Both the position numbers and the translations under genes were made by a program. Source: Psychromonas algarum (lineage in GTDB: Bacteria; Pseudomonadota; Gammaproteobacteria; Enterobacterales; Psychromonadaceae). From it: a DNA stretch of 64,000 nucleotides. Location of the stretch: positions 1-64,000 of the forward strand of contig NZ_SNUW01000009.1 of assembly GCF_004376845.1 (NCBI RefSeq). Direction: 5' to 3'. Below, piece by piece: positions 1-64,000 of this stretch (positions are counted from its first letter, which is position 1; the number at the start of each line of letters is the position of its first letter). The notes under the pieces are model-generated. The model was not told the origin of the DNA, made no database searches, and saw only the letters and a program-made list of their open reading frames with translations.

Positions 1-1
1 T

Positions 2-3000
2 AGCGCGACGTACACGGCGACGGGGACACTGCCGGCGGGCTTTACCTTACATGCTGATGGTAGCTACACATTAGATGCCAGTCATCAAGCGTATCAGCAC
101 TTAGAGGCGGGCCATAGCGAAGACATTACCATTCCCGTGACAGTGACCGATGGTGCAGGCGGGATAGACACACAAACCTTGACCATCACTTTAACGGGTA
201 CTAATGATGCACCGATAGTGACTCAACCTGTTGTTGCCCAAACCGCGACGGAAGATACGGGCTTTAGTTTTGCACTGCCGTCGGATACCTTTAATGATGT
301 GGATAATGGTGATCACTTAACGTTATCAGCGACAGGGTTACCAAGTTGGCTGCATTTTGATGCGGCAACGGGGATCTTTAGTGGCACACCAAGCAATGCC
401 GATGTGGGTAAGCTCCCGATTACGGTTACTGCGACGGATAGCCACGGTGCACAAGTCAGTACCAGTTTTGCTCTGACGGTCAATAATACTAATGATGCGC
501 CGGTGTTAACGCCCCTATCGACAGTGGCGGTCACTGAAGATGGTGCTCATGCGAGTGGACAATTGCAATCAACGGACCCAGATGTGGGCGATGCTCAACA
601 TTTAACGTATTCCGTTGCGAATTCTGTTGATGGTTTTACGTTAAACAGTGACGGCACTTGGGATTTTGATCCTAGCCATGCTGCGTATCAACATATTGCC
701 GCCGGTATTTCAGAAACGGTATCAATTCCTGTTATGGTCAGTGATGGACATGGCGGAACCGATACTCAACAGTTAGTCATTAATATTACCGGCACCAATG
801 ATAATCCGGTGGTGAGCTCAACAATGGTTGATGGTGGTCATGGTTTTGATGAAGATACAAGGCTTACTTCACTATCTTTAGTGAGAGGGCAGTTGACAGC
901 GACGGATGTGGATACTGGTGATGCTCTTAAATGGGAAATCATAGCAACACATTCTGATCCAAATAAAGGTGAGTACGGGCATATTGCTTTATCTCCGTCA
1001 GGGCAATGGGTATATCGTATTGGTAGTACTGATGCGGCAGCATTATCGGAAGGTGAGCAGGCAACGGAAACCTTCCATTTTAAAGTAAGCGATGGTCATG
1101 GTGGAAGCACAACACAAACACTAACGATCCATATTACGGGGGTTAATAATGCTCCAATCGTTGTTAGCCATAGCCAGGGGGTTCTGCCGATTGCTGAGCA
1201 AACGACGAATCAAGATTCGCCGTTCACTTTCACTTTGCCGGCAGACACATTCATTGATGTCGATCATGGCGATCACTTAACGCTTTCTGCAACAGGCATG
1301 CCAAGCTGGCTTCATTTTGATGCGGCAACGGGCACTTTTAGTGGCACGCCAACCAATTCAGATGTTGCTGGTAAACTTCCGATTACGGTTACCGCAACCG
1401 ATAGTTATGGTGCGCACGTAGAGGCAAGTTTTGCTTTGACGGTTAACAATATCAATGATGCTCCGATTATATCTCCAATATCTATAGTGACCGTTACAGA
1501 GGATGGTGCCCATGCGAGTGGGCAATTGCAAGCAACGGACCCAGATGTGGGCGATGCTCAACATTTAATGTATTCGGTTGCGAATGCTGTTGATGGTTTT
1601 ACGTTAAATAATGACGGCACTTGGGATTTTGACCCTAGCCATGCTGCTTATCAACATATTGCAGCAGGTGTTTCCGAAAGCGTGTCTATTCCAGTGACGG
1701 TGAGTGATGGGCATGGTGGAACCGATACTCAGCAGCTAGTCATTAATATCACCGGCACTAATGATGCGCCGGTTATCACTCCGGGTGGAGATATTGAAAA
1801 CACGCTATTAGTGTCTAGGTTTCAGCAATCTGTTCTGATTCAAGGACAATTAGTGGCGACAGATATTGACACTAATGATCAACCTAAATGGGAAATAGTG
1901 AATCCAACAGGATCCCACAACCCAGGCTCTACTGGTTATGGTACTTTTATTATCAGTGATGATGGGCGATGGTTTTTCCGTGGAGGCGGTAGCGGAGGTC
2001 TAGCTAGATCATTAGCAGAGCATGAGACGGTTGATTTACCTTTTACTGTTCAAGCTTCAGATGGTCACGGTGGTGTGGTGCAACAAGTGGTCACGGTTCA
2101 TGTTGTCGGTACCAATGATGCGCCAACGATCACGCATACGGTTACCGCCCAAAGTGCCACGGAAGATACGGCCTTTAGTTTTGCACTGCCATCGGATACT
2201 TTTAACGATTTGGATAATGGTGATCACTTAACGCTGTCAGCGACAGGGTTACCAAGTTGGCTGCATTTTGATGCGGCAACGGGCACCTTTAGTGGCACAC
2301 CAAGCAATGCCGATGTGGGCAAACTCCCGATTACCGTTACCGCGACGGACAGTCAGGGGGCACGGGTTAGCACCAGCTTTGCGCTAACAGTGGATAATAC
2401 CAATGATGCGCCAACATTAACTATCACTCAAACGACACATATTACGGGCACACTTGTCGGTTCAGATGTGGATGTGGGTGATGTATTGACATACTCTTCA
2501 CCCAACGGGGTTGTTGATAGTACCGCACATACCACCGTTGTACATGGCCAATTTGGGGATTTAACCATAGATACAATGGGGGGGGCTTACACTTATGCCC
2601 CTCATAGTAGTGCGGTGGGCATGGCATTCGATCCTGCAACGGGTATTTATTCTGGGCATGAAGTTTTTGAAGTGGTCGTGACGGATTCTAGTGGCGCGGC
2701 GGTGAGTCAGTTCATTCAATTTGACCCAACGGCAACGGTGACAGCGGCGACTACATCAGGTAATCCCCCCGTAGTGGTTGCACAAGTACCGACTTCGCCA
2801 ACTGTAACGTATTATGCAATGCCAACATTACCAACGATTACGCCACCTACCAATGCGGTGACGATATCACTCGATCCTGCAAGTAACAGCGGGGATAAAA
2901 CTGATTTAATTACCAGTGATACCACGCCAACGATTACAGGACATACTGATATACCGTTCTCGGTGGTGGAAATTAAAGATGGCACAACAGTGGTTGCGAC

Positions 3001-6000
3001 CACAACCAGTGATGTAAATGGAGACTATTCAGTCACTACATCTGCATTAAGTGGTAGCAATAGCGGTGATGCGCATTCGTTGACGGCAACGGCGACAGCA
3101 CCTTCAGCGACAACTGGGGTTGATTCTTCTGGCATGGTTGTGACAGTGGATACGGGCATTACCGCCCCAACGGTTGATTTAGTTGATGCTAGTGATTCGG
3201 GTAGTAACCATAGTGATAACTTAACGAACGACACGACACCAACCTTCACTTTAACAGGGGTTGATTCTGATGTGACACAAGTTGAAGTGTTTGATGGCTC
3301 TACCTCATTAGGCATGGCAACTAAAGTATCGGGTAGCACTTGGACGTTAACTACGGATGCTGCGCATGAATTGACTGCAAATGGTCACCATGACATCACC
3401 GCGGTGGTAACCGATACGCAGGGTAATAGTGTTACTTCCTCACCTTTAACAATTAGCTTAGACACAGATCGTCCAATGCCTCCGTTGATGTTTGATCAGA
3501 TTACTTCTGATAATGTGATTAATGCCGCAGAATCCACCGGTACTGTTGCGGTTACAGGTCGTGTTGGAGGTGTGCTTGGCCAAGACTTTGTTTCAGGAGA
3601 CTTGATGACAATTCACTTAGGTGGTAAAGATTATCAAGGCTCGGTGGACTCGAGTGGTGCATTTAGTATTGATATCCCTGGCAGTGAGTTAGCGGCAAAT
3701 CATGCATACAGTGCGAGTTTCGCTGCACATGATAATGCAGGCAATGCTAGTAGTGTTAATAGAGTAAGTACGAGTTACGCGGTAGATACTGATGCTACGA
3801 CTGCTTCAGATACCGATACCGCCACTGAGGACCAAGCGGCAGGAGTTACTCATGGCAATGTATTAACCAATGATGATCAAGGGTTAACGGTCACTAATAC
3901 GGGCGATAAAATTGGCACTTACGGTACTTTGCACTTGCAAGCAGATGGTTCGTATACCTTTGATTTAAATAATAATCATCCAGCAGTACAAGGAATACCT
4001 GCAGGTCAAACGGTGACTGACTCGTATACTTATGAAGTCACCGATGCTGCTGGTAATACTGCGCAACAAACTTTAACCATTACCATTACCGGTACTAATG
4101 ATATCCCTATTTTTGCTGCGATACCGTCGGTTTCAGTTACTGAAGATGCAGCCAAGGTCACTGGGCAGCTACAGGCTAATGATTTTGATGCAGGAGCTAA
4201 CCAGCATTTAACTTATACAGCATCACAACAGGTAGATGGCTTTACATTAAATGCCGATGGATCATGGAGTTTTGACCCGAGTCATGCTAGTTATCAGCAT
4301 TTAGCAAAAGGCGTATCAGAAACTATTTCTATACCTGTATCGGTAACGGATGGAGAGGGTGGCACGAGTCATAGTACATTAACCATTGACATTACGGGAG
4401 CGAATGACAGTCCATACTTGATTGGTACAGTCACTCGTAATGTAGATGAAGGTGGCCATCTGATTTCTAGTCATCTACTTGCTAATGATATTGATGATGG
4501 TGATACCATTGATGCCATTACTTTCTCGTTAGACCCAGCGCAGCCTCCGGTCGCTGGTTTTACACTTAACCCTACTGATGGATCATATACATTTGATCCT
4601 TCAGATCCAGCTTATAATTATTTAGCGGCAGGTGAGAAACTGGATATTGTTATACCTATTACTTGTACAGGTTCTTCTGGGGAAAGTAGTACACAAACGC
4701 ATGCGATTACCTTCCATCTGACTGGAACTAATGATGCTCCAACCGTTCAGCATGATAGTGTAAAAATAACGGCACCTGAAGGAACTACACCAATTGTATT
4801 AACAGCTGATAATTTTGGTAATCCAATAGATGTTGACACGACAGATACTTTATCGGTTGATATTACTGATACTCATGAAGGAACTATACAGCTGGATGCT
4901 CATGCTGTTAGCAAAGTTTCTCTGGCTGATATTCAGGCTGGAAAGGTAACCTTTAAAGGTGCTGCGCATACAGCATCAACAGATTCGGCTAATTTTACTT
5001 ATAAAATTGATGATGGCCATGATGTGAGTACTGTACATCAAACTGCTGTTCACATTGATGCACATGCAGATGGGGTTACGTTAACGGGTACTACTGCTCT
5101 AACAGCCGGTAGTCAGTCTGGGCATACAGAAACGATTGTGCACGTTGATGGTAACGCGCTACATATTACAAATAACCCCGATGGTAGTTTCAGTGTGCAG
5201 GGTAGTATTGATTTACATAAGATTAATCAAGGTGAACATTTAGGTACATTAGACCTCCAAGGTTTTCATCCATATCTATTTTTACCTGGTTCGGCTTCCG
5301 ATTATCATTTTGGTAATGGGTTAAGTAAAATGAATAACAAGTATACTGGCCAATATATGGATAATGTAAAGGACATCAGCAGTACTACTCATGATATAGA
5401 CATTGACCGTGCCGATGGTATAAAAGGCATGCTCTTTGCCAATGGTGATGTTCTGGGATTCAAAAAGAATAGTGATGATCATCCCAAAATTATGCATGCA
5501 GCAGCTAAGAACGTACATACTGTTCCTGGCAGCCACGAATATGATCTTAATTTACAGGTAAACCTTGATGACCAAGATGGTAGTGAACATTATGTTGTGG
5601 ACATTGCACATCATGATGGTGTTGAACTATTTGATGCTCAAGGTCAGCAGGTACAAGAGAAAGCTAATCATGGTGGTTGGGAGTTAACAGAAGCACAAAT
5701 AGCAGGAGCTAAAGCGCAGGTATCAGATACTTTGCATGGCGATATTAAGCTTGAGATTAAGGTTATCACAACAGAAAACCAAGGTGGTGCACATAATCAT
5801 GCTTCTACCGATTTAACGCTACATATGCCATTACCTCCAGTAACAACGCATATAGCCGGTCAGGGAGTTGGTGGTAGCCAAGCGCTTCAGTTAGCGACTG
5901 CTGAAGAGATTAAGAATCATGGGGGCTCCGTTGATACACCGTTGACGCCTGCACAATTAGGGTTGACTTCTCATGATGATCTTACCACTAAAATTATATT

Positions 6001-6844
6001 TACTAAGGTGCCTGCGATTCATAACGGCCATCAAAATGGGGCTCAACTTGTCCTTTTAAATAATGGAGGAGAGACTTTTATTGATGGTGGTGGTAAGCAG
6101 TCTGTTACTTATGATGATGTGTTGCATGGACGCTTAGTTTATCGTCAACTTGATACTACTGAACATGACCTTAAATTTAAGATTGAAGGAGATTCACATG
6201 AATATAGTGTTCAGCTAAGTAAATCGAGCCACGATGCCCCAGACACTACGGACACATCAACGTTTACAGCAACGGTAGATCCTGCTGATGCCCCTGTTGT
6301 GGATCATACTGCGGTAGCTACTCACGTGGAAATGAGTGATGCAGCTAGCTTGTATATGGCGCATACACCAGGTCAGGTTGATGATTCTGCTAATAACCAT
6401 GATGCTGTTGATCATACTTTAGTGGCTAAAACGGCTACGAATCACCAAGCGTTCTATCCTGAAGCTAGTGATGTGTCCGCACAAGGTAATACAAATTTAT
6501 CGGATGCGGTGCATGATTATTTACAGTTAGCCGGTGTGGATGTGAATAAGGTCAATGTAGAGCATACAACGGTTGTGGATGATCAGTTACACATGGATAA
6601 TTCGTTTAGTCATAATCCATTAGCTGATGATGTGAGTGACGTCTTAAACCATGGTTTAGCGGCACATGATGGGCATGATGCTTTTGTTAATTTATTATCT
6701 GATGATGATCATGATAAATTAGGTAAGCACCCTCTTGATCACGATGTTAAACATGATCTTGATACAACGGATATTACACATCATGATGATAAGTTGGCGG
6801 ATGCCTTACAACATAGCAATTTAGGCGATCAACATAATACTTAA
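2..6844 (+). CDS. Giant VCBS/cadherin-like repeat protein (adhesin-type), 5' end outside window
   Basis: The frame is open from base 2, giving 2280 residues without the true N-terminus. The protein is built of extracellular beta-sandwich repeats. He_PIG/cadherin-like modules carry PSWLHFDAATG and SGTPSNADV motifs (about 250-500, 1210-1460 and 2160-2412). VCBS modules contain DPSHAAYQH and end in ITGTNDAP-type linkers. Two bacterial Ig-like modules lie at about 2850-3465 and further VCBS-type repeats at about 3800-4740. The last 200 residues are rich in His and Asp and are not repetitive. Such proteins are normally exported by type I secretion and act in adhesion or biofilm formation. I see no RTX nonapeptide array (GGxGxDxxx), so the secretion route is inferred. 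The first 2.4 kb looks more GC-rich than the surrounding genome. Confidence 0.85.
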   Translation, partial: SATYTATGTLPAGFTLHADGSYTLDASHQAYQHLEAGHSEDITIPVTVTDGAGGIDTQTLTITLTGTNDAPIVTQPVVAQTATEDTGFSFALPSDTFNDVDNGDHLTLSATGLPSWLHFDAATGIFSGTPSNADVGKLPITVTATDSHGAQVSTSFALTVNNTNDAPVLTPLSTVAVTEDGAHASGQLQSTDPDVGDAQHLTYSVANSVDGFTLNSDGTWDFDPSHAAYQHIAAGISETVSIPVMVSDGHGGTDTQQLVINITGTNDNPVVSSTMVDGGHGFDEDTRLTSLSLVRGQLTATDVDTGDALKWEIIATHSDPNKGEYGHIALSPSGQWVYRIGSTDAAALSEGEQATETFHFKVSDGHGGSTTQTLTIHITGVNNAPIVVSHSQGVLPIAEQTTNQDSPFTFTLPADTFIDVDHGDHLTLSATGMPSWLHFDAATGTFSGTPTNSDVAGKLPITVTATDSYGAHVEASFALTVNNINDAPIISPISIVTVTEDGAHASGQLQATDPDVGDAQHLMYSVANAVDGFTLNNDGTWDFDPSHAAYQHIAAGVSESVSIPVTVSDGHGGTDTQQLVINITGTNDAPVITPGGDIENTLLVSRFQQSVLIQGQLVATDIDTNDQPKWEIVNPTGSHNPGSTGYGTFIISDDGRWFFRGGGSGGLARSLAEHETVDLPFTVQASDGHGGVVQQVVTVHVVGTNDAPTITHTVTAQSATEDTAFSFALPSDTFNDLDNGDHLTLSATGLPSWLHFDAATGTFSGTPSNADVGKLPITVTATDSQGARVSTSFALTVDNTNDAPTLTITQTTHITGTLVGSDVDVGDVLTYSSPNGVVDSTAHTTVVHGQFGDLTIDTMGGAYTYAPHSSAVGMAFDPATGIYSGHEVFEVVVTDSSGAAVSQFIQFDPTATVTAATTSGNPPVVVAQVPTSPTVTYYAMPTLPTITPPTNAVTISLDPASNSGDKTDLITSDTTPTITGHTDIPFSVVEIKDGTTVVATTTSDVNGDYSVTTSALSGSNSGDAHSLTATATAPSATTGVDSSGMVVTVDTGITAPTVDLVDASDSGSNHSDNLTNDTTPTFTLTGVDSDVTQVEVFDGSTSLGMATKVSGSTWTLTTDAAHELTANGHHDITAVVTDTQGNSVTSSPLTISLDTDRPMPPLMFDQITSDNVINAAESTGTVAVTGRVGGVLGQDFVSGDLMTIHLGGKDYQGSVDSSGAFSIDIPGSELAANHAYSASFAAHDNAGNASSVNRVSTSYAVDTDATTASDTDTATEDQAAGVTHGNVLTNDDQGLTVTNTGDKIGTYGTLHLQADGSYTFDLNNNHPAVQGIPAGQTVTDSYTYEVTDAAGNTAQQTLTITITGTNDIPIFAAIPSVSVTEDAAKVTGQLQANDFDAGANQHLTYTASQQVDGFTLNADGSWSFDPSHASYQHLAKGVSETISIPVSVTDGEGGTSHSTLTIDITGANDSPYLIGTVTRNVDEGGHLISSHLLANDIDDGDTIDAITFSLDPAQPPVAGFTLNPTDGSYTFDPSDPAYNYLAAGEKLDIVIPITCTGSSGESSTQTHAITFHLTGTNDAPTVQHDSVKITAPEGTTPIVLTADNFGNPIDVDTTDTLSVDITDTHEGTIQLDAHAVSKVSLADIQAGKVTFKGAAHTASTDSANFTYKIDDGHDVSTVHQTAVHIDAHADGVTLTGTTALTAGSQSGHTETIVHVDGNALHITNNPDGSFSVQGSIDLHKINQGEHLGTLDLQGFHPYLFLPGSASDYHFGNGLSKMNNKYTGQYMDNVKDISSTTHDIDIDRADGIKGMLFANGDVLGFKKNSDDHPKIMHAAAKNVHTVPGSHEYDLNLQVNLDDQDGSEHYVVDIAHHDGVELFDAQGQQVQEKANHGGWELTEAQIAGAKAQVSDTLHGDIKLEIKVITTENQGGAHNHASTDLTLHMPLPPVTTHIAGQGVGGSQALQLATAEEIKNHGGSVDTPLTPAQLGLTSHDDLTTKIIFTKVPAIHNGHQNGAQLVLLNNGGETFIDGGGKQSVTYDDVLHGRLVYRQLDTTEHDLKFKIEGDSHEYSVQLSKSSHDAPDTTDTSTFTATVDPADAPVVDHTAVATHVEMSDAASLYMAHTPGQVDDSANNHDAVDHTLVAKTATNHQAFYPEASDVSAQGNTNLSDAVHDYLQLAGVDVNKVNVEHTTVVDDQLHMDNSFSHNPLADDVSDVLNHGLAAHDGHDAFVNLLSDDDHDKLGKHPLDHDVKHDLDTTDITHHDDKLADALQHSNLGDQHNT
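250..2412 (+). repeat. Tandem higher-order repeat (about 960-bp period) inside the adhesin gene
   Basis: A block of three modules is repeated: a He_PIG-like domain, a VCBS domain and a third domain with LVRGQLTATDVDT/LIQGQLVATDIDT. The first block runs from about 250 to 1150 and the second from about 1210 to 2120. A third copy of the first module follows at 2160-2412. The GATCACTTAACG segment occurs at 311, 1271 and 2222. The first and third He_PIG-like modules are nearly identical in DNA over more than 100 bp, which indicates recent duplication or recombination. Confidence 0.8.
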
Positions 6845-6926
6845 ACCATTAGGGGGTGTTGCTGCTTTAAAATGTAGTAATCAACCCTTTTTTTAATCTT
6901 TATGTTTGTTGTATGGATAAGTATAA

Positions 6927-6956
6927 AAAAGGCCATTATGAGAATAATGGCCTTTT
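6927..6956. terminator. Bidirectional rho-independent terminator between convergent genes
   Basis: A perfect 13-bp stem (AAAAGGCCATTAT paired with ATAATGGCCTTTT) encloses a GAGA loop, with an A-run on one side and a T-run on the other. It lies between the end of the repeat protein gene and the end of the leftward methyltransferase gene and can serve both. Confidence 0.9.
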
Positions 6957-7002
6957 ACTTTTTAAGTTTTATTTTTAACTTTTTTAAGTGATGTGATTGA
7001 GT

Positions 7003-8070
7003 TTAAACAGCTTCTAGCTCAAGCAAGGTATGCCCTAACCCAATATTATCAGTACGTTGTGTTACTTTGAATCCCGCTTGTTCTACTATCTGTAGGAAAT
7101 CTTCACTGCGGTAAAAACGACTGTTCCCATTCGCTAAACAGGTAAAATACAGAGAGGTTGCATTTAAACTTAATGTGGCAGCATCGTATTTTTGTGCATC
7201 CCAAAATAGCTCTAAAATGTAAACTTTAGCGTCTAGTTTCATGGCTTTGCGTACACGTTGTAAGATGCTTAAAATTTCCATTGGTGAGAAACAGTCTAAA
7301 AATTGACTCATCCACCATGCGTCTGCGCCAGTAGGCAGTTGTAATGTTTTATCTAACATGTTGGTTGGGTGATTTTTAACTCGGCCTGCAAATCCTGCAT
7401 CAGCAACATTCTTCATCGCAACTTCAATTTGTTGTGGTAGATCGATAATGGTCATTTCTACGTCTTTATCGTAATTTACACATTGAAGTGACCATTTACC
7501 TGTATTACCGCCGACATCAAAAATACGTTTTGGTTTATGGGCAAACACTTTTTCTAATAATAATGGGAATGAACGATCAGAATAGAAATGATCAAATTCA
7601 AACCAGCTTTTTTTAGCTTGTTCAGGTAATCGAGAAAGTCCTTCGTATATTGTTGGCCAATCACCTAATTCTTTTAATCCTGCTGGAGTGCCCTCTTTAA
7701 TGGCTTCGGTTAAATGCATCATGCCTGCATAACAAACATCGGCGGTAAAATCTAAATTAGCGCGTGTCATGCCATCGTGTAATAAGAAGTAACCTAGTTT
7801 AGCAATAATATAATTTGGACTGTTCCAAGTTACAATGTGAGCGCTTAATGCCATGTCTAATAAGACTTTTACGCCGTATTCAGAGACCCCTGATTGGTTG
7901 CTGATTTGTTGTGCGTTTAAGCCTGTTTGCCCTGCTTTATCAAGTACCGCTAGAATACCTAAATCACGTAATGTACGTGCGGTATGAAATGTAATTGGCG
8001 CGAATGCGAGTTTTTGAGCTTCTGTTTTGGCTTCAAGTGCACTGAATGGGTCTGTTTGAAAGTTAGTCAT
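7003..8070 (-). CDS. SAM-dependent O-methyltransferase of the aryl polyene locus
   Basis: The protein has 355 residues. The N-terminal 100 residues look like the winged-helix dimerisation domain of plant-type O-methyltransferases (ARTLRDLGILAVL, VSEYGVKVLLDMAL). A Rossmann methyltransferase domain follows, with motif I DVGGNTG at residues 185-191 and the acidic IIDLP loop. Aryl polyene pigments carry a methylated aryl head group, and a methyltransferase is a usual member of these clusters, so methylation of the aryl ring or its hydroxyl is the likely role. The gene is transcribed away from the main ape operon across a 443-bp shared upstream region. Assignment to the pathway rests on family and neighbourhood. 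I have not given a letter because naming of this member varies. Confidence 0.8.
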   Translation of the reverse strand: MTNFQTDPFSALEAKTEAQKLAFAPITFHTARTLRDLGILAVLDKAGQTGLNAQQISNQSGVSEYGVKVLLDMALSAHIVTWNSPNYIIAKLGYFLLHDGMTRANLDFTADVCYAGMMHLTEAIKEGTPAGLKELGDWPTIYEGLSRLPEQAKKSWFEFDHFYSDRSFPLLLEKVFAHKPKRIFDVGGNTGKWSLQCVNYDKDVEMTIIDLPQQIEVAMKNVADAGFAGRVKNHPTNMLDKTLQLPTGADAWWMSQFLDCFSPMEILSILQRVRKAMKLDAKVYILELFWDAQKYDAATLSLNATSLYFTCLANGNSRFYRSEDFLQIVEQAGFKVTQRTDNIGLGHTLLELEAV

Positions 8071-8513
8071 TATATTGCTCTACTTTATTTAATTGGCATT
8101 ATTTAAATACAGATGTGTCATCTACTGCTTGGTTTGTTTACAAGCGTATTTGTTATTCAATATAACTTGTTAGAAATCAATAAATCATCTGTTATGGTTG
8201 AACTCAGATTTTATATTGTATAACTTCTGCTGATATATCAAGTAACAAAACGCTGTTTACTCTTTTTACGGGGTGGGGATTTATTTGTTTGAACCAATAA
8301 AAAATTTATTCTACCCTGCTATTTTTATTTATATTGAGATTTATATAGGATAATTGCTTCTCTACTTCGCAAAACAGCACTCTAAATTGGTGCTTAACTT
8401 TAACTAGTTAATGAGTTGTCTGCTGTATGGAACATAGCGGTAAAAAAATACTTTAAGCCAGTAATAAATGATAACATTACTAGGCATTAATTGATTATAA
8501 GCGTGTGTTTTAA
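8071..8513. promoter_or_regulatory. Divergent control region of the aryl polyene locus
   Basis: This gene-free 443-bp AT-rich stretch separates the leftward methyltransferase from the rightward ape operon. It must hold both promoters. Two symmetric elements are visible near the operon: a perfect 12-bp palindrome TTAACTAGTTAA at 8400-8411, and an imperfect inverted repeat at 8457-8485 (GCCAGTAAT and ATTACTaGGC around a 10-bp centre), about 30 bp before the apeC start. They could be operators, but no regulator gene is in the cluster. I could not assign a convincing -35/-10 pair. Confidence 0.45.
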
Positions 8514-9245
8514 ATGAATAATATAAATTTTAATATAGACAACTGGATTGCATTATCCCCGGGTTTAATTACACAAGATGACTGGATTAATTGGTCAAAA
8601 AACGATTGTGCATGGCCTGAAGAATTGTCCGCTGTGCCGGTTGATCTTATTAAGCCTATGATGCGTCGTCGTATGAGCAGTTTAAGCAAACTTGCTTTGC
8701 AAGCTGCCTTACAGGTCTCAGCTGAGCAATCTATTGATTATATTGTTTTTTCTAGTCGTCATGGCGAATTAACACGTACTGTTAAATTAATAGAAGATAT
8801 TATTAAAGGTGAAGATGCTTCGCCAATGGCGTTTTCACAATCGGTTCATAATACGGCTGCGGGTTTATTTACTATCAGCGCAAACCGTGCAACGCCTGTT
8901 ACTTCCCTTGCTGCTGTTGAAAGCACACTGCATCACGCTTTAATCGAAGCGGCTATTTATTTACAAGCACAGCCTTCAAAACGAGTGTTAGTGGTGGATT
9001 TTGATGAGCCGTTGCCAGTGCAATACAAAAAATATGAAGAAGCAGATCAAAAACCTTATCAAGGTTATGCTTTTGCGAGTATTTTAAGTGCGGGTGAGCA
9101 ATATCAATTATCTTGGTGTAAAAACCGTTCAAGTTTCAGCAATTTATTCCCACAAAGTTTCTCTGTGATAGACTTTCTGCTACAAAATAAATCACAACAA
9201 ATTATTAGCGATCAGCGTTTTATGTGGACTTGGAGACATTCATGA
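8514..9245 (+). CDS. apeC: Ketosynthase-like protein, chain-length-factor-type partner (ApeC)
   Basis: This 243-residue protein matches the short beta-ketoacyl-synthase-like subunit that opens aryl polyene operons. It is much shorter than a true ketosynthase (about 400 residues). At the place where a ketosynthase has its active-site cysteine, I see SVHNTAAGLFTIS (residues 110-122) with no Cys. That fits a non-catalytic chain-length-factor role in a heterodimer with the ketosynthase ApeO, as described for Xenorhabdus aryl polyene synthesis. It is the first gene of a rightward operon, and its TGA stop overlaps the next start as ATGA. The symbol follows the E. coli/Xenorhabdus gene order. Confidence 0.8.
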   Translation: MNNINFNIDNWIALSPGLITQDDWINWSKNDCAWPEELSAVPVDLIKPMMRRRMSSLSKLALQAALQVSAEQSIDYIVFSSRHGELTRTVKLIEDIIKGEDASPMAFSQSVHNTAAGLFTISANRATPVTSLAAVESTLHHALIEAAIYLQAQPSKRVLVVDFDEPLPVQYKKYEEADQKPYQGYAFASILSAGEQYQLSWCKNRSSFSNLFPQSFSVIDFLLQNKSQQIISDQRFMWTWRHS

Positions 9246-10009
9246 GTTCATTTGCTCAAAAATTAAATAAACAATGGCGCGTTTTTGCAACAGGTATGTG
9301 TTTTGCTCTTTTTGGCATTGGCGGTTTAATGCTTACGTTTGTTGTTTTTCCTTTGTTGACCTTTTCGATTAAAAATAAAAGTTTAAGAGAGCTTAGAGTT
9401 CAAAAAATTATTCAGACTTCTTTTTACTTTTTCTGCGAAACGATGCGTATTACTGGCGCAATTGATTATAAAATAATTGGTGCTGAAAAATTAAAAGATG
9501 ATCGCGATTGCTTGATTGTTGCTAATCATCCAAGCTTGATTGATTATGTATTAATTACTTCACAATTAAAGCAATGTGACTGTTTGGTGAAAGAAGGTAT
9601 TTGGAAAAATCCATTTATGCGTGGTGTTGTTACTTCAGCTGGGTATATTCCAAATAAAGATCCCGAAACATTGCTTACTAATTGTGAAGAAAGATTAAAA
9701 GCAGGTCATGTGTTACTTGTTTTCCCTGAGGGGACGCGTACCACAAAAGGTGTTCCTTCAACGTTACAACGAGGCGCTGCACAAATTGCAGTGAAAACAG
9801 CATCGGATTTGCGTATTGTTCATATTACGGTTGAGCCCTCATTTTTAACAAAACAAGGCAAGTGGTATCAAGTTCCAGAGACTAAACCGCTTTTCATTGT
9901 TGAAGTTAAAGATAAAGTGGCAATAGATGAATTTATTGATAGTGATGAATCACCTTCACTAACCGTTAGAAAATTAAACAAACACTTAAACAGTGTTCTC
10001 TTTCCATAA
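9242..10009 (+). CDS. apeD: Membrane-associated acyltransferase (PlsC-like, ApeD)
   Basis: The start is placed at 9242 rather than the in-frame ATG at 9224, because 9242 forms an ATGA overlap with apeC and has a GGAG ribosome site just upstream. The 255-residue product has a hydrophobic segment at about residues 15-42, followed by a glycerolipid acyltransferase (LPLAT) domain. That domain has the catalytic NHPSLID motif (His96-x4-Asp101) and the substrate-binding FPEGTR motif (161-166). In aryl polyene clusters this enzyme is thought to act in moving the polyene acyl chain to or from a lipid anchor at the inner membrane. The exact acceptor is not shown by the sequence. Confidence 0.85.
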   Translation: MSSFAQKLNKQWRVFATGMCFALFGIGGLMLTFVVFPLLTFSIKNKSLRELRVQKIIQTSFYFFCETMRITGAIDYKIIGAEKLKDDRDCLIVANHPSLIDYVLITSQLKQCDCLVKEGIWKNPFMRGVVTSAGYIPNKDPETLLTNCEERLKAGHVLLVFPEGTRTTKGVPSTLQRGAAQIAVKTASDLRIVHITVEPSFLTKQGKWYQVPETKPLFIVEVKDKVAIDEFIDSDESPSLTVRKLNKHLNSVLFP

Positions 10010-10027
10010 AAATAGGTAAGAAAATAG

Positions 10028-10282
10028 ATGCAAGAGCTTGAAACTGAATTAAAAACACTGATTATTGAATCGCTTAATCTTGAAGATATGAGTGTGAATG
10101 ATATTGAAACTGAAGCACCTCTTTTTGGAGAAGGTTTAGGTTTGGATTCTATCGATGCGTTAGAACTCGGGTTAGCGATTAAAAAACAATATAATGTTGT
10201 GTTAGATGCTGATGATACTGAAACTCGTCAACATTTTTCTTCAGTTGCTAATTTAGCAAAATATATCAGTGCAAACCGATAG
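10028..10282 (+). CDS. apeE: Acyl carrier protein (ApeE)
   Basis: This 84-residue acidic protein has the phosphopantetheine attachment motif LDSIDALEL with Ser41. It carries either the aryl starter or the growing polyene chain as a thioester. It sits 18 bp after apeD and 9 bp before a second carrier protein gene, a paired arrangement typical of aryl polyene operons. No phosphopantetheinyl transferase gene is visible in the cluster, so activation must come from an enzyme encoded elsewhere. Confidence 0.9.
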   Translation: MQELETELKTLIIESLNLEDMSVNDIETEAPLFGEGLGLDSIDALELGLAIKKQYNVVLDADDTETRQHFSSVANLAKYISANR

Positions 10283-10291
10283 GAAATAAAG

Positions 10292-10549
10292 ATGAAAGAT
10301 TTAACGAGAGATGAAATATTTGTACAAATTCAACAAGCCTTAGTTGAGTTATTTGAATTAGAAGCTGACGACATTAAGTTAGAAACTAATTTATACAAAG
10401 AATTAGATTTAGACAGTTTAGATGCCGTTGATTTAGTGGTGCATTTACAAAAACTAACGGGTAAAAAAATTCAGCCTGAAGAGTTTAAGTTAGTACGTAC
10501 TGTTGAAGATGTGGTTGATTCAGTAGAAACGTTGCTGAAAGAAAAGTAG
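10292..10549 (+). CDS. apeF: Acyl carrier protein (ApeF)
   Basis: This 85-residue acidic carrier protein has Ser42 in DLDSLDAVDL. It resembles its neighbour ApeE in fold but differs clearly in sequence (GKKIQPEEFKLVRTVEDVV in the last third), so the two are probably specialised for different steps or partners. The stop codon shares its last base with the GTG start of the next gene, which implies translational coupling. Confidence 0.9.
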   Translation: MKDLTRDEIFVQIQQALVELFELEADDIKLETNLYKELDLDSLDAVDLVVHLQKLTGKKIQPEEFKLVRTVEDVVDSVETLLKEK

Positions 10550-11190
10550 TGAAACTTTTTCCTATACTTGCAGCACTTGTTTTATTCGCCTACCCCTTTG
10601 CCGTGTATTACGGATTAAATGAATGGGGTTTAGGTGCTGTTGCTGGTGTATTAGGCGCACTCTTTTTATTAAGAATGATTGGTGGTAATCAAACTCGCTT
10701 ACGTGAATTAAAGTATATTGCTTGGTTAAGTGGTGGCGCAGGTGTTGCGTTAACGTTATTAGCATTAGTGTTTAAAAGTAGTCAATGGTTTACTTATTAT
10801 CCGGTGATTGTGAATGCGTTGATGTTAGTGATTTTTGCGCAAAGCTTGACTCAAAAAGAGACCATGATTGAGCGCTTTGCTCGTTTACAAGAGCCTAATT
10901 TACCTGATTATGCCGTTCGTTATACTCGCAGTGTGACCAAGGTTTGGTGTTTGTTTTTTGTGGTGAATGGCAGTATTGCTTTAGCTACTACTTTTATGTC
11001 GTTACACACTTGGACACTTTATAACGGTTTAATTAGTTATCTTTTTGCTGGTGCTTTATTTGCTGTTGAGTTTATTGTGCGTTTATTGGTGAAAAGAAAG
11101 AATGAGAAAGCGAATAATGAAAGTGGCAATCAAACAAACAATCAAGCAAGTAAACCAGCAAATAACCAAGTAGATAAAAATGTCCTTTAA
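10549..11190 (+). CDS. apeG: Integral membrane protein of aryl polyene operon (COG4648 type, ApeG)
   Basis: This 213-residue protein starts at a GTG that overlaps the apeF stop by one base. It is highly hydrophobic, with about five to six membrane segments (roughly residues 2-20, 27-45, 54-75, 82-100, 130-155 and 160-180). The tail is hydrophilic and rich in Asn, Gln and Lys (from about residue 183). It matches the conserved membrane protein found at this place in aryl polyene clusters. Its biochemical role is unknown to me; a scaffold or transport role at the inner membrane is inference. The gene overlaps the next one by 11 bases. Confidence 0.75.
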   Translation: MKLFPILAALVLFAYPFAVYYGLNEWGLGAVAGVLGALFLLRMIGGNQTRLRELKYIAWLSGGAGVALTLLALVFKSSQWFTYYPVIVNALMLVIFAQSLTQKETMIERFARLQEPNLPDYAVRYTRSVTKVWCLFFVVNGSIALATTFMSLHTWTLYNGLISYLFAGALFAVEFIVRLLVKRKNEKANNESGNQTNNQASKPANNQVDKNVL

Positions 11191-12604
11191 TTCTCTTGCT
11201 GATCTTTTATTAAGTCAACGTGATGATACTATTATTGCTTTTGATGCTGATGGGGATATTAGTTGGCAACAGTTTGTATTGGATGTACGTCATTTAATTC
11301 AGGCTATTAACAGTAAACCTTGTCAGTCTATTGCGATTTGTTGCGATGATAGCTATTTTTTTCTTGTGGCTTTTTTTGCCACTATTTATGCGAATAAAAA
11401 AGTGGTTTTACCCGGCAATCATCAACCTGCCATGTTGTTATCTCTTGCTTCTGAGTTTGATTTGTTAATTGATGATGGTCAGGTGACACAAGCTGCAGAG
11501 AAAGATCTAACACAACAACTCTTTCAACAAACTTCTATAACATTACCTCTTACTAAACAATCGCTTACATCTGTTGCTGATGTTGATTTTTTTGCCCTTG
11601 ATTTAACGGCTATCGAAATTACTTTATTTACTTCAGGATCAACAGGGACACCTAAAGCGATTAAAAAAACGTTATTGTCGTTGCAAGAAGAAGTACAAAA
11701 TCTACAAGATAACTTTGGTCATTTTTTAGCACATTCTCGAGTGGTTAGTACGGTATCTCACCAGCATATTTATGGTTTGTTATTTCGTGTGTTATGGCCT
11801 TTATGTGCAGGTACCGCGTTTGCTCGTAAAGATATTATTTACCCTGAGCAAGTTATTGCAAATGGCACAATGCAACACACGTTAATCAGTAGCCCTGCGT
11901 TATTAAAGCGTTTATTAGATGAAGGTCAGCAAGGTCATTATTGTGCGGTATTTTCATCGGGTGGACCTCTTTCAAGTGCGGCTTCTGATTTATGTAAACA
12001 ATTATTAAATCAAACTGCGATTGAAGTTTTTGGTAGTACTGAAACGGGTGGTATTGGTTATCGTCAGCAACAAACTGCCGAGAGTGTTTGGACTTTTTTC
12101 TCTAAAGTAATTATTAAATTAAATGCTGATAACTGTTTGCTTTTGAACTCTCCTTGGTTAAGTGAGAAACTCGATGTCACTTTAGCGGATGCGGCAAGTG
12201 TTGATGGTTATTATCAAACCAGTGATCAATGTGAATTATTAGATAATCATCAATTCAGATTAAAAGGTCGTGTTGATCATATTGTTAAAATTGAAGAAAA
12301 ACGTGTTTCATTAATTGAAGTAGAAACACACCTTAATGCCTTAGAGTGGATTTCTGAAAGTGCTGTTGTCGTTGTCACTGAACCACATCGTACAACGTTA
12401 GGTGCGCTATTAGCATTAACTGCACAAGGTGAGCAGCAATTAGCCACTTTAGGTAAAGGAAAATTTTGGATAAAACTTCGTCAATCATTACGTGATTGGG
12501 TGGAGCCGGTTGCTATTCCAAGACATTTTCGTATTGCGCCTGAAATACCAATGAATAGACAGGGTAAACGTTTACAACAAGAGATTGCAGGGTTATTTAA
12601 ATGA
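11180..12604 (+). CDS. apeH: AMP-forming acyl/aryl-ACP ligase (ApeH)
   Basis: The 474-residue product is a member of the ANL (acyl-CoA synthetase) superfamily. The nucleotide-binding motif TSGSTGTPKA lies at residues 151-160, a second adenylation motif FGSTETGG near residues 287-294, and the C-terminal lysine motif NRQGK near residue 463. It is expected to activate the aryl acid starter, such as 4-hydroxycinnamic or 4-hydroxybenzoic acid, and load it on one of the adjacent carrier proteins. The ammonia-lyase gene five genes downstream can supply the acid. The gene overlaps both neighbours. Confidence 0.85.
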   Translation: MSFNSLADLLLSQRDDTIIAFDADGDISWQQFVLDVRHLIQAINSKPCQSIAICCDDSYFFLVAFFATIYANKKVVLPGNHQPAMLLSLASEFDLLIDDGQVTQAAEKDLTQQLFQQTSITLPLTKQSLTSVADVDFFALDLTAIEITLFTSGSTGTPKAIKKTLLSLQEEVQNLQDNFGHFLAHSRVVSTVSHQHIYGLLFRVLWPLCAGTAFARKDIIYPEQVIANGTMQHTLISSPALLKRLLDEGQQGHYCAVFSSGGPLSSAASDLCKQLLNQTAIEVFGSTETGGIGYRQQQTAESVWTFFSKVIIKLNADNCLLLNSPWLSEKLDVTLADAASVDGYYQTSDQCELLDNHQFRLKGRVDHIVKIEEKRVSLIEVETHLNALEWISESAVVVVTEPHRTTLGALLALTAQGEQQLATLGKGKFWIKLRQSLRDWVEPVAIPRHFRIAPEIPMNRQGKRLQQEIAGLFK

Positions 12605-12969
12605 GCAGTGAAACAGCACAATACAAGGCCACTATCCTTGAACAAAAAGTGGTAGAAAATACAGCAACGCTATTATTACAGGTGGATCCTGAGATCACTT
12701 ATTTTCAAGGACATTTTGAAAATTATCCATTACTTGCGGGTGTTGTGCAGATTGATTGGGCTATTTATTACGGTAAAAAACTGCTTTCTTGTGACACTGT
12801 TTTTGCAGGAATGGAAGTGATTAAATTTCAACAGCCAATTTTACCTAACTATCAAGTTTTACTGACTTTACGTTGGGAAAAAGAGAAACAGAAACTGTAT
12901 TTTTCTTATACAGCCGATGACGAGGTGAGTTGTTCTTCAGGACGTATTAAATTGGACGCGACAAAATGA
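12601..12969 (+). CDS. apeI: Hotdog-fold 3-hydroxyacyl-ACP dehydratase subunit (ApeI)
   Basis: This 122-residue FabA/FabZ-like protein has a GHFENYPLLAGV motif with the catalytic-type His38. In aryl polyene synthesis the dehydratase is reported to be a complex of ApeI with ApeP, whose gene lies near the end of this operon. The enzyme removes water after each ketoreduction to give the conjugated polyene. It begins with a 4-bp ATGA overlap with apeH and ends with another 4-bp overlap with apeJ. Confidence 0.85.
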   Translation: MSSETAQYKATILEQKVVENTATLLLQVDPEITYFQGHFENYPLLAGVVQIDWAIYYGKKLLSCDTVFAGMEVIKFQQPILPNYQVLLTLRWEKEKQKLYFSYTADDEVSCSSGRIKLDATK

Positions 12970-14660
12970 GTCAGTTTAACCCCTGCTTTCTTATCCCTTG
13001 TTACAATCATGGCAATACAATCCATGCGGTAGTGGATCAGCTTATAGAGCGTTTCTCTCTGCCAGTTATTGTGATTGATGATGGTAGCCAAGCAGAAACA
13101 CAAGTTGTTATTGATGCACTAGGCACAAAAGTAGAGATTATTCGCCTTGAGCAAAACCAAGGTAAAGGCGGCGCTGTGATTGCTGGGCTTAAAAGAGCTC
13201 AGCAGTTAGGGTTTACTCACGCGTTGCAAGTTGATGCTGATGGGCAACATGACTTAGCTTCCTGTAGTAAATTAATTGAAGAGTCAAAAACATACCCTGA
13301 AGCACTTGTTTCTGGTCGACCTATTTATGATGAGAGTGTGCCTAAAGGCCGCTTGTATGGTCGTTATCTTACGCATACTTGTGTGTGGTTAGAAACGCTC
13401 TCTTTTGAGATAAAAGACAGCATGTGTGGTTTTCGATCTTACCCTGTAGAGCGATTAAATGAAGTGATTGCAAAACAGCACTTAGGCAAGCGTATGGATT
13501 TTGATACCGAAGTGATGGTGAAATGTTTTTGGGATGATGTTGAGATCCGCTTTATTACCACTAAGGTGATTTATCCTGAAAATGGTATTTCTCATTTTCA
13601 ACCATTTGCCGATAATGTGCGTATTAGTAAAATGCATACCCTGCTTATTTTAGGTATGTTGTTGCGTATACCGAGTTTATTAACACGTAAAAAACGTTTA
13701 CAGAAATCATTACAACATTGGTCAAAGCAAACAGAGTCAGGTACTTATTACGGTATTAAATGTTTATTATTTATTTATTCTCTGTTTGGGCGTCGCGTTT
13801 TTAAATGGTGTTTAAAGCCTGTTATGTACTATTACAGTCTATTTGCAAAAAATTCGATAGCGGCTTCTCAAGAATATCTTTACCATTTAAAACATTATTC
13901 TGCAGAGCATGATATTCCATTACCTAAAAAATTAACGGTTAATCAGCACCTTAGCTCTTTTGCCGAAACTATTTTAGATAAATTAGCTGCATGGAAAGGT
14001 GACTTTTCAGTAAAAGATCTGACCATTCATAATCAAGATCATATTAGTGAAGCACAAAATCAACCACGTGGTTGTGTGATTTTAGGATCTCATTTAGGCA
14101 ACTTAGAATTATTTAGAGCATTGAGTCTACGTCATCAAGATTTAACCATTAATGCGTTAGTTTTTACTGAGCATGCGCCGCGTTTTAATGCGGTGATGCA
14201 AGCCGTTAATCCAGACTCAAGTGTTAATGTTATCCAAGTGAATAAAATCGGCCCTGATACAGCAATTATGTTAGATCAAAAAATAGATGCTGGAGAATGG
14301 GTAGTGATTGTGGGCGATAGAACGTCAACCAGTGTTGAAAATAAAGTGGTATGGGCTGATTTTCTTGGTAAACCAGCGCCCTTTCCACAAGGTCCTTTTT
14401 TATTGGCCTCAATTTTAAAAGCACCTGTGTATTTACTATTTGGTTTACGTGATGATAGTAAAAAAGAGGCGCATTTTGATCTGCATTTTGAGCCTTTTAG
14501 TGAGCAAATACTTTTACCTCGTCATAACCGAGAACAAGCTTTGCAAGATGTAGTAACACAATATGCAAAACGTTTACAATTTTATACATTAAAGGCACCA
14601 CTACAGTGGTACAACTTTTTTGATTTTTGGAAATTAACTGGAAAAAGCAATGATAAATAA
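12966..14660 (+). CDS. apeJ: Bifunctional family 2 glycosyltransferase / lysophospholipid-type acyltransferase (ApeJ)
   Basis: The 564-residue protein has two domains. Residues 1 to about 230 form a GT-A family 2 glycosyltransferase (PCYNHGNTI near the start, IDDGS at 37-41, DADGQHD at 90-96). Residues about 350-560 form an LpxL/HtrB-like acyltransferase with GSHLGNLE (His376-x4-Glu381). A basic linker separates them. This fusion is typical of aryl polyene clusters and is thought to help attach the polyene to a sugar-lipid anchor. It overlaps apeI by 4 bp and the ammonia-lyase by 11 bp. Confidence 0.85.
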   Translation: MSQFNPCFLIPCYNHGNTIHAVVDQLIERFSLPVIVIDDGSQAETQVVIDALGTKVEIIRLEQNQGKGGAVIAGLKRAQQLGFTHALQVDADGQHDLASCSKLIEESKTYPEALVSGRPIYDESVPKGRLYGRYLTHTCVWLETLSFEIKDSMCGFRSYPVERLNEVIAKQHLGKRMDFDTEVMVKCFWDDVEIRFITTKVIYPENGISHFQPFADNVRISKMHTLLILGMLLRIPSLLTRKKRLQKSLQHWSKQTESGTYYGIKCLLFIYSLFGRRVFKWCLKPVMYYYSLFAKNSIAASQEYLYHLKHYSAEHDIPLPKKLTVNQHLSSFAETILDKLAAWKGDFSVKDLTIHNQDHISEAQNQPRGCVILGSHLGNLELFRALSLRHQDLTINALVFTEHAPRFNAVMQAVNPDSSVNVIQVNKIGPDTAIMLDQKIDAGEWVVIVGDRTSTSVENKVVWADFLGKPAPFPQGPFLLASILKAPVYLLFGLRDDSKKEAHFDLHFEPFSEQILLPRHNREQALQDVVTQYAKRLQFYTLKAPLQWYNFFDFWKLTGKSNDK

Positions 14661-16191
14661 CCAGCAAAACATTAAATTTGGTGCAGGACGCTTAACAATA
14701 GAAGACATTGTTGCTATCTCAGATGGCGCCAATGCAGAGATGAATAGCAACCCTGAATATGTTGCTAAAATAGATCGGGGTGTTGCCTTTCTTGAATCAT
14801 TATTAAAAGAAGATGGTGTTATTTACGGTGTAACAACAGGTTACGGTGATTCTTGTACGGTTGCTATACCAACGGATTTGGTGGCTGAATTACCACTTCA
14901 TTTAACACGTTTTCATGGTTGTGGTTTAGGTGCTAATTTAACTGAAAAACAATCTAAAGCTGTGCTTGCAACGCGTCTGTGTTCGCTTTCTCAAGGTGTT
15001 TCTGGTGTTACACATGACTTGTTAAATCAGATTATTACTTTAATTAATAATGATATTTCACCACGTATTCCTGAAGAAGGTTCTGTGGGTGCAAGTGGTG
15101 ATTTAACACCTCTTTCTTATTTAGCTGCTGTATTAATTGGTGAGCGTGAAGTTATCTATAAAGGTGAAATTCGTCCAACGATGGATGTTTTTCAAGAGCT
15201 AAATATTAAACCGATAGTGCTACAACCAAAAGAAGGTTTAGCATTAATGAACGGTACTGCTGTAATGACGGCTTTAGCTTGTTTAGCCTTTAAACGTGCT
15301 GAATATTTAGCAAAAGTGGCCACTAAAATTACCGCAATGGTTTCAGTTGCTATGCACGGTAATGACTTCCATTTTGATGAAGCTTTGTTTGCTGTTAAAC
15401 CACATGCAGGTCAACAAAAAATTGCAGCTTGGTTACGTAGTGACCTACAAGCTGAACGTCCTCCGCGCAATAGTGACCGCTTACAAGATCGTTATTCATT
15501 ACGTTGTGCTCCGCATGTGATTGGTGTTTTACAGGACACGCTTCCATGGTTACGTTCAATGATTGAGAATGAATTAAATAGTGCTAATGATAACCCTATT
15601 ATTGACGGAGATAACGAACGTGTTTTACACGGTGGTCATTTCTACGGTGGTCATATTGCGATGGCAATGGACACATTAAAAGTCGCTGTTGCTAATATTG
15701 CTGATTTATTAGATCGCCAAATGGCGCAGTTAATGGATTACAAATTCAATAATGGTTTACCATTTAATTTGACGGGTGCTACCGGTGCTCGTAAACCAAT
15801 TAATCATGGTTTTAAAGCGGTACAAATTGGTGTCTCTGCTTGGACTGCTGAAGCACTTAAACATACTATGCCTGCGAGCGTTTTTTCACGTTCAACTGAA
15901 TGTCATAATCAAGATAAAGTTAGTATGGGTACAATCTCTTCACGTGATTGTTTACGTATTTTAGTGCTGACAGAGCAAGTTACAGCGGCTTGTTTATTAG
16001 CAGCAACGCAAGCATTACAAATTCGTAAACGTGAAAATGAATTAAATGAGTCACACTTGAGTGATGGGATAAAAACCATGCTTGCTTCAGTATTAAGTGA
16101 ATTTACGTTTGTTGATGAAGATCGCCCATTAGAAGCGGACTTACGTAAGTTTATGGAATTAATTCAAACTGAGAAGTGGGATTTATACTAA
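14650..16191 (+). CDS. MIO-type aromatic amino acid ammonia-lyase (HAL/PAL/TAL family)
   Basis: This 513-residue enzyme removes ammonia from an aromatic amino acid. The MIO cofactor is formed from Ala148-Ser149-Gly150 (SVGASGDLTP). The catalytic Tyr lies in IYGVTTGYG (Tyr59). The pair that governs substrate choice appears as Phe88-His89 in LTRFHGCG. Tyrosine lyases usually have His-Leu there, phenylalanine lyases Phe-Leu and histidine lyases Ser-His, so this pair is mixed. A generic annotator would call it hutH, but no other hut gene is near. Its place inside the ape operon argues for Tyr to 4-hydroxycinnamate, the aryl starter. Not all aryl polyene clusters carry this gene. Confidence 0.85.
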   Translation: MINNQQNIKFGAGRLTIEDIVAISDGANAEMNSNPEYVAKIDRGVAFLESLLKEDGVIYGVTTGYGDSCTVAIPTDLVAELPLHLTRFHGCGLGANLTEKQSKAVLATRLCSLSQGVSGVTHDLLNQIITLINNDISPRIPEEGSVGASGDLTPLSYLAAVLIGEREVIYKGEIRPTMDVFQELNIKPIVLQPKEGLALMNGTAVMTALACLAFKRAEYLAKVATKITAMVSVAMHGNDFHFDEALFAVKPHAGQQKIAAWLRSDLQAERPPRNSDRLQDRYSLRCAPHVIGVLQDTLPWLRSMIENELNSANDNPIIDGDNERVLHGGHFYGGHIAMAMDTLKVAVANIADLLDRQMAQLMDYKFNNGLPFNLTGATGARKPINHGFKAVQIGVSAWTAEALKHTMPASVFSRSTECHNQDKVSMGTISSRDCLRILVLTEQVTAACLLAATQALQIRKRENELNESHLSDGIKTMLASVLSEFTFVDEDRPLEADLRKFMELIQTEKWDLY

Positions 16192-16193
16192 TA

Positions 16194-16233
16194 ACTAAGC
16201 AACTGATTAATAATACTTAATCAGTTGCTTAGT
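16194..16233 (+). terminator. Strong hairpin between ammonia-lyase and apeK (partial terminator or processing site)
   Basis: A perfect 16-bp stem (ACTAAGCAACTGATTA with its complement at 16218-16233) and an 8-nt loop begin three bases after the ammonia-lyase stop. The sequence after it is TTATTCC, so the U-tract is poor. It may attenuate transcription into the distal half of the operon or stabilise the 3' end of a processed upstream message. Confidence 0.6.
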
Positions 16234-16262
16234 TTATTCCATTAACCTCTCTGGAGTTTTAC

Positions 16263-16691
16263 ATGGCTGAGCAAAAAGTTAATTTAATGGCAGAGGTTAC
16301 TTTGGTGACTTCATTTCAAGATGCTGACCCTATGGGGGTTATTTATCATGGAAACTATTTTCGTTTTTTTGAAGAATCGCGCCGTTTATTAATGGAAAAA
16401 ATTAATTATAACTATCGTGATATGGTGATTTCTGGTTATGCCTGGCCGGTGATCGATAGTTACGTTAAATATGTTCAAGCAATTCCTTTTAATCATGAAA
16501 TACGTATTACCGCTAAATTAGCTGAGTGGGAAAATTATCTGCGTGTTGATTATGTTATTTATGATGCGCAGTCAGGTAAACGTATGACTAAAGGTTATAC
16601 ACGACAAGTTGCTGTTGATATGAAAACGGAAGAGATGTGTTTTGCCTCTCCTAAAATATTAGCTGAGAAGTTGGAGCCCTATTTTGTTTAA
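16263..16691 (+). CDS. apeK: 4-hydroxybenzoyl-CoA-type thioesterase (ApeK)
   Basis: This 142-residue hotdog-fold protein has the family motif DADPMGVIYHGNY, with likely catalytic Asp22 and neighbouring His29. In aryl polyene operons it is thought to release or edit thioester intermediates. It follows the 71-bp gap that contains the large hairpin, so it is the first gene of the distal half of the operon. An AACCTCTCTGGAGTTTTAC ribosome-binding region precedes its ATG. Confidence 0.85.
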   Translation: MAEQKVNLMAEVTLVTSFQDADPMGVIYHGNYFRFFEESRRLLMEKINYNYRDMVISGYAWPVIDSYVKYVQAIPFNHEIRITAKLAEWENYLRVDYVIYDAQSGKRMTKGYTRQVAVDMKTEEMCFASPKILAEKLEPYFV

Positions 16692-17307
16692 TTATCGTTT
16701 AATTAATAAAGGACTTTGCTGTTTATTATTGCTTTGTTCATTTTCATTATCAGCTTTAACACTTGAGCAATTACAGCAACAATTAACAACCCAGAAAGTT
16801 TTACGTGGTGATTTTACACAATCAAAATCGCTACAAATGTTTAAACAACCTTTGCTTTCTGACGGTACATTTTTATTAAGTCATGAGCAGGGGTTGATTT
16901 GGCAGCAAAATAACCCGTTTCCTGTGTCGTTGGTGTTAGCAAAAGATAAATTACGTCAGCAATTTTCAGGTAAAGAAGCAGAGATTATTGAAGCAAAAGA
17001 TAATCCGATGGTTTTTTACTTTAGCCACCTATTTTTATCTTTGTTTAAAGGTGATTTGAGCTCACTTGAAAGCCAATTTAGCATGCAATTAAGCGATGAT
17101 GGTAAAGGCAATTGGTTATTAAATTTAACGCCTAAAAAAGCGCCTTTAGATAAAGTGTTTAAAAGCATTAAAATTCAAGGAAAAGAACAAATAAAATCAT
17201 TGACGTTAACGGAACTCAATACAGACTCTTCGCTGATTACCTTTAGTAATATTAGCGAGCAACAAGCACCTTTAACACAGCAAGAAAAAGATGCGTTCAA
17301 ATTCTAA
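16684..17307 (+). CDS. apeL: LolA-like outer-membrane lipid/lipoprotein carrier protein (ApeL)
   Basis: The 207-residue product has a signal peptide (hydrophobic residues 9-24, cleavage near SLSALT). A LolA-type half-barrel follows, with LRGDFTQSKSLQMF near residues 39-52. The start is a TTG inside the end of apeK, supported by a GGAG site seven bases upstream. A periplasmic carrier of this kind is expected to ferry the hydrophobic aryl polyene lipid from the inner to the outer membrane. It overlaps the exporter gene apeM by 17 bp. Confidence 0.8.
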   Translation: MFNYRLINKGLCCLLLLCSFSLSALTLEQLQQQLTTQKVLRGDFTQSKSLQMFKQPLLSDGTFLLSHEQGLIWQQNNPFPVSLVLAKDKLRQQFSGKEAEIIEAKDNPMVFYFSHLFLSLFKGDLSSLESQFSMQLSDDGKGNWLLNLTPKKAPLDKVFKSIKIQGKEQIKSLTLTELNTDSSLITFSNISEQQAPLTQQEKDAFKF

Positions 17308-19612
17308 ACGTTTACTCCTATGGGGAGTCTTTATTTTGTTTTGTGCTGGTTTGCTGATTCAGCAAACAGTAATGCAGGATAAGTTACCCATAGAAACAAA
17401 CATCCTCGCTTTATTACCTAAAGATCAACAAGATAAAGTTGCTCAACAAGCTTTTGAGCAAATCGCTGACAACATTAATAATCGTGTTGTTTTTCTGATA
17501 AAAGGTAAAGATAAAGACAATTTAGTTAAAGCGGCAAGTTATTTTAATGATGCGTTAACAGCGATCGGTTTATTTGCTCATGTTGAATCTAAAATTAGTG
17601 AAAATCAGCAACAGGCTTGGGGATCGTTATACTTTCCCTATCGTGCTCAGTTATTAAGTGAACAAGATAAAAGCAACCTAGCGCAAGCGCCTGATGAACG
17701 TGTCACCCATGTTATTGAGCAGATTTATAATCCTTTTTCGGGTGTTTCTGGTGGTGAATTAAAATCTGATCCATTTTTATTATTTAGAGATTTTTTAAGT
17801 GCGCGAAATACCAGTGATGGTCATTTCTCACTGTATCAAAATTACTTACTAAGTCAGGTTGGTGATGATTTATATCTGATCATTCAAGCGGATTTAGCCG
17901 GTGATGCATTTGATAGTCGATTGCAAAGTTTATTGCCTCAATTACAAATCTTAGAAGCTGATGTTGAGCAATTGTTTCACGTGAAACTATTGCATACGGG
18001 CTCACTATTTTATGCAGCGCATGGAGCAGAAAGTGCTAAAAGTGAAATTAGTACAATTGGTGTTGGCTCTTTAATCGGTATTATTTTATTACTGTTATTT
18101 GTTTATCGTAGTAGCTTGCCTCTGATGTTAGCTTTGTTATCAATTGGCTGTGGTCTATTGGTGGCATTTGTTACAACGGTTTTAGTGTTTGGGAAAGTAC
18201 ATCTATTTAGCTTAGTGTTTGGTGCGAGTTTGATTGGTGTTTCCATCGATTATGCTTTTCATTATCTTACGGAGCGACTGGCTGAACAGAATAAGTGGGA
18301 TCCTGACTTTGCTTTAAAACAGATATTTAATGCGATTTCATTAGGTTTAGTGACCAGTTTAATTGGTTATCTTGGTTTGTTAATTGCACCATTCCCTGGT
18401 TTACAGCAGCTTTCACTGTTTTCTATTGTTGGTTTATTAAGTGCTTATTTAACGGTTGTTTTATGTTACCCCGCTCTGGCTCGTTCTCCGAGTAAAACTA
18501 AATTACCTAATTTACGATTATTAACGGCGTGGTTAGCTCTGTGGCAACATAAATCATTAAGAGTTGCACTACCGAGTGTATTGATTATTTTTGCATTTAT
18601 TGGCTTAACTAAAATCACTTTTAATGATGATATTCGTCAATTACAAACGATGCCAGAGGATCTAAAAGCGCAAGAGCACACGATTAAAGACATTACTGGT
18701 GTGGGTAATAATCAACGTTTGTTATTAGTTAAAGCGAATTCTGAAGAGTTATTGTTGCAGCGACTAGAACAATTATCAGCACAGTTTAATGAATGGAAAA
18801 CACAAGGTTTTATAAAAAGTGTCCAGTCGGTCAGTCAGTTTGTTCCTTCTTTAAAAACACAGCAAGAAAATTACCAACTGGTGGAAACGCTTTATCAGCA
18901 ACAAGGTGAAAGTTTATCTAACAAGTTAAATTTAACTGAGGCAATTGAATTTAAGCAAAGCTTTAAACCGTTATTAGTCAGTGATTATTTAATGTCTCCT
19001 GTTTCTGAGCCGCTTGGTTTTTTATGGTTAGGTGATATTTCAGGGTATTATGCATCCGTTATTATTTTGAGTGATGTGACTAATCCAGCGACTGATCCGC
19101 AATTGGTTGCTCACTACATTGAGCAACAAGCAGATGTACAGGTATTGGATAAAGCGGCAGAAATATCTGCTATTTTTTCACATTATCGACTGTTTATTGG
19201 TGAAATGTTGCTAGCGGTGTATTTTCTGATTGGACTTTTATTAGCATGGCATTACGGTGTTAAGAAAGCTTGTAAAGTGATGACTCCTCCTTTAATTGCT
19301 GGTGTTGCCGCGCTTGCTATTACTGCGGTATTTGCTATCCCTATTACTATTTTTAATCTGCTCGCTTTATTACTTGTATTAGGTATTGGTATTGATTACA
19401 CCTTATTTTTTGCTGAGCAGAAAAACACTATCAACAGTGAAAATACATTCTTAGCGATCACGCTTTCTGCTATTACGACTGTGTTATCTTTTGGGTTATT
19501 AGCATTAAGTGAAACACAAGCGATTTATGGATTCGGTGTAACTGTTTTGACTGGTATTATTATTGCGTGGTTATTAGCCCCTTTAGCAATGAACAAAGGA
19601 ACTAAAAAATGA
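17291..19612 (+). CDS. apeM: MMPL/RND-family exporter (ApeM)
   Basis: This 773-residue membrane protein has the RND layout: one N-terminal membrane helix, a large periplasmic loop, a cluster of helices from about residue 250 to 400, a helix and second loop, and a second cluster from about 630 to 770. GVSIDYAFHYLTE and GIGIDYTLFFAEQ are the paired signature helices of the two halves. It probably exports the aryl polyene lipid, handing it to the LolA-like ApeL. A parS-like 14-bp palindrome is embedded in its coding sequence at 17973-17988. It overlaps the next gene by 4 bp. Confidence 0.85.
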   Translation: MRSNSKRLLLWGVFILFCAGLLIQQTVMQDKLPIETNILALLPKDQQDKVAQQAFEQIADNINNRVVFLIKGKDKDNLVKAASYFNDALTAIGLFAHVESKISENQQQAWGSLYFPYRAQLLSEQDKSNLAQAPDERVTHVIEQIYNPFSGVSGGELKSDPFLLFRDFLSARNTSDGHFSLYQNYLLSQVGDDLYLIIQADLAGDAFDSRLQSLLPQLQILEADVEQLFHVKLLHTGSLFYAAHGAESAKSEISTIGVGSLIGIILLLLFVYRSSLPLMLALLSIGCGLLVAFVTTVLVFGKVHLFSLVFGASLIGVSIDYAFHYLTERLAEQNKWDPDFALKQIFNAISLGLVTSLIGYLGLLIAPFPGLQQLSLFSIVGLLSAYLTVVLCYPALARSPSKTKLPNLRLLTAWLALWQHKSLRVALPSVLIIFAFIGLTKITFNDDIRQLQTMPEDLKAQEHTIKDITGVGNNQRLLLVKANSEELLLQRLEQLSAQFNEWKTQGFIKSVQSVSQFVPSLKTQQENYQLVETLYQQQGESLSNKLNLTEAIEFKQSFKPLLVSDYLMSPVSEPLGFLWLGDISGYYASVIILSDVTNPATDPQLVAHYIEQQADVQVLDKAAEISAIFSHYRLFIGEMLLAVYFLIGLLLAWHYGVKKACKVMTPPLIAGVAALAITAVFAIPITIFNLLALLLVLGIGIDYTLFFAEQKNTINSENTFLAITLSAITTVLSFGLLALSETQAIYGFGVTVLTGIIIAWLLAPLAMNKGTKK
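17973..17988. other. parS-like ParB-binding site (inside apeM)
   Basis: TGTTTCACGTGAAACT matches 15 of 16 bases of the parS consensus seen in perfect form elsewhere in this window. The inner 14-bp palindrome GTTTCACGTGAAAC is intact. It lies within the apeM reading frame, about 10 kb from the main group of sites. Confidence 0.7.
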
Positions 19613-20202
19613 AGCGGATGATTGTTGTTTTATCGATATTGTTGAGTGCTTGTTCTATGCAACCTAAAATGCAACAAGCAACACATCCAGTGCAAGTTGA
19701 AATAACACCTGGACAGTTTGTTAACTTACCACAGCCTAAAGAACTACAACAAAATGTTAATGTTAGTCAGCTTATTACTGCTCAATGGGGAGAAGCTAAT
19801 CAACAACAGATGCTAACGCAGTTACAAGTAGATCAAGAAAAAGTTGTGTTAGCTGGGTTCTCTGCTTGGGGTGTTAAGTTGTTGAGCTTGACTTATTTGG
19901 GTGAAGATGGCGGAAATAAAATTGAAACAAATGTGATTGCAGGATTTGCCGATAAATTACCACAACCCGAGCAAGTTTTATTTAATGTTATGCTTTCTAT
20001 TTGGCCTAAAAGTTCATGGGATAAACCACTGGCAGCAATAGGTTGGAAGCTAAAAGAAACAGCGTTACAGCGATTATTAATTGATCAAAATGGCAAGGTG
20101 GTTGTGACGATTGATTATCAGAAAAAAACACATTTAGATGGCAAGATAACGTTTAAACATCAAGGTTTAAATTACACTGTGATAATTGAAACAAAGGCAT
20201 AA
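19609..20202 (+). CDS. apeN: DUF3261 lipoprotein of the aryl polyene export set (ApeN)
   Basis: The 197-residue product has a lipoprotein signal peptide with lipobox LLSAC (Cys15). The mature part is small and beta-rich and matches the DUF3261 family seen at this position in aryl polyene clusters. Position after the exporter suggests a partner in outer-membrane insertion of the pigment; the molecular role is not established. The start overlaps apeM by 4 bp, and a 54-bp gap follows before apeO. Confidence 0.75.
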   Translation: MKRMIVVLSILLSACSMQPKMQQATHPVQVEITPGQFVNLPQPKELQQNVNVSQLITAQWGEANQQQMLTQLQVDQEKVVLAGFSAWGVKLLSLTYLGEDGGNKIETNVIAGFADKLPQPEQVLFNVMLSIWPKSSWDKPLAAIGWKLKETALQRLLIDQNGKVVVTIDYQKKTHLDGKITFKHQGLNYTVIIETKA

Positions 20203-20256
20203 AAGCTGACACAATGAGTTATCAACTAATACACATAACAAATGATGAAAAGCTAA

Positions 20257-21444
20257 ATGGATAATACACAAGATAATGCAATTTATATTCATGCGATGGC
20301 AATGAATAGTGCGCTGGGTGATAACACTGAGCAGCAAATATCTACTCTTTTAGGTAAAACCCCTGCTGCTATGTGTTCAGAATCTGGTTGGTTGAATGAT
20401 GGTAAAGCAACCGTGGTTGGTAAAGTATTAAGTGAGTTGCCGATCATTCCTGCGCACTTTATTAATAAAAATACTCATAATAATCGCTTGGCCCTTTCTG
20501 CTTTATTATCAATGGAAACTTCTATTAAAGAAGCGATTGAACAGTTTGGTGCAGAGCGTATTGCTGTTGTTGTTGGGACCAGTACATCTGGCATTAGTGA
20601 TGGTGAAAGCGCGTTAAATGAAGGTTTATCTGTTGATTACCACTATCACCAACAGGAAGTAGGGAATTTAGGGCAATTTGTTGCTGATTATTTTTCAATT
20701 GAAGGTCCTGCTTATACAATTTCAACTGCTTGCTCATCATCTGCTCGTGTGTTTATCTCAGCTAAACGTTTATTAAATGCAGGTTTAGTTGATGCTGTAA
20801 TTGTGGGGGGAAGTGATTCTCTGTGCCGATTAACATTAAATGGCTTTCATGGTTTAGAAGCCCTTTCGAGCGAAGCTTGTTTGCCTTTTAGTCAAAACCG
20901 TAAAGGCATTAATATCGGTGAAGCAGCTGCATTTATGTTGTTATCTAAACAGAAAAATACAACAGGTTTAGCATTGCTAGGTGTTGGTGATAGTTCTGAT
21001 GCACATCATATATCTGCACCACACCCTGAAGGAAAAGGTGCAATAGAAGCGATGCAAAAAGCGTTAGATGATGCGCATTTAACTGTTGATGATATTGGTT
21101 ACATTAATGCACATGGAACAGCGACTAAATTAAACGATGCGATGGAATCTAAAGCGATATACACATTATTTAAAGATACTGTGCCAGTAAGTTCAACAAA
21201 GCCATTAACAGGGCATACATTAGGTGCAGCATCGATATTAGAAGCGAGTATTTGTTGTTTGTTATTAGCGCAAGATATGACACTACCGGTACAAATCAAT
21301 GATGGTGAGTTTGATCCTACTTTAGCTCCTATTCAATTTGTTAACAAACCTGAAAAATTACAGAAAAAAATATTGTTAAGCAATTCATTTGCATTCGGTG
21401 GTAACAATATGAGTTTAATTTTTGGAATAAAAAATGACCAATAA
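20257..21444 (+). CDS. apeO: Beta-ketoacyl-ACP synthase, catalytic subunit (ApeO)
   Basis: This 395-residue FabF-type ketosynthase has active-site Cys159 in ISTACSSSAR. The two catalytic histidines lie in INAHGTATKLND and KPLTGHTLGAAS. It extends the polyene by decarboxylative condensation with malonyl-ACP and is the likely catalytic partner of the Cys-less ApeC. The only sizeable gap in this half of the operon (54 bp) precedes it. It overlaps apeP by 11 bp. Confidence 0.9.
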   Translation: MDNTQDNAIYIHAMAMNSALGDNTEQQISTLLGKTPAAMCSESGWLNDGKATVVGKVLSELPIIPAHFINKNTHNNRLALSALLSMETSIKEAIEQFGAERIAVVVGTSTSGISDGESALNEGLSVDYHYHQQEVGNLGQFVADYFSIEGPAYTISTACSSSARVFISAKRLLNAGLVDAVIVGGSDSLCRLTLNGFHGLEALSSEACLPFSQNRKGINIGEAAAFMLLSKQKNTTGLALLGVGDSSDAHHISAPHPEGKGAIEAMQKALDDAHLTVDDIGYINAHGTATKLNDAMESKAIYTLFKDTVPVSSTKPLTGHTLGAASILEASICCLLLAQDMTLPVQINDGEFDPTLAPIQFVNKPEKLQKKILLSNSFAFGGNNMSLIFGIKNDQ

Positions 21445-21904
21445 ATACCCTAGTATTGCATCCTTAGTACCGCATGATGCACCAATGATATTAATTGATA
21501 ATATCGTTGATACAGATGAAAAAACGATTCATTGCCAAGTATTTGTAACAGCAGACAGCCCTTTTTTTGATTCTCAGAGTAATGCCATTGGTGCGTGGGT
21601 CGGTATTGAATATATGGCACAAACGGTTGCGGCATGGTCTGGTTACCAACACTTTTTAAAACAGCAGGTTTCTCCTATTGGATTTTTGTTAGGTGTTCGC
21701 CGTTACGATACGCAATCTGATCTTTTTCATCAAGGTGAAATTATTGATATTTATGCGGAAAAATTGATGGAAAGTGAAGGCATGGGGGCATTTTCCTGTC
21801 AGATAAAATGTAAAAACAAACAATTAGCAAGTGCACAATTAAACGTATTTGTGCCAAATAACCAACAATTAGAAACAATGCTAAAAGGAAAAGATAATGA
21901 CTAA
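21434..21904 (+). CDS. apeP: Hotdog-fold dehydratase, partner of ApeI (ApeP)
   Basis: The 156-residue product belongs to the 3-hydroxy-fatty-acyl-ACP dehydratase-like family. It has VPHDAPMILID near residue 12, where PHR/PHD-type motifs start hotdog dehydratases, and a central helix with WVGIEYMAQTVAAWSG. In the studied Xenorhabdus system it forms a complex with ApeI for dehydration. It overlaps apeO by 11 bp and apeQ by 8 bp. Confidence 0.85.
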   Translation: MTNKYPSIASLVPHDAPMILIDNIVDTDEKTIHCQVFVTADSPFFDSQSNAIGAWVGIEYMAQTVAAWSGYQHFLKQQVSPIGFLLGVRRYDTQSDLFHQGEIIDIYAEKLMESEGMGAFSCQIKCKNKQLASAQLNVFVPNNQQLETMLKGKDND

Positions 21905-22622
21905 GCAAGTACTGGTGACTGGAGCAAGTAAAGGTATTGGTCGTGCAATCGCTCTACAATTAGCTAAAGATGGATTTACTATTGCCGTGCATTATATGGG
22001 TGATAAAAATGGTGCATTAGCGACGCTTGAAGCTATTAGCGAATTAGGTGGAAGTGGTCGTATTTTACAGTTTGATATTAGCGATCGAGAACAATGCCGT
22101 ACGGTTTTAGAAGCAGATATAGAAGCTCATGGTGCGTATTACGGTGTGGTGAGTAATGCTGGCGTCACTAATGATACTGTTTTTCCTGCAATGACTGGCG
22201 ATGAATGGGATGGTGTTGTACATACCAATTTAGATGCATTTTATAACGTTTTACATCCTTGTATTATGCCTATGGTTCAATTGCGTAAAGGTGGCCGAAT
22301 CGTCACTATGGCATCTGTTTCCGGATTGGTAGGAAATCGAGGTCAAACCAATTATAGCGCTGCTAAAGCCGGTATTATTGGTGCAACAAAAGCGTTGGCA
22401 TTGGAAGTTGCAAAACGAAAAATCACTGTAAACTGTGTTGCTCCTGGACTAGTTGATACAGGCATGGTGAATGAAGAAGTCAAAGAGCATGCTCTGCCGC
22501 TTGTGCCACTTCGTCGTATGGGACAACCAGAAGAAGTTGCGGGTCTTGTTAGTTATTTAATGTCTGATATTGCCGCATATACAACCCGTCAAGTGATCAG
22601 TGTAAATGGAGGGATGGTGTAA
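21897..22622 (+). CDS. apeQ: 3-ketoacyl-ACP reductase, FabG-like (ApeQ)
   Basis: This 241-residue short-chain dehydrogenase has the NADP-binding motif GASKGIG at residues 9-15. The catalytic set is Ser140, Tyr153 and Lys157 (NYSAAKAG), and the C-terminal SVNGGM is typical of FabG. It reduces the keto group after each condensation. Location between the dehydratase and the last ketosynthase assigns it to polyene extension rather than general fatty acid synthesis. Confidence 0.9.
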   Translation: MTKQVLVTGASKGIGRAIALQLAKDGFTIAVHYMGDKNGALATLEAISELGGSGRILQFDISDREQCRTVLEADIEAHGAYYGVVSNAGVTNDTVFPAMTGDEWDGVVHTNLDAFYNVLHPCIMPMVQLRKGGRIVTMASVSGLVGNRGQTNYSAAKAGIIGATKALALEVAKRKITVNCVAPGLVDTGMVNEEVKEHALPLVPLRRMGQPEEVAGLVSYLMSDIAAYTTRQVISVNGGMV

Positions 22623-23851
22623 TGGTTGAACGTAGAGTCGTTATTACAGGAATGTCAGGTGTTACCGCTTTTGGTAATGATTGGGCAAGTGTCCAGAAAA
22701 AACTCAAAGCATGTGAGAATGCAACGCAGTATATGGAAAGTTATGAACAGTATGATGGTTTGAATACTAAGTTAGCTGCACCTATTGATAACTTTGAATT
22801 GCCTAAACATTACACTCGTAAAAAAACGCGTGGCATGGGGAGAGTTGCTAAATTAGCAACTTTGGCTACAGAAAATGCATTAGTACAAAGTGGTTTGATA
22901 GATAATGACGTATTAACCAATGGTGAAACTGGCGTGGCTTATGGTTCATCAACGGGTAGTACTAATGCTGTTGGTGCCTTTGGTGTAATGCTTAATGAGA
23001 AAAGTACGCGTGCAATTACCGCAACAACTTATGTGCAAATGATGCCACATACTAGTGCTGTTAATGTTGGTTTGTTTTTTGGTTTAAGAGGCCGAATTAT
23101 CCCAACAAGCAGTGCTTGTACGTCTGGCAGTCAAGCGATTGGTTATGCTTACGAAGCGATTAAATTTGGTAAACAAACAGTTATGGTTGCTGGTGGAGCG
23201 GAAGAGCTATGTCCTACGGAATCGGCGGTTTTTGATACTTTATTTGCTACCAGCCTGAAAAATGATGCTCCTAAATCAGTGCCTCGTCCATATGATAAAG
23301 ATCGTGATGGTTTAGTCATTGGTGAAGGTGCGGGTACCTTAGTGCTAGAAGAGTATGAACATGCAGTTGCACGTGGTGCAAAAATTTATGCTGAAATAGT
23401 TGGTTTTGCAAGTAACTGTGATGCTACTCATGTGACACAACCTCGTAAAGAAACAATGCAAATTTGTATGGAAATGGCGTTAAAAGATGCCAATCTAGAT
23501 GCTAACAAAATTGGTTATGTTTCGGCACATGGAACAGCAACGGATCGTGGTGACATTGCAGAAACTAATGCAACGGAAGGCGCATTAGGTAAAGGAGTCC
23601 CTATCAGTTCTTTGAAAAGTTATTTTGGTCATACTTTAGGTGCCTGTGGTGCTGTTGAAGCTTGGGTTGCTATTGAAATGATGAATAATGGTTGGTTTAA
23701 CCCAACACTTAATTTAGAAAACCTTGATCCTGAATGTGGTGATTTAGATTATATTACTGGCTCTGGTCGTGATATTGATTGTGAGTATGTAATGAGCAAT
23801 AATTTTGCTTTTGGTGGAATTAATACCTCGCTTATATTTAAAAAAATGTAA
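22622..23851 (+). CDS. apeR: Beta-ketoacyl-ACP synthase (ApeR)
   Basis: The 409-residue FabF-like ketosynthase has active-site Cys166 in TSSACTSGSQ. The histidine motifs are SAHGTATDRGD and KSYFGHTLGACG. It is the second complete ketosynthase of the cluster and is thought to handle the first condensation or a separate branch, working as a homodimer. Its start overlaps the apeQ stop by one base. It is the last gene of the operon and is followed by a terminator. Confidence 0.9.
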   Translation: MVERRVVITGMSGVTAFGNDWASVQKKLKACENATQYMESYEQYDGLNTKLAAPIDNFELPKHYTRKKTRGMGRVAKLATLATENALVQSGLIDNDVLTNGETGVAYGSSTGSTNAVGAFGVMLNEKSTRAITATTYVQMMPHTSAVNVGLFFGLRGRIIPTSSACTSGSQAIGYAYEAIKFGKQTVMVAGGAEELCPTESAVFDTLFATSLKNDAPKSVPRPYDKDRDGLVIGEGAGTLVLEEYEHAVARGAKIYAEIVGFASNCDATHVTQPRKETMQICMEMALKDANLDANKIGYVSAHGTATDRGDIAETNATEGALGKGVPISSLKSYFGHTLGACGAVEAWVAIEMMNNGWFNPTLNLENLDPECGDLDYITGSGRDIDCEYVMSNNFAFGGINTSLIFKKM

Positions 23852-23883
23852 GTGTTTACTATCTTTTTTGTATAGTCATATAG

Positions 23884-23941
23884 GCGATATAAATAAATTT
23901 TCACTTAGAAGTGAGCTTTGTTTATGTCGCTTTTATTTTTT
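23884..23941 (+). terminator. Terminator of the ape operon, overlapping the end of a convergent gene
   Basis: A 14-bp outer stem (GCGATATAAATAAA with TTTGTTTATGTCGC, two G-U pairs in RNA) holds an inner hairpin (TCACTT AGA AGTGA) and is followed by TTTTATTTTTT. The stop codon of the leftward DUF2161 gene lies in the right arm. Confidence 0.75.
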
Positions 23942-24617
23942 GTGCTTTTTCTAACCATTCAGGAAGTTCACTTTTTCCTTTTTCCGACAATTGATAAATT
24001 CCTCGTTCTACTTTTTCAAACCAAGCATAATAATTACCACTTAAAAAACTTGTCGCTTGTGGTTCTGTAATGGCTTTATTAATTTCAGATCCTTTAGCTT
24101 GCGGATGTGTGAGTAAATACTCTGCAACACGAATACAGCGTTGACGGTATGCTGTTAAACCTGCTTTAGATCGTGTTGAGCCCCCTTTTTGTGTATCACC
24201 AATACGTTGATCAAATTCTTTTAATAACCCTGCTTGTTTACGTTTATTTTGTCGTGGTGTGTATTCTTGTGGGTCACAGATAACTTCTACGTATTGTTGT
24301 GATGCTTGGATATCTACGATGATTAAACCAATACCTAAACGTTTAATTAACTTTTTAACTTGTTTACTTTGTTTTTTATAAATACCACATTGTTTGGGAA
24401 CGGCAATATAAACAGTATCTGACAGGTTGAAGCGATCAACTGCTTGTAACAATAAAGTGATATTTAAACTTAATTTAAGTTCAACGATAACAACTTTTGA
24501 TCCCTTTATTGCGACTATATCGCAATCTTTTATCTCCCCTTTTACTTGGTAATCAAGTTGCTCAAGGTATGATTTTATTGGAGTGTAGAGATCGCTTTCT
24601 TGCAGTTTTTTTTTCAT
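23922..24617 (-). CDS. DUF2161 protein, predicted PD-(D/E)XK phosphodiesterase
   Basis: The 231-residue protein has an N-terminal nuclease-like core. CDIVAIKGSKVVIVELKL (about residues 33-50) gives the Asp...Glu-x-Lys arrangement of PD-(D/E)XK enzymes. The C-terminal half (from about residue 150) looks like a helix-turn-helix or winged-helix domain (YRQRCIRVAEYLL, SGNYYAWFEKVERGIYQLSEKG). The family is annotated as a putative phosphodiesterase of unknown substrate. It converges on the ape operon but has no visible link to pigment synthesis. A role in DNA repair or defence would be a guess. Confidence 0.7.
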   Translation of the reverse strand: MKKKLQESDLYTPIKSYLEQLDYQVKGEIKDCDIVAIKGSKVVIVELKLSLNITLLLQAVDRFNLSDTVYIAVPKQCGIYKKQSKQVKKLIKRLGIGLIIVDIQASQQYVEVICDPQEYTPRQNKRKQAGLLKEFDQRIGDTQKGGSTRSKAGLTAYRQRCIRVAEYLLTHPQAKGSEINKAITEPQATSFLSGNYYAWFEKVERGIYQLSEKGKSELPEWLEKAQKIKAT

Positions 24618-24695
24618 CTAGATCAATCGTTAAGTTTGTTGGTTAAGTTAATATAAAATAATGCAATAAATTAACCCTAACTACTAGTTGTAAAA

Positions 24696-24970
24696 GGATT
24701 TCATTTAGCACGTTTTATCGTTATTTTTTGTTTATTATTAACTGGATGCTCCTCATTACCCGAGAATGCTCGCAAGCTAGTTACCAAAAAAATCTTTCTC
24801 CTCGCACTTTTAATGAAAACACTGATATTGCAATGATTATTGACTCTGCTCCATTGCCGGTTGAAAGCGCTGTGTTATTTAAACGCAATATTAATAAGGT
24901 TACATTCAAGTTAAGTTTGATTGATGACAGAATTGTATGGATGATTAAACAACATCAAAAGTTACCATAA
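24696..24970 (+). pseudogene. Remnant of a small lipoprotein gene (frameshifted, no start codon)
   Basis: An AAAAGGA ribosome-site-like sequence at 24692-24698 is followed in one frame by a lipoprotein signal peptide (RFIVIFCLLLTGCSSLPENA, 24711-24770) with a perfect LTGC lipobox but no ATG, GTG or TTG start. That frame ends at a TGA near 24838. In another frame a protein-like stretch runs to 24970 (PRTFNENTDIAMIIDSAP through IVWMIKQHQKLP). The simplest reading is a lipoprotein of about 90 residues broken by a frameshift and loss of the start. A sequencing error or a real small protein from the TTG at 24728 remain possible. Confidence 0.4.
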
Positions 24971-25299
24971 CGAGCCTACAGAAACGTTCTAGAAAGTCTG
25001 CTATGTATTTTATGTGTTTGTTAGCTGGAGAATCTTAGCTATAAATACCCCATTCTTAGTGCAATTGTATAAGTTGTTTTCTTCCATAATTGAATGTTCA
25101 TTCGGGTGCTTATCTGATGTAAGAATAGATATTTTTTGTATAGGGAGACTTTTTGACTGAGAGTTTATTTGGGGATTTAAAGTGTGTTTTCTTAAGCTAC
25201 CTTTGTAGATATATACAAGTTAAAACTGTTAGTGGTATAGATGCCCTTGAATGGGTATAATATCGACTCATTTTTTTTAATCAACTCGAAGCCAACATC
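24971..25299 (+). promoter_or_regulatory. Upstream region of glyQ with a TATAAT box
   Basis: This stretch holds no gene. A perfect -10 hexamer TATAAT lies at 25256-25261, about 39 bp before the glyQ start. I see no good -35 at 16-18 bp from it. Nothing else stands out. Confidence 0.5.
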
Positions 25300-26208
25300 A
25301 TGCAAAAATTCGATACAAAAACATTCCAAGGGCTGATTCTTGCATTGCAAGACTTTTGGGCTCGCCAAGGTTGTGCGATCGTACAACCTCTTGATATGGA
25401 AGTGGGTGCTGGAACATTCCACCCGCAAACATTCTTACGTTCAATTGGTCCTGAGCCAATGAGCAGTGCTTATGTTCAGCCATGTCGTCGTCCTACTGAT
25501 GGTCGTTACGGTGAAAACCCTAATCGCTTGCAGCATTATTACCAATTCCAAGTGGTATTAAAACCTTCTCCGAAGAACATTCAAGAGTTGTACTTAAAGT
25601 CACTTGAAGAGATTGGTATCGATACATCAATCCATGATATTCGTTTCGTTGAAGATAACTGGGAATCACCAACCTTAGGGGCTTGGGGTTTAGGCTGGGA
25701 AATTTGGTTAAATGGCATGGAAGTAACGCAGTTTACTTATTTCCAACAAGTTGGTGGTCTTGAGTGTTCACCTGTTACCGGTGAAATCACTTATGGCCTA
25801 GAACGTCTTGCAATGTATATTCAAGGTGTTGACAGTATTTATGACCTAGTGTGGACAGATGGTCCAATGGGTAAAGTGACTTACGGTGATATCTTCCACC
25901 AAAATGAAGTTGAACAATCAACTTATAACTTTGAATATGCAGATGTTGATGCGTTATTTACAAAGTTTGATCAATGTGAAAAAGATAGCCAAGGCCTAAT
26001 TGAAGCTGGTTTACCATTACCTGCTTATGAGCAAGTAATGAAAGCATCTCATGTATTTAACTTGTTAGATGCTCGTCATGCAATTTCAGTAACTGAACGT
26101 CAACGTTATATCTTACGTGTACGTTCATTATCAAAAGCAGTTGCTGAAGCTTATTACGCTAAGCGTGAAGCGCTTGGTTTCCCACTTTGTAAAAATTTAA
26201 ATAAATAG
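25300..26208 (+). CDS. glyQ: Glycyl-tRNA synthetase alpha subunit
   Basis: The 302-residue product is full length for the alpha chain of the bacterial tetrameric glycyl-tRNA synthetase. Class II synthetase motifs include [15 protein letters not shown] and [19 protein letters not shown], the latter being part of the ATP/glycine site, plus [15 protein letters not shown]-like residues. It joins glycine to tRNA-Gly with the beta subunit encoded 11 bp downstream. This gene pair close to the origin is typical of Vibrio- and Shewanella-like chromosomes. Confidence 0.97.
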
Positions 26209-26219
26209 AGGCAAGTTTA

Positions 26220-28286
26220 ATGTCACAAGAAAATTTATTGATTGAATTGGGAACCGAAGAGTTACCACCAAAATCACTTCGTAAACTTGCTGAGTCATTT
26301 GCTAGTAATGTTGAAGCAGAATTAAATAAAGCAGAATTAACTTTTGAAAAAGTTGATTGGCTCGCATCTCCAAGACGTTTAGCTGTAGTGGTTACTAACT
26401 TGGAAGCGGCTCAAGCAGATAAAGTGGTTGAGAAACGTGGTCCTGCTGTAAATGTTGCTTTTGATGATAACGGTGTTGCAACTAAAGCAGCTCAAGGTTG
26501 GGCTCGTTCAAACGGTATTACTGTTGAACAAGCTGAACGTTTAGTGACGGATAAAGGCGAGTGGTTATTATTTAAATCAGAAGTTAAAGGACAGCATGTT
26601 AAATCGCTGATCCCTAGCATTGCTGCAACGGCTTTATCGAAGTTACCAATTGCTAAACCAATGCGCTGGGGAAGTGCGAGTACTCAGTTTATTCGCCCAG
26701 TACACACAGTTACTATGTTATTTGGCGATAAATTAATTCAAGGTGAATTATTAGGTGTTGCTTCTGACCGTGTTATTCGTGGACATCGTTTCATGGGTGA
26801 TGCTCAATTAACGCTAATGCATGCAGATCATTACCAAACGTTATTAGATGACTCGGGTAAAGTTATTGTTGATTACGAACGTCGTAAAGCGATTATTCGT
26901 GAACAAGTAGAAGCACTTGCTGCACATGAAAATGGTGTTGCAGCTATTGATGACGAGTTATTAGAAGAAGTTACTTCTTTAGTTGAATGGCCTGTTACAT
27001 TAGTGGGATCATTTGAAGAGAAATTCTTAGAAGTTCCTTCTGAAGCACTTATCTACACAATGAAAGATAATCAGAAATACTTCCCAGTATTAGATAAAGA
27101 AGGCAATTTATTACCTCGCTTTATTTTTGTTTCAAACATTGTGAGTCGCGATCCAAAACAAGTTGTTTCTGGTAACGAAAAAGTAGTTCGTCCTCGTTTA
27201 GCTGATGCTGAGTTTTTCTTTGAAACAGATAAAAAGAAAACATTAGAGAGTCGTTTAGATTCTTTATCAACTGTGTTATTCCAAAAACAGTTAGGTACGT
27301 TAAAAGAAAAATCTGAGCGTATCAGTGCTGTTGCGGAAAAAGTTGCGACTAAGATTGAAGCAAATCCTGAACATGCACAACGTGCTGGTTTATTGTCAAA
27401 AGCAGATTTAATGTCTGAAATGGTAATGGAATTCCCTGACGTGCAAGGTGTTATGGGGATGTATTACGCTCGTTTTGATGGTGAACATGAAGATGTTGCT
27501 GTTGCATTAAACGAACAATATTTACCACGTTTTGCTGGCGATAAACTACCTACTTCTTTAGTGGCTTGTGCAGTTTCATTAGCTGATAAGTTAGATACGT
27601 TAGTAGGTATCTTTGGTATTGGCCAAGCACCTAAAGGTGATAAAGACCCGTTTGCATTACGTCGTGCTGCAATTGGTCTGTTACGTATCATTACAGATAA
27701 AAACTTAGACTTAGATATTGTCGAGTTAGTGGAAATAGCTAAAACACAATATGCTGATAAATTAACAAATGAAAATGTTGTTAATGATGTGGTTGAGTTC
27801 TTATTCGCTCGTTTCCGTGCAACTTATCAAGCAAACGGTTATTCAGTTGAATTGATTCAATCTGTATTAGAGCGTCGTCCTACTAAACCAGTTGATTTTG
27901 AGAAACGAATTAAAGCTGTTGCTAAATTCCAAACCTTGCCAGAAGCTGCTCCAATTGCTGCTGCTAATAAACGTATTAGTAATATTCTTGCAAAAGTAAA
28001 AGAAGATATTAATAGTGATGTTAATACTAGTTTGTTAGAAGAAGATGCTGAGAAGGTACTTGCTGATGTTTTAGCGACTCTAGAGAGTAAATTAAGCCCT
28101 CTATTTGCTTCAGGCGACTACGAGTCTGCCTTGTTTGAGTTAGCTAGCTTACAAACGCCTGTAGATGCTTTCTTTGATAATGTAATGGTAATGGCTGATG
28201 ACTTAGCTGTTAAACAGAACCGTTTAGCATTATTGAATCGTTTACGTAACTTGTTCTTACAAGTTGCAGATGTATCGGTGTTGTAA
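26220..28286 (+). CDS. glyS: Glycyl-tRNA synthetase beta subunit
   Basis: This 688-residue protein has the family start [17 protein letters not shown]. The tRNA-binding and HD-like regions follow ([33 protein letters not shown]), with a C-terminal anticodon-binding region. The length is normal for GlyS. It forms one transcription unit with glyQ and ends just before a rho-independent terminator whose U-tract runs into a parS site. Confidence 0.97.
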
Positions 28287-28327
28287 TTTACTTTTAGCTC
28301 ATGGTGAGCGACTTTATTGCTCTCTTT

Positions 28328-28355
28328 AAAAGCTCAGTTTACGCTGGGCTTTTTT
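28328..28355 (+). terminator. Rho-independent terminator of glyQS
   Basis: The stem AAAGCTCAG (28328-28336) pairs with CTGGGCTTT (28344-28352) around a TTTACG loop and is followed by T residues. The T-run abuts the parS palindrome at 28355. Confidence 0.85.
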
Positions 28356-28370
28356 GTTTCACGTGAAACA
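28355..28370. other. parS site (perfect)
   Basis: TGTTTCACGTGAAACA is a perfect 16-bp palindrome identical to the consensus bound by chromosomal ParB proteins. It lies directly after the glyS terminator in a 348-bp gene-free stretch. Confidence 0.88.
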
Positions 28371-28566
28371 GTTTGCTAGATTTTTCTGTGACTGGTTACG
28401 TTTAAATTGTAAATGTTAGATGGAAATTATTTTGTAAGTCTAAATGAAGTTGTTATTTATTAAATATTACCTACGTAAGTTTGAATGATGTACTCATTAT
28501 TATTTACAGCATATTTTTACTATTAGGTATTTTTGTAATTTATCTAAATAGTATTTGCATGTGAAT

Positions 28567-28582
28567 TGTTTCACATGAAACA
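28567..28582. other. parS-like site with altered centre
   Basis: TGTTTCACATGAAACA differs from the perfect site by one base in the centre (CACATG for CACGTG). The symmetry extends outward (GAATTG on the left, CAATTC on the right), giving a 24-bp near-palindrome. It lies 212 bp from the previous site and 53 bp before avtA. The rest of 28287-28634 is AT-rich with nothing else recognised. Confidence 0.65.
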
Positions 28583-28634
28583 ATTCCAGTTTATTACTTT
28601 GTTTTAACTCTTTTTTATTTAGGAAGTTTTATCT

Positions 28635-29897
28635 ATGCCTTATTCGATATTTGGAAATAAATTTACAAGACACTCTGGAATTACGGAGTTAATGGATGAT
28701 CTAAATAAAGGTGTGAAAGGCGGAGATGATATTTTAATGTTAGGTGGTGGTAATCCCGCTGCTATTCCTGAAATACAAGATCGTTTGACTGCATTAATGC
28801 AAGAGTTGTTAGACCAAGGTAAGTTAGTTGATACCTTAGCAAATTATGATGGACCAAAAGGTAAAGACACATTCATCACTTCTATTGCTCATTTGTTTAA
28901 TGATTTATATGGTTGGAACTTAACTGCTGATAACATCATGCTGACAAATGGTAGTCAAAATGCATTCTTCTATTTATTTAACTTGTTAGCCGGTAATTTT
29001 AGTAGTGGTAAAAAACGTAAAATTTTATTCCCATTAGCGCCTGAATATATTGGTTATGCCGATGCAAGTGTTTCTGAAGATGTCTTTGTAGCTGTTCGTC
29101 CTAAGATAACTGAATTAGAAAACCAACAATTTAAATACAATATTGATTTTGATGCATTAAAAATAACAGAAAACATTGGTGCTATTTGCGTTTCGAGACC
29201 AACTAATCCAACAGGTAATGTTTTAACTGATCTTGAAATAAGTAAATTAGATGCGTTAGCTAAGCAGCATAATATCCCTTTAATAATTGATAATGCTTAT
29301 GGAACCCCTTTCCCTAATATTATCTTTGAAGAGGTAAAACCTCATTTTAATGATAATACTATCTTATGTTTGAGCTTATCTAAGTTTGGTTTACCGGGAG
29401 CTCGTTGTGGAATAGTTATTGCGAACCCTACTATTATTAAAGCAATGTCGAATTTATCTGGCATTATGGCACTTTCTCCCGGTGGGATTGGTCCAGAAAT
29501 CGCTTTACCGTTAATTAAAAGTAAAGAAATAATTACATTGAGTAATAATGTGATTAAACCTTTCTATCAACAGAAATCTCAAGTAGCAATTGAATTATTA
29601 CGTCAAAAAATCTGTAATAAAAACTTTAGGATCCATAAAGCTGAAGGAGCTTTATTCTTGTGGTTATGGTTTAAAGATCTACCTATTAGTTCTAGTGAGC
29701 TTTATAAAAAACTAAAAGAAAAAGGGGTGATTGTTGTTTCTGGCCATTATTTCTTTCCAGGTTTAGAGCAAGATTGGCCACATACTCAAGAATGTATTCG
29801 TTTGAACTATGCACAGGATGCAACAGTTGTTGAGCGTGGTATTGATATTTTAGCGAAAACAGTAAATGAACTTTACGATAATAACATGTCATATTAA
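28635..29897 (+). CDS. avtA: Valine-pyruvate aminotransferase
   Basis: The 420-residue PLP enzyme of fold type I interconverts valine and pyruvate with 2-ketoisovalerate and alanine. The start MPYSIFGNKFTRHSGI, the loop LGGGNPAAIPE and the PLP lysine Lys250 in CLSLSKFGLPGARCG match AvtA. The ribosome site AGGAAG lies upstream. It stands alone between two parS-containing gaps, which is not its usual place next to gyrB in relatives I know. I infer insertion of this block between glyS and gyrB. Confidence 0.9.
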   Translation: MPYSIFGNKFTRHSGITELMDDLNKGVKGGDDILMLGGGNPAAIPEIQDRLTALMQELLDQGKLVDTLANYDGPKGKDTFITSIAHLFNDLYGWNLTADNIMLTNGSQNAFFYLFNLLAGNFSSGKKRKILFPLAPEYIGYADASVSEDVFVAVRPKITELENQQFKYNIDFDALKITENIGAICVSRPTNPTGNVLTDLEISKLDALAKQHNIPLIIDNAYGTPFPNIIFEEVKPHFNDNTILCLSLSKFGLPGARCGIVIANPTIIKAMSNLSGIMALSPGGIGPEIALPLIKSKEIITLSNNVIKPFYQQKSQVAIELLRQKICNKNFRIHKAEGALFLWLWFKDLPISSSELYKKLKEKGVIVVSGHYFFPGLEQDWPHTQECIRLNYAQDATVVERGIDILAKTVNELYDNNMSY

Positions 29898-30036
29898 TCA
29901 ACTTATCTATTTACTTATTAAGTAGCCCACTCACTCGTTGTGAATTTATTAAGGGAACAGTAATTTACGCCTTTAATTAAATTGTTTTTTCTACGATGAA
30001 TTTAGATAACATGCTTAATGTAATCCGTTTGAGTTT

Positions 30037-30052
30037 TGTTTCACGTGAAACA
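30037..30052. other. parS site (perfect)
   Basis: TGTTTCACGTGAAACA is identical to the site at 28355. It lies 25 bp before the start of a small membrane protein gene, between avtA and that gene. Confidence 0.88.
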
Positions 30053-30076
30053 TAAATTAGGTAAAGGAGTATCAAT

Positions 30077-30322
30077 ATGAAAAATGATATAAAAGTTGAT
30101 GGAAAAGGGATTTTGAAGTTTTTGAAATCACGAAAAATCCTATTAGAAAACCGTTATAATCAAATTATTATTGAACTACAGCTACTGTGGTTTTTGATTT
30201 TAATGCTCTTCTTTTCTGGTTTTATTATTGTTGGGTTAATTATTAGTTTATTTTTAGGCTGTAAAATAAGCATTACTAATAGTGATAGGCAGTATTTTTT
30301 TAAGAAAGATATTTTCAAATAA
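30077..30322 (+). CDS. Small membrane protein, possible distant DUF4342 relative
   Basis: This 81-residue protein has an AAAGGAG ribosome site 6 bp before its ATG. It has a basic N-terminal part with a short amphipathic helix (KGILKFLKSRKILL). A single long or paired hydrophobic stretch follows (about residues 34-62), then a basic tail. The layout (IKVDGKGILKFLK, then a hydrophobic block ending in CKISIT) recalls DUF4342 proteins, but the resemblance is weak. I assign no function. The good ribosome site supports it as a real gene. Confidence 0.55.
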   Translation: MKNDIKVDGKGILKFLKSRKILLENRYNQIIIELQLLWFLILMLFFSGFIIVGLIISLFLGCKISITNSDRQYFFKKDIFK

Positions 30323-30702
30323 CACTATTTTTGTATCATAGTCTTTTTTTTAAGTATGTGTTTCTTCTTGTTGTCGTTTTTTGAGTGATGATGAATGATT
30401 ATAGCCAGTAGCATTCTGTTTTCTATTTTAACGGTTCCTTGTCTTTATTAACTATCATTAGTAGGTAGTTAATCTATGCAATTACCATCATGCTTTACTC
30501 TCAAGATAATAAGCATCAATCCCTATCCAAAATCCAAAGCAAACAACAGGTTAATCTTTTTATTGAAATTGAATGCAGTTTAATTTTCACCTAATGAAGG
30601 TACTCATTATTCAGCGCTTTTATTTATAGTATGTGGAATGGCCTATCAAATCGATTATTAATAATTTAACGAACTTTCTTTTGGTATAAATCTGTTGTTA
30701 TA
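30323..30702. other. Gene-free stretch between the small membrane protein and the gyrB terminator
   Basis: I find no gene here. The only structure I see is an inverted repeat with a 10-bp RNA stem (one G-U pair) at 30447-30475 and a 7-nt loop, without a U-tract. The rest is AT-rich. Confidence 0.5.
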
Positions 30703-30731
30703 AAAAAACCAGCTGGTTAGCTGGTTTTTTT
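30703..30731. terminator. Bidirectional terminator downstream of gyrB
   Basis: A perfect 12-bp stem (AAAAAACCAGCT with AGCTGGTTTTTT) has a GGTT loop and T-runs on both strands. It ends the leftward dnaA-dnaN-recF-gyrB operon 25 bp after the gyrB stop. Confidence 0.92.
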
Positions 30732-30755
30732 AAAGGTTATAAATAATCGTTAAGA

Positions 30756-34275
<3,520 letters not shown>

Positions 34276-34364
34276 TAATCAATTCCTTGAATGTTGGTGG
34301 AGACTTGTATTGAAATGCTGATAACAACAGTCTGATAAACACAAATTTTATCTTATAATTGTTG

Positions 34365-35468
34365 CTATAAACGCATTGGCATTAGTACATATAGTGAGTC
34401 ATCACTATCAAGGGACTCAATCAGTGCACTGTGATCTGATGTGCTGAATGTTATTTTTACTTGTTCGCTTTTTAATGTGTTTAATACGTCGAGTACATAA
34501 CTTACATTAAAGCCAATTTCTAATTCTGCAGAATGATAATCTACATCAATGTATTCTTCTGCTTCTTCTCGTTCTGGATTATTTGCTGTAATTTTTAATA
34601 AGTTTTCAGACAAAGTTAAACGTACACCACGAAATTTTTCATTAGATAAAATAGCTGCACGACTGAAAGCTTGTTTAAGAGTTTCTCGTCCAGAGATTAA
34701 TTCTTTATCACCATTTTGTGGGATAACTCGACGATAATCAGGGAAGCGTCCATCGACCAATTTTGTGGTAAAGACAAAACCATCAATAATAGCGCGCAAG
34801 TTATTTTTACCTAGTTGAATGGTAACGTTTGCTTGGTCTTTATCTAACAACTTAACCAACTCTAATACCCCTTTACGAGGTACGATAACTGATTGCTCTT
34901 CAATGTTTTGATCAATATTGATTGCACATGAAGCTAGGCGATGTCCATCTGTTGAAACGCTGCGTAAGGTATTACCTGATACTTCAAAGAACATACCATT
35001 GAGATAATAACGAACATCTTGGCTAGCCATTGCAAATTGAGTGAATTCAATCAACTTTTTAAATTCGTTTTGTGGCACAGTTAATTCAACCAAACTCTGC
35101 CATGACTCGATATTAGGGAAATCAATCGATGGTAATGTAGAAAGTAAATAACGACTACGCCCAGATCTAACTGTCACGCGTTCATTTTTAACTTCAAAAG
35201 TGACTTCACATGGATCAGATAAACCACGGCAAATATCTAATAATTTGCGCGCAGGTACTGTGATCGCCCCTTCTTCTGAGGCAAGTTCTAATGGGATTTG
35301 CGCCATTAGTTCTACTTCTAAGTCAGTACCAGTTAAGTTTAAATAGTTATCTTTTACTTCAATTAGAATATTACCCATGATAGGTAAAGCAGGACGGCCA
35401 CCGGCAACAGAGCCTACTACTAATTGTAATGGTCGTAATAATACTTCACGAGAAATAGTAAATTTCAT
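34365..35468 (-). CDS. dnaN: DNA polymerase III beta sliding clamp
   Basis: The 367-residue protein is full length, with three clamp domains. It starts MKFTISREVLLRPLQ and ends YVLMPMRL, the standard C-terminus that contacts the polymerase. It tethers DNA polymerase III to DNA. It follows dnaA by 14 bp and precedes recF by 89 bp. Confidence 0.98.
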   Translation of the reverse strand: MKFTISREVLLRPLQLVVGSVAGGRPALPIMGNILIEVKDNYLNLTGTDLEVELMAQIPLELASEEGAITVPARKLLDICRGLSDPCEVTFEVKNERVTVRSGRSRYLLSTLPSIDFPNIESWQSLVELTVPQNEFKKLIEFTQFAMASQDVRYYLNGMFFEVSGNTLRSVSTDGHRLASCAINIDQNIEEQSVIVPRKGVLELVKLLDKDQANVTIQLGKNNLRAIIDGFVFTTKLVDGRFPDYRRVIPQNGDKELISGRETLKQAFSRAAILSNEKFRGVRLTLSENLLKITANNPEREEAEEYIDVDYHSAELEIGFNVSYVLDVLNTLKSEQVKITFSTSDHSALIESLDSDDSLYVLMPMRL

Positions 35469-35482
35469 TAGATAACCCTTTC

Positions 35483-36856
35483 TTACATCGACAATGTGCG
35501 GATAAGTATTTTGTAATCTTCTTGGATGTCGTTATTTTCACGACGTAGTTCTTCCACTTTACGGCAAGCATGTAAAACTGTGGTGTGGTCACGCCCACCA
35601 AAAGCTTCTCCAATTTCTGGCAAGCTATGTTGTGTTAATTCTTTTGCTAATGCCATGGCAATTTGACGTGGGCGAGCTACCGTGCGTGTACGACGCTTAG
35701 AAGACATATCAGATATTTTGATGCGGTAATGCTCTGCAACCACTTTTTGAATATTATCAACCGTCGTTTGTTTCGTATGTACTGCTAACATATCACGTAA
35801 TGCATCTTGTACTAATGAGATAGTAATATCTTGGCCAGTAAATTGTGCTTTAGCTGAAATATTCGCAATCGCACCTTCAAGTACACGAACATCTGTAATG
35901 GTAAGACGTTTGGCAATAAAGAAAGCAACATCATCAGGCAATTTTAAACCACGTTCTTCTGCTTTAGTGATTAAGATGGCAACACGTGTTTCTAATTCAG
36001 GTGGATCGATTGGGATAGATAATCCCCAACCAAAACGAGTACGTAAACGTTCATCTATACCTTCAATTTCTTTTGGAAAGCGGTCACTTGTTAAAATAAC
36101 TTGCTGATGTGCATCCAACATCGAGTTAAATGTTTGGAATAAAACTTCTTGAGAGCGATCTTTACCTGCAAAGAAATGAATATCATCTATTAATAGTGCA
36201 TCTAATGAAGCGTAATATTCTTTAAATTGTTCAATAGTATTATTACGGATTGAATTGATCATATCTTGAACAAAACGTTCAGAGCGAATATATACCACTT
36301 TACTATCTGGGTTTTCTGCAACAATCGCATTACCTACCGCATGTAATAAATGTGTTTTACCTAACCCTGGATGCGCATATAAAAATAGTGGGTTATAAAC
36401 ATCACCAGGATTTTCTGCAATTTGTTGTGTTGTTGCAATGGCAAAATTATTTGATTTACCTTCCACAAAGTTATCAAAAGTATATTTTTTGATTAAATTA
36501 CTTTTATGGGCAATCGTTGGTGATTTTGCTTCCGCTTCCCATGGCTGGTTTGTATTAACTGCTGCAGCAGGTTTTGCTGTTGGTTTATTAGATGCAGCAT
36601 TTGCTGTTCCTACTAATAAACGTATTTGAATAGTTTGTTTTGCATCGACTGCATGAATTAATGTTTGTAGTTTGGTTTCAATTAAATCCATGTACTTTTC
36701 ACGCACCCACTCACTGGTATATTTATTTGGTGAGTATAATGACAAAGTATTATTGTTAAATTCAGCCTGTAAAGGGCGTAACCAAGTACTAAAGTCTCCT
36801 GCTGATAGCTCATCTTTTAATTGTGCTAAACATTCTTGCCAAATAGCGAGGGACAT
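35483..36856 (-). CDS. dnaA: Chromosomal replication initiator protein DnaA
   Basis: The 457-residue product has domain I (DnaB/DiaA interaction, residues 1-85), a short Ala/Pro linker, the AAA+ domain and the C-terminal DNA-binding domain with [14 protein letters not shown]. Walker B is LLIDDIHFF. The Walker A segment reads [10 protein letters not shown] at residues 161-170, where most relatives have GGTGLGKTHL, so the first P-loop glycines are replaced while GLGKT is kept. It opens the leftward dnaA-dnaN-recF-gyrB operon, with a CTGGAG ribosome site before the ATG. Confidence 0.97.
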
Positions 36857-37023
36857 TGTTGAACTCCAGTTGATACATTAGGGCGCATAATTCTACCGAT
36901 AAGATCGTAATGACGCCACAAGATCAGGTAACAAAAAGAAAAAAAAGATCCTTGTATTTGATCTGATTCAATGGTTAAAGCATCCACAAGGTTGTCACTA
37001 GGTAATATAAGGTGTTGAATGGT

Positions 37024-37032
37024 TTATCCACA
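37024..37032 (+). promoter_or_regulatory. DnaA box
   Basis: TTATCCACA is the exact high-affinity DnaA-box consensus. It sits five bases before a GATC site and about 170 bp upstream of the dnaA start, which is suited to autoregulation of dnaA. Confidence 0.75.
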
Positions 37033-37085
37033 ACACGATCGTTTGTCTATTTAGAAATCTTCTTTTATAAGATCAGGGAAGATCC

Positions 37086-37113
37086 TTGCTAATTCACGCG
37101 GCTTATATATAAT
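37086..37113 (+). promoter_or_regulatory. Probable promoter of rpmH-rnpA operon
   Basis: TTGCTA and TATAAT are separated by 16 bp. A GATC lies at 37081, just before the -35 hexamer. This would give a leader of about 250 nt before the rpmH ATG. Confidence 0.6.
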
Positions 37114-37371
37114 CGCGCCACCCTAACTTTTAAGTTTGGCTCGCAGTGATAATTTATCTTCTTAGAATTAATTTTAAGGAAATGTAAATTTAATCTGCCA
37201 GAAAGAAGCATCTCTGATTGACTTTTAGTCGATCAATCAATAGAATTCGCTCTCTTTTTAATCGGCTAACGCTTTTGATTATTATTGCTTGGTAACTTTA
37301 TTAGTTATTAACCAACAATACATTAAAAAAATTGGCTACTGTACAGTACTTAACAATAAGTGGAAAAGAGC

Positions 37372-37506
37372 ATGAAACGTACTTTTCAACCAAGCAACAC
37401 AAAGCGTAAGCGTTCACACGGTTTTAGAACTCGTATGGCGACTAAGAACGGTCGTGCCGTATTAGCTCGTCGTCGTGCTAAAGGCCGCGCTAGCTTAAGC
37501 GCATAA
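37372..37506 (+). CDS. rpmH: 50S ribosomal protein L34
   Basis: This 44-residue, very basic protein starts [19 protein letters not shown] and continues with [19 protein letters not shown], matching L34 along its full length. It begins the rightward rpmH-rnpA-yidD-yidC group, the usual partner of dnaA across the intergenic region. A TGGAAAAGAG ribosome site precedes the ATG. Confidence 0.98.
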
Positions 37507-37516
37507 TTTACCAGAC

Positions 37517-37873
37517 GTGGTGAATTATTCGTTTTCTCGGGAGTTGCGTCTGTTAACTCCCGAAGATTTTCAACCTGTATTTAAAAATGCTATTCCGGCA
37601 GTATCTCCACACTTAACTCTTCTTGCTAGAAAAAATACTTTTGAACACCCTCGTATTGGTATGGCTATCCCTAAAAAGCACATTAAACTTGCTGTAGGAC
37701 GTAATCGTATTCGCCGCATTGTAAGAGAACAATTTCGTCTTCAACAACATGAGCTTCCAAACATCGACATCGTTGTCGTTGCTAAAGCTGGTATTGCTGA
37801 TTTATCAAATCAAGAGCTTAATAAAGTATTGGATAAGTTATGGCGAAAATTAGTGCAGCGTTGCAATGGTTAG
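37517..37873 (+). CDS. rnpA: Ribonuclease P protein component
   Basis: The 118-residue basic protein has the RNR-type signature [15 protein letters not shown]. It assists the RNase P RNA in maturing tRNA 5' ends. The start is a GTG (two GTG codons in a row, 37517 and 37520), 10 bp after rpmH. It overlaps yidD by 34 bp, as is usual. Confidence 0.96.
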
Positions 37874-38103
37874 CAATTAAATTCATTCGCGGTTATCAAT
37901 TAGTTATTAGTCCTATGATTGGGCCTCGTTGTCGATTTACGCCAACTTGTTCACATTATGCGATAGAAGCAATTAAGAGTCATGGTATGATAAAAGGATG
38001 TTGGCTAGCGGCTTGCCGCCTTGTAAAATGTCATCCTTTACATAACGGTGGATATGATCCTGTACCACCTTGTTGCGCTAATAAAAATAAACCTAAACTT
38101 TAG
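37840..38103 (+). CDS. yidD: Membrane protein insertion efficiency factor YidD
   Basis: The 87-residue protein has the conserved [20 protein letters not shown] region, followed by [19 protein letters not shown] and GGYDPVP. It helps YidC-dependent insertion at the inner membrane. It overlaps rnpA by 34 bp and ends 14 bp before yidC. Confidence 0.95.
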
Positions 38104-38117
38104 AGATATAATACGTT

Positions 38118-39785
38118 ATGGATTCACAACGCAATTTACTTTTACTCGCTCTCATGTTTGTTAGCTTTTTGCTATATCAAGCTTGGGTTGGTGAGCAAAA
38201 CCCTCAGCCTGTTGCTGCAGCACAAACAACAGAGCAAACAACGACGCACTCATCGGTACCAACGACGAGTAATCATAGTGCAGACATTCCTGCTTCATCA
38301 GATCATGGAACAAAAGCAGCTCCAGTGCCATCTGAGTTACCTTCTAGCAAGGTTGCAGTGTTAGAGAATGACAAACTACGTTTAGAAATTACCTTAATCG
38401 GTGGTGACGTTGTAGTTGCTGACTTGTTAGAACAAGATGAGCAATTACATTCAGAAAAACCATTTCGTTTATTAGAAAGTGGTAGTGACTTTACTTACAT
38501 TGCACAAAGTGGATTAATTGGTAAGCAAGGTCCAGATGCAAACCCTAAAGGTCGCCCTTTCTATACTGTGGATAAAGAAAATAGTGTTATCGCTGAAGAT
38601 GCTGATTCTGTATCAACTGCATTACGCTATGTTGATCCACAAGGTAACGTATTCACCAAAACCTTCACATTAAACCGTAACGATTATAACGTTCACGTTG
38701 ATTACACTATTGAGAATAAATCAGCGAATGAAATGAACGTGCAATTATACGGTCAGTTAAAAGAGTCGTTACAAGACCACTCAACTAACTTGATGATGCC
38801 TGTTTATCGTGGTGGTGCTTTCTCAACTACTGAGACTAAGTACAGCAAATATAAATTTGATGACATGGTTGACCGTGACCTAAACAAAACAACTGAAGGC
38901 GGTTGGGTTGCAATGTTACAGCATTATTTTGTGTCTGCTTGGGTACCTGATGCTACTGATAACAACGTGTTATATAGTCGAATTATTCAAAATAAAGATG
39001 CAACGATTGGATTTAAATCTCCTATCAAAACCATTGCGCCTAACAGTACTGAAAAATTTGCAACTAATCTTTGGATTGGTCCTAAATTACAAGAAGAGAT
39101 GGCTCAAGTGGGCAAACACTTAGACTTAACTGTTGATTACGGTTGGTTATGGTGGCTTGCACAACCATTATTTAAGTTATTACTGTTCTTCCAAGGTATC
39201 GTTGGTAACTGGGGTGTTGCAATTATCTTGATCACCTTTACTGTGAAAGGCTGTTTATATCCACTGACAAAAGCACAATATACGTCAATGGCAAAAATGC
39301 GTCTGTTACAACCTAAGATTAAAGAGTTGCGTGATCGCTACGGTGAAGACCGTCAGAAAGTATCAAAAGCAATGATGGCACTATACAAAGAAGAGAAAGT
39401 AAACCCATTAGGTGGTTGTTTCCCAATTCTATTGCAGATGCCTATATTCATCGCTTTATACTGGTCATTAATGGAAGCCGTTCAATTACGTCACGCACCA
39501 TTTATGTTCTGGATCCAAGATTTATCAGTACAAGACCCGTACTACATTCTGCCGATCCTAATGGGTGTGAGTATGTTCTTCATTCAAAAAATGTCTCCTT
39601 CAGCGGTTCAAGATCCGATGCAGCAGAAAATAATGAAGTTTATGCCGATCTTATTTACTTTCTTCTTCTTGTGGTTCCCTGCAGGTCTAGTACTTTACTG
39701 GTTAATGAGTAACCTCGTCACATTAACTCAGCAAACTATTATCTACCGACAGTTTGAAAAACAAGGTTTAGGTACGAAGAAGTAG
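38118..39785 (+). CDS. yidC: Membrane protein insertase YidC
   Basis: The 555-residue product has an N-terminal signal anchor (LLLLALMFVSFLLYQAW), a large periplasmic beta domain from about residue 60 to 340, and the conserved C-terminal helices. GVAIILITFTVKGCLYPLT and GGCFPILLQMPIFIALYW are family hallmarks. It inserts and folds inner-membrane proteins alone or with Sec. A terminator follows. Confidence 0.97.
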   Translation: MDSQRNLLLLALMFVSFLLYQAWVGEQNPQPVAAAQTTEQTTTHSSVPTTSNHSADIPASSDHGTKAAPVPSELPSSKVAVLENDKLRLEITLIGGDVVVADLLEQDEQLHSEKPFRLLESGSDFTYIAQSGLIGKQGPDANPKGRPFYTVDKENSVIAEDADSVSTALRYVDPQGNVFTKTFTLNRNDYNVHVDYTIENKSANEMNVQLYGQLKESLQDHSTNLMMPVYRGGAFSTTETKYSKYKFDDMVDRDLNKTTEGGWVAMLQHYFVSAWVPDATDNNVLYSRIIQNKDATIGFKSPIKTIAPNSTEKFATNLWIGPKLQEEMAQVGKHLDLTVDYGWLWWLAQPLFKLLLFFQGIVGNWGVAIILITFTVKGCLYPLTKAQYTSMAKMRLLQPKIKELRDRYGEDRQKVSKAMMALYKEEKVNPLGGCFPILLQMPIFIALYWSLMEAVQLRHAPFMFWIQDLSVQDPYYILPILMGVSMFFIQKMSPSAVQDPMQQKIMKFMPILFTFFFLWFPAGLVLYWLMSNLVTLTQQTIIYRQFEKQGLGTKK

Positions 39786-39840
39786 CTAAGCTATACAACA
39801 AAGATTGATTATAAATAACTCAGTTATTTAGTAATTAAGA

Positions 39841-39868
39841 AAAGGCGACTATAATAGTCGCCTTTTTT
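39841..39868 (+). terminator. Terminator after yidC
   Basis: The stem AAAGGCGACTA pairs with TAGTCGCCTTT around a TAA loop and is followed by a T-run. It lies between yidC and mnmE, so mnmE probably has its own promoter or depends on read-through. Confidence 0.88.
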
Positions 39869-39894
39869 ATTGCTTTAATTTTTAGGAACAGAAC

Positions 39895-41262
39895 ATGATA
39901 AAAGCTACTGATACTATTGTTGCTCAAGCAACTGCACCAGGCCGAGGTGGCGTTGGCATTGTGCGTGTTTCTGGACCTGATGCAGAAGCAGTTGCAGAGA
40001 TTATTTTAGGGAGAGTACCTAAAGTCCGTTATGCAGAATATCTGCCATTTCATGATCAAAATAATAATGTGCTAGACCAAGGTATTGCACTCTTGTTTAA
40101 AGGCCCTAATTCATTTACAGGTGAAGATGTTTTAGAACTACAAGGTCATGGTGGCCCTGTTGTTATGGATATGTTGATCAAAGCAATCTTAACCATTAAA
40201 AACTTACGCAGTGCGAATCCTGGCGAATTCTCTGAGCGTGCTTTTATGAATGATAAGCTTGATTTAGCGCAAGCTGAAGCTATTGCTGATTTAATTGAAG
40301 CAAGTTCTGAACAAGCGGCTAAAAGTGCTTTAAATTCATTACAGGGTGAATTTTCAAATAAAATAAATGAGCTAGTTGAAAGCTTAATTTATTTACGAAT
40401 TTATGTTGAAGCCTCAATTGACTTTCCAGAAGAAGAAGTTGATTTTTTAAGTGATGGAAAAATTGCTAAAGATTTATACCAAATAATTGATAATTTGACA
40501 GCAGTAAAAGAGCAAGCAAAGCAAGGTGCTATCTTACGAGATGGTATGAAAGTTGTTATTGCTGGTCGCCCAAATGCAGGAAAATCAAGTTTATTAAATA
40601 CACTTGTTGGTAAGGAAAGTGCCATTGTTACGGATATTGCAGGTACGACTAGGGATGTAATGCGTGAGCACATGCATATAGACGGTATGCCTTTGCATAT
40701 TATTGATACTGCTGGCTTGCGTGAAGGTACAGATGAAGTTGAACGTATTGGTATTGAACGTGCTTGGAATGAAATTCGTAATGCAGACCGTATTTTGTTT
40801 ATGCTTGATGCAACTACAACAGATGCAGAAGATCCGCGAGAAATATGGCCTGATTTTATTGAACATCTACCAACTAATGTTGGACTAACCGTTGTGCGTA
40901 ATAAAGCTGATTTAACTGGTGAGTCATTAGCAATTACTGAACATGATAATCATCCTGTTTACAGAATATCGGCTAAAACAGGTTTAGGTGTTAAGGAACT
41001 GAAACAACACTTAAAAGATATTATGGGTTACCAAGGAAATACAGAGGGTGGTTTTATGGCAAGACGCCGTCATTTAGAAGCAATTGATCACGCTGAAGAG
41101 CATCTGTTAGAAGGAAAAATACAATTAGAAGAGTATAAAGCTGGTGAATTACTTGCTGAAGAGTTGCGTTTAACGCAACAATATTTGAGTGAGATCACTG
41201 GTGAATTTACCTCTGATGACTTATTGGGACGTATTTTTTCAAGTTTTTGTATTGGTAAATAA
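39895..41262 (+). CDS. mnmE: tRNA modification GTPase MnmE
   Basis: The 455-residue protein has an N-terminal tetrahydrofolate-binding domain ([21 protein letters not shown]), a helical domain, an embedded G domain ([28 protein letters not shown]) and the C-terminal FSSFCIGK with the catalytic-type Cys. With MnmG it makes the cmnm5U modification at the tRNA wobble base. The usual downstream partner mnmG is not in the window; a porin gene follows instead. Confidence 0.97.
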
Positions 41263-41544
41263 AGAGCTAGCTTATTGTTATTACTATGTTTTTATCTATT
41301 TAGCTCTATTCCCGCCCTATTTTAAAGTTGCAAGAGAGACAGATCATGCTGTAAGTGATAACTTCATCAAAAAGGTGATCTGTATCTACTTTTTGACAAT
41401 ATACCTATTTTGTAATGTTTATGTCACAAAACCCGTCTAGACTTGCCTTGTAAACAACAGTAAGCTGTAAAACGCTACAATAAAGATATATTTTATATAT
41501 TTACAATACATTTATTTATTTATTAAACAAATACGGATGGAACC

Positions 41545-42474
41545 ATGAAAAAAACATTATTATCAACTGCAATTCTAGCTGGCCTAGTTTCAGCAACTGC
41601 ACAAGCTGCAACAGTATATGACGCAGATGGTACATCATTAGATGTTGGCGGTCGTGTTGAAGTACGCGGTGACTTTTTAGGTAATGGCGGGGAAAAATTA
41701 GATGGCTCAATGCAAGATATGAGTCGTGCTCGTATTCATCTAGATGGTGAAACAGAAATCTCTGAAGGTTTAACTGGTTTTGGTTTTACAGAGGTTGAAT
41801 ATAAGCCGGATGGTGATTTTTCTACTCGTTATTTATTTGCGGGTTTAGGTACTCAACTTGGTGATTTTTCTTACGGTAAACAAGATACTGCCAACGTACA
41901 GATCTCTAACATGACGGATATTGCATCTGTTCACTCTGGTATTCAGCAAATTATTAATGGTGCATCTGATAAACAAAAAGGTGCATTCGTTTATTCTGAA
42001 GGATTTTTTGATGATGCGTTAGCAGTTAACCTTGATTACGTTACTTCAGATGCTGCTGATAGTGATTCATACGGTGCATCGGCTCTATATTCATTTGATT
42101 TTGGTTTAGATTTAGGTGGTTCTTACACTAATGCTGATAACGACCAAAACCAGGCTACTTTTGGTGCTGCTTACACTTTAAATGATTTGTATGTGGCTGT
42201 TACATATGCAATGGGTGATGCATCTAAGACTGAAGACTTTACTTCTTTAGAAGCGGCTGTTCAGTATCAATTTACTGAAAAATTCCGTTTAATTGGTATT
42301 TTAGGAAACCAAGATCTTGATGGTTCAAAGGCTAATGCGTATGCACTTGAAGCACAATATCGTTTCAACTCTGCACTTCGTACTTTTGTTTCTTATGCAT
42401 ATCTTGATCAAGATGAGATTGATCCTAACATAACTGAAGATTCGCTAGTAGCTGGTCTTCGTTACGACTTCTAA
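41545..42474 (+). CDS. Outer-membrane porin (gram-negative general porin family)
   Basis: The 309-residue product has a signal peptide cleaved after AQA (residue 21 or so). Alternating beta strands follow (RVEVRGDFLGNG, SRARIHLDGETE, GFGFTEVEYKP), and the C-terminus LVAGLRYDF ends in the aromatic Phe needed for barrel assembly. It is short for a 16-strand OmpC/OmpU porin (usually 330-370 residues) but of the same type. The 282-bp upstream gap holds no gene. A terminator follows. Confidence 0.85.
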   Translation: MKKTLLSTAILAGLVSATAQAATVYDADGTSLDVGGRVEVRGDFLGNGGEKLDGSMQDMSRARIHLDGETEISEGLTGFGFTEVEYKPDGDFSTRYLFAGLGTQLGDFSYGKQDTANVQISNMTDIASVHSGIQQIINGASDKQKGAFVYSEGFFDDALAVNLDYVTSDAADSDSYGASALYSFDFGLDLGGSYTNADNDQNQATFGAAYTLNDLYVAVTYAMGDASKTEDFTSLEAAVQYQFTEKFRLIGILGNQDLDGSKANAYALEAQYRFNSALRTFVSYAYLDQDEIDPNITEDSLVAGLRYDF

Positions 42475-42509
42475 ATATTAGATTAATAGTCGTTTAGTTA
42501 GTGTTTATA

Positions 42510-42535
42510 AATCCCAGCAATGCTGGGATTTTTTT
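42510..42535 (+). terminator. Terminator of the porin gene
   Basis: AATCCCAGC pairs with GCTGGGATT around a three-base loop and is followed by T residues. It lies 35 bp after the porin stop. Confidence 0.9.
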
Positions 42536-42673
42536 ATCTGATTGTTTATTTATATTTACTTCTCCATGTATTAATACCAATGGTATTTTTTGGTATAAAT
42601 TTGTTCAGTGTGTATAAAAACTATTCAATAAATTTAATGTCATCATTTTTATCATTATCTTCTATTGTTTATT

Positions 42674-42691
42674 TGTAAGAGATCGACCATT
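42674..42691 (+). promoter_or_regulatory. Conserved upstream box of csrB copy 1 (GacA/UvrY-type half site)
   Basis: TGTAAGAGATCGACCATT is repeated as TGTGAGAGATCGACCATT before the second RNA at an almost identical distance (about 162 bp before the conserved RNA start), while the DNA around it has diverged. The left half matches the GacA/UvrY box seen far upstream of csrB in E. coli (TGTGAGAGATC...). The right half does not match the expected CTTACA. Confidence 0.6.
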
Positions 42692-42837
42692 ACCTAATAG
42701 CGTCATTGTTCTTTTCTCTCTTTTTTTCTTATTTTATTGGATTTTATATTTACTGTAAGTTATTGTTTTAAAATGAATTGTTTTATTTTTGTTCGCTTTT
42801 TGTGAGTTGCAGCATAAATAAAGCAGCATAAAACTTT

Positions 42838-43251
42838 GCAAAAGCCGTAATATTGGTCTCGCAAACGGGGACGTGATTTACAGGATGTAAAACAAATAAC
42901 CTACTGTATTGTCAGGATGACAATTAGGATCTCTCAGGATGAGAGCTTATAAAACAGGATGTTTTATAATTTATGGATGAGTAGGACACTTCAGGATGAA
43001 GTTGTTAGTATCGACTAGGATTGTTGATATTAAGTCAGGATGACAAAAGAAGGACACCTCCTACGGATAGGGAGATGATGGATAGACAAGATGTTTATCT
43101 AATATGGATGTAACACGGATGAACCCGATGGAATGGGAAGTGGACGCCTAGATGGGCATAGTCAAATGGATGTATAGCAGGGAGCATCAACTATCACGGA
43201 TTAGATAGAGTGACTAAATTAGGGCAGCTTAGGCTGCCCTTTCCTGTTTTT
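42838..43251 (+). ncRNA. csrB: CsrB-family CsrA-sequestering RNA, copy 1
   Basis: This stretch of about 414 nt has no reading frame but contains 22 GGA motifs, most as AGGATG or GGAT. Many are presented in small hairpin loops: CTCTC-AGGAT-GAGAG, ATAAAAC-AGGAT-GTTTTAT, ACTTC-AGGAT-GAAGT and GTC-AGGAT-GAC. This is the architecture of CsrB/RsmZ RNAs, which bind many copies of the translational repressor CsrA and so relieve its targets. A weak -10 (CATAAA near 42828) precedes it and a strong terminator ends it. The exact 5' end is inferred from where identity with copy 2 begins. Confidence 0.9.
43221..43251 (+). terminator. Terminator of csrB copy 1
   Basis: An 8-bp GC-rich stem AGGGCAGC/GCTGCCCT with a TTAG loop is followed by TTCCTGTTTTT. 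It is identical in the second copy. Confidence 0.92.
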
Positions 43252-43513
43252 GGCGTTAGCCCCAATAATTTGAATCTAAGTTAATTAAAGAACTACCCTT
43301 AGCTAGCACTGCATGTAAATTATTATCTACTACTCCAATTACTCATATTAAATATTCTGCTTTTAATGGAATGGATTATTCTTTCTGCATGTCTTTTATT
43401 TATTAGTTTTTATTCTTTTTCTTCGTCTATAGCCCTACACAGTGCTGCTTTTTTGTCTTATTTTAAGATTATCTTCAATTTCATTAAATATTTTATAAAT
43501 AGCAATTTATTTT
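43252..43513. other. Spacer between the two csrB units
   Basis: This AT-rich stretch has no gene, RNA or repeat that I can recognise. It is not similar to the DNA before copy 1 apart from the conserved box that follows it. Confidence 0.5.
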
Positions 43514-43531
43514 TGTGAGAGATCGACCATT
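43514..43531 (+). promoter_or_regulatory. Conserved upstream box of csrB copy 2
   Basis: TGTGAGAGATCGACCATT differs from the box before copy 1 by one base. It lies 840 bp from that box, while the RNA genes are 841 bp apart, so spacing to the promoter is kept. Confidence 0.6.
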
Positions 43532-43678
43532 GCTCACTGGGGTTATAGCACTATCTTATCGTGAAATACCTTATTTTATTTTATGATATTGAATGTATCT
43601 CATTGTAATAAAAGTGTTTGTTTGTTTTTTAAGCAAATGAAAAGAGGGGATGGTGTATTTATATGCAATAAATATTTT

Positions 43679-44092
43679 GCAAAAGCCGTAATATTGGTCT
43701 CGCAAACGGGGACGTGATTTACAGGATGTAAAACAAATAACCTACTGTATTGTCAGGATGACAATTAGGACCTCTCAGGATGAGAGCTTATAAAACAGGA
43801 TGTTTTATAATTTATGGATGAGTAGGACACTTCAGGATGAAGTTGTTAGTATCGACTAGGATTGTTGATATTAAGTCAGGATGACAAAAGAAGGACACCT
43901 CCTACGGATAGGGAGATGATGGATAGACAAGATGTTTATCTAATATGGATGTAACACGGATGAACCCGATGGAATGGGAAGTGGACGCCTAGATGGGCAT
44001 AGTCAAATGGATGTATAGCAGGGAGCATCAACTATCACGGATTGGATAGAGTGACTAAATTAGGGCAGCTTAGGCTGCCCTTTCCTGTTTTT
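43679..44092 (+). ncRNA. csrB: CsrB-family CsrA-sequestering RNA, copy 2
   Basis: The sequence matches copy 1 over about 414 nt with two substitutions: AGGATCTC to AGGACCTC, and GGATTAGAT to GGATTGGAT near the 3' end. The latter adds a GGA, for 23 motifs. The hairpins and terminator are the same. The upstream -10 region (AATAAAT near 43669) differs from that of copy 1. Two or more CsrB paralogues are known in Vibrio relatives; here they are tandem and in the same direction. Confidence 0.9.
44062..44092 (+). terminator. Terminator of csrB copy 2
   Basis: It has the same AGGGCAGC-TTAG-GCTGCCCT stem and T-tract as copy 1. The 179 bp between it and the next gene hold nothing I recognise. Confidence 0.92.
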
Positions 44093-44271
44093 GGGATTTA
44101 GTTAATATCTTCAATCATATAATAGAAATCACAATAAATAACCCTCTTCTTCCTTGTTGTAAATTCCGTAAAGGAAACAGCCCTCTACATCAATTTGTGC
44201 TTTGAGCTACATTGTTTTATAAGCGTAAAATTTAGATAACTTATTACCGGTATAAACCTCTTTTAGCATTG

Positions 44272-45183
44272 TTACATTAACTGTTTCTGCAAACTTTTCT
44301 CTAATAAATCCCTTTCAAATTTAAAGCCTGCCTGTAGTAATTTTGTAGGGTGTACATTTGTACTTGATAATAATAACTCTTCCCCCATTTGCGAAAATAA
44401 CAGCTTTATAATGAACCTTGGTAAAGGTATCAAACAAGGGCGTTTTAAAATGTTAGCTAGTGTTGTAGAGAATTCTTTGTTACTGACAGGATGTGGTGAA
44501 ACTAAGTTAATTGGCCCACTTAAAGCGACGTGTTGCATGATAAATAAAATAGCGTTGAGTTGATCTTGCAGATCTATCCAACTCATTATCTGCTCACCGG
44601 TACCTATTTTACCGCCTAATCCTAGCTTAAAAGGAGTTAATATTTTTTCCAAAGCGCCGCCGTTTTTACTTAATACAATACCTGTACGTAAATTAACAAC
44701 TCGTGTTGTGCTTTGTTTAATTTGTTGAGTTATTTGTTCCCAGTGATCTGCTAAGTCACTTACAAACTGCTTGCCTTTTTTAGTATTCTCATTGACTTGC
44801 TGTTGTTTGCAATCACCATAAAACCCAATGGCAGAGGCGCAAATAAAAAGACTTGGAGGAGTTGTTGAGCGATTAATGTAATCAACTAATAGTTGTGTTG
44901 ATTGTAATCGACTTTTTATTATTTCTTGTTTTACTTCTTTTGTCCAACGAGACTTTACAATGTTTTCTCCAGCTAAGTGAATGATAATGTCTGGAAATGG
45001 AGCCCCATTTAGATGTATTTTTTGTTGTTGAATATTCCAATAAGGTGATGAGTTATTAACGCTACGAGATAAAGTATAAACGGAGTAACCTTGCTCCTCT
45101 AAAAAAGGTTTTAATGCACTACCAATTAAACCTGATGCACCGCTTATTAGTACATTAGTTTTTTTCTCTGTAGTTTGCCCCAT
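44272..45183 (-). CDS. TIGR01777-family NAD-dependent epimerase/dehydratase (YfcH/SulA-like)
   Basis: The 303-residue extended SDR-fold protein has the nucleotide-binding motif SGASGLIGSAL near residues 14-24. Conserved IIHLAGENIV and FICASAIGFYGD segments and a C-terminal DUF1731-like part (PFKLGLGGKIGTGEQIMSWI, then LLSSTNVHPTKLLQAGF) are also present. Members are often named YfcH; their substrate is unknown. It is a single leftward gene convergent with the csrB RNAs. Confidence 0.85.
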   Translation of the reverse strand: MGQTTEKKTNVLISGASGLIGSALKPFLEEQGYSVYTLSRSVNNSSPYWNIQQQKIHLNGAPFPDIIIHLAGENIVKSRWTKEVKQEIIKSRLQSTQLLVDYINRSTTPPSLFICASAIGFYGDCKQQQVNENTKKGKQFVSDLADHWEQITQQIKQSTTRVVNLRTGIVLSKNGGALEKILTPFKLGLGGKIGTGEQIMSWIDLQDQLNAILFIMQHVALSGPINLVSPHPVSNKEFSTTLANILKRPCLIPLPRFIIKLLFSQMGEELLLSSTNVHPTKLLQAGFKFERDLLEKSLQKQLM

Positions 45184-45323
45184 ATTTATACCTTTATAAG
45201 TGTTAGTGATTTAATTGACTTGCTCGTTGATAACGTAGTTCATTTAATTACGCTTAATGTTATATGTATTACATACGTTACTAATGGTAAAATGGATCTT
45301 TATTTCTTGAGACGACCCGTATT

Positions 45324-45908
45324 ATGCTTTTAATGATCGATAATTATGATTCATTCACTTATAACTTAGTCCAGTATTTTGGCGAGTTACAGCAACAAGT
45401 GATTATAAAGCGTAACGATCAAATTAGTTTGCAAGAAATTGCTGATTTAAACCCTGAACATATCGTGATATCTCCTGGCCCTTGCACCCCTAATGAAGCG
45501 GGTATTTCACTTTCTGCCATTGAACGTTTTGCTGGTGAAATCCCTATTTTAGGTGTGTGCTTAGGGCATCAAAGCATTGCTCAAGTTTTTGGTGCTAATG
45601 TGGTACGTGCAGAAAAAGTAATGCATGGTAAAAACTCTTTAATAAAGCATGATAATCAAGGTGTTTTTCAAGGTTTAAATGCCCCTTTAGATGTAACACG
45701 TTATCATAGCCTTATTGTGCAAGAAGAGAGTTTACCTTCATGTTTTGATGTTTCAGCAAGAGTAATAAAAAGTCAGGAAATAATGGCAATACGTCATAAA
45801 GAAATGGCATTAGAAGGTGTACAATTCCATCCTGAAAGCATTCGTTCTGAACAAGGATTAATGCTGCTTAATAATTTTATTAAGCAGTCTATTGGATTGT
45901 CAAAATAA
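45324..45908 (+). CDS. pabA: Aminodeoxychorismate/anthranilate synthase glutamine amidotransferase subunit
   Basis: The 194-residue class I glutamine amidotransferase has the catalytic triad visible as Cys79 in GVCLGHQ and His169/Glu171 in FHPES. It supplies ammonia to PabB for 4-aminobenzoate (folate) synthesis or to TrpE. Its place just before argD, away from trp genes, follows the pabA-argD order of enteric bacteria and Vibrio, so pabA is preferred over trpG. A TAAAAT -10-like box lies at 45288-45293. Confidence 0.9.
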
Positions 45909-45974
45909 GTGCGTATATTAGCCTTTTTATAATTTATATTTTATTTGTAATTTAACCTGTTAAAGGAGCTTGTT

Positions 45975-47207
45975 ATGTCAAATACTCAGATCACCCGTTC
46001 GTTATTCGATCAAGTAATGGTGCCAAATTATGCTCCATTAGACATGATCCCCGTGCGTGGTGAAGGTTCGCGAGTGTGGGATCAAGTTGATAAAGAATAT
46101 ATTGATTTAACAAGTGGCATTTCAGTTAATGCTTTAGGACACGCACATCCTGAATTAATCGAGGCATTAACCGAACAGGCTAAAAAACTATGGCATGTCA
46201 GTAATATTTATACTAATGAACCCGCATTAAGTTTGGCTCAAAAATTAGTTGATAATACATTTGCTGAAAAAGTGTTTTTTGCTAATTCAGGCGCAGAAGC
46301 AAATGAAGCCGCTTTGAAACTAGCGCGTCGTGTTGCATTTGATCAATATGGAATTGAAAAAACAGAAATTATTGCTTTTTACCAAGGTTTCCATGGACGA
46401 ACTTTTTTTACTGTAACAGCAGGTGGTCAAGCAACTTATTCTGACGGTTTTGGTCCTAAGCCAGCTGATATTACTCATCTTGAATATAATGATTTAAGTT
46501 CGCTTGAAAAAGTTATTTCAGATAAAACATGTGCAGTTATTTTAGAACCTTTACAAGGTGAAGGCGGCGTTTTACCAATTGACCCAGTTTTTGCACAAGG
46601 TGTAAGAGCCTTATGTGATAAACACAATGCCTTAATGATTTTTGATGAAGTACAGACTGGCATGGGGAGAACGGGTAATTTATTTGCTTACATGGAATTA
46701 GAAGTTGTACCTGATATCCTCACATCTGCAAAATCATTAGGAGCAGGTTTTCCAATTGCAGCTATGTTAACGAAAACAGATTTTGCAAAACATTTGTCTG
46801 TTGGTACACATGGTACTACTTTTGGTGGTAACCCATTAGCATGTGCAGTAGCAGGAAAAGCATTTGATTTAATCAATACTGAAACAATGCTAGCGGGTGT
46901 TAAACGTAAAGAACAATTAATACGTCAGCATTTACAAGCGATTAATGATGAATTTTCCGTATTTAAAGAGATTCGTGGTGCTGGTTTGTTAATAGGTGCG
47001 GTATTAAATGAGCAATATCAAGGCCAAGCAAAGGCATTTTTCTTAGAATCTGCACAACAAGGTTTATTGATATTAGTGGCTGGGGCAAATGTACTGCGTT
47101 TTGCACCTGCTTTAAATATTTCAGATGACTTAATTATTCAAGGCATGTTGAAATTAAAACAAGCAGTAAAGAATATTGTCCACAATAACGATAATAAAAA
47201 TATTTAA
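45975..47207 (+). CDS. argD: Acetylornithine/succinyldiaminopimelate aminotransferase
   Basis: This 410-residue class III PLP aminotransferase has the PLP lysine Lys253 in [23 protein letters not shown] and [15 protein letters not shown] are further family motifs. It acts in arginine and, often, lysine synthesis. An AAAGGAG ribosome site precedes the ATG. The catabolic paralogue AstC is closely similar, but no ast genes are near and pabA is adjacent, which favours argD. An inverted repeat (GTGTTATTATTAA/TTAACAATAACAC, 47215-47252) follows without a U-tract. Confidence 0.9.
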
Positions 47208-47288
47208 AAGCAAAGTGTTATTATTAATTTTGAAAGTTAACAATAACACTGTGCTTCAATTAGATTTAAAAAACTAGGAGCTCATAAA

Positions 47289-48299
47289 ATGAGACGCGAA
47301 TTAGCAATAGAGTTTTCTCGAGTAACAGAAGCAGCTGCATTAGCTGGGTACAAGTGGTTAGGTCGAGGTGATAAAAATATTGCCGATGGTGCAGCTGTAG
47401 AAGCTATGCGCCTTATTTTCAACCAGATTGATATCGATGGTGAAATTGTCATTGGTGAAGGTGAAATCGATGAAGCACCGATGTTATATATTGGTGAACA
47501 TGTTGGAACAGGAACGGGTGATGCAGTTGATATCGCTGTTGATCCAATTGAAGGTACGCGTATGACGGCAATGGGGCAGTCAAATGCTTTAGCTGTATTA
47601 GCTGTTGGTGAAAAAGGCAGCTTTTTACGTGCACCAGATATGTACATGGAAAAATTAATTGTTGGTCCGAATGCAAAAGATGCAATTGATTTAGAGCGCT
47701 CTTTAGAGCAAAACTTAAAAGCTGTTGCATTTGCTTTAGGTAAATCACTTTCTGACTTAACAGTTGCTACCTTAGCAAAACCTCGTCATGACCGTGTGAT
47801 TAAAGAGATGCAAGGCATGGGTTGTCGTGTATTTGCTATTCCAGATGGTGACGTTGCTATCTCTGTATTAGCTTGTATGCCTGATAATCAGGTTGATGTT
47901 CTATATTGTATTGGTGGTGCACCAGAAGGTGTTATTTCAGCTGCTGTGGTACGTGCATTAGACGGTAACATGCAAGCACGCTTAATTCCTCGTCCAATGG
48001 TAAAAGAACCTACAGAAGAGAATATTCGCATTGGTGAAGAAGAGATCGCTCGTTGTACTGCTGCTGGCATTGAAGTGAATAAAGTACTTAAACTTGAAGA
48101 CTTAGTAAAAAATGACAATGTTATCTTTTCAGCAACAGGTATCACCAAAGGTGACCTAGTTGAAGGTGTATCTGTTAATGGTCGTTTAGCAACAACTGAA
48201 ACATTATTAGTACGCGGTAAATCACGTACAGTACGTCGTATTTATTCAACACATTATTTAGATCGTAAAGATCCAAACTTAAAAGATATTATTCTTTAA
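47289..48299 (+). CDS. glpX: Class II fructose-1,6-bisphosphatase
   Basis: The 336-residue product has the GlpX metal and substrate site: Asp33 (IADGAA), Glu57/Glu59 (IGEGEID) and Asp85-Glu88 (VDPIEGT). It removes phosphate from fructose 1,6-bisphosphate in gluconeogenesis. An ACTAGGAG ribosome site precedes the ATG. It stands alone without glpF or glpK, followed by a terminator. Confidence 0.95.
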   Translation: MRRELAIEFSRVTEAAALAGYKWLGRGDKNIADGAAVEAMRLIFNQIDIDGEIVIGEGEIDEAPMLYIGEHVGTGTGDAVDIAVDPIEGTRMTAMGQSNALAVLAVGEKGSFLRAPDMYMEKLIVGPNAKDAIDLERSLEQNLKAVAFALGKSLSDLTVATLAKPRHDRVIKEMQGMGCRVFAIPDGDVAISVLACMPDNQVDVLYCIGGAPEGVISAAVVRALDGNMQARLIPRPMVKEPTEENIRIGEEEIARCTAAGIEVNKVLKLEDLVKNDNVIFSATGITKGDLVEGVSVNGRLATTETLLVRGKSRTVRRIYSTHYLDRKDPNLKDIIL

Positions 48300-48324
48300 T
48301 ATTGGTATACGTGAGTGAAAATAC

Positions 48325-48350
48325 AAAAGGCGCAATTAGCGCCTTTTTTA
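48325..48350 (+). terminator. Terminator of glpX
   Basis: AAAAGGCGC and GCGCCTTTT flank an AATTA loop, followed by a T-run. It lies 26 bp after the glpX stop. Confidence 0.9.
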
Positions 48351-48418
48351 ATGTTTTTTTGCAGATTAAGCCTTTATAGCAATCACAGTAAATGGTCACA
48401 TACTTAATGTAATTGGTA

Positions 48419-49381
48419 TTATTTTCGTAATTTAACAGAGCTTACTTGGTGGTTTGTTGATTTCTTCAGTATTAGATTCGCTCGATCCCGTGTGGGACGA
48501 ATATTCTCTTCTAAATTAATACCGTTTATTTCATCCCAAATTTTTGATGCTATAGCAATGGCTTCTTCTTCACTCATTTTGGAATAACTATGAAAATAAG
48601 CATTAGGATTAGTAAAAGCACCTTCACGGAACTTGAGAAAACGCTGGATATACCATGTTTTTAATAGGTCTGTATCGGCATCCACAAAAATAGAAAAATC
48701 TACAAAGTCAGAAACAAACACTCGATTTGCTTGCTCTGGTTCATCATGTGCGGTTTGTAATACGTTTAACCCTTCTAAAATAACAATATCTGGCTGCTCA
48801 ATATGCACTAACTGATCGGGAATAATGTCGTAGGTTAAATGTGAATAAATAGGTGCTGTGATATTTTTATCACCAGACTTTATTGCAGACACAAATTCAA
48901 TTAATGCTTTTGTATCAAAGCTTTCTGGAAAACCTTTTTTATGCATCAAATTACGAGCAACAAGATCTTGATTAGGACGTAGGAAGCCATCGGTTGTTAC
49001 TAAGGCAACCTTAGGGTGCTCTGGCCAACGTGATAATAATGCTTGTAATATACGTGCAGAAGTACTTTTACCAACAGCAACACTACCTGCAATGCCTATG
49101 ATATAAGGTATTTTTTCATGTGTTGAATCGAGGAACTTATCACGTACTGTATGACGATGTTGTCGAGCTTCAACATATAAATTTAATAAACGAGAAAGCG
49201 GTAAATAAATGTCTACCACTTCTTGCATTGATAATGACTCGTTAATACCTCGTAATTGTGCGATATCCTGTTCTGATAGCGTTAATTCAACATTATCACG
49301 TAATTGTGACCATTGTTTACGTTCAAAATGCATATAAGCGTTATGAATGTTTTGCTGAATGAATGCCAGATGATCACTCAT
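48419..49381 (-). CDS. coaA: Pantothenate kinase type I
   Basis: The start is placed at 49381 ([11 protein letters not shown]), which gives 320 residues, close to the 316 of E. coli CoaA; the longer in-frame start at 49435 would lie deep in the preceding gene. The P-loop GSVAVGKS is at residues 99-106, followed by TTDGFL and EGLNVLQ. It performs the first and rate-setting step of coenzyme A synthesis. Its start overlaps the end of the upstream kinase-like gene by 8 bp, so the two are translationally coupled. Confidence 0.94.
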
Positions 49382-50024
49382 GAGGTGTGTTTTCTTCTTC
49401 AAGATAAATTGATTTACTGTTACCAATTGGGTCATCAGTATAAATATGATATTGGCCTGCAGGTTTGATCAGCATTTCAAATAAATTAACTAATGCTTCC
49501 TGTGACTCTTCAATATCCATTTGTTCTGCTAAGCGTTTGAAGGCGGTATCAAAATTACTTTTTACCCAACAGCTATAATCATATAAATCTAAAAAGGCTT
49601 CTTGTATAAGATAAACACCTTCAATAAGAATGATATCTATATCTTCAAAATTATAATCTATCTGACGAGGAGACTCAGCATCATCTAAGTTAACTGACGT
49701 TTTGATACTACCAAATAGTTTTAATGGCAAAATTAGTTGTTCAAACATCTCGTCAAATCGATACGCATTTAAATAATATTCTTCTGGGCTGTTCATGACA
49801 TTAAAGCGGATTTCTTTACTTGCTTCCCAATCATCAGTGTGGACAACGGCTACATTTAAACCATCAAGCCTTAAAGCTGCTGCAATCTTTTCCGTAAGGG
49901 AGCGTTTACCACTGCCTTCGATACCACTAATGGCGATCACTTGTGCTTTCTTAGACTCTCTGTGATTGTGTAGATCTTTAATGGCACTTTTCATTTGTGC
50001 AGCGTTATTAAACATAGTTTTCAA
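49374..50024 (-). CDS. Uridine-kinase-like P-loop protein with an altered Walker A
   Basis: The 216-residue protein resembles uridine kinase and phosphoribulokinase-type enzymes: [10 protein letters not shown] at residues 33-42, [14 protein letters not shown] after it, and [22 protein letters not shown] as the Walker B region. In the P-loop the residue after Gly39-Lys40 is Arg41 and not Ser or Thr, which may weaken nucleotide binding, although Ser42 follows. It is coupled to coaA by an 8-bp overlap. The substrate is unknown. Confidence 0.7.
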
Positions 50025-50070
50025 CTGTCATCTCCCTATCTGGATGCAGCGCTATTATGCCATAAAAATA

Positions 50071-50096
50071 AAAAAAGCCACTAAAGTGACTTTTTA
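50071..50096 (-). terminator. Terminator of dsbA
   Basis: A-rich and T-rich arms enclose GCCACT/AGTGAC, forming a stem with one G-U pair and a T-run on the minus strand. It lies 30 bp beyond the dsbA stop. Confidence 0.7.
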
Positions 50097-50125
50097 TTTT
50101 CATTAAGCGCTTCAGTGAGTGCTAT

Positions 50126-50734
50126 TTAGTTGGTTTTTTGAGTTAGAAATCTAACTAATTCAATAAACTCTTTAGTGCTTTTAACTGAACCTGTATTTAC
50201 TTTATATTTTCCGTTAACAATCAAAGTAGGTACACCACGGATTTTAAAGTTTTCAGTGTTACGTTTCATTTGTGAAGCTAAACCATTTACAGGGAAGCTT
50301 GCTAATGCTGCTTTTGCTTGTTTTTCTTCTACACCAGCTTTAACAAACATAGCTAAAATATCTTTTTCACCATTGATTGTTTTACGCTGGGTATGAATTT
50401 CATCAAAAACAATACTAGTAAATTTCTCTTTTACATTTAACACTTCTGCTGCTGCGTAAGCTTGTGTGATTTGTGGACCCATGCTGCCACCAATAAAGTT
50501 AACGTGGTTTTTCTTAATATTTACGTTAGCTGGTAACTCTTGTTGAAGTGTTTTCATTAGTGGTTCAAATTTAAAACAATGTGGGCAGTAGAATGAGAAA
50601 AATTCTAGTACTTCAGGTTTTTCTGTTGCTGTTTGGCTAACAACTTCGTAATGCGTTCCTTCTTTGAAGTCTGCAGCATTAACATTTAGCGATAGTAAAA
50701 ATAACCCGATGAATAGAGCAAAAACCTTTTTCAT
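50126..50734 (-). CDS. dsbA: Periplasmic thiol:disulfide oxidoreductase DsbA
   Basis: The 202-residue product has a signal peptide (MKKVFALFIGLFLLSLNVNA). The thioredoxin fold has active-site Cys50-Pro-His-Cys53 and the cis-Pro loop RGVPTLIVNGKY. It introduces disulfide bonds in exported proteins. It lies 44 bp downstream of srkA in the same direction, the same pairing as yihE-dsbA in E. coli. Confidence 0.95.
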   Translation of the reverse strand: MKKVFALFIGLFLLSLNVNAADFKEGTHYEVVSQTATEKPEVLEFFSFYCPHCFKFEPLMKTLQQELPANVNIKKNHVNFIGGSMGPQITQAYAAAEVLNVKEKFTSIVFDEIHTQRKTINGEKDILAMFVKAGVEEKQAKAALASFPVNGLASQMKRNTENFKIRGVPTLIVNGKYKVNTGSVKSTKEFIELVRFLTQKTN

Positions 50735-50778
50735 TGTTTTTTCCTTTGTTGTAATGGTATTGATTTAATAATAATGAA

Positions 50779-51768
50779 TTAATACTGTGGTTGAAGTGCC
50801 AAAGGTGCTTCATCTAACAGGCTTAATTGTTGTTGTAGCGATTGTAACAACTCTTTCCAATATTGATCAGTTATAAACCATGGAAAATTTAGATAAAATG
50901 CAGGATCTTCCCATCTATTGTTGATCCAGCTCACATAATTGATAATGCGCATCGTTCGTAGTACTTCAATATAAGCTAATTGCTTTGTATCAAAATCACG
51001 CTCTTCTTGGTAACCCTCTAACAACATAGATAGTTGCACCTGTTGCTCATTACGTGTGCCATTTAATAACATCCAAATATCTTGTACTGCAGGTTCCATC
51101 TTACAATCATCAAAATCAACCCAGTAAGGTTGCTCATCTTTTAATAATATATTACTGGCATGTGCATCACCGTGAATAGCAATTAAAGGTAATTTAGGTA
51201 AGGCTAATACGCTTATTTTCTCTTGGATTTGCTCAATAGTTTTAAATAATAAGGGCTTGATAGTGTTTGGTATATATTCACAGCTTTTTAAACTTTGCTG
51301 CGACAGGGTTATCTCATTTAATACATTTAATGTAGGGCGGTATTTGAACTGATATTGCTCAGAAGCTTTATGTAATTTGCCTAATGCAATGCCAACGTCA
51401 TATAAACTATCAATATTATCTACAGCTAAAGATCGAGCAGATAGGTTATCAAAAAGTGCAAAATAATAACCTGCAAAAAGGTGTAATGTTTTACCTGCAA
51501 TCTCTATAGGTGCAGAAAGGTGCAAACCGGCAGTTGATAAATTCAGACTAAAGTCATGGTCTTCTAATAATTGTTGTTCACTCCAGCGCCCTGGGCGATA
51601 GAATTTCACCACATAACGATGCTGATTTTCATCTTTGAACGAGTACACACGGTTTTCATAAGAATTTAAAGCTAGTAAACCTGTTTCAGGATAAATTCCA
51701 ATACTCGCTAAAGCATCTAATTGACACTCTGGTGTGAGGTTTTGATAGCTTAACGTTGTGCTATTCAT
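50779..51768 (-). CDS. srkA: Stress response kinase A (YihE/RdoA)
   Basis: This 329-residue aminoglycoside-phosphotransferase-fold Ser/Thr kinase has the catalytic loop AIHGDAHASNIL and the metal-binding VDFDDCKMEP. SrkA counters the effects of stress-induced death pathways in E. coli. It forms a probable operon with dsbA. A terminator of the upstream gene ccoG separates it from that gene. Confidence 0.93.
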   Translation of the reverse strand: MNSTTLSYQNLTPECQLDALASIGIYPETGLLALNSYENRVYSFKDENQHRYVVKFYRPGRWSEQQLLEDHDFSLNLSTAGLHLSAPIEIAGKTLHLFAGYYFALFDNLSARSLAVDNIDSLYDVGIALGKLHKASEQYQFKYRPTLNVLNEITLSQQSLKSCEYIPNTIKPLLFKTIEQIQEKISVLALPKLPLIAIHGDAHASNILLKDEQPYWVDFDDCKMEPAVQDIWMLLNGTRNEQQVQLSMLLEGYQEERDFDTKQLAYIEVLRTMRIINYVSWINNRWEDPAFYLNFPWFITDQYWKELLQSLQQQLSLLDEAPLALQPQY

Positions 51769-51783
51769 TGATATTCTCCAATA

Positions 51784-51817
51784 AAAAAGGCGCTTTCAGG
51801 AGATCCTGAGCGCCTTT
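51784..51817 (-). terminator. Terminator of ccoG
   Basis: AAAGGCGCT and AGCGCCTTT arms extend inward through TCAGG/CCTGA around an AGAT centre. On the minus strand the stem is followed by a T-run. It lies 23 bp past the ccoG stop and just before srkA. Confidence 0.88.
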
Positions 51818-51839
51818 ATAAAATTAATGTTATTACTTG

Positions 51840-53240
51840 TTAAAAATTAAGAAAGAAAGGACTCTCTTGTTCAATAACTTCACCATCTTCAACATTGGTT
51901 AGTTTGATGGTCAGGATAACTTTTTTAGATTTGATATCGTAAGGGTCAACAGCAATTGAAATTGGTTGCGTGAAGACTTCTCCTGAACGAATAGAAATCT
52001 CTTTAGGGCCATTTAACGTTGCATCTTTTAACCCAGTAAAAGTAATTCGATAAACCTGTGTTTGAATCGTTTTATTGAGCACTTTTAATGTGTATGTATT
52101 TTCAATTAAACCATCTACATTTTCACGGTACAGTGCGCCTCTATCTCGTACGATTTCCATTTCGGCTTTGCTTAATGTCGCGAGATTGACTACAAATAAT
52201 GACCCCATAATTAATAGCATTAACCCATAACCAATAATTTTTGGTCGCATTAATTTGGTTTCTTTGCCTTCTAATACTTGCTCTGAAGTATAAGAAATTA
52301 AACCTCGTGGATAGCCCATTTTATCCATGGTTTCATCACATGCATCAACACAAGCCCCACAGTTAATACACTCGTATTGTAATCCGTCTCGAATATCGAT
52401 ACCTGAAGGACAAACTTGCACACATAAATCACAATCGACACAATCGCCTAAGCCTGTTTCTGCTCGATCTGTTTTACGTGAACGAGGGCCTCGAGCTTCA
52501 CCTCGAGTTGCATCATAACCCACGCTATATGTGTTTTTATCAAACATAGCAGATTGGAAACGAGAATAAGGGCACATGTGAATACAGAAAATAGAGCGCA
52601 TCCAACCGGCATTGGCATAAGTTGAAATAGCAAAAATAAATATCATGATGAGTACTATTGCACTACTTTGACCGGTAAAAAAGTCACTATAAAGTGTTTT
52701 AACGGGAACAAAATAAGAACAAAAGGCAAGGGCGGTTAGCAGAGAAACAATTAACCAACTGATATGTTTGGCTGTTTTTCGCCAAATTTTATTAAAATCC
52801 CAAGGCATTTGATCAAGACGTTTACGTTTATTTGCTGCGCCTTCAAATCGCTCTTCAAACCAAATAAAAATAAATGTCCAAACCGTTTGTGGACAGGTAT
52901 AACCACACCATACTCGACCTAAATAGGTGGTAAAAAAGAATAATGCAAAGGCGGCAATAATAAAGGTCCATGCCAGTAGCGTTAAATCTTGCGGGAATAG
53001 AGTCATGTTGAACAGATGAAATTGCTGTTTATCCACATCAAATAATACAGCTTGATGCCCATTCCATTGGATCAGTGGCAATCCAATAAAAAATAAAATT
53101 AATCCCCAACCAGTGAATTTTCGTAATTTCTGATAAAAACCATAAGCTGCACGCACATAAATTCGATTGCTTGGGTTAAAACGATCTGCCCCCGCTTTGT
53201 GTGTGGTTTTGATTTCTTTAATTTTGATTTTCTGAGTCAT
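51840..53240 (-). CDS. ccoG: Cytochrome c oxidase accessory protein CcoG (RdxA/FixG)
   Basis: The 466-residue inner-membrane iron-sulfur protein has about five membrane helices (near residues 40, 90, 160, 195 and 340). It has the CGYTCPQTVW motif and two 4Fe-4S clusters of ferredoxin type (CVDCDLCVQVCPSGID and CINCGACVDACD). It reduces copper for assembly of cbb3 oxidase. No ccoNOQP genes are near, which is common for this gene in some marine relatives. Confidence 0.92.
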   Translation of the reverse strand: MTQKIKIKEIKTTHKAGADRFNPSNRIYVRAAYGFYQKLRKFTGWGLILFFIGLPLIQWNGHQAVLFDVDKQQFHLFNMTLFPQDLTLLAWTFIIAAFALFFFTTYLGRVWCGYTCPQTVWTFIFIWFEERFEGAANKRKRLDQMPWDFNKIWRKTAKHISWLIVSLLTALAFCSYFVPVKTLYSDFFTGQSSAIVLIMIFIFAISTYANAGWMRSIFCIHMCPYSRFQSAMFDKNTYSVGYDATRGEARGPRSRKTDRAETGLGDCVDCDLCVQVCPSGIDIRDGLQYECINCGACVDACDETMDKMGYPRGLISYTSEQVLEGKETKLMRPKIIGYGLMLLIMGSLFVVNLATLSKAEMEIVRDRGALYRENVDGLIENTYTLKVLNKTIQTQVYRITFTGLKDATLNGPKEISIRSGEVFTQPISIAVDPYDIKSKKVILTIKLTNVEDGEVIEQESPFFLNF

Positions 53241-53375
53241 TACTCAACTCCTTGTATGGATAATGTCACGGATTATAAAGCAATTATTAGTGAATAAATG
53301 CAACCTGCAAAACAAAATCAACGCTCTACTTTGTTTTATAGACACATATTAAAAGAGTGGATATGACTTAATAAT

Positions 53376-53413
53376 AAAAACCCGCTTCATTGAGAAATTA
53401 TGACGGGTTTTAT
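53376..53413 (-). terminator. Terminator of the aroE-yihD operon
   Basis: AAAACCCG and CGGGTTTT arms with a longer loop read as a stem plus T-run on the minus strand, 21 bp after the yihD stop. Confidence 0.7.
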
Positions 53414-53433
53414 TATTGATTATTTAACTAGAA

Positions 53434-53697
53434 CTATAATAAACCACGTGCTTTTAATAAAGCTGCTTGGAAATCGTCTTCACAATCTTTAGCAATGCCT
53501 GGGATCATGTCTCCTTTCTCAGTTTGATCCATTTTTAAATGGTAAATAATGACTTCATCAGTGAGTTCTGAGATTGGTTTATTAAAGCCTGACTCAGTTG
53601 ATAACAGTTGTAATAGCTCTAATAAACTCAGTTCTTTATTCTTTAACCAGTAAGGTTTAATAAGATCTAAGATTTCATTGATACGATGGTTATCCAT
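53434..53697 (-). CDS. yihD: YihD-family protein (DUF1040)
   Basis: This 87-residue protein aligns along its length with E. coli YihD: RINEILDLIKPYW, LLSTESGF, LTDEVIIYHLKM and DDFQAALLKARG. The function of the family is unknown. In E. coli yihD lies next to srkA-dsbA; here it is separated from them by ccoG and follows the DUF1488 gene. Confidence 0.88.
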   Translation of the reverse strand: MDNHRINEILDLIKPYWLKNKELSLLELLQLLSTESGFNKPISELTDEVIIYHLKMDQTEKGDMIPGIAKDCEDDFQAALLKARGLL

Positions 53698-53732
53698 ATT
53701 TTTTTCCTATTTGTTAATGCTAATTATAAATA

Positions 53733-54014
53733 TTAAATATTCTGTAAATAGACTTTACCATCAGGGTGAAAGTCTTGTTGCTTGATTAGTGTTTCTGCTA
53801 GCTCTTCAATATCAAAACGTACCAACTCAAATAATTCCAAGATTGTAGTTTCATTTTTTGCAATATTATCAATTTTTTGTGCGGTTAATTGACATAGTTT
53901 ATTGAATGAAATAACACAGGTAATTAGTGTACCTTGGGATTGTGCTTGAAACTCAACTTGCTGTAAGAGATTGTTATATTTTTCATTATCTGAAAATATA
54001 ATGGCTTGATTCAT
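53733..54014 (-). CDS. DUF1488 family protein (YrdB-like)
   Basis: The 93-residue protein starts MNQAIIFSDNEKYN, like E. coli YrdB. It shares the pattern of a beta-rich first half (VEFQAQSQGTLITCVIS) and a helical second half ending DFHPDGKVYL. It follows aroE by 39 bp, which is the position of yrdB in E. coli, and this supports the call. The family has no known function. Confidence 0.8.
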   Translation of the reverse strand: MNQAIIFSDNEKYNNLLQQVEFQAQSQGTLITCVISFNKLCQLTAQKIDNIAKNETTILELFELVRFDIEELAETLIKQQDFHPDGKVYLQNI

Positions 54015-54053
54015 CTTTTTACCTTTAGCGCTTTAAACTATTTTTTATGAGAA

Positions 54054-54872
54054 TTATTCAGCTAAGTTATGGCGTAATTCATTTAAAACCTGTTTAGCGC
54101 CCGGTTTTACCCCTCGCCAAATTGCAAAACTTTCAGCGGCTTGTCCTACTAACATGCCTAAACCATCAATAGTTAATCTCGCGCCATTCTTTTTAGCCCA
54201 TGCGTTGAATGCTGTTGTTTGTGTATTATAAGTCATGTCATAAATGGCTGTTTCAGGTGTAATGAGTGTGTCTGATATATTAGGAAGACTGCCATGTAAA
54301 CCAGCTGATGTTGAATTAATAATGACATCAAAATGGCCTTCTAAATTTTCAAATTCTACTGCGTTGATGTTGCCTAACTCTTGAAAAATAGAAACTAAAG
54401 TTTGAGCCTTTTCAAATGTACGATTCGCAATGGTTAACTGTGCAGGATTTTCCGCTAATAAAGAACTACATACACCACGAGCTGCACCACCAGCGCCAAG
54501 CAATAATATACGAGCATTGTTTAAATCGACGTGATTATTCTTTAAATCTAAAACTAATCCAGCGCCATCGGTATTATCACCAATGATCAAACCGTCATTT
54601 GTTTTCTTTAGTGTGTTAACTGCCCCTGCTAAACGTGCTCGGTCAGTTAAAGATTGTGCAAATTGGAAAGCTTCTTCTTTAAAAGGTGCGGTAATATTAC
54701 AACCTTTTGCATCACCGTTAAAAAATGCTTGTACTGCTGCAGTGAAACCATCAACGGGTGCTTCAATAATACCGTAAGTCATTTCTTGCTGTGTTTGATT
54801 AGCAAATAAAGTGTGGATAAATGGCGATTTACTATGTTTGATAGGGTTGCCAAAAACAGCATATTGATCCAT
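54054..54872 (-). CDS. aroE: Shikimate dehydrogenase
   Basis: The 272-residue product has the shikimate site [10 protein letters not shown], Lys65 in NITAPFK and the NADP-binding GAGGAARG. It makes shikimate from 3-dehydroshikimate on the way to aromatic amino acids, the precursors used by the ammonia-lyase of the pigment locus. It is the first gene of a leftward group with DUF1488 and yihD. Confidence 0.95.
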
Positions 54873-55087
54873 GAGAGCTCCAATTGAAATAAGATTTTCT
54901 AAGAGGGTAATTTAGCATGTTCAGGGTATCTAGATGAATCATTTTTTTAATTACGGAAAAGTGAATAAAAAGCAGGGGTGATTGGCAAATTTGTTTTGTT
55001 AAATCATTCTGTTTGTTATTATATCTGCTCATTATCTGGCATTAGTCTTTGCTGAATAGCTGTTCTTCTTTTATAAGAGTTTTGATT

Positions 55088-56098
55088 ATGCCAATAACTG
55101 CTTTGTTAAATGCTGCGTTAGCTAAACGCAGTGTGCTTCTCTGTGTTGCTACTGATACCTTAAAAACAGATTGCTTCCGTGTTTTTCATGGCACGGTAGA
55201 AGGTATTAATGGACTCAATATTGATCGTTATGGTGATGCTTGGTTAATCCAGACTTTTCATGAAACACTTTCTGCTGAAGACATCAAAGTGATCAGTGAC
55301 ATATTAATTGATGTTGCTGATTTACCCATTGTATATAACGACCGCTCTAATAAAAATTCTCGCATTCATAACGAGCTTAGTGCTGATGAAACAGATTATG
55401 CACAATCTGAACAAGTTATGTCAGAAAACGGCATTTTGTTTACCAGCAAGTTACGTCATGAAGGGCAAGACCCTCTATTATTTTTAGATATGCGTGTTGG
55501 CCGTGAATTTGTAAAAGCGAATAGTCACAAAAAAAGTGTCTTAAATTTATTCTCATATACTTGTGGTATCGGAACGGCTGCTGCTGTGGGTGGTGCTAAA
55601 CGTGTTGTTAATATTGACTTTTCATCTTTTGCATTAGCGGCAGGACAAAAAAATGCGGAGTTAAATGGTGTTGAGTCCGTTTGCCAGTTTATCCAAAGTG
55701 ATGCTTTTCCTGCTTTGCGTCAGTTAGCGGGGTTAAAAGTCACTAGCCGCAATAATAAGCAATTACCAAGTTATCCCAAAATGTCTGCATCACAATTTGA
55801 TCTGGTTTTTTTAGATCCCCCTCGTTTTGCGAAAAGCGCATTTGGTACCGTTGACTTGGTGAACGATTACCAAAGTTTATTCAAACCTGCACTACTAACG
55901 ACAAAATTAGGTGGCACTATTGTTTGTTGTAACAATGTCGCTAAGGTTGATAAAGCAGTTTGGTTTAATAGTTTAGTGCGTTGTGTTGAAAAACAGGGGA
56001 GAGAAGTAAGCCATGTTGAATGGTTAGATTGCCATCAAGATTTCCCATCATTTGATGATAACCATCCATTAAAAATAGTGGCATTAACATTGAATTAG
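55088..56098 (+). CDS. Class I SAM-dependent 23S rRNA methyltransferase-like protein (RlmI/RlmK family)
   Basis: The start is placed at 55088 (MPITALLNAALAK), with AAGAG upstream, in place of an upstream in-frame start at 55049; this gives 336 residues. It has a PUA-like N-terminal region (GLNIDRYGDAWLIQTF). The Rossmann methyltransferase has VLNLFSYTCGIGTAAA as motif I and FLDPPRF as the catalytic-type motif IV. Such enzymes methylate cytosine or guanine in 23S rRNA; the exact target cannot be read from the sequence. It lies divergent from aroE. Confidence 0.8.
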   Translation: MPITALLNAALAKRSVLLCVATDTLKTDCFRVFHGTVEGINGLNIDRYGDAWLIQTFHETLSAEDIKVISDILIDVADLPIVYNDRSNKNSRIHNELSADETDYAQSEQVMSENGILFTSKLRHEGQDPLLFLDMRVGREFVKANSHKKSVLNLFSYTCGIGTAAAVGGAKRVVNIDFSSFALAAGQKNAELNGVESVCQFIQSDAFPALRQLAGLKVTSRNNKQLPSYPKMSASQFDLVFLDPPRFAKSAFGTVDLVNDYQSLFKPALLTTKLGGTIVCCNNVAKVDKAVWFNSLVRCVEKQGREVSHVEWLDCHQDFPSFDDNHPLKIVALTLN

Positions 56099-56111
56099 TT
56101 CTTCATTAGTA

Positions 56112-56139
56112 CAAAAAAAGCCGAGTAGTAAACTCGGCT
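56112..56139 (-). terminator. Terminator of purEK
   Basis: AGCCGAGT/ACTCGGCT with a 5-nt loop is followed on the minus strand by seven T residues. It also stands between convergent genes and may stop transcription of the methyltransferase. Confidence 0.88.
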
Positions 56140-56163
56140 ATGATATTAAAATATAAGCTTATC

Positions 56164-57312
56164 TTAACTTTCTATTAAGCGTAGTGCAGTGCTTTTAACA
56201 CCAGGGTAATCTTCTTCAGGTAAAATGTCAGCAAGCTGTAATAATTTATTAGCTAAGGCTGAATTGCTTTCTGCTGAGACGTTAATATGTCCCATTTTAC
56301 GACCGATTCGTTGTGCTTTACCGTACCAGTGGCTTTTAACATCACTGATGCTAAGTACTTGCTTGCTGATTGATGCCTGACCTAATACATTGATCATTGC
56401 GCTCACTTTCTGCAATTGAGTATCACCTAATGGTAAACCGGCTACCGCACGCATATGGTTTTCAAACTGACTACAAACAGTACCTTGTTGTGTCCAGTGA
56501 CCTGAGTTATGCACACGTGGTGCAATTTCATTAACCATTAATTGACCACCTACATCAAAGAATTCAATCGCTAATACACCAACATAATCCATTTTTTCTG
56601 ATAATTTATTAAATGCATCAATGGCTTGCTGTTGAACATTAAGATCAATTTCAGCCGCTAATGATAACGTTAATACCCCGTTTGTATGTTGATTTTCAGT
56701 AACAGGATATATTGCGATATTGCCTGCTTTATCACGTGCACCAATAACAGATACTTCACGATCAAAGGGGATCATCTTTTCTGCAATAATACTGTGAGGG
56801 AAAGCTTCTGTACCGGCTTTAATAAACTCTGCCATTTCAGCCCAAATAGTATCTATTTGCTCGACTGATTTTAAGCGCCATTGCCCTTTACCGTCATATC
56901 CCGCTTGGCAAGTTTTAATCACTAAAGGTAAACCTAATAATGATACTGAATCAACTAAGTGTTGTTTTTCAGTGATCAGTTTATAAGGAGCAGAAGGAAC
57001 GCCAGTTTTATCAAGTAGTGCTTTTTCAATACTACGATCGCCACCGGCTTTGATTGCAGCTTTACCCGGGAAGAACTTGCCACTATCACAGCAAAGAGTG
57101 AGTACATCATCAGGGATGTGTTCAAATTCACAAGTGATCACGTCAACAAAAGCGATAGCATCTTCAAGTGTTTGCTCAAATGACTGTAATGTCAGTGGGT
57201 GAACAACTTGTTTTGTGCCTACATCATACGCGCGTATGTTTAAATTTAAGGGCGCAGCTTCTAAGCTCATCATACGTGCAAGTTGGCCTGCACCTAATAC
57301 TAGAATATTCAT
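56164..57312 (-). CDS. purK: 5-(carboxyamino)imidazole ribonucleotide synthase
   Basis: The 382-residue ATP-grasp enzyme starts MNILVLGAGQLARMMSLEA. It has the purine-specific YDGKGQWRLKS and EIAPRVHNSGHWTQQG motifs. It uses ATP and bicarbonate to make N5-CAIR from AIR. It starts one base after the purE stop, so the two are coupled. Confidence 0.96.
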   Translation of the reverse strand: MNILVLGAGQLARMMSLEAAPLNLNIRAYDVGTKQVVHPLTLQSFEQTLEDAIAFVDVITCEFEHIPDDVLTLCCDSGKFFPGKAAIKAGGDRSIEKALLDKTGVPSAPYKLITEKQHLVDSVSLLGLPLVIKTCQAGYDGKGQWRLKSVEQIDTIWAEMAEFIKAGTEAFPHSIIAEKMIPFDREVSVIGARDKAGNIAIYPVTENQHTNGVLTLSLAAEIDLNVQQQAIDAFNKLSEKMDYVGVLAIEFFDVGGQLMVNEIAPRVHNSGHWTQQGTVCSQFENHMRAVAGLPLGDTQLQKVSAMINVLGQASISKQVLSISDVKSHWYGKAQRIGRKMGHINVSAESNSALANKLLQLADILPEEDYPGVKSTALRLIES

Positions 57313-57313
57313 A

Positions 57314-57796
57314 TTAAATCGCTGGATCTGGGTTAGCTAAAACAGTATCTGTTTGTTTTTGACGGAATGCGTCAACTTTTGCAAGTAATTCTGGTTGCTG
57401 GCAAGCTAGAATTTGTGTTGCTAATAAACCGGCATTTGCAGCACCGGCTTCACCGATTGCAAGAGTACCTACTGCAACACCTTTAGGCATTTGGCAGATT
57501 GATAATAAAGAGTCGATGCCTTTTAGTGCTTTAGATTGAACCGGTACACCTAATACAGGCAAACTAGTAAAAGCAGCAGCCATACCTGGCAAATGTGCAG
57601 CGCCACCAGCACCAGCGATAATCACTTTAATGCCGCGTTCAGCAGCACTAGAAGCGTAATCAGCTAATAACTGTGGAGTACGGTGTGCAGAAACAACGCG
57701 TGTTTCATATTCAATTCCAAAAGAAGCTAGCATATTTGCCGCGTGCTCCATGGTCGGCCAGTCAGACTTCGAGCCCATAATAATTCCAACTTTCAT
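57314..57796 (-). CDS. purE: N5-carboxyaminoimidazole ribonucleotide mutase
   Basis: The 160-residue product is class I PurE, with [24 protein letters not shown] and [12 protein letters not shown] motifs. It converts N5-CAIR to CAIR. Upstream on the minus strand are a clear -10 TATAAT (57853-57848) and a -35-like TTTGCA (57876-57871) with a 17-bp spacer. The odd palindrome TTCACCCGGTGAA at 57878-57890 touches the upstream side of the -35. I see no PurR box. Confidence 0.96.
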
Positions 57797-57847
57797 GCGT
57801 ACTCCTGTTGTAAGGGGATTGTTTATATAGTTTAAATAATGCGCGCG

Positions 57848-57890
57848 ATTATACCCGTTACCCCATCATATGCAAAGTTCACCCGGTGAA
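57848..57890 (-). promoter_or_regulatory. purE promoter with adjacent palindrome
   Basis: TTTGCA and TATAAT are 17 bp apart on the minus strand, about 50 bp before purE. TTCACCCGGTGAA, a 13-bp palindrome with one central base, lies directly upstream of the -35 and could bind a regulator. Confidence 0.6.
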
Positions 57891-57977
57891 TTGGCTAAGT
57901 GATTTTAGGTTAAGGATTTTGATTTAATTAAAACTTCATCACTATGGAGATGCTTATATTACTATCGTTGCAGTAAA

Positions 57978-58541
57978 TTAACGTAATCGCTTACCGGTTA
58001 ATGCATCATGAATTTGTGAAGGATTTTCCAACCCCGTGACAGGCTGATCAACGATATAATCAAGTAGTGGATTACTAATAAACATTTGTGCGACTTGCTG
58101 TGCTGTTACACAAGCTTCTAATCCCGATAAATTTGCACTAGTGGAAATAATTGGCTTACCAAACTCTTGGCATAGCGCTTGTACTACAGGATGTTTAGTG
58201 ACTCGGACTGCAATGCTATTAAAGTCTCCACTCACTAATTTTGATAATGAACTTTGTATTGGGACAACCCAAGTAAAGGGGCCCGGCCAAGTTGCTTTGA
58301 TATTATTGAGTTGATCGCTGCTTAATGATGAAAAATCTGCATAATTTTGTAATTGTTCGATATTAGCTGCAATTAAAATCAACCCTTTATACGCAGGGCG
58401 TTGTTTTAAATCGAGAATTTTTTGAATGGCAACTTCACTGTCGGGATCGCAACCTAATCCAAAAACAGATTCAGTAGGATAAGCAATTACACCTTGGTTT
58501 TTTAATGCAGCGATTGCATCAGGAAGATTGTAATGGGTCAT
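57978..58541 (-). CDS. tsaC: L-threonylcarbamoyladenylate synthase TsaC (YrdC)
   Basis: The 187-residue Sua5/YciO/YrdC-fold protein has IAYPTESVFGLGCDP, KQRPAYKGLILIA and PIISTSANLSG motifs. It makes threonylcarbamoyl-AMP for the t6A modification of tRNA. It belongs to the leftward dprA-smg-yrdD-tsaC series, although a gap of 84 bp separates it from yrdD. Confidence 0.94.
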   Translation of the reverse strand: MTHYNLPDAIAALKNQGVIAYPTESVFGLGCDPDSEVAIQKILDLKQRPAYKGLILIAANIEQLQNYADFSSLSSDQLNNIKATWPGPFTWVVPIQSSLSKLVSGDFNSIAVRVTKHPVVQALCQEFGKPIISTSANLSGLEACVTAQQVAQMFISNPLLDYIVDQPVTGLENPSQIHDALTGKRLR

Positions 58542-58625
58542 TGAAAATCAACTTTAAAATTATATGTTTAGTGAAATTAGATAGGATGTTTGTGCGGTAT
58601 AAAAACAACCTTATTTTGCCTTTAA

Positions 58626-59186
58626 TTATATCGGCTTACTACGATAACCACATCCTTTTTTAGGACAAATTATACGTAATGCAGTGCTGGTTTTTCGCTC
58701 AACCATAATTGGCCAATGACATTCAGGGCAAAACTCATTGACTGGTTTGTCGTTTACCGCATATTTACAAGTAGGGTAATTGCTACAGGCATAAAAAGTT
58801 TTACCAAAACGAGACTGACGTTGAACCAATTCTCCTTTTTTACAACTTGGACAAGTAATTGCTGCTTCTTTTTTAGTTTCTGGTGCGGCAACATTTTGTT
58901 CTGAAAGCTGAGCTGTGTGTTCACAATGAGGGTAATCGCTACATCCAATAAATAAACCAAAGCGACCTTGTTTTAGTACTAACTCTTTTGAGCAAAGAGG
59001 GCAGCGACTACCTGTGAGTACTTTTTTTATCTCGCCTTTTTCATGTAGTGGACGTAAATAATCACATGCAGGATAACTGCTACAACCTAAAAATGGCCCT
59101 TGTTTACCATTTCTAATATGTAATGGTGACGCGCATTTAGGGCAGGCTTCAGATACTTTTTTATGGTGAGTGTTTAAATTGCTCAT
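58626..59186 (-). CDS. yrdD: Topoisomerase-type zinc-finger DNA-binding protein (YrdD)
   Basis: The 186-residue protein is four zinc-ribbon units in a row: CPKCASPL...CSSYPAC, CPLCSKEL...CSDYPHC, CPSCKKGE...CSNYPTC and CPECHWPI...CPKKGC. These resemble the C-terminal fingers of topoisomerase I, but no catalytic domain is present. It is one base from the smg stop in the dprA operon. The function is unknown beyond likely DNA binding. Confidence 0.9.
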   Translation of the reverse strand: MSNLNTHHKKVSEACPKCASPLHIRNGKQGPFLGCSSYPACDYLRPLHEKGEIKKVLTGSRCPLCSKELVLKQGRFGLFIGCSDYPHCEHTAQLSEQNVAAPETKKEAAITCPSCKKGELVQRQSRFGKTFYACSNYPTCKYAVNDKPVNEFCPECHWPIMVERKTSTALRIICPKKGCGYRSKPI

Positions 59187-59187
59187 A

Positions 59188-59661
59188 TTAATGAATCAAT
59201 CCTTCCTCAAAATCCATTAGCATTGATTCTAATTGTAAAAAGGCACCGTCACTCATTGGGTCATTAAATAACACCATCAGAATTAACCACTTTAAATCTT
59301 CTAAAAGAAGTTCTGTGGTGTCTAGAGACATCACACAATCAATAACAACTTCACGTGTATGTGTTGTTAAAATTTTAGCTTCTTCTAAGTAGCTGATATA
59401 AGTTTGGCATTCTATAGAAATATGACGTTGCTCTATTTTATTATAAAAACGATGTGATGTTGCTTGCTCTGCTAATGTTCTACTTTGTGGATCTTGGGTA
59501 TGCATGCTCGCTAAATTATCTAACCATGCTAATGCTTTAGTGATCTCAGATTTTTGAAAGCCTTCTTGCATTAATTCATCGGTCACCTCTTGTGCATCAA
59601 GCTCCATTGTTTGATCAACTTGGATATAGCTTTCAAAGAGATACATGATAATTTCGAACAT
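59188..59661 (-). CDS. smg: Smg family protein (DUF494)
   Basis: The 157-residue acidic protein starts MFEIIMYLFESYIQ and matches Smg of enteric bacteria in length, start and place after dprA. It contains ELMQEGFQKSEITKALAWLDNL and a C-terminal LKWLILMVLFN segment. No molecular role is established. It begins two bases after the dprA stop. Confidence 0.93.
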   Translation of the reverse strand: MFEIIMYLFESYIQVDQTMELDAQEVTDELMQEGFQKSEITKALAWLDNLASMHTQDPQSRTLAEQATSHRFYNKIEQRHISIECQTYISYLEEAKILTTHTREVVIDCVMSLDTTELLLEDLKWLILMVLFNDPMSDGAFLQLESMLMDFEEGLIH

Positions 59662-59663
59662 AA

Positions 59664-60746
59664 CTAACCTTTTAACTTAATGTAACCTTGCGGTTGGGCA
59701 TTAATTGTACCATTTATCTCTAGTTCTATTAACTCATTTTGTAAGGTGACTACATCTAAGCCACTGCGCGCTAAAATAGTATCAAAAGAGGTTAGGTGAT
59801 AATCAATCATATCGAGTAAAAAATGTTTATCTTTTAATGTGTTAAGTTCAGGTTCTTCAGTATGAGTAATAAGCATTAACTGTGGAAATTCATTCATAAT
59901 ATCTGTGCAATTTAATACTAATTTTGCACCTTGTTGAATGAGCTGCAAACAGCCACATGCTTGTGGGTTATCCACAGAGCCCGGTAGTGCAAACACTTCT
60001 CTATTTTGCTCAATAGCATAACGAGCCGTAATTAAAGAACCACTTTTAACCGACGCTTCAATCACTAAGGTGCCTAAACTTAAGCCAGAGATAATGCGAT
60101 TACGTCGAGGGAAATTAGTTGGGTAGGCTGGAGTATCTGGCCAAAACTCAGAGATTAATAAACCTGTCTCGCGGATTTTATTCGCTAGTGAAACATGGCG
60201 TTTTGGATAGAGTTTATTTAAGCCGGTACCCAATACGGCAATAGTTGCACCTGTTTCAGCTAAACACCCCTGATGCGCCATACCGTCAATACCAATTGCT
60301 AATCCACTAGTAACCGTTAACCCTGCTTGTGCAAGTTGTTGCGCAAAATCATGTGCTTTTTGTTGTCCGTATGGTGTACAGCTTCGACTACCGACAATAG
60401 CAATTTGTGGAGAAGATAATAAATCGATATTACCCTGTGCAAATAGTAATAAGGGAGGACTGCTGATCTGTTTTAATAATTCAGGATAACGTTTATCACC
60501 ATAGCTAATAATATAGTTATCTGATGCTTGTTGTTGCCAATCGATACAATGCTGAATAAACGTTAAATCAGGCTCTAAAAATGCTTTTATTTGATCAGGT
60601 TTAAGGTGATATTTGGCAAGTTGCGTTTGATTAAGTTGAAATAGTTGTTGGATGGAGTGATGAGACAAAAGCGTAAATATTTTACGCTTTTGTAATGCTG
60701 GAATAGCATCTAATGCTATCCAGCAACAAAGAGGGTCTGTATTCAT
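59664..60746 (-). CDS. dprA: DNA-processing protein DprA (Smf)
   Basis: The 360-residue product has a SAM-like N-terminal region and a Rossmann-like core (IAIVGSRSCTPYG, SGLAIGIDGMAHQG, VLGTGLNKLYPKRH). The C-terminal winged-helix-type domain is DTILARSGLDVVTLQNELIELE. It protects incoming single-stranded DNA and loads RecA during natural transformation. It follows the LysM gene by 63 bp. Confidence 0.94.
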   Translation of the reverse strand: MNTDPLCCWIALDAIPALQKRKIFTLLSHHSIQQLFQLNQTQLAKYHLKPDQIKAFLEPDLTFIQHCIDWQQQASDNYIISYGDKRYPELLKQISSPPLLLFAQGNIDLLSSPQIAIVGSRSCTPYGQQKAHDFAQQLAQAGLTVTSGLAIGIDGMAHQGCLAETGATIAVLGTGLNKLYPKRHVSLANKIRETGLLISEFWPDTPAYPTNFPRRNRIISGLSLGTLVIEASVKSGSLITARYAIEQNREVFALPGSVDNPQACGCLQLIQQGAKLVLNCTDIMNEFPQLMLITHTEEPELNTLKDKHFLLDMIDYHLTSFDTILARSGLDVVTLQNELIELEINGTINAQPQGYIKLKG

Positions 60747-60809
60747 ATCAATATCGTCAAATAGATCTTGTTGAATAAAAACCTCCTTAGCTTTTAATAT
60801 AAAAGAGGG

Positions 60810-61892
60810 TTAAAACTCTAACCCTTCAATTTTATATTTAGCACCCATGGCATCTGTTGCGCGCATTACGATAGCAATACTTGTTTTTTCATATACCTTG
60901 AAAACCATTAATTCACCAACACGTTGAGCTGGGATCATTAAATCTGGATCACCCATTTTTTCAAACGCATTACCGTCTTCTTGGTAAATTATTTTCTTAT
61001 CACTCACTAACACAGCAGGACCTGAACGTAAGATAGAGAACATAGAGCCAATTTGAACACTATCTTCTTTACCTTTATCAATCACCACAATATCCCATTT
61101 GCCAATAGCAACTGCATTGTTCAGTGCTGCTAAGATATGACCTTTTTCAGTTTTTGGCACAGATTGAGGAATAAAATAAGCCGGTAATGTTTCATATTCA
61201 GGGATTGGTAAAATTAAATCACCTTGACGCGCTTCTTGAGAGCTTCTAATGAAATCCATTGGTGTTATTTTTTTCGTTCCCTCAACATCTGGGCTCGTTG
61301 ATACTTGCGTATGTCCAATAAAGATTAGTTCAGAGCCTAATGGATCTCCAGTTTCAACATTTCTATAAACATCACCTAAACGATAAATACCATAAAGTTT
61401 CTTTTTATCGAATTGACCTTGAGCATAAAAAATATCTCCTTCAAAAAAACGTGGAGAAGCATTCGCATCACCTAATAAACGAGGAGCATCTTTCACGAGG
61501 TCAGGGTCAATAATATGATCTTTTGATAAAAATGCAGAAATGGCAACTAATGGAATTGTTGGAATTGGTTGACCTTTCTTTTCCAAACGTGGTGTTGGCG
61601 ATAATCTTTTTAAAAGCTTACGTGTTAATTTAGGTTCTCCATCTACCCAAATTAGCTTTAATACGTCACCAGGATAAATTAAATGTGGATCGGCAATATG
61701 GTCATTTTCTTGCCATAAACGAGGCCATAACCATGGACTGTTTAAAAATTGAGTTGAAACGTCCCAAAGAGTATCATTCTTCTTAACAGTATATGTCTCG
61801 GGGCGATCTTTTTTCAATGTTATTATGTCGGCAATTGCCGACATTGAAAGTGCCGCACCAATAACCAGTGAAGCAATTAGTTTTAATTTCAT
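60810..61892 (-). CDS. Exported LysM-domain protein
   Basis: The 360-residue product has a signal peptide (residues 1-21, cleavage near SAIA). A single LysM domain follows (TYTVKKNDTLWDVSTQFLN to IYPGDVLKLIW, about residues 33-80), which binds peptidoglycan. The rest is beta-rich without a catalytic motif I recognise. A LysM gene divergent from def and upstream of dprA is conserved in marine gammaproteobacteria. The role is probably envelope-related. Confidence 0.85.
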   Translation of the reverse strand: MKLKLIASLVIGAALSMSAIADIITLKKDRPETYTVKKNDTLWDVSTQFLNSPWLWPRLWQENDHIADPHLIYPGDVLKLIWVDGEPKLTRKLLKRLSPTPRLEKKGQPIPTIPLVAISAFLSKDHIIDPDLVKDAPRLLGDANASPRFFEGDIFYAQGQFDKKKLYGIYRLGDVYRNVETGDPLGSELIFIGHTQVSTSPDVEGTKKITPMDFIRSSQEARQGDLILPIPEYETLPAYFIPQSVPKTEKGHILAALNNAVAIGKWDIVVIDKGKEDSVQIGSMFSILRSGPAVLVSDKKIIYQEDGNAFEKMGDPDLMIPAQRVGELMVFKVYEKTSIAIVMRATDAMGAKYKIEGLEF

Positions 61893-61988
61893 AACAATCC
61901 TTGTCCTGTGATTAATAAAACTGTTTTTTGTAAAAGGAAATGACTAGAATTAACATTCTTTAACATTAACTATGAGCCAAATAATATC

Positions 61989-62501
61989 ATGCCTTTATTA
62001 GAAGTATTACATTTTCCGGACGAACGCCTACGAACTGTTGCTAAACCCGTTGACAAGATCACACCTGAAATCAAAAAAATAGCATCTGACATGATTGAAA
62101 CCATGTATGACGAAAATGGCGTTGGTTTAGCTGCTACTCAAGTAAATATTCATCAACGCATTGTTGTTATCGATGTTTCTGAGAGTCGCGATCAAGCAAT
62201 TACACTGATTAACCCAACTATTATAGAAACGTCTGGAGTTGAAGTATCAGAAGAAGGTTGTTTATCTGTTCCTGATACAAATGCTGATGTAGAACGTGCT
62301 GAATTCGTTACTTTAGAATATTTAGATTTAGAAGGTGAAAAACAAGTAGTGAAAGCTGAAGGTTTATTTGCTGTTTGTATCCAACATGAATTAGATCATT
62401 TAAAAGGTAAGCTATTTATTGATTACCTTTCACCATTTAAGCAAAAACGTATTAAAGCTAAGTTAGAAAAATTACAGCGTCAAAATAAAAAATTCTCATA
62501 G
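61989..62501 (+). CDS. def: Peptide deformylase
   Basis: This 170-residue metalloenzyme has all three motifs: GVGLAATQ (residues 44-51), EEGCLSVP (88-95, Cys91 binds metal) and HELDH (133-137). It removes the formyl group from nascent proteins. It is the first gene of a def-fmt-rsmB operon divergent from the LysM gene. Confidence 0.97.
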
Positions 62502-62539
62502 TTTTTTATTTTTCTTTACATATTATTTAAGGTTGTTGC

Positions 62540-63499
62540 GTGGAAAAACTAAATATCATCTTTGCTGGTACCCCCGATTTTGCTGCAAATCATTTACAAG
62601 CATTAATTGATGCAGAGTTTAATGTTGTTGCTGTTTATAGCCAACCAGATCGCCCAGCAGGTCGCGGTAAAAAATTAACGGCTAGTGCTGTTAAAGAAGT
62701 TGCATTAGCAAATGATATTGCGGTTTATCAACCAGAAAACTTCAAACAAGCTGAAAGTGTGGAACAACTTGCTACATTGAAGGCTGACCTGATGATAGTT
62801 GTTGCTTATGGTTTAATTTTACCAGTGAGTGTTTTAACAACACCGCGTTTAGGGTGCTTAAATGTGCATGGTTCATTGTTACCTAGATGGCGTGGTGCAG
62901 CTCCTTTTCAACGTGCAATCTGGGCGGGTGACAAAGAAACGGGTGTGACCATTATGCAAATGGATGAAGGTTTAGACACCGGCGATATGTTAAAAAAAGT
63001 AAGTTGTCCAATTGACGCTGATGAAACCAGTGCTTCGTTATACGCGAAAGTAGCAAAACAAGCCCCTGCAGTATTAATTGAAACGATTCAGCAGTTACAA
63101 GCAGGTGAATTAGTTGCAGAAAAACAAAATGAAAGTCATGCAACTTATGCCAAAAAATTGAGTAAAGCAGAAGCGTTAATTAACTGGCGTGATGATGCTA
63201 CTTTTATTGACCGTTGTATTCGCGCATTTAGCCCGTGGCCTATTAGTTATTTTGAATGGGCTGGGCAAACAATTAAAGTGCATAAAGCGACTATTGTAGA
63301 ATCTACCACCACTGAAAGTGCAGGTGCTATTATCAAGGTTGATAAAAACGGTATTCAGGTGGCAACAGGTGAAGGTGTTTTAAATTTAGAAATTATCCAA
63401 TTAGCAGGTAAAAAAGCAATGCCTGTGCAGGATGTGTTAAATTCGCGTCGTGAATTATTTACTGTTGCTAGCAACTTACTTGAACAAGGCCAAACATAA
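62540..63499 (+). CDS. fmt: Methionyl-tRNA formyltransferase
   Basis: The 319-residue product has catalytic Asn108 and His110 ([12 protein letters not shown]) and Asp146 ([10 protein letters not shown]). A GTG start with a TTGTTGC context follows def by 38 bp. It formylates initiator Met-tRNA. Its TAA stop overlaps the rsmB start as TAATG. Confidence 0.96.
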
Positions 63500-64000
63500 T
63501 GAACGTACGTGCAATTGCCGCTAAAGTACTAAATCAAGTCGTAGAAAAAGGGCAATCGCTTTCCCAAGCTTTGCCTGCGATCCAACAAGATCTCTCTCCT
63601 AAAGATAAAGCCCTAGTCCAAATGCTATGTTACGGTGTTTTGCGTACGCTTCCTCGTTTAGATTTTTTCTGCCGTTCATTAATGAAAAAGCCGTTAACAG
63701 GTAAACAGCGTGATTTACACTTTCTAATTTTAGTGGGCATTTATCAGCTTTTATATACGCGTATTCCAAGTCATGCCGCTGTTGGTGAAACGGTTAATGG
63801 TGCAAAAGCATTAAAAAAACCAGCCTTAAAAGGTATGGTAAATGGTGTATTAAGAAGCTTTTTACGTGAGCAAGAGAGTTTAATTGAAAAAGCAGATCAA
63901 CAACCTGCGCTTTTATATTGCCATCCAAGTTGGTTAGTTAAACGTTTGCAAGCGGCTTATGGCGAAGAAAAAGCAGTGCAAATAATGACTGAAAATAACC
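63499..64000 (+). CDS. rsmB: 16S rRNA (cytosine-967) methyltransferase RsmB, 3' end outside window
   Basis: The first 167 codons are present. They encode the NusB-like RNA-binding domain ([54 protein letters not shown]) followed by [15 protein letters not shown], the start of the methyltransferase part. It overlaps the fmt stop by one base. The catalytic domain lies beyond the right edge. Confidence 0.93.

Follow-up and report, generated by a model that had tools for sequence, protein, structure and literature searches.

In Shewanella, csrB1 and csrB2 (420 and 421 bp) lie in one neighbourhood with a putative UvrY box each, are under the control of BarA/UvrY and are expressed at different levels, according to the available portion of the source (PMC3171408). 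By implication of the same text, the two genes are adjacent in S. putrefaciens CN-32, and a transposase gene separates them in S. oneidensis (PMC3171408); gene conversion is not mentioned for this pair in that portion. As for Vibrio and Aliivibrio, the accessible text of a second study describes a csrB copy number that rises by duplication, with A. salmonicida csrB3 adjoining csrB2, copies that can differ in regulation, and a V. nigripulchritudo csrB2 that clusters with the csrB1 of its own species yet keeps the csrB2 synteny (PMC6262261). The latter could be a precedent for conversion, a process that the accessible text does not name, and the word "tandem" does not occur there. A further paper deals with duplication of rsmX in Pseudomonas (PMC7911923). 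Neighbouring csrB genes (Shewanella) and duplication combined with differential regulation (Vibrio) are, on these excerpts, already in print. At the promoter level, optimal binding of UvrY depends on IHF at csrB of E. coli but not at csrC, and the UvrY/SirA site of Salmonella csrC reads TGTGAGACATTGACCATT, both as given in the available text (PMC4682653). GGA counts of 22 (E. coli CsrB) and 25 (Pf1) are given in the part of PMC11882849 that was available, and no report on a CsrB of Psychromonas was found in the open-licence literature, as far as its accessible text extends.

The window analyzed in the current study, a stretch of 64,000 nucleotides from Psychromonas algarum, contains a gap between a porin gene and a gene for a TIGR01777-family oxidoreductase (Table 1). 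The initial annotation had reported that no reading frames exist between these genes, and the region 42475-44271 indeed lacks any open reading frame of at least 60 aa, with ATG, GTG and TTG all counted as starts. Within the gap, one unit occurs twice on the plus strand at an offset of 841, and the span 42674-44092 opens with the copy 1 activator box and closes where the Rfam match to copy 2 ends. Over the shared tract of 419 positions the copies differ at two only (42930 and 43203), the second of which gives copy 2 one extra GGA, and the likeness drops immediately beyond either end of the tract. From inferred start to terminator, each predicted RNA measures about 387-392 nt, so that the two units announced earlier are both present but somewhat shorter than the 414 nt or so assigned to them; likewise, their richness in GGA holds, with 23 and 24 motifs in place of the 22-23 first counted.

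Table 1. Features of the tandem csrB locus and its flanking genes (positions within the window).
Feature	Position	Strand	Basis
Porin gene	41545-42474	+	Pfam Porin_4
UvrY/GacA-type upstream activator box, copy 1, TGTAAGAGATCGACCATT	42674..42691	+	Core match and recurrence across the genus
IHF-like site, copy 1, AAACAATAACTTA, 1 mismatch	42756..42768	-	Genus-conserved position
Shared tract, copy 1 side	42835..43253	+	Ungapped comparison at offset 841
-10 box TAATAT, copy 1	42848..42853	+	Spacing from UvrY box
csrB copy 1, non-coding RNA, 23 GGA	42860..43251	+	RF00018; start inferred from -10 box
Intrinsic terminator, copy 1	43222..43251	+	GGGCAGCTTAGGCTGCCC, then TTTCCTGTTTTT
UvrY/GacA-type box, copy 2, TGTGAGAGATCGACCATT	43514..43531	+	As for copy 1
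IHF place, copy 2, degraded, TTACAATGAGATA, 3 mismatches	43596..43608	-	Genus-conserved position
Shared tract, copy 2 side	43676..44094	+	Ungapped comparison at offset 841
-10 box TAATAT, copy 2	43689..43694	+	Sequence
csrB copy 2, non-coding RNA, 24 GGA	43701..44092	+	RF00018 match, fold and shuffles
Intrinsic terminator, copy 2	44063..44092	+	Sequence
TIGR01777-family oxidoreductase gene with Epimerase domain	44272-45183	-	TIGR01777 and Pfam matches

Judged by their sequence, the two units are confirmed as csrB genes, sound but ordinary members of the CsrB family. Scanning of the whole window at Rfam gathering scores returned two matches, both to CsrB (RF00018) and each representing only the best overlap within its clan, so that related Csr/Rsm matches may be hidden. 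Copy 1 was matched at 42890-43251 with 71.1 bits, barely above the gathering score of 71, and copy 2 at 43731-44092 with 73.3 bits; the covariance-model check that had been proposed for this DNA was thus passed by both units, by copy 1 narrowly. In the predicted 387-nt RNAs, copy 1 has 23 GGA, compared with a mean of 13.8 and a maximum of 20 in 300 dinucleotide shuffles, and copy 2 has 24, compared with a mean of 14.2 and a maximum of 21 in as many shuffles. The minimum-energy fold leaves 13 GGA fully unpaired in each copy (shuffle means 3.3-3.4, maximum 8) and places 9 and 7 GGA in hairpin loops (shuffle maxima 4 and 5). The energies of the folds, -107.2 and -107.9 kcal/mol, are lower than those of every shuffle; the folds themselves differ between the near-identical copies, which makes any single fold unreliable. 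Six perfect hairpins with a GGA loop occur in copy 1 and the identical six strings in copy 2, which agrees with the earlier description of GGA motifs in the loops of small perfect hairpins. The strong terminator described at the same time was recovered as a GC hairpin (GGGCAGC-TTAG-GCTGCCC) followed by an interrupted T run, and its seven counted stem pairs show no variation among the 19 aligned sequences.

The structure of these RNAs was assessed on an alignment of 19 of the 32 copies found at mnmE loci of this and related genomes, using a structure drawn up by hand from the copy 1 hairpins and comprising 11 helices. Bases were paired in 97.9% of the helix cells, compared with 94.4% in shuffles, and 10 of the 65 tested pairs were changed on both sides (6.2 in shuffles). 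The cells changed on both sides numbered 51, against a shuffle mean of 16.5, and none of 500 shuffles reached as many; with the partner strand shifted by as many as three columns, 0-6 such cells were left, a comparison that is by itself biased toward the unshifted version because the structure was derived from the copy 1 hairpins. Further pair types showed no excess over shuffles in the same alignment (24 vs 25.7), and helix 9 was weak, with 76.3% of its cells paired. On the same 19 sequences RNAalifold recovered 10 of the 11 helices, and 12 of the 89 pairs that it proposed were compensated. Conservation across the alignment is strong in the GGA loops, in many of the stems and in the terminator, and the hairpin at RNA position 222 carries AGA in both window copies and GGA in some relatives.

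The partners expected of a Csr circuit are encoded in the same genome (3.07 Mb, 38 contigs), which carries a single CsrA gene with a product of 59 aa, together with UvrY and BarA proteins that share 72% and 46% identity with their respective E. coli counterparts; all three score above the NCBIfam equivalog cut-offs. The genome-search match to UvrY spans one stop codon, and the list of open reading frames contains a complete frame of 214 aa with a GTG start. Moreover, the gene adjoining uvrY shares 56% identity with E. coli uvrC across 473 aligned positions, and uvrY and uvrC are neighbours in E. coli as well. A third, diverged csrB was found on another contig (C38); with the boundaries set in this analysis it is 455 nt long and has 31 GGA, and its score of 58.9 bits lies below the RF00018 cut-off. 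Taken together, the Rfam matches at gathering score and the presence of CsrA, UvrY and BarA bear out the CsrB-type design proposed initially, and from what is known of the family one may predict that the RNAs are transcribed, bind CsrA and influence motility, biofilm and carbon storage.

The promoters of both copies share a fixed layout, in which the start of the UvrY-type box precedes the -10 box by 174-175 bp. The 12-base core of the box, GAGATCGACCAT, occurs exactly at three places in the 3.07-Mb genome (42679 and 43519 in the window, and contig C38), all of them upstream of a csrB. When one mismatch is tolerated, six places in the genome qualify, compared with nine for a reversed control, so that the core, being no commoner than the reversed pattern, is informative only as an exact match. 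A search in 24 Psychromonas genomes, allowing up to five substitutions from the consensus and requiring at least 14 GGA downstream, gave 52 box matches, of which four secondary ones were removed by hand to leave 48 boxes before GGA-rich DNA; three fetched loci without a box match (L044, L069 and L075) lie outside these 48. Positions 3, 6, 7, 9, 10, 12, 14 and 16 of the box are invariant in 48 of 48, a conservation that is partly built in by the substitution limit and the GGA requirement of the search. Box and -10 box are separated, start to start, by 173-177 bp in 44 of the 48 promoters and by 158-164 bp in four, and the -10 box of one locus (G023_L076) is doubtful. The idea that the GATC of the box is methylated by Dam was rejected, as the base concerned varies (C in 28 and T in 20 of the 48).

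Among UvrY/SirA sites, the box is of the csrC type, which is less symmetric, and the boxes of two Psychromonas genomes (G002 and G011) are identical to the Salmonella csrC site quoted above. The possibility that an asymmetric box is new to Psychromonas was consequently discarded, since it matches the csrC-type site published in the available text of PMC4682653. A scan of named genomes detected the asymmetric box at 36 loci, 17 of them in Psychromonas; among the other 19 loci, 10 have at least 14 GGA at +170 to +620 (eight in Photobacterium, one in Pantoea and one in Agarivorans) and nine do not. The eight Photobacterium loci (L078, L089, L093, L098, L099, L101, L102 and L104) show 21-23 GGA per 450 nt from 170 nt past the UvrY-type box, and seven of the eight loci also carry Spot 42. 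No Csr family was matched at these loci at the Rfam gathering score, and the stretches are likely csrC-type RNAs missed by Rfam. In Pantoea anthophila (L083, 1374), the same type of box precedes a stretch with 14 GGA in the vicinity of Spot 42, which likewise had no Rfam Csr match at gathering score; in E. coli, this is the neighbourhood of csrC.

Between the box and the -10 box, a conserved place was scored against the IHF consensus. At this place the third csrB, on contig C38, has two mismatches, a value between those of the two window copies (Table 1). A perfect consensus was found in 14 of the 48 spacers (mean 1.5 and maximum 8 in 200 dinucleotide-shuffled sets), and at the fixed place and orientation 40 of the 48 promoters have 0-1 mismatch, compared with 2.5% of 761 control places, although neither figure is an independent count because the place was picked after a consensus scan and the 48 promoters are related. 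The place lies about 64 bp past the box, and about 52-54 bp past it in three of the shorter spacers. Considering the contrast between csrB and csrC of E. coli in the available text of PMC4682653, the sequences of copies 1 and 2 allow the fair prediction that they differ in IHF dependence.

The two copies are alike in their RNA bodies (99.5% identity) and far less so in their promoter spacers (58.3%) and in the 150 nt downstream (49.1%). The downstream value is near the shuffle mean of 48.7%, and the spacers are more alike than all of 500 single-base shuffles (mean 48.5%, maximum 55.8%), indicating that some shared ancestry or shared sites are left. Compared with the spacers of other species, those of the window are 50.3-61.8% identical, that is, as unlike as the window pair itself. 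Among the 496 pairs formed by 32 mnmE-locus copies, 469 have a spacer identity below 65%, and within this group body identity peaks in the window pair and the next value is 94.9%; this points to a recent gene conversion that would have made the RNA bodies near-identical while the promoters drifted apart. Tandem copies elsewhere in the genus are less homogenized, being 85.8-92.2% alike in one genome (G009) and 87.9% in another (G007).

Near-identical tandem units are also the expected outcome of a very recent duplication in which the second copy is young and the bodies are still alike, and one related genome (G020) offers an example, with copies 99.5% alike in body and 94.7% in spacer. However, a fresh duplicate would bring like spacers and flanks, which here are 58.3% and 49.1% identical, and the UvrY box has been kept 174-175 bp before the -10 box in both copies despite the diverged spacers; we therefore regard recent duplication as improbable. 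Extreme purifying selection might equally hold two bodies alike with no conversion, in keeping with the strong conservation described above for the 19 aligned sequences, but 10 copies from seven other genomes are 83.5-88.5% identical to the window bodies, so selection permits many changes and would be insufficient by itself, which makes this explanation quite improbable, even more so than duplication. That the units are not csrB genes at all but an unrelated repeat, for instance a mobile element or a GGA-rich degenerate coding sequence, could be imagined from two repeats of about 420 nt inside a gene-free gap; this is refuted by the CsrB covariance matches, the compensatory stems, the terminator, the promoter boxes and the conserved synteny, and its probability is negligible.

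Variation across the genus places the window pair in a wider context. A csrB-like match to copy 1 was obtained in all 24 genus genomes searched, and CsrA in 23 of them, the exception being a genome that is 79% complete. Two genomes (G009 and G016) carry two CsrA genes each; 21 of the other 22 have one, and none was found in the remaining genome. In a wider set of 60 genomes, RF00018 was matched at E 0.001 in 35 and above the cut-off in 22, counts from which weak matches are lost through the filters. The mnmE gene and a TIGR01777-type gene lie on opposite sides of csrB in 15 of the 24 genus genomes, the present one included, and a porin was matched as well in 11 of those 15; the other nine show one flank, flanks on separate contigs, or neither within the stretch or contig that was fetched. 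The number of boxes per mnmE locus ranges from 1 to 3. In one genome (G011; L043 and L044), one contig starts about 65 nt past the end of one csrB and another starts inside a csrB, which suggests a near-identical tandem csrB pair that split the assembly.

The number of GGA per RNA varies across the genus from 20 to 64 in 45 RNAs, the lengths being taken from 45 of the 48 promoters after three without a scripted terminator call (G013_L054_5711, G017_L065_2803 and G023_L076_2747) were left out. The type found at the third locus is represented by 11 copies, 10 of them beside the same neighbouring open reading frame, and ranges from 416 nt with 25 GGA (G006) up to 866 nt with 64 GGA (G019). The giant CsrB-type RNAs of G019 (866 nt, 64 GGA; L071 3182-3729) and G008 (786 nt, 58 GGA; L072 3547-4003) are tandem arrays of an 81-nt hairpin unit, in 6.7 and 5.5 copies with 93% and 92% matches, and the divergence among the units speaks against a simple assembly error. 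Matches to the Rfam CsrB model covered no more than pieces of the RNA in G019, and none was listed for that of G008. To our knowledge, no Csr RNA as long as 866 nt is known. In the open-licence literature, searched by titles and the starts of abstracts, no report of csrB gene conversion or of internally expanded Csr RNAs was found, a result that leaves their absence from print unproven. We lean toward the view that the CsrA-sponge capacity of Psychromonas evolves in three simultaneous ways, namely through tandem copy number at a single locus (1-3), through conversion that keeps tandem bodies identical as their promoters diverge in IHF dependence, and through duplication of the 81-nt module up to 866 nt and 64 GGA.

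Altogether, we consider it very probable that the window holds two tandem, separately promoted csrB genes of a three-gene set, driven by BarA/UvrY and sequestering CsrA, whose bodies were homogenized by recent conversion and whose promoters have diverged. Family membership, promoter layout, the presence of the partners and the pattern of divergence are read directly from the DNA, and they lead us to propose binding by UvrY, IHF and CsrA, transcription of both genes, and conversion as the cause of the likeness. BarA would phosphorylate UvrY, which would bind the 18-bp box far upstream of each csrB, and bending of the DNA, with the help of IHF at copy 1, would carry UvrY to a promoter with a good -10 box. 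The GGA-loop hairpins of each RNA may then bind and sequester CsrA, releasing its mRNA targets. Gene conversion between the copies would have homogenized the bodies as the promoter regions diverged, and the outcome would be one product under two differently wired promoters.

A third csrB gene, a fixed UvrY/IHF layout and near-identical bodies set against diverged promoters go beyond what the initial annotation had described. The conversion signature, the likely IHF split and the expanded relatives are likely to be the points of specialist interest, and they bear on why bacteria retain several near-identical CsrB-type RNAs. The two RNAs are near-identical, and their promoters have the UvrY box in common and are unlike at the IHF place, so that what promoter wiring contributes could be measured here free of differences in RNA sequence. 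Besides, the natural variants with 20 to 64 GGA per RNA are useful for determining how the size of the sponge sets the level of free CsrA. Both csrB genes of the window would be missed by a coding-only annotation.

Compared with the CsrB/RsmB family (RF00018), the window copies show the same covariance match, GGA hairpin loops, terminator and UvrY-type box about 180 bp upstream, and they depart from its typical members in forming a near-identical tandem pair with diverged promoters and in scoring barely over the cut-off. In relation to the csrB and csrC promoters of E. coli and Salmonella, as presented in the available text of PMC4682653, the window box is of the csrC type and is likewise placed near -180; unlike E. 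coli csrB and csrC, the window promoters, which differ at the IHF place, would drive almost the same RNA. The Vibrio and Aliivibrio copies described in the accessible text of PMC6262261 are generally nearer to their orthologues than to their paralogues, in contrast to the window pair. The Shewanella pair, likened here by its description in the available portion of the source, resembles the Psychromonas pair in consisting of two neighbouring csrB genes with UvrY-type boxes.
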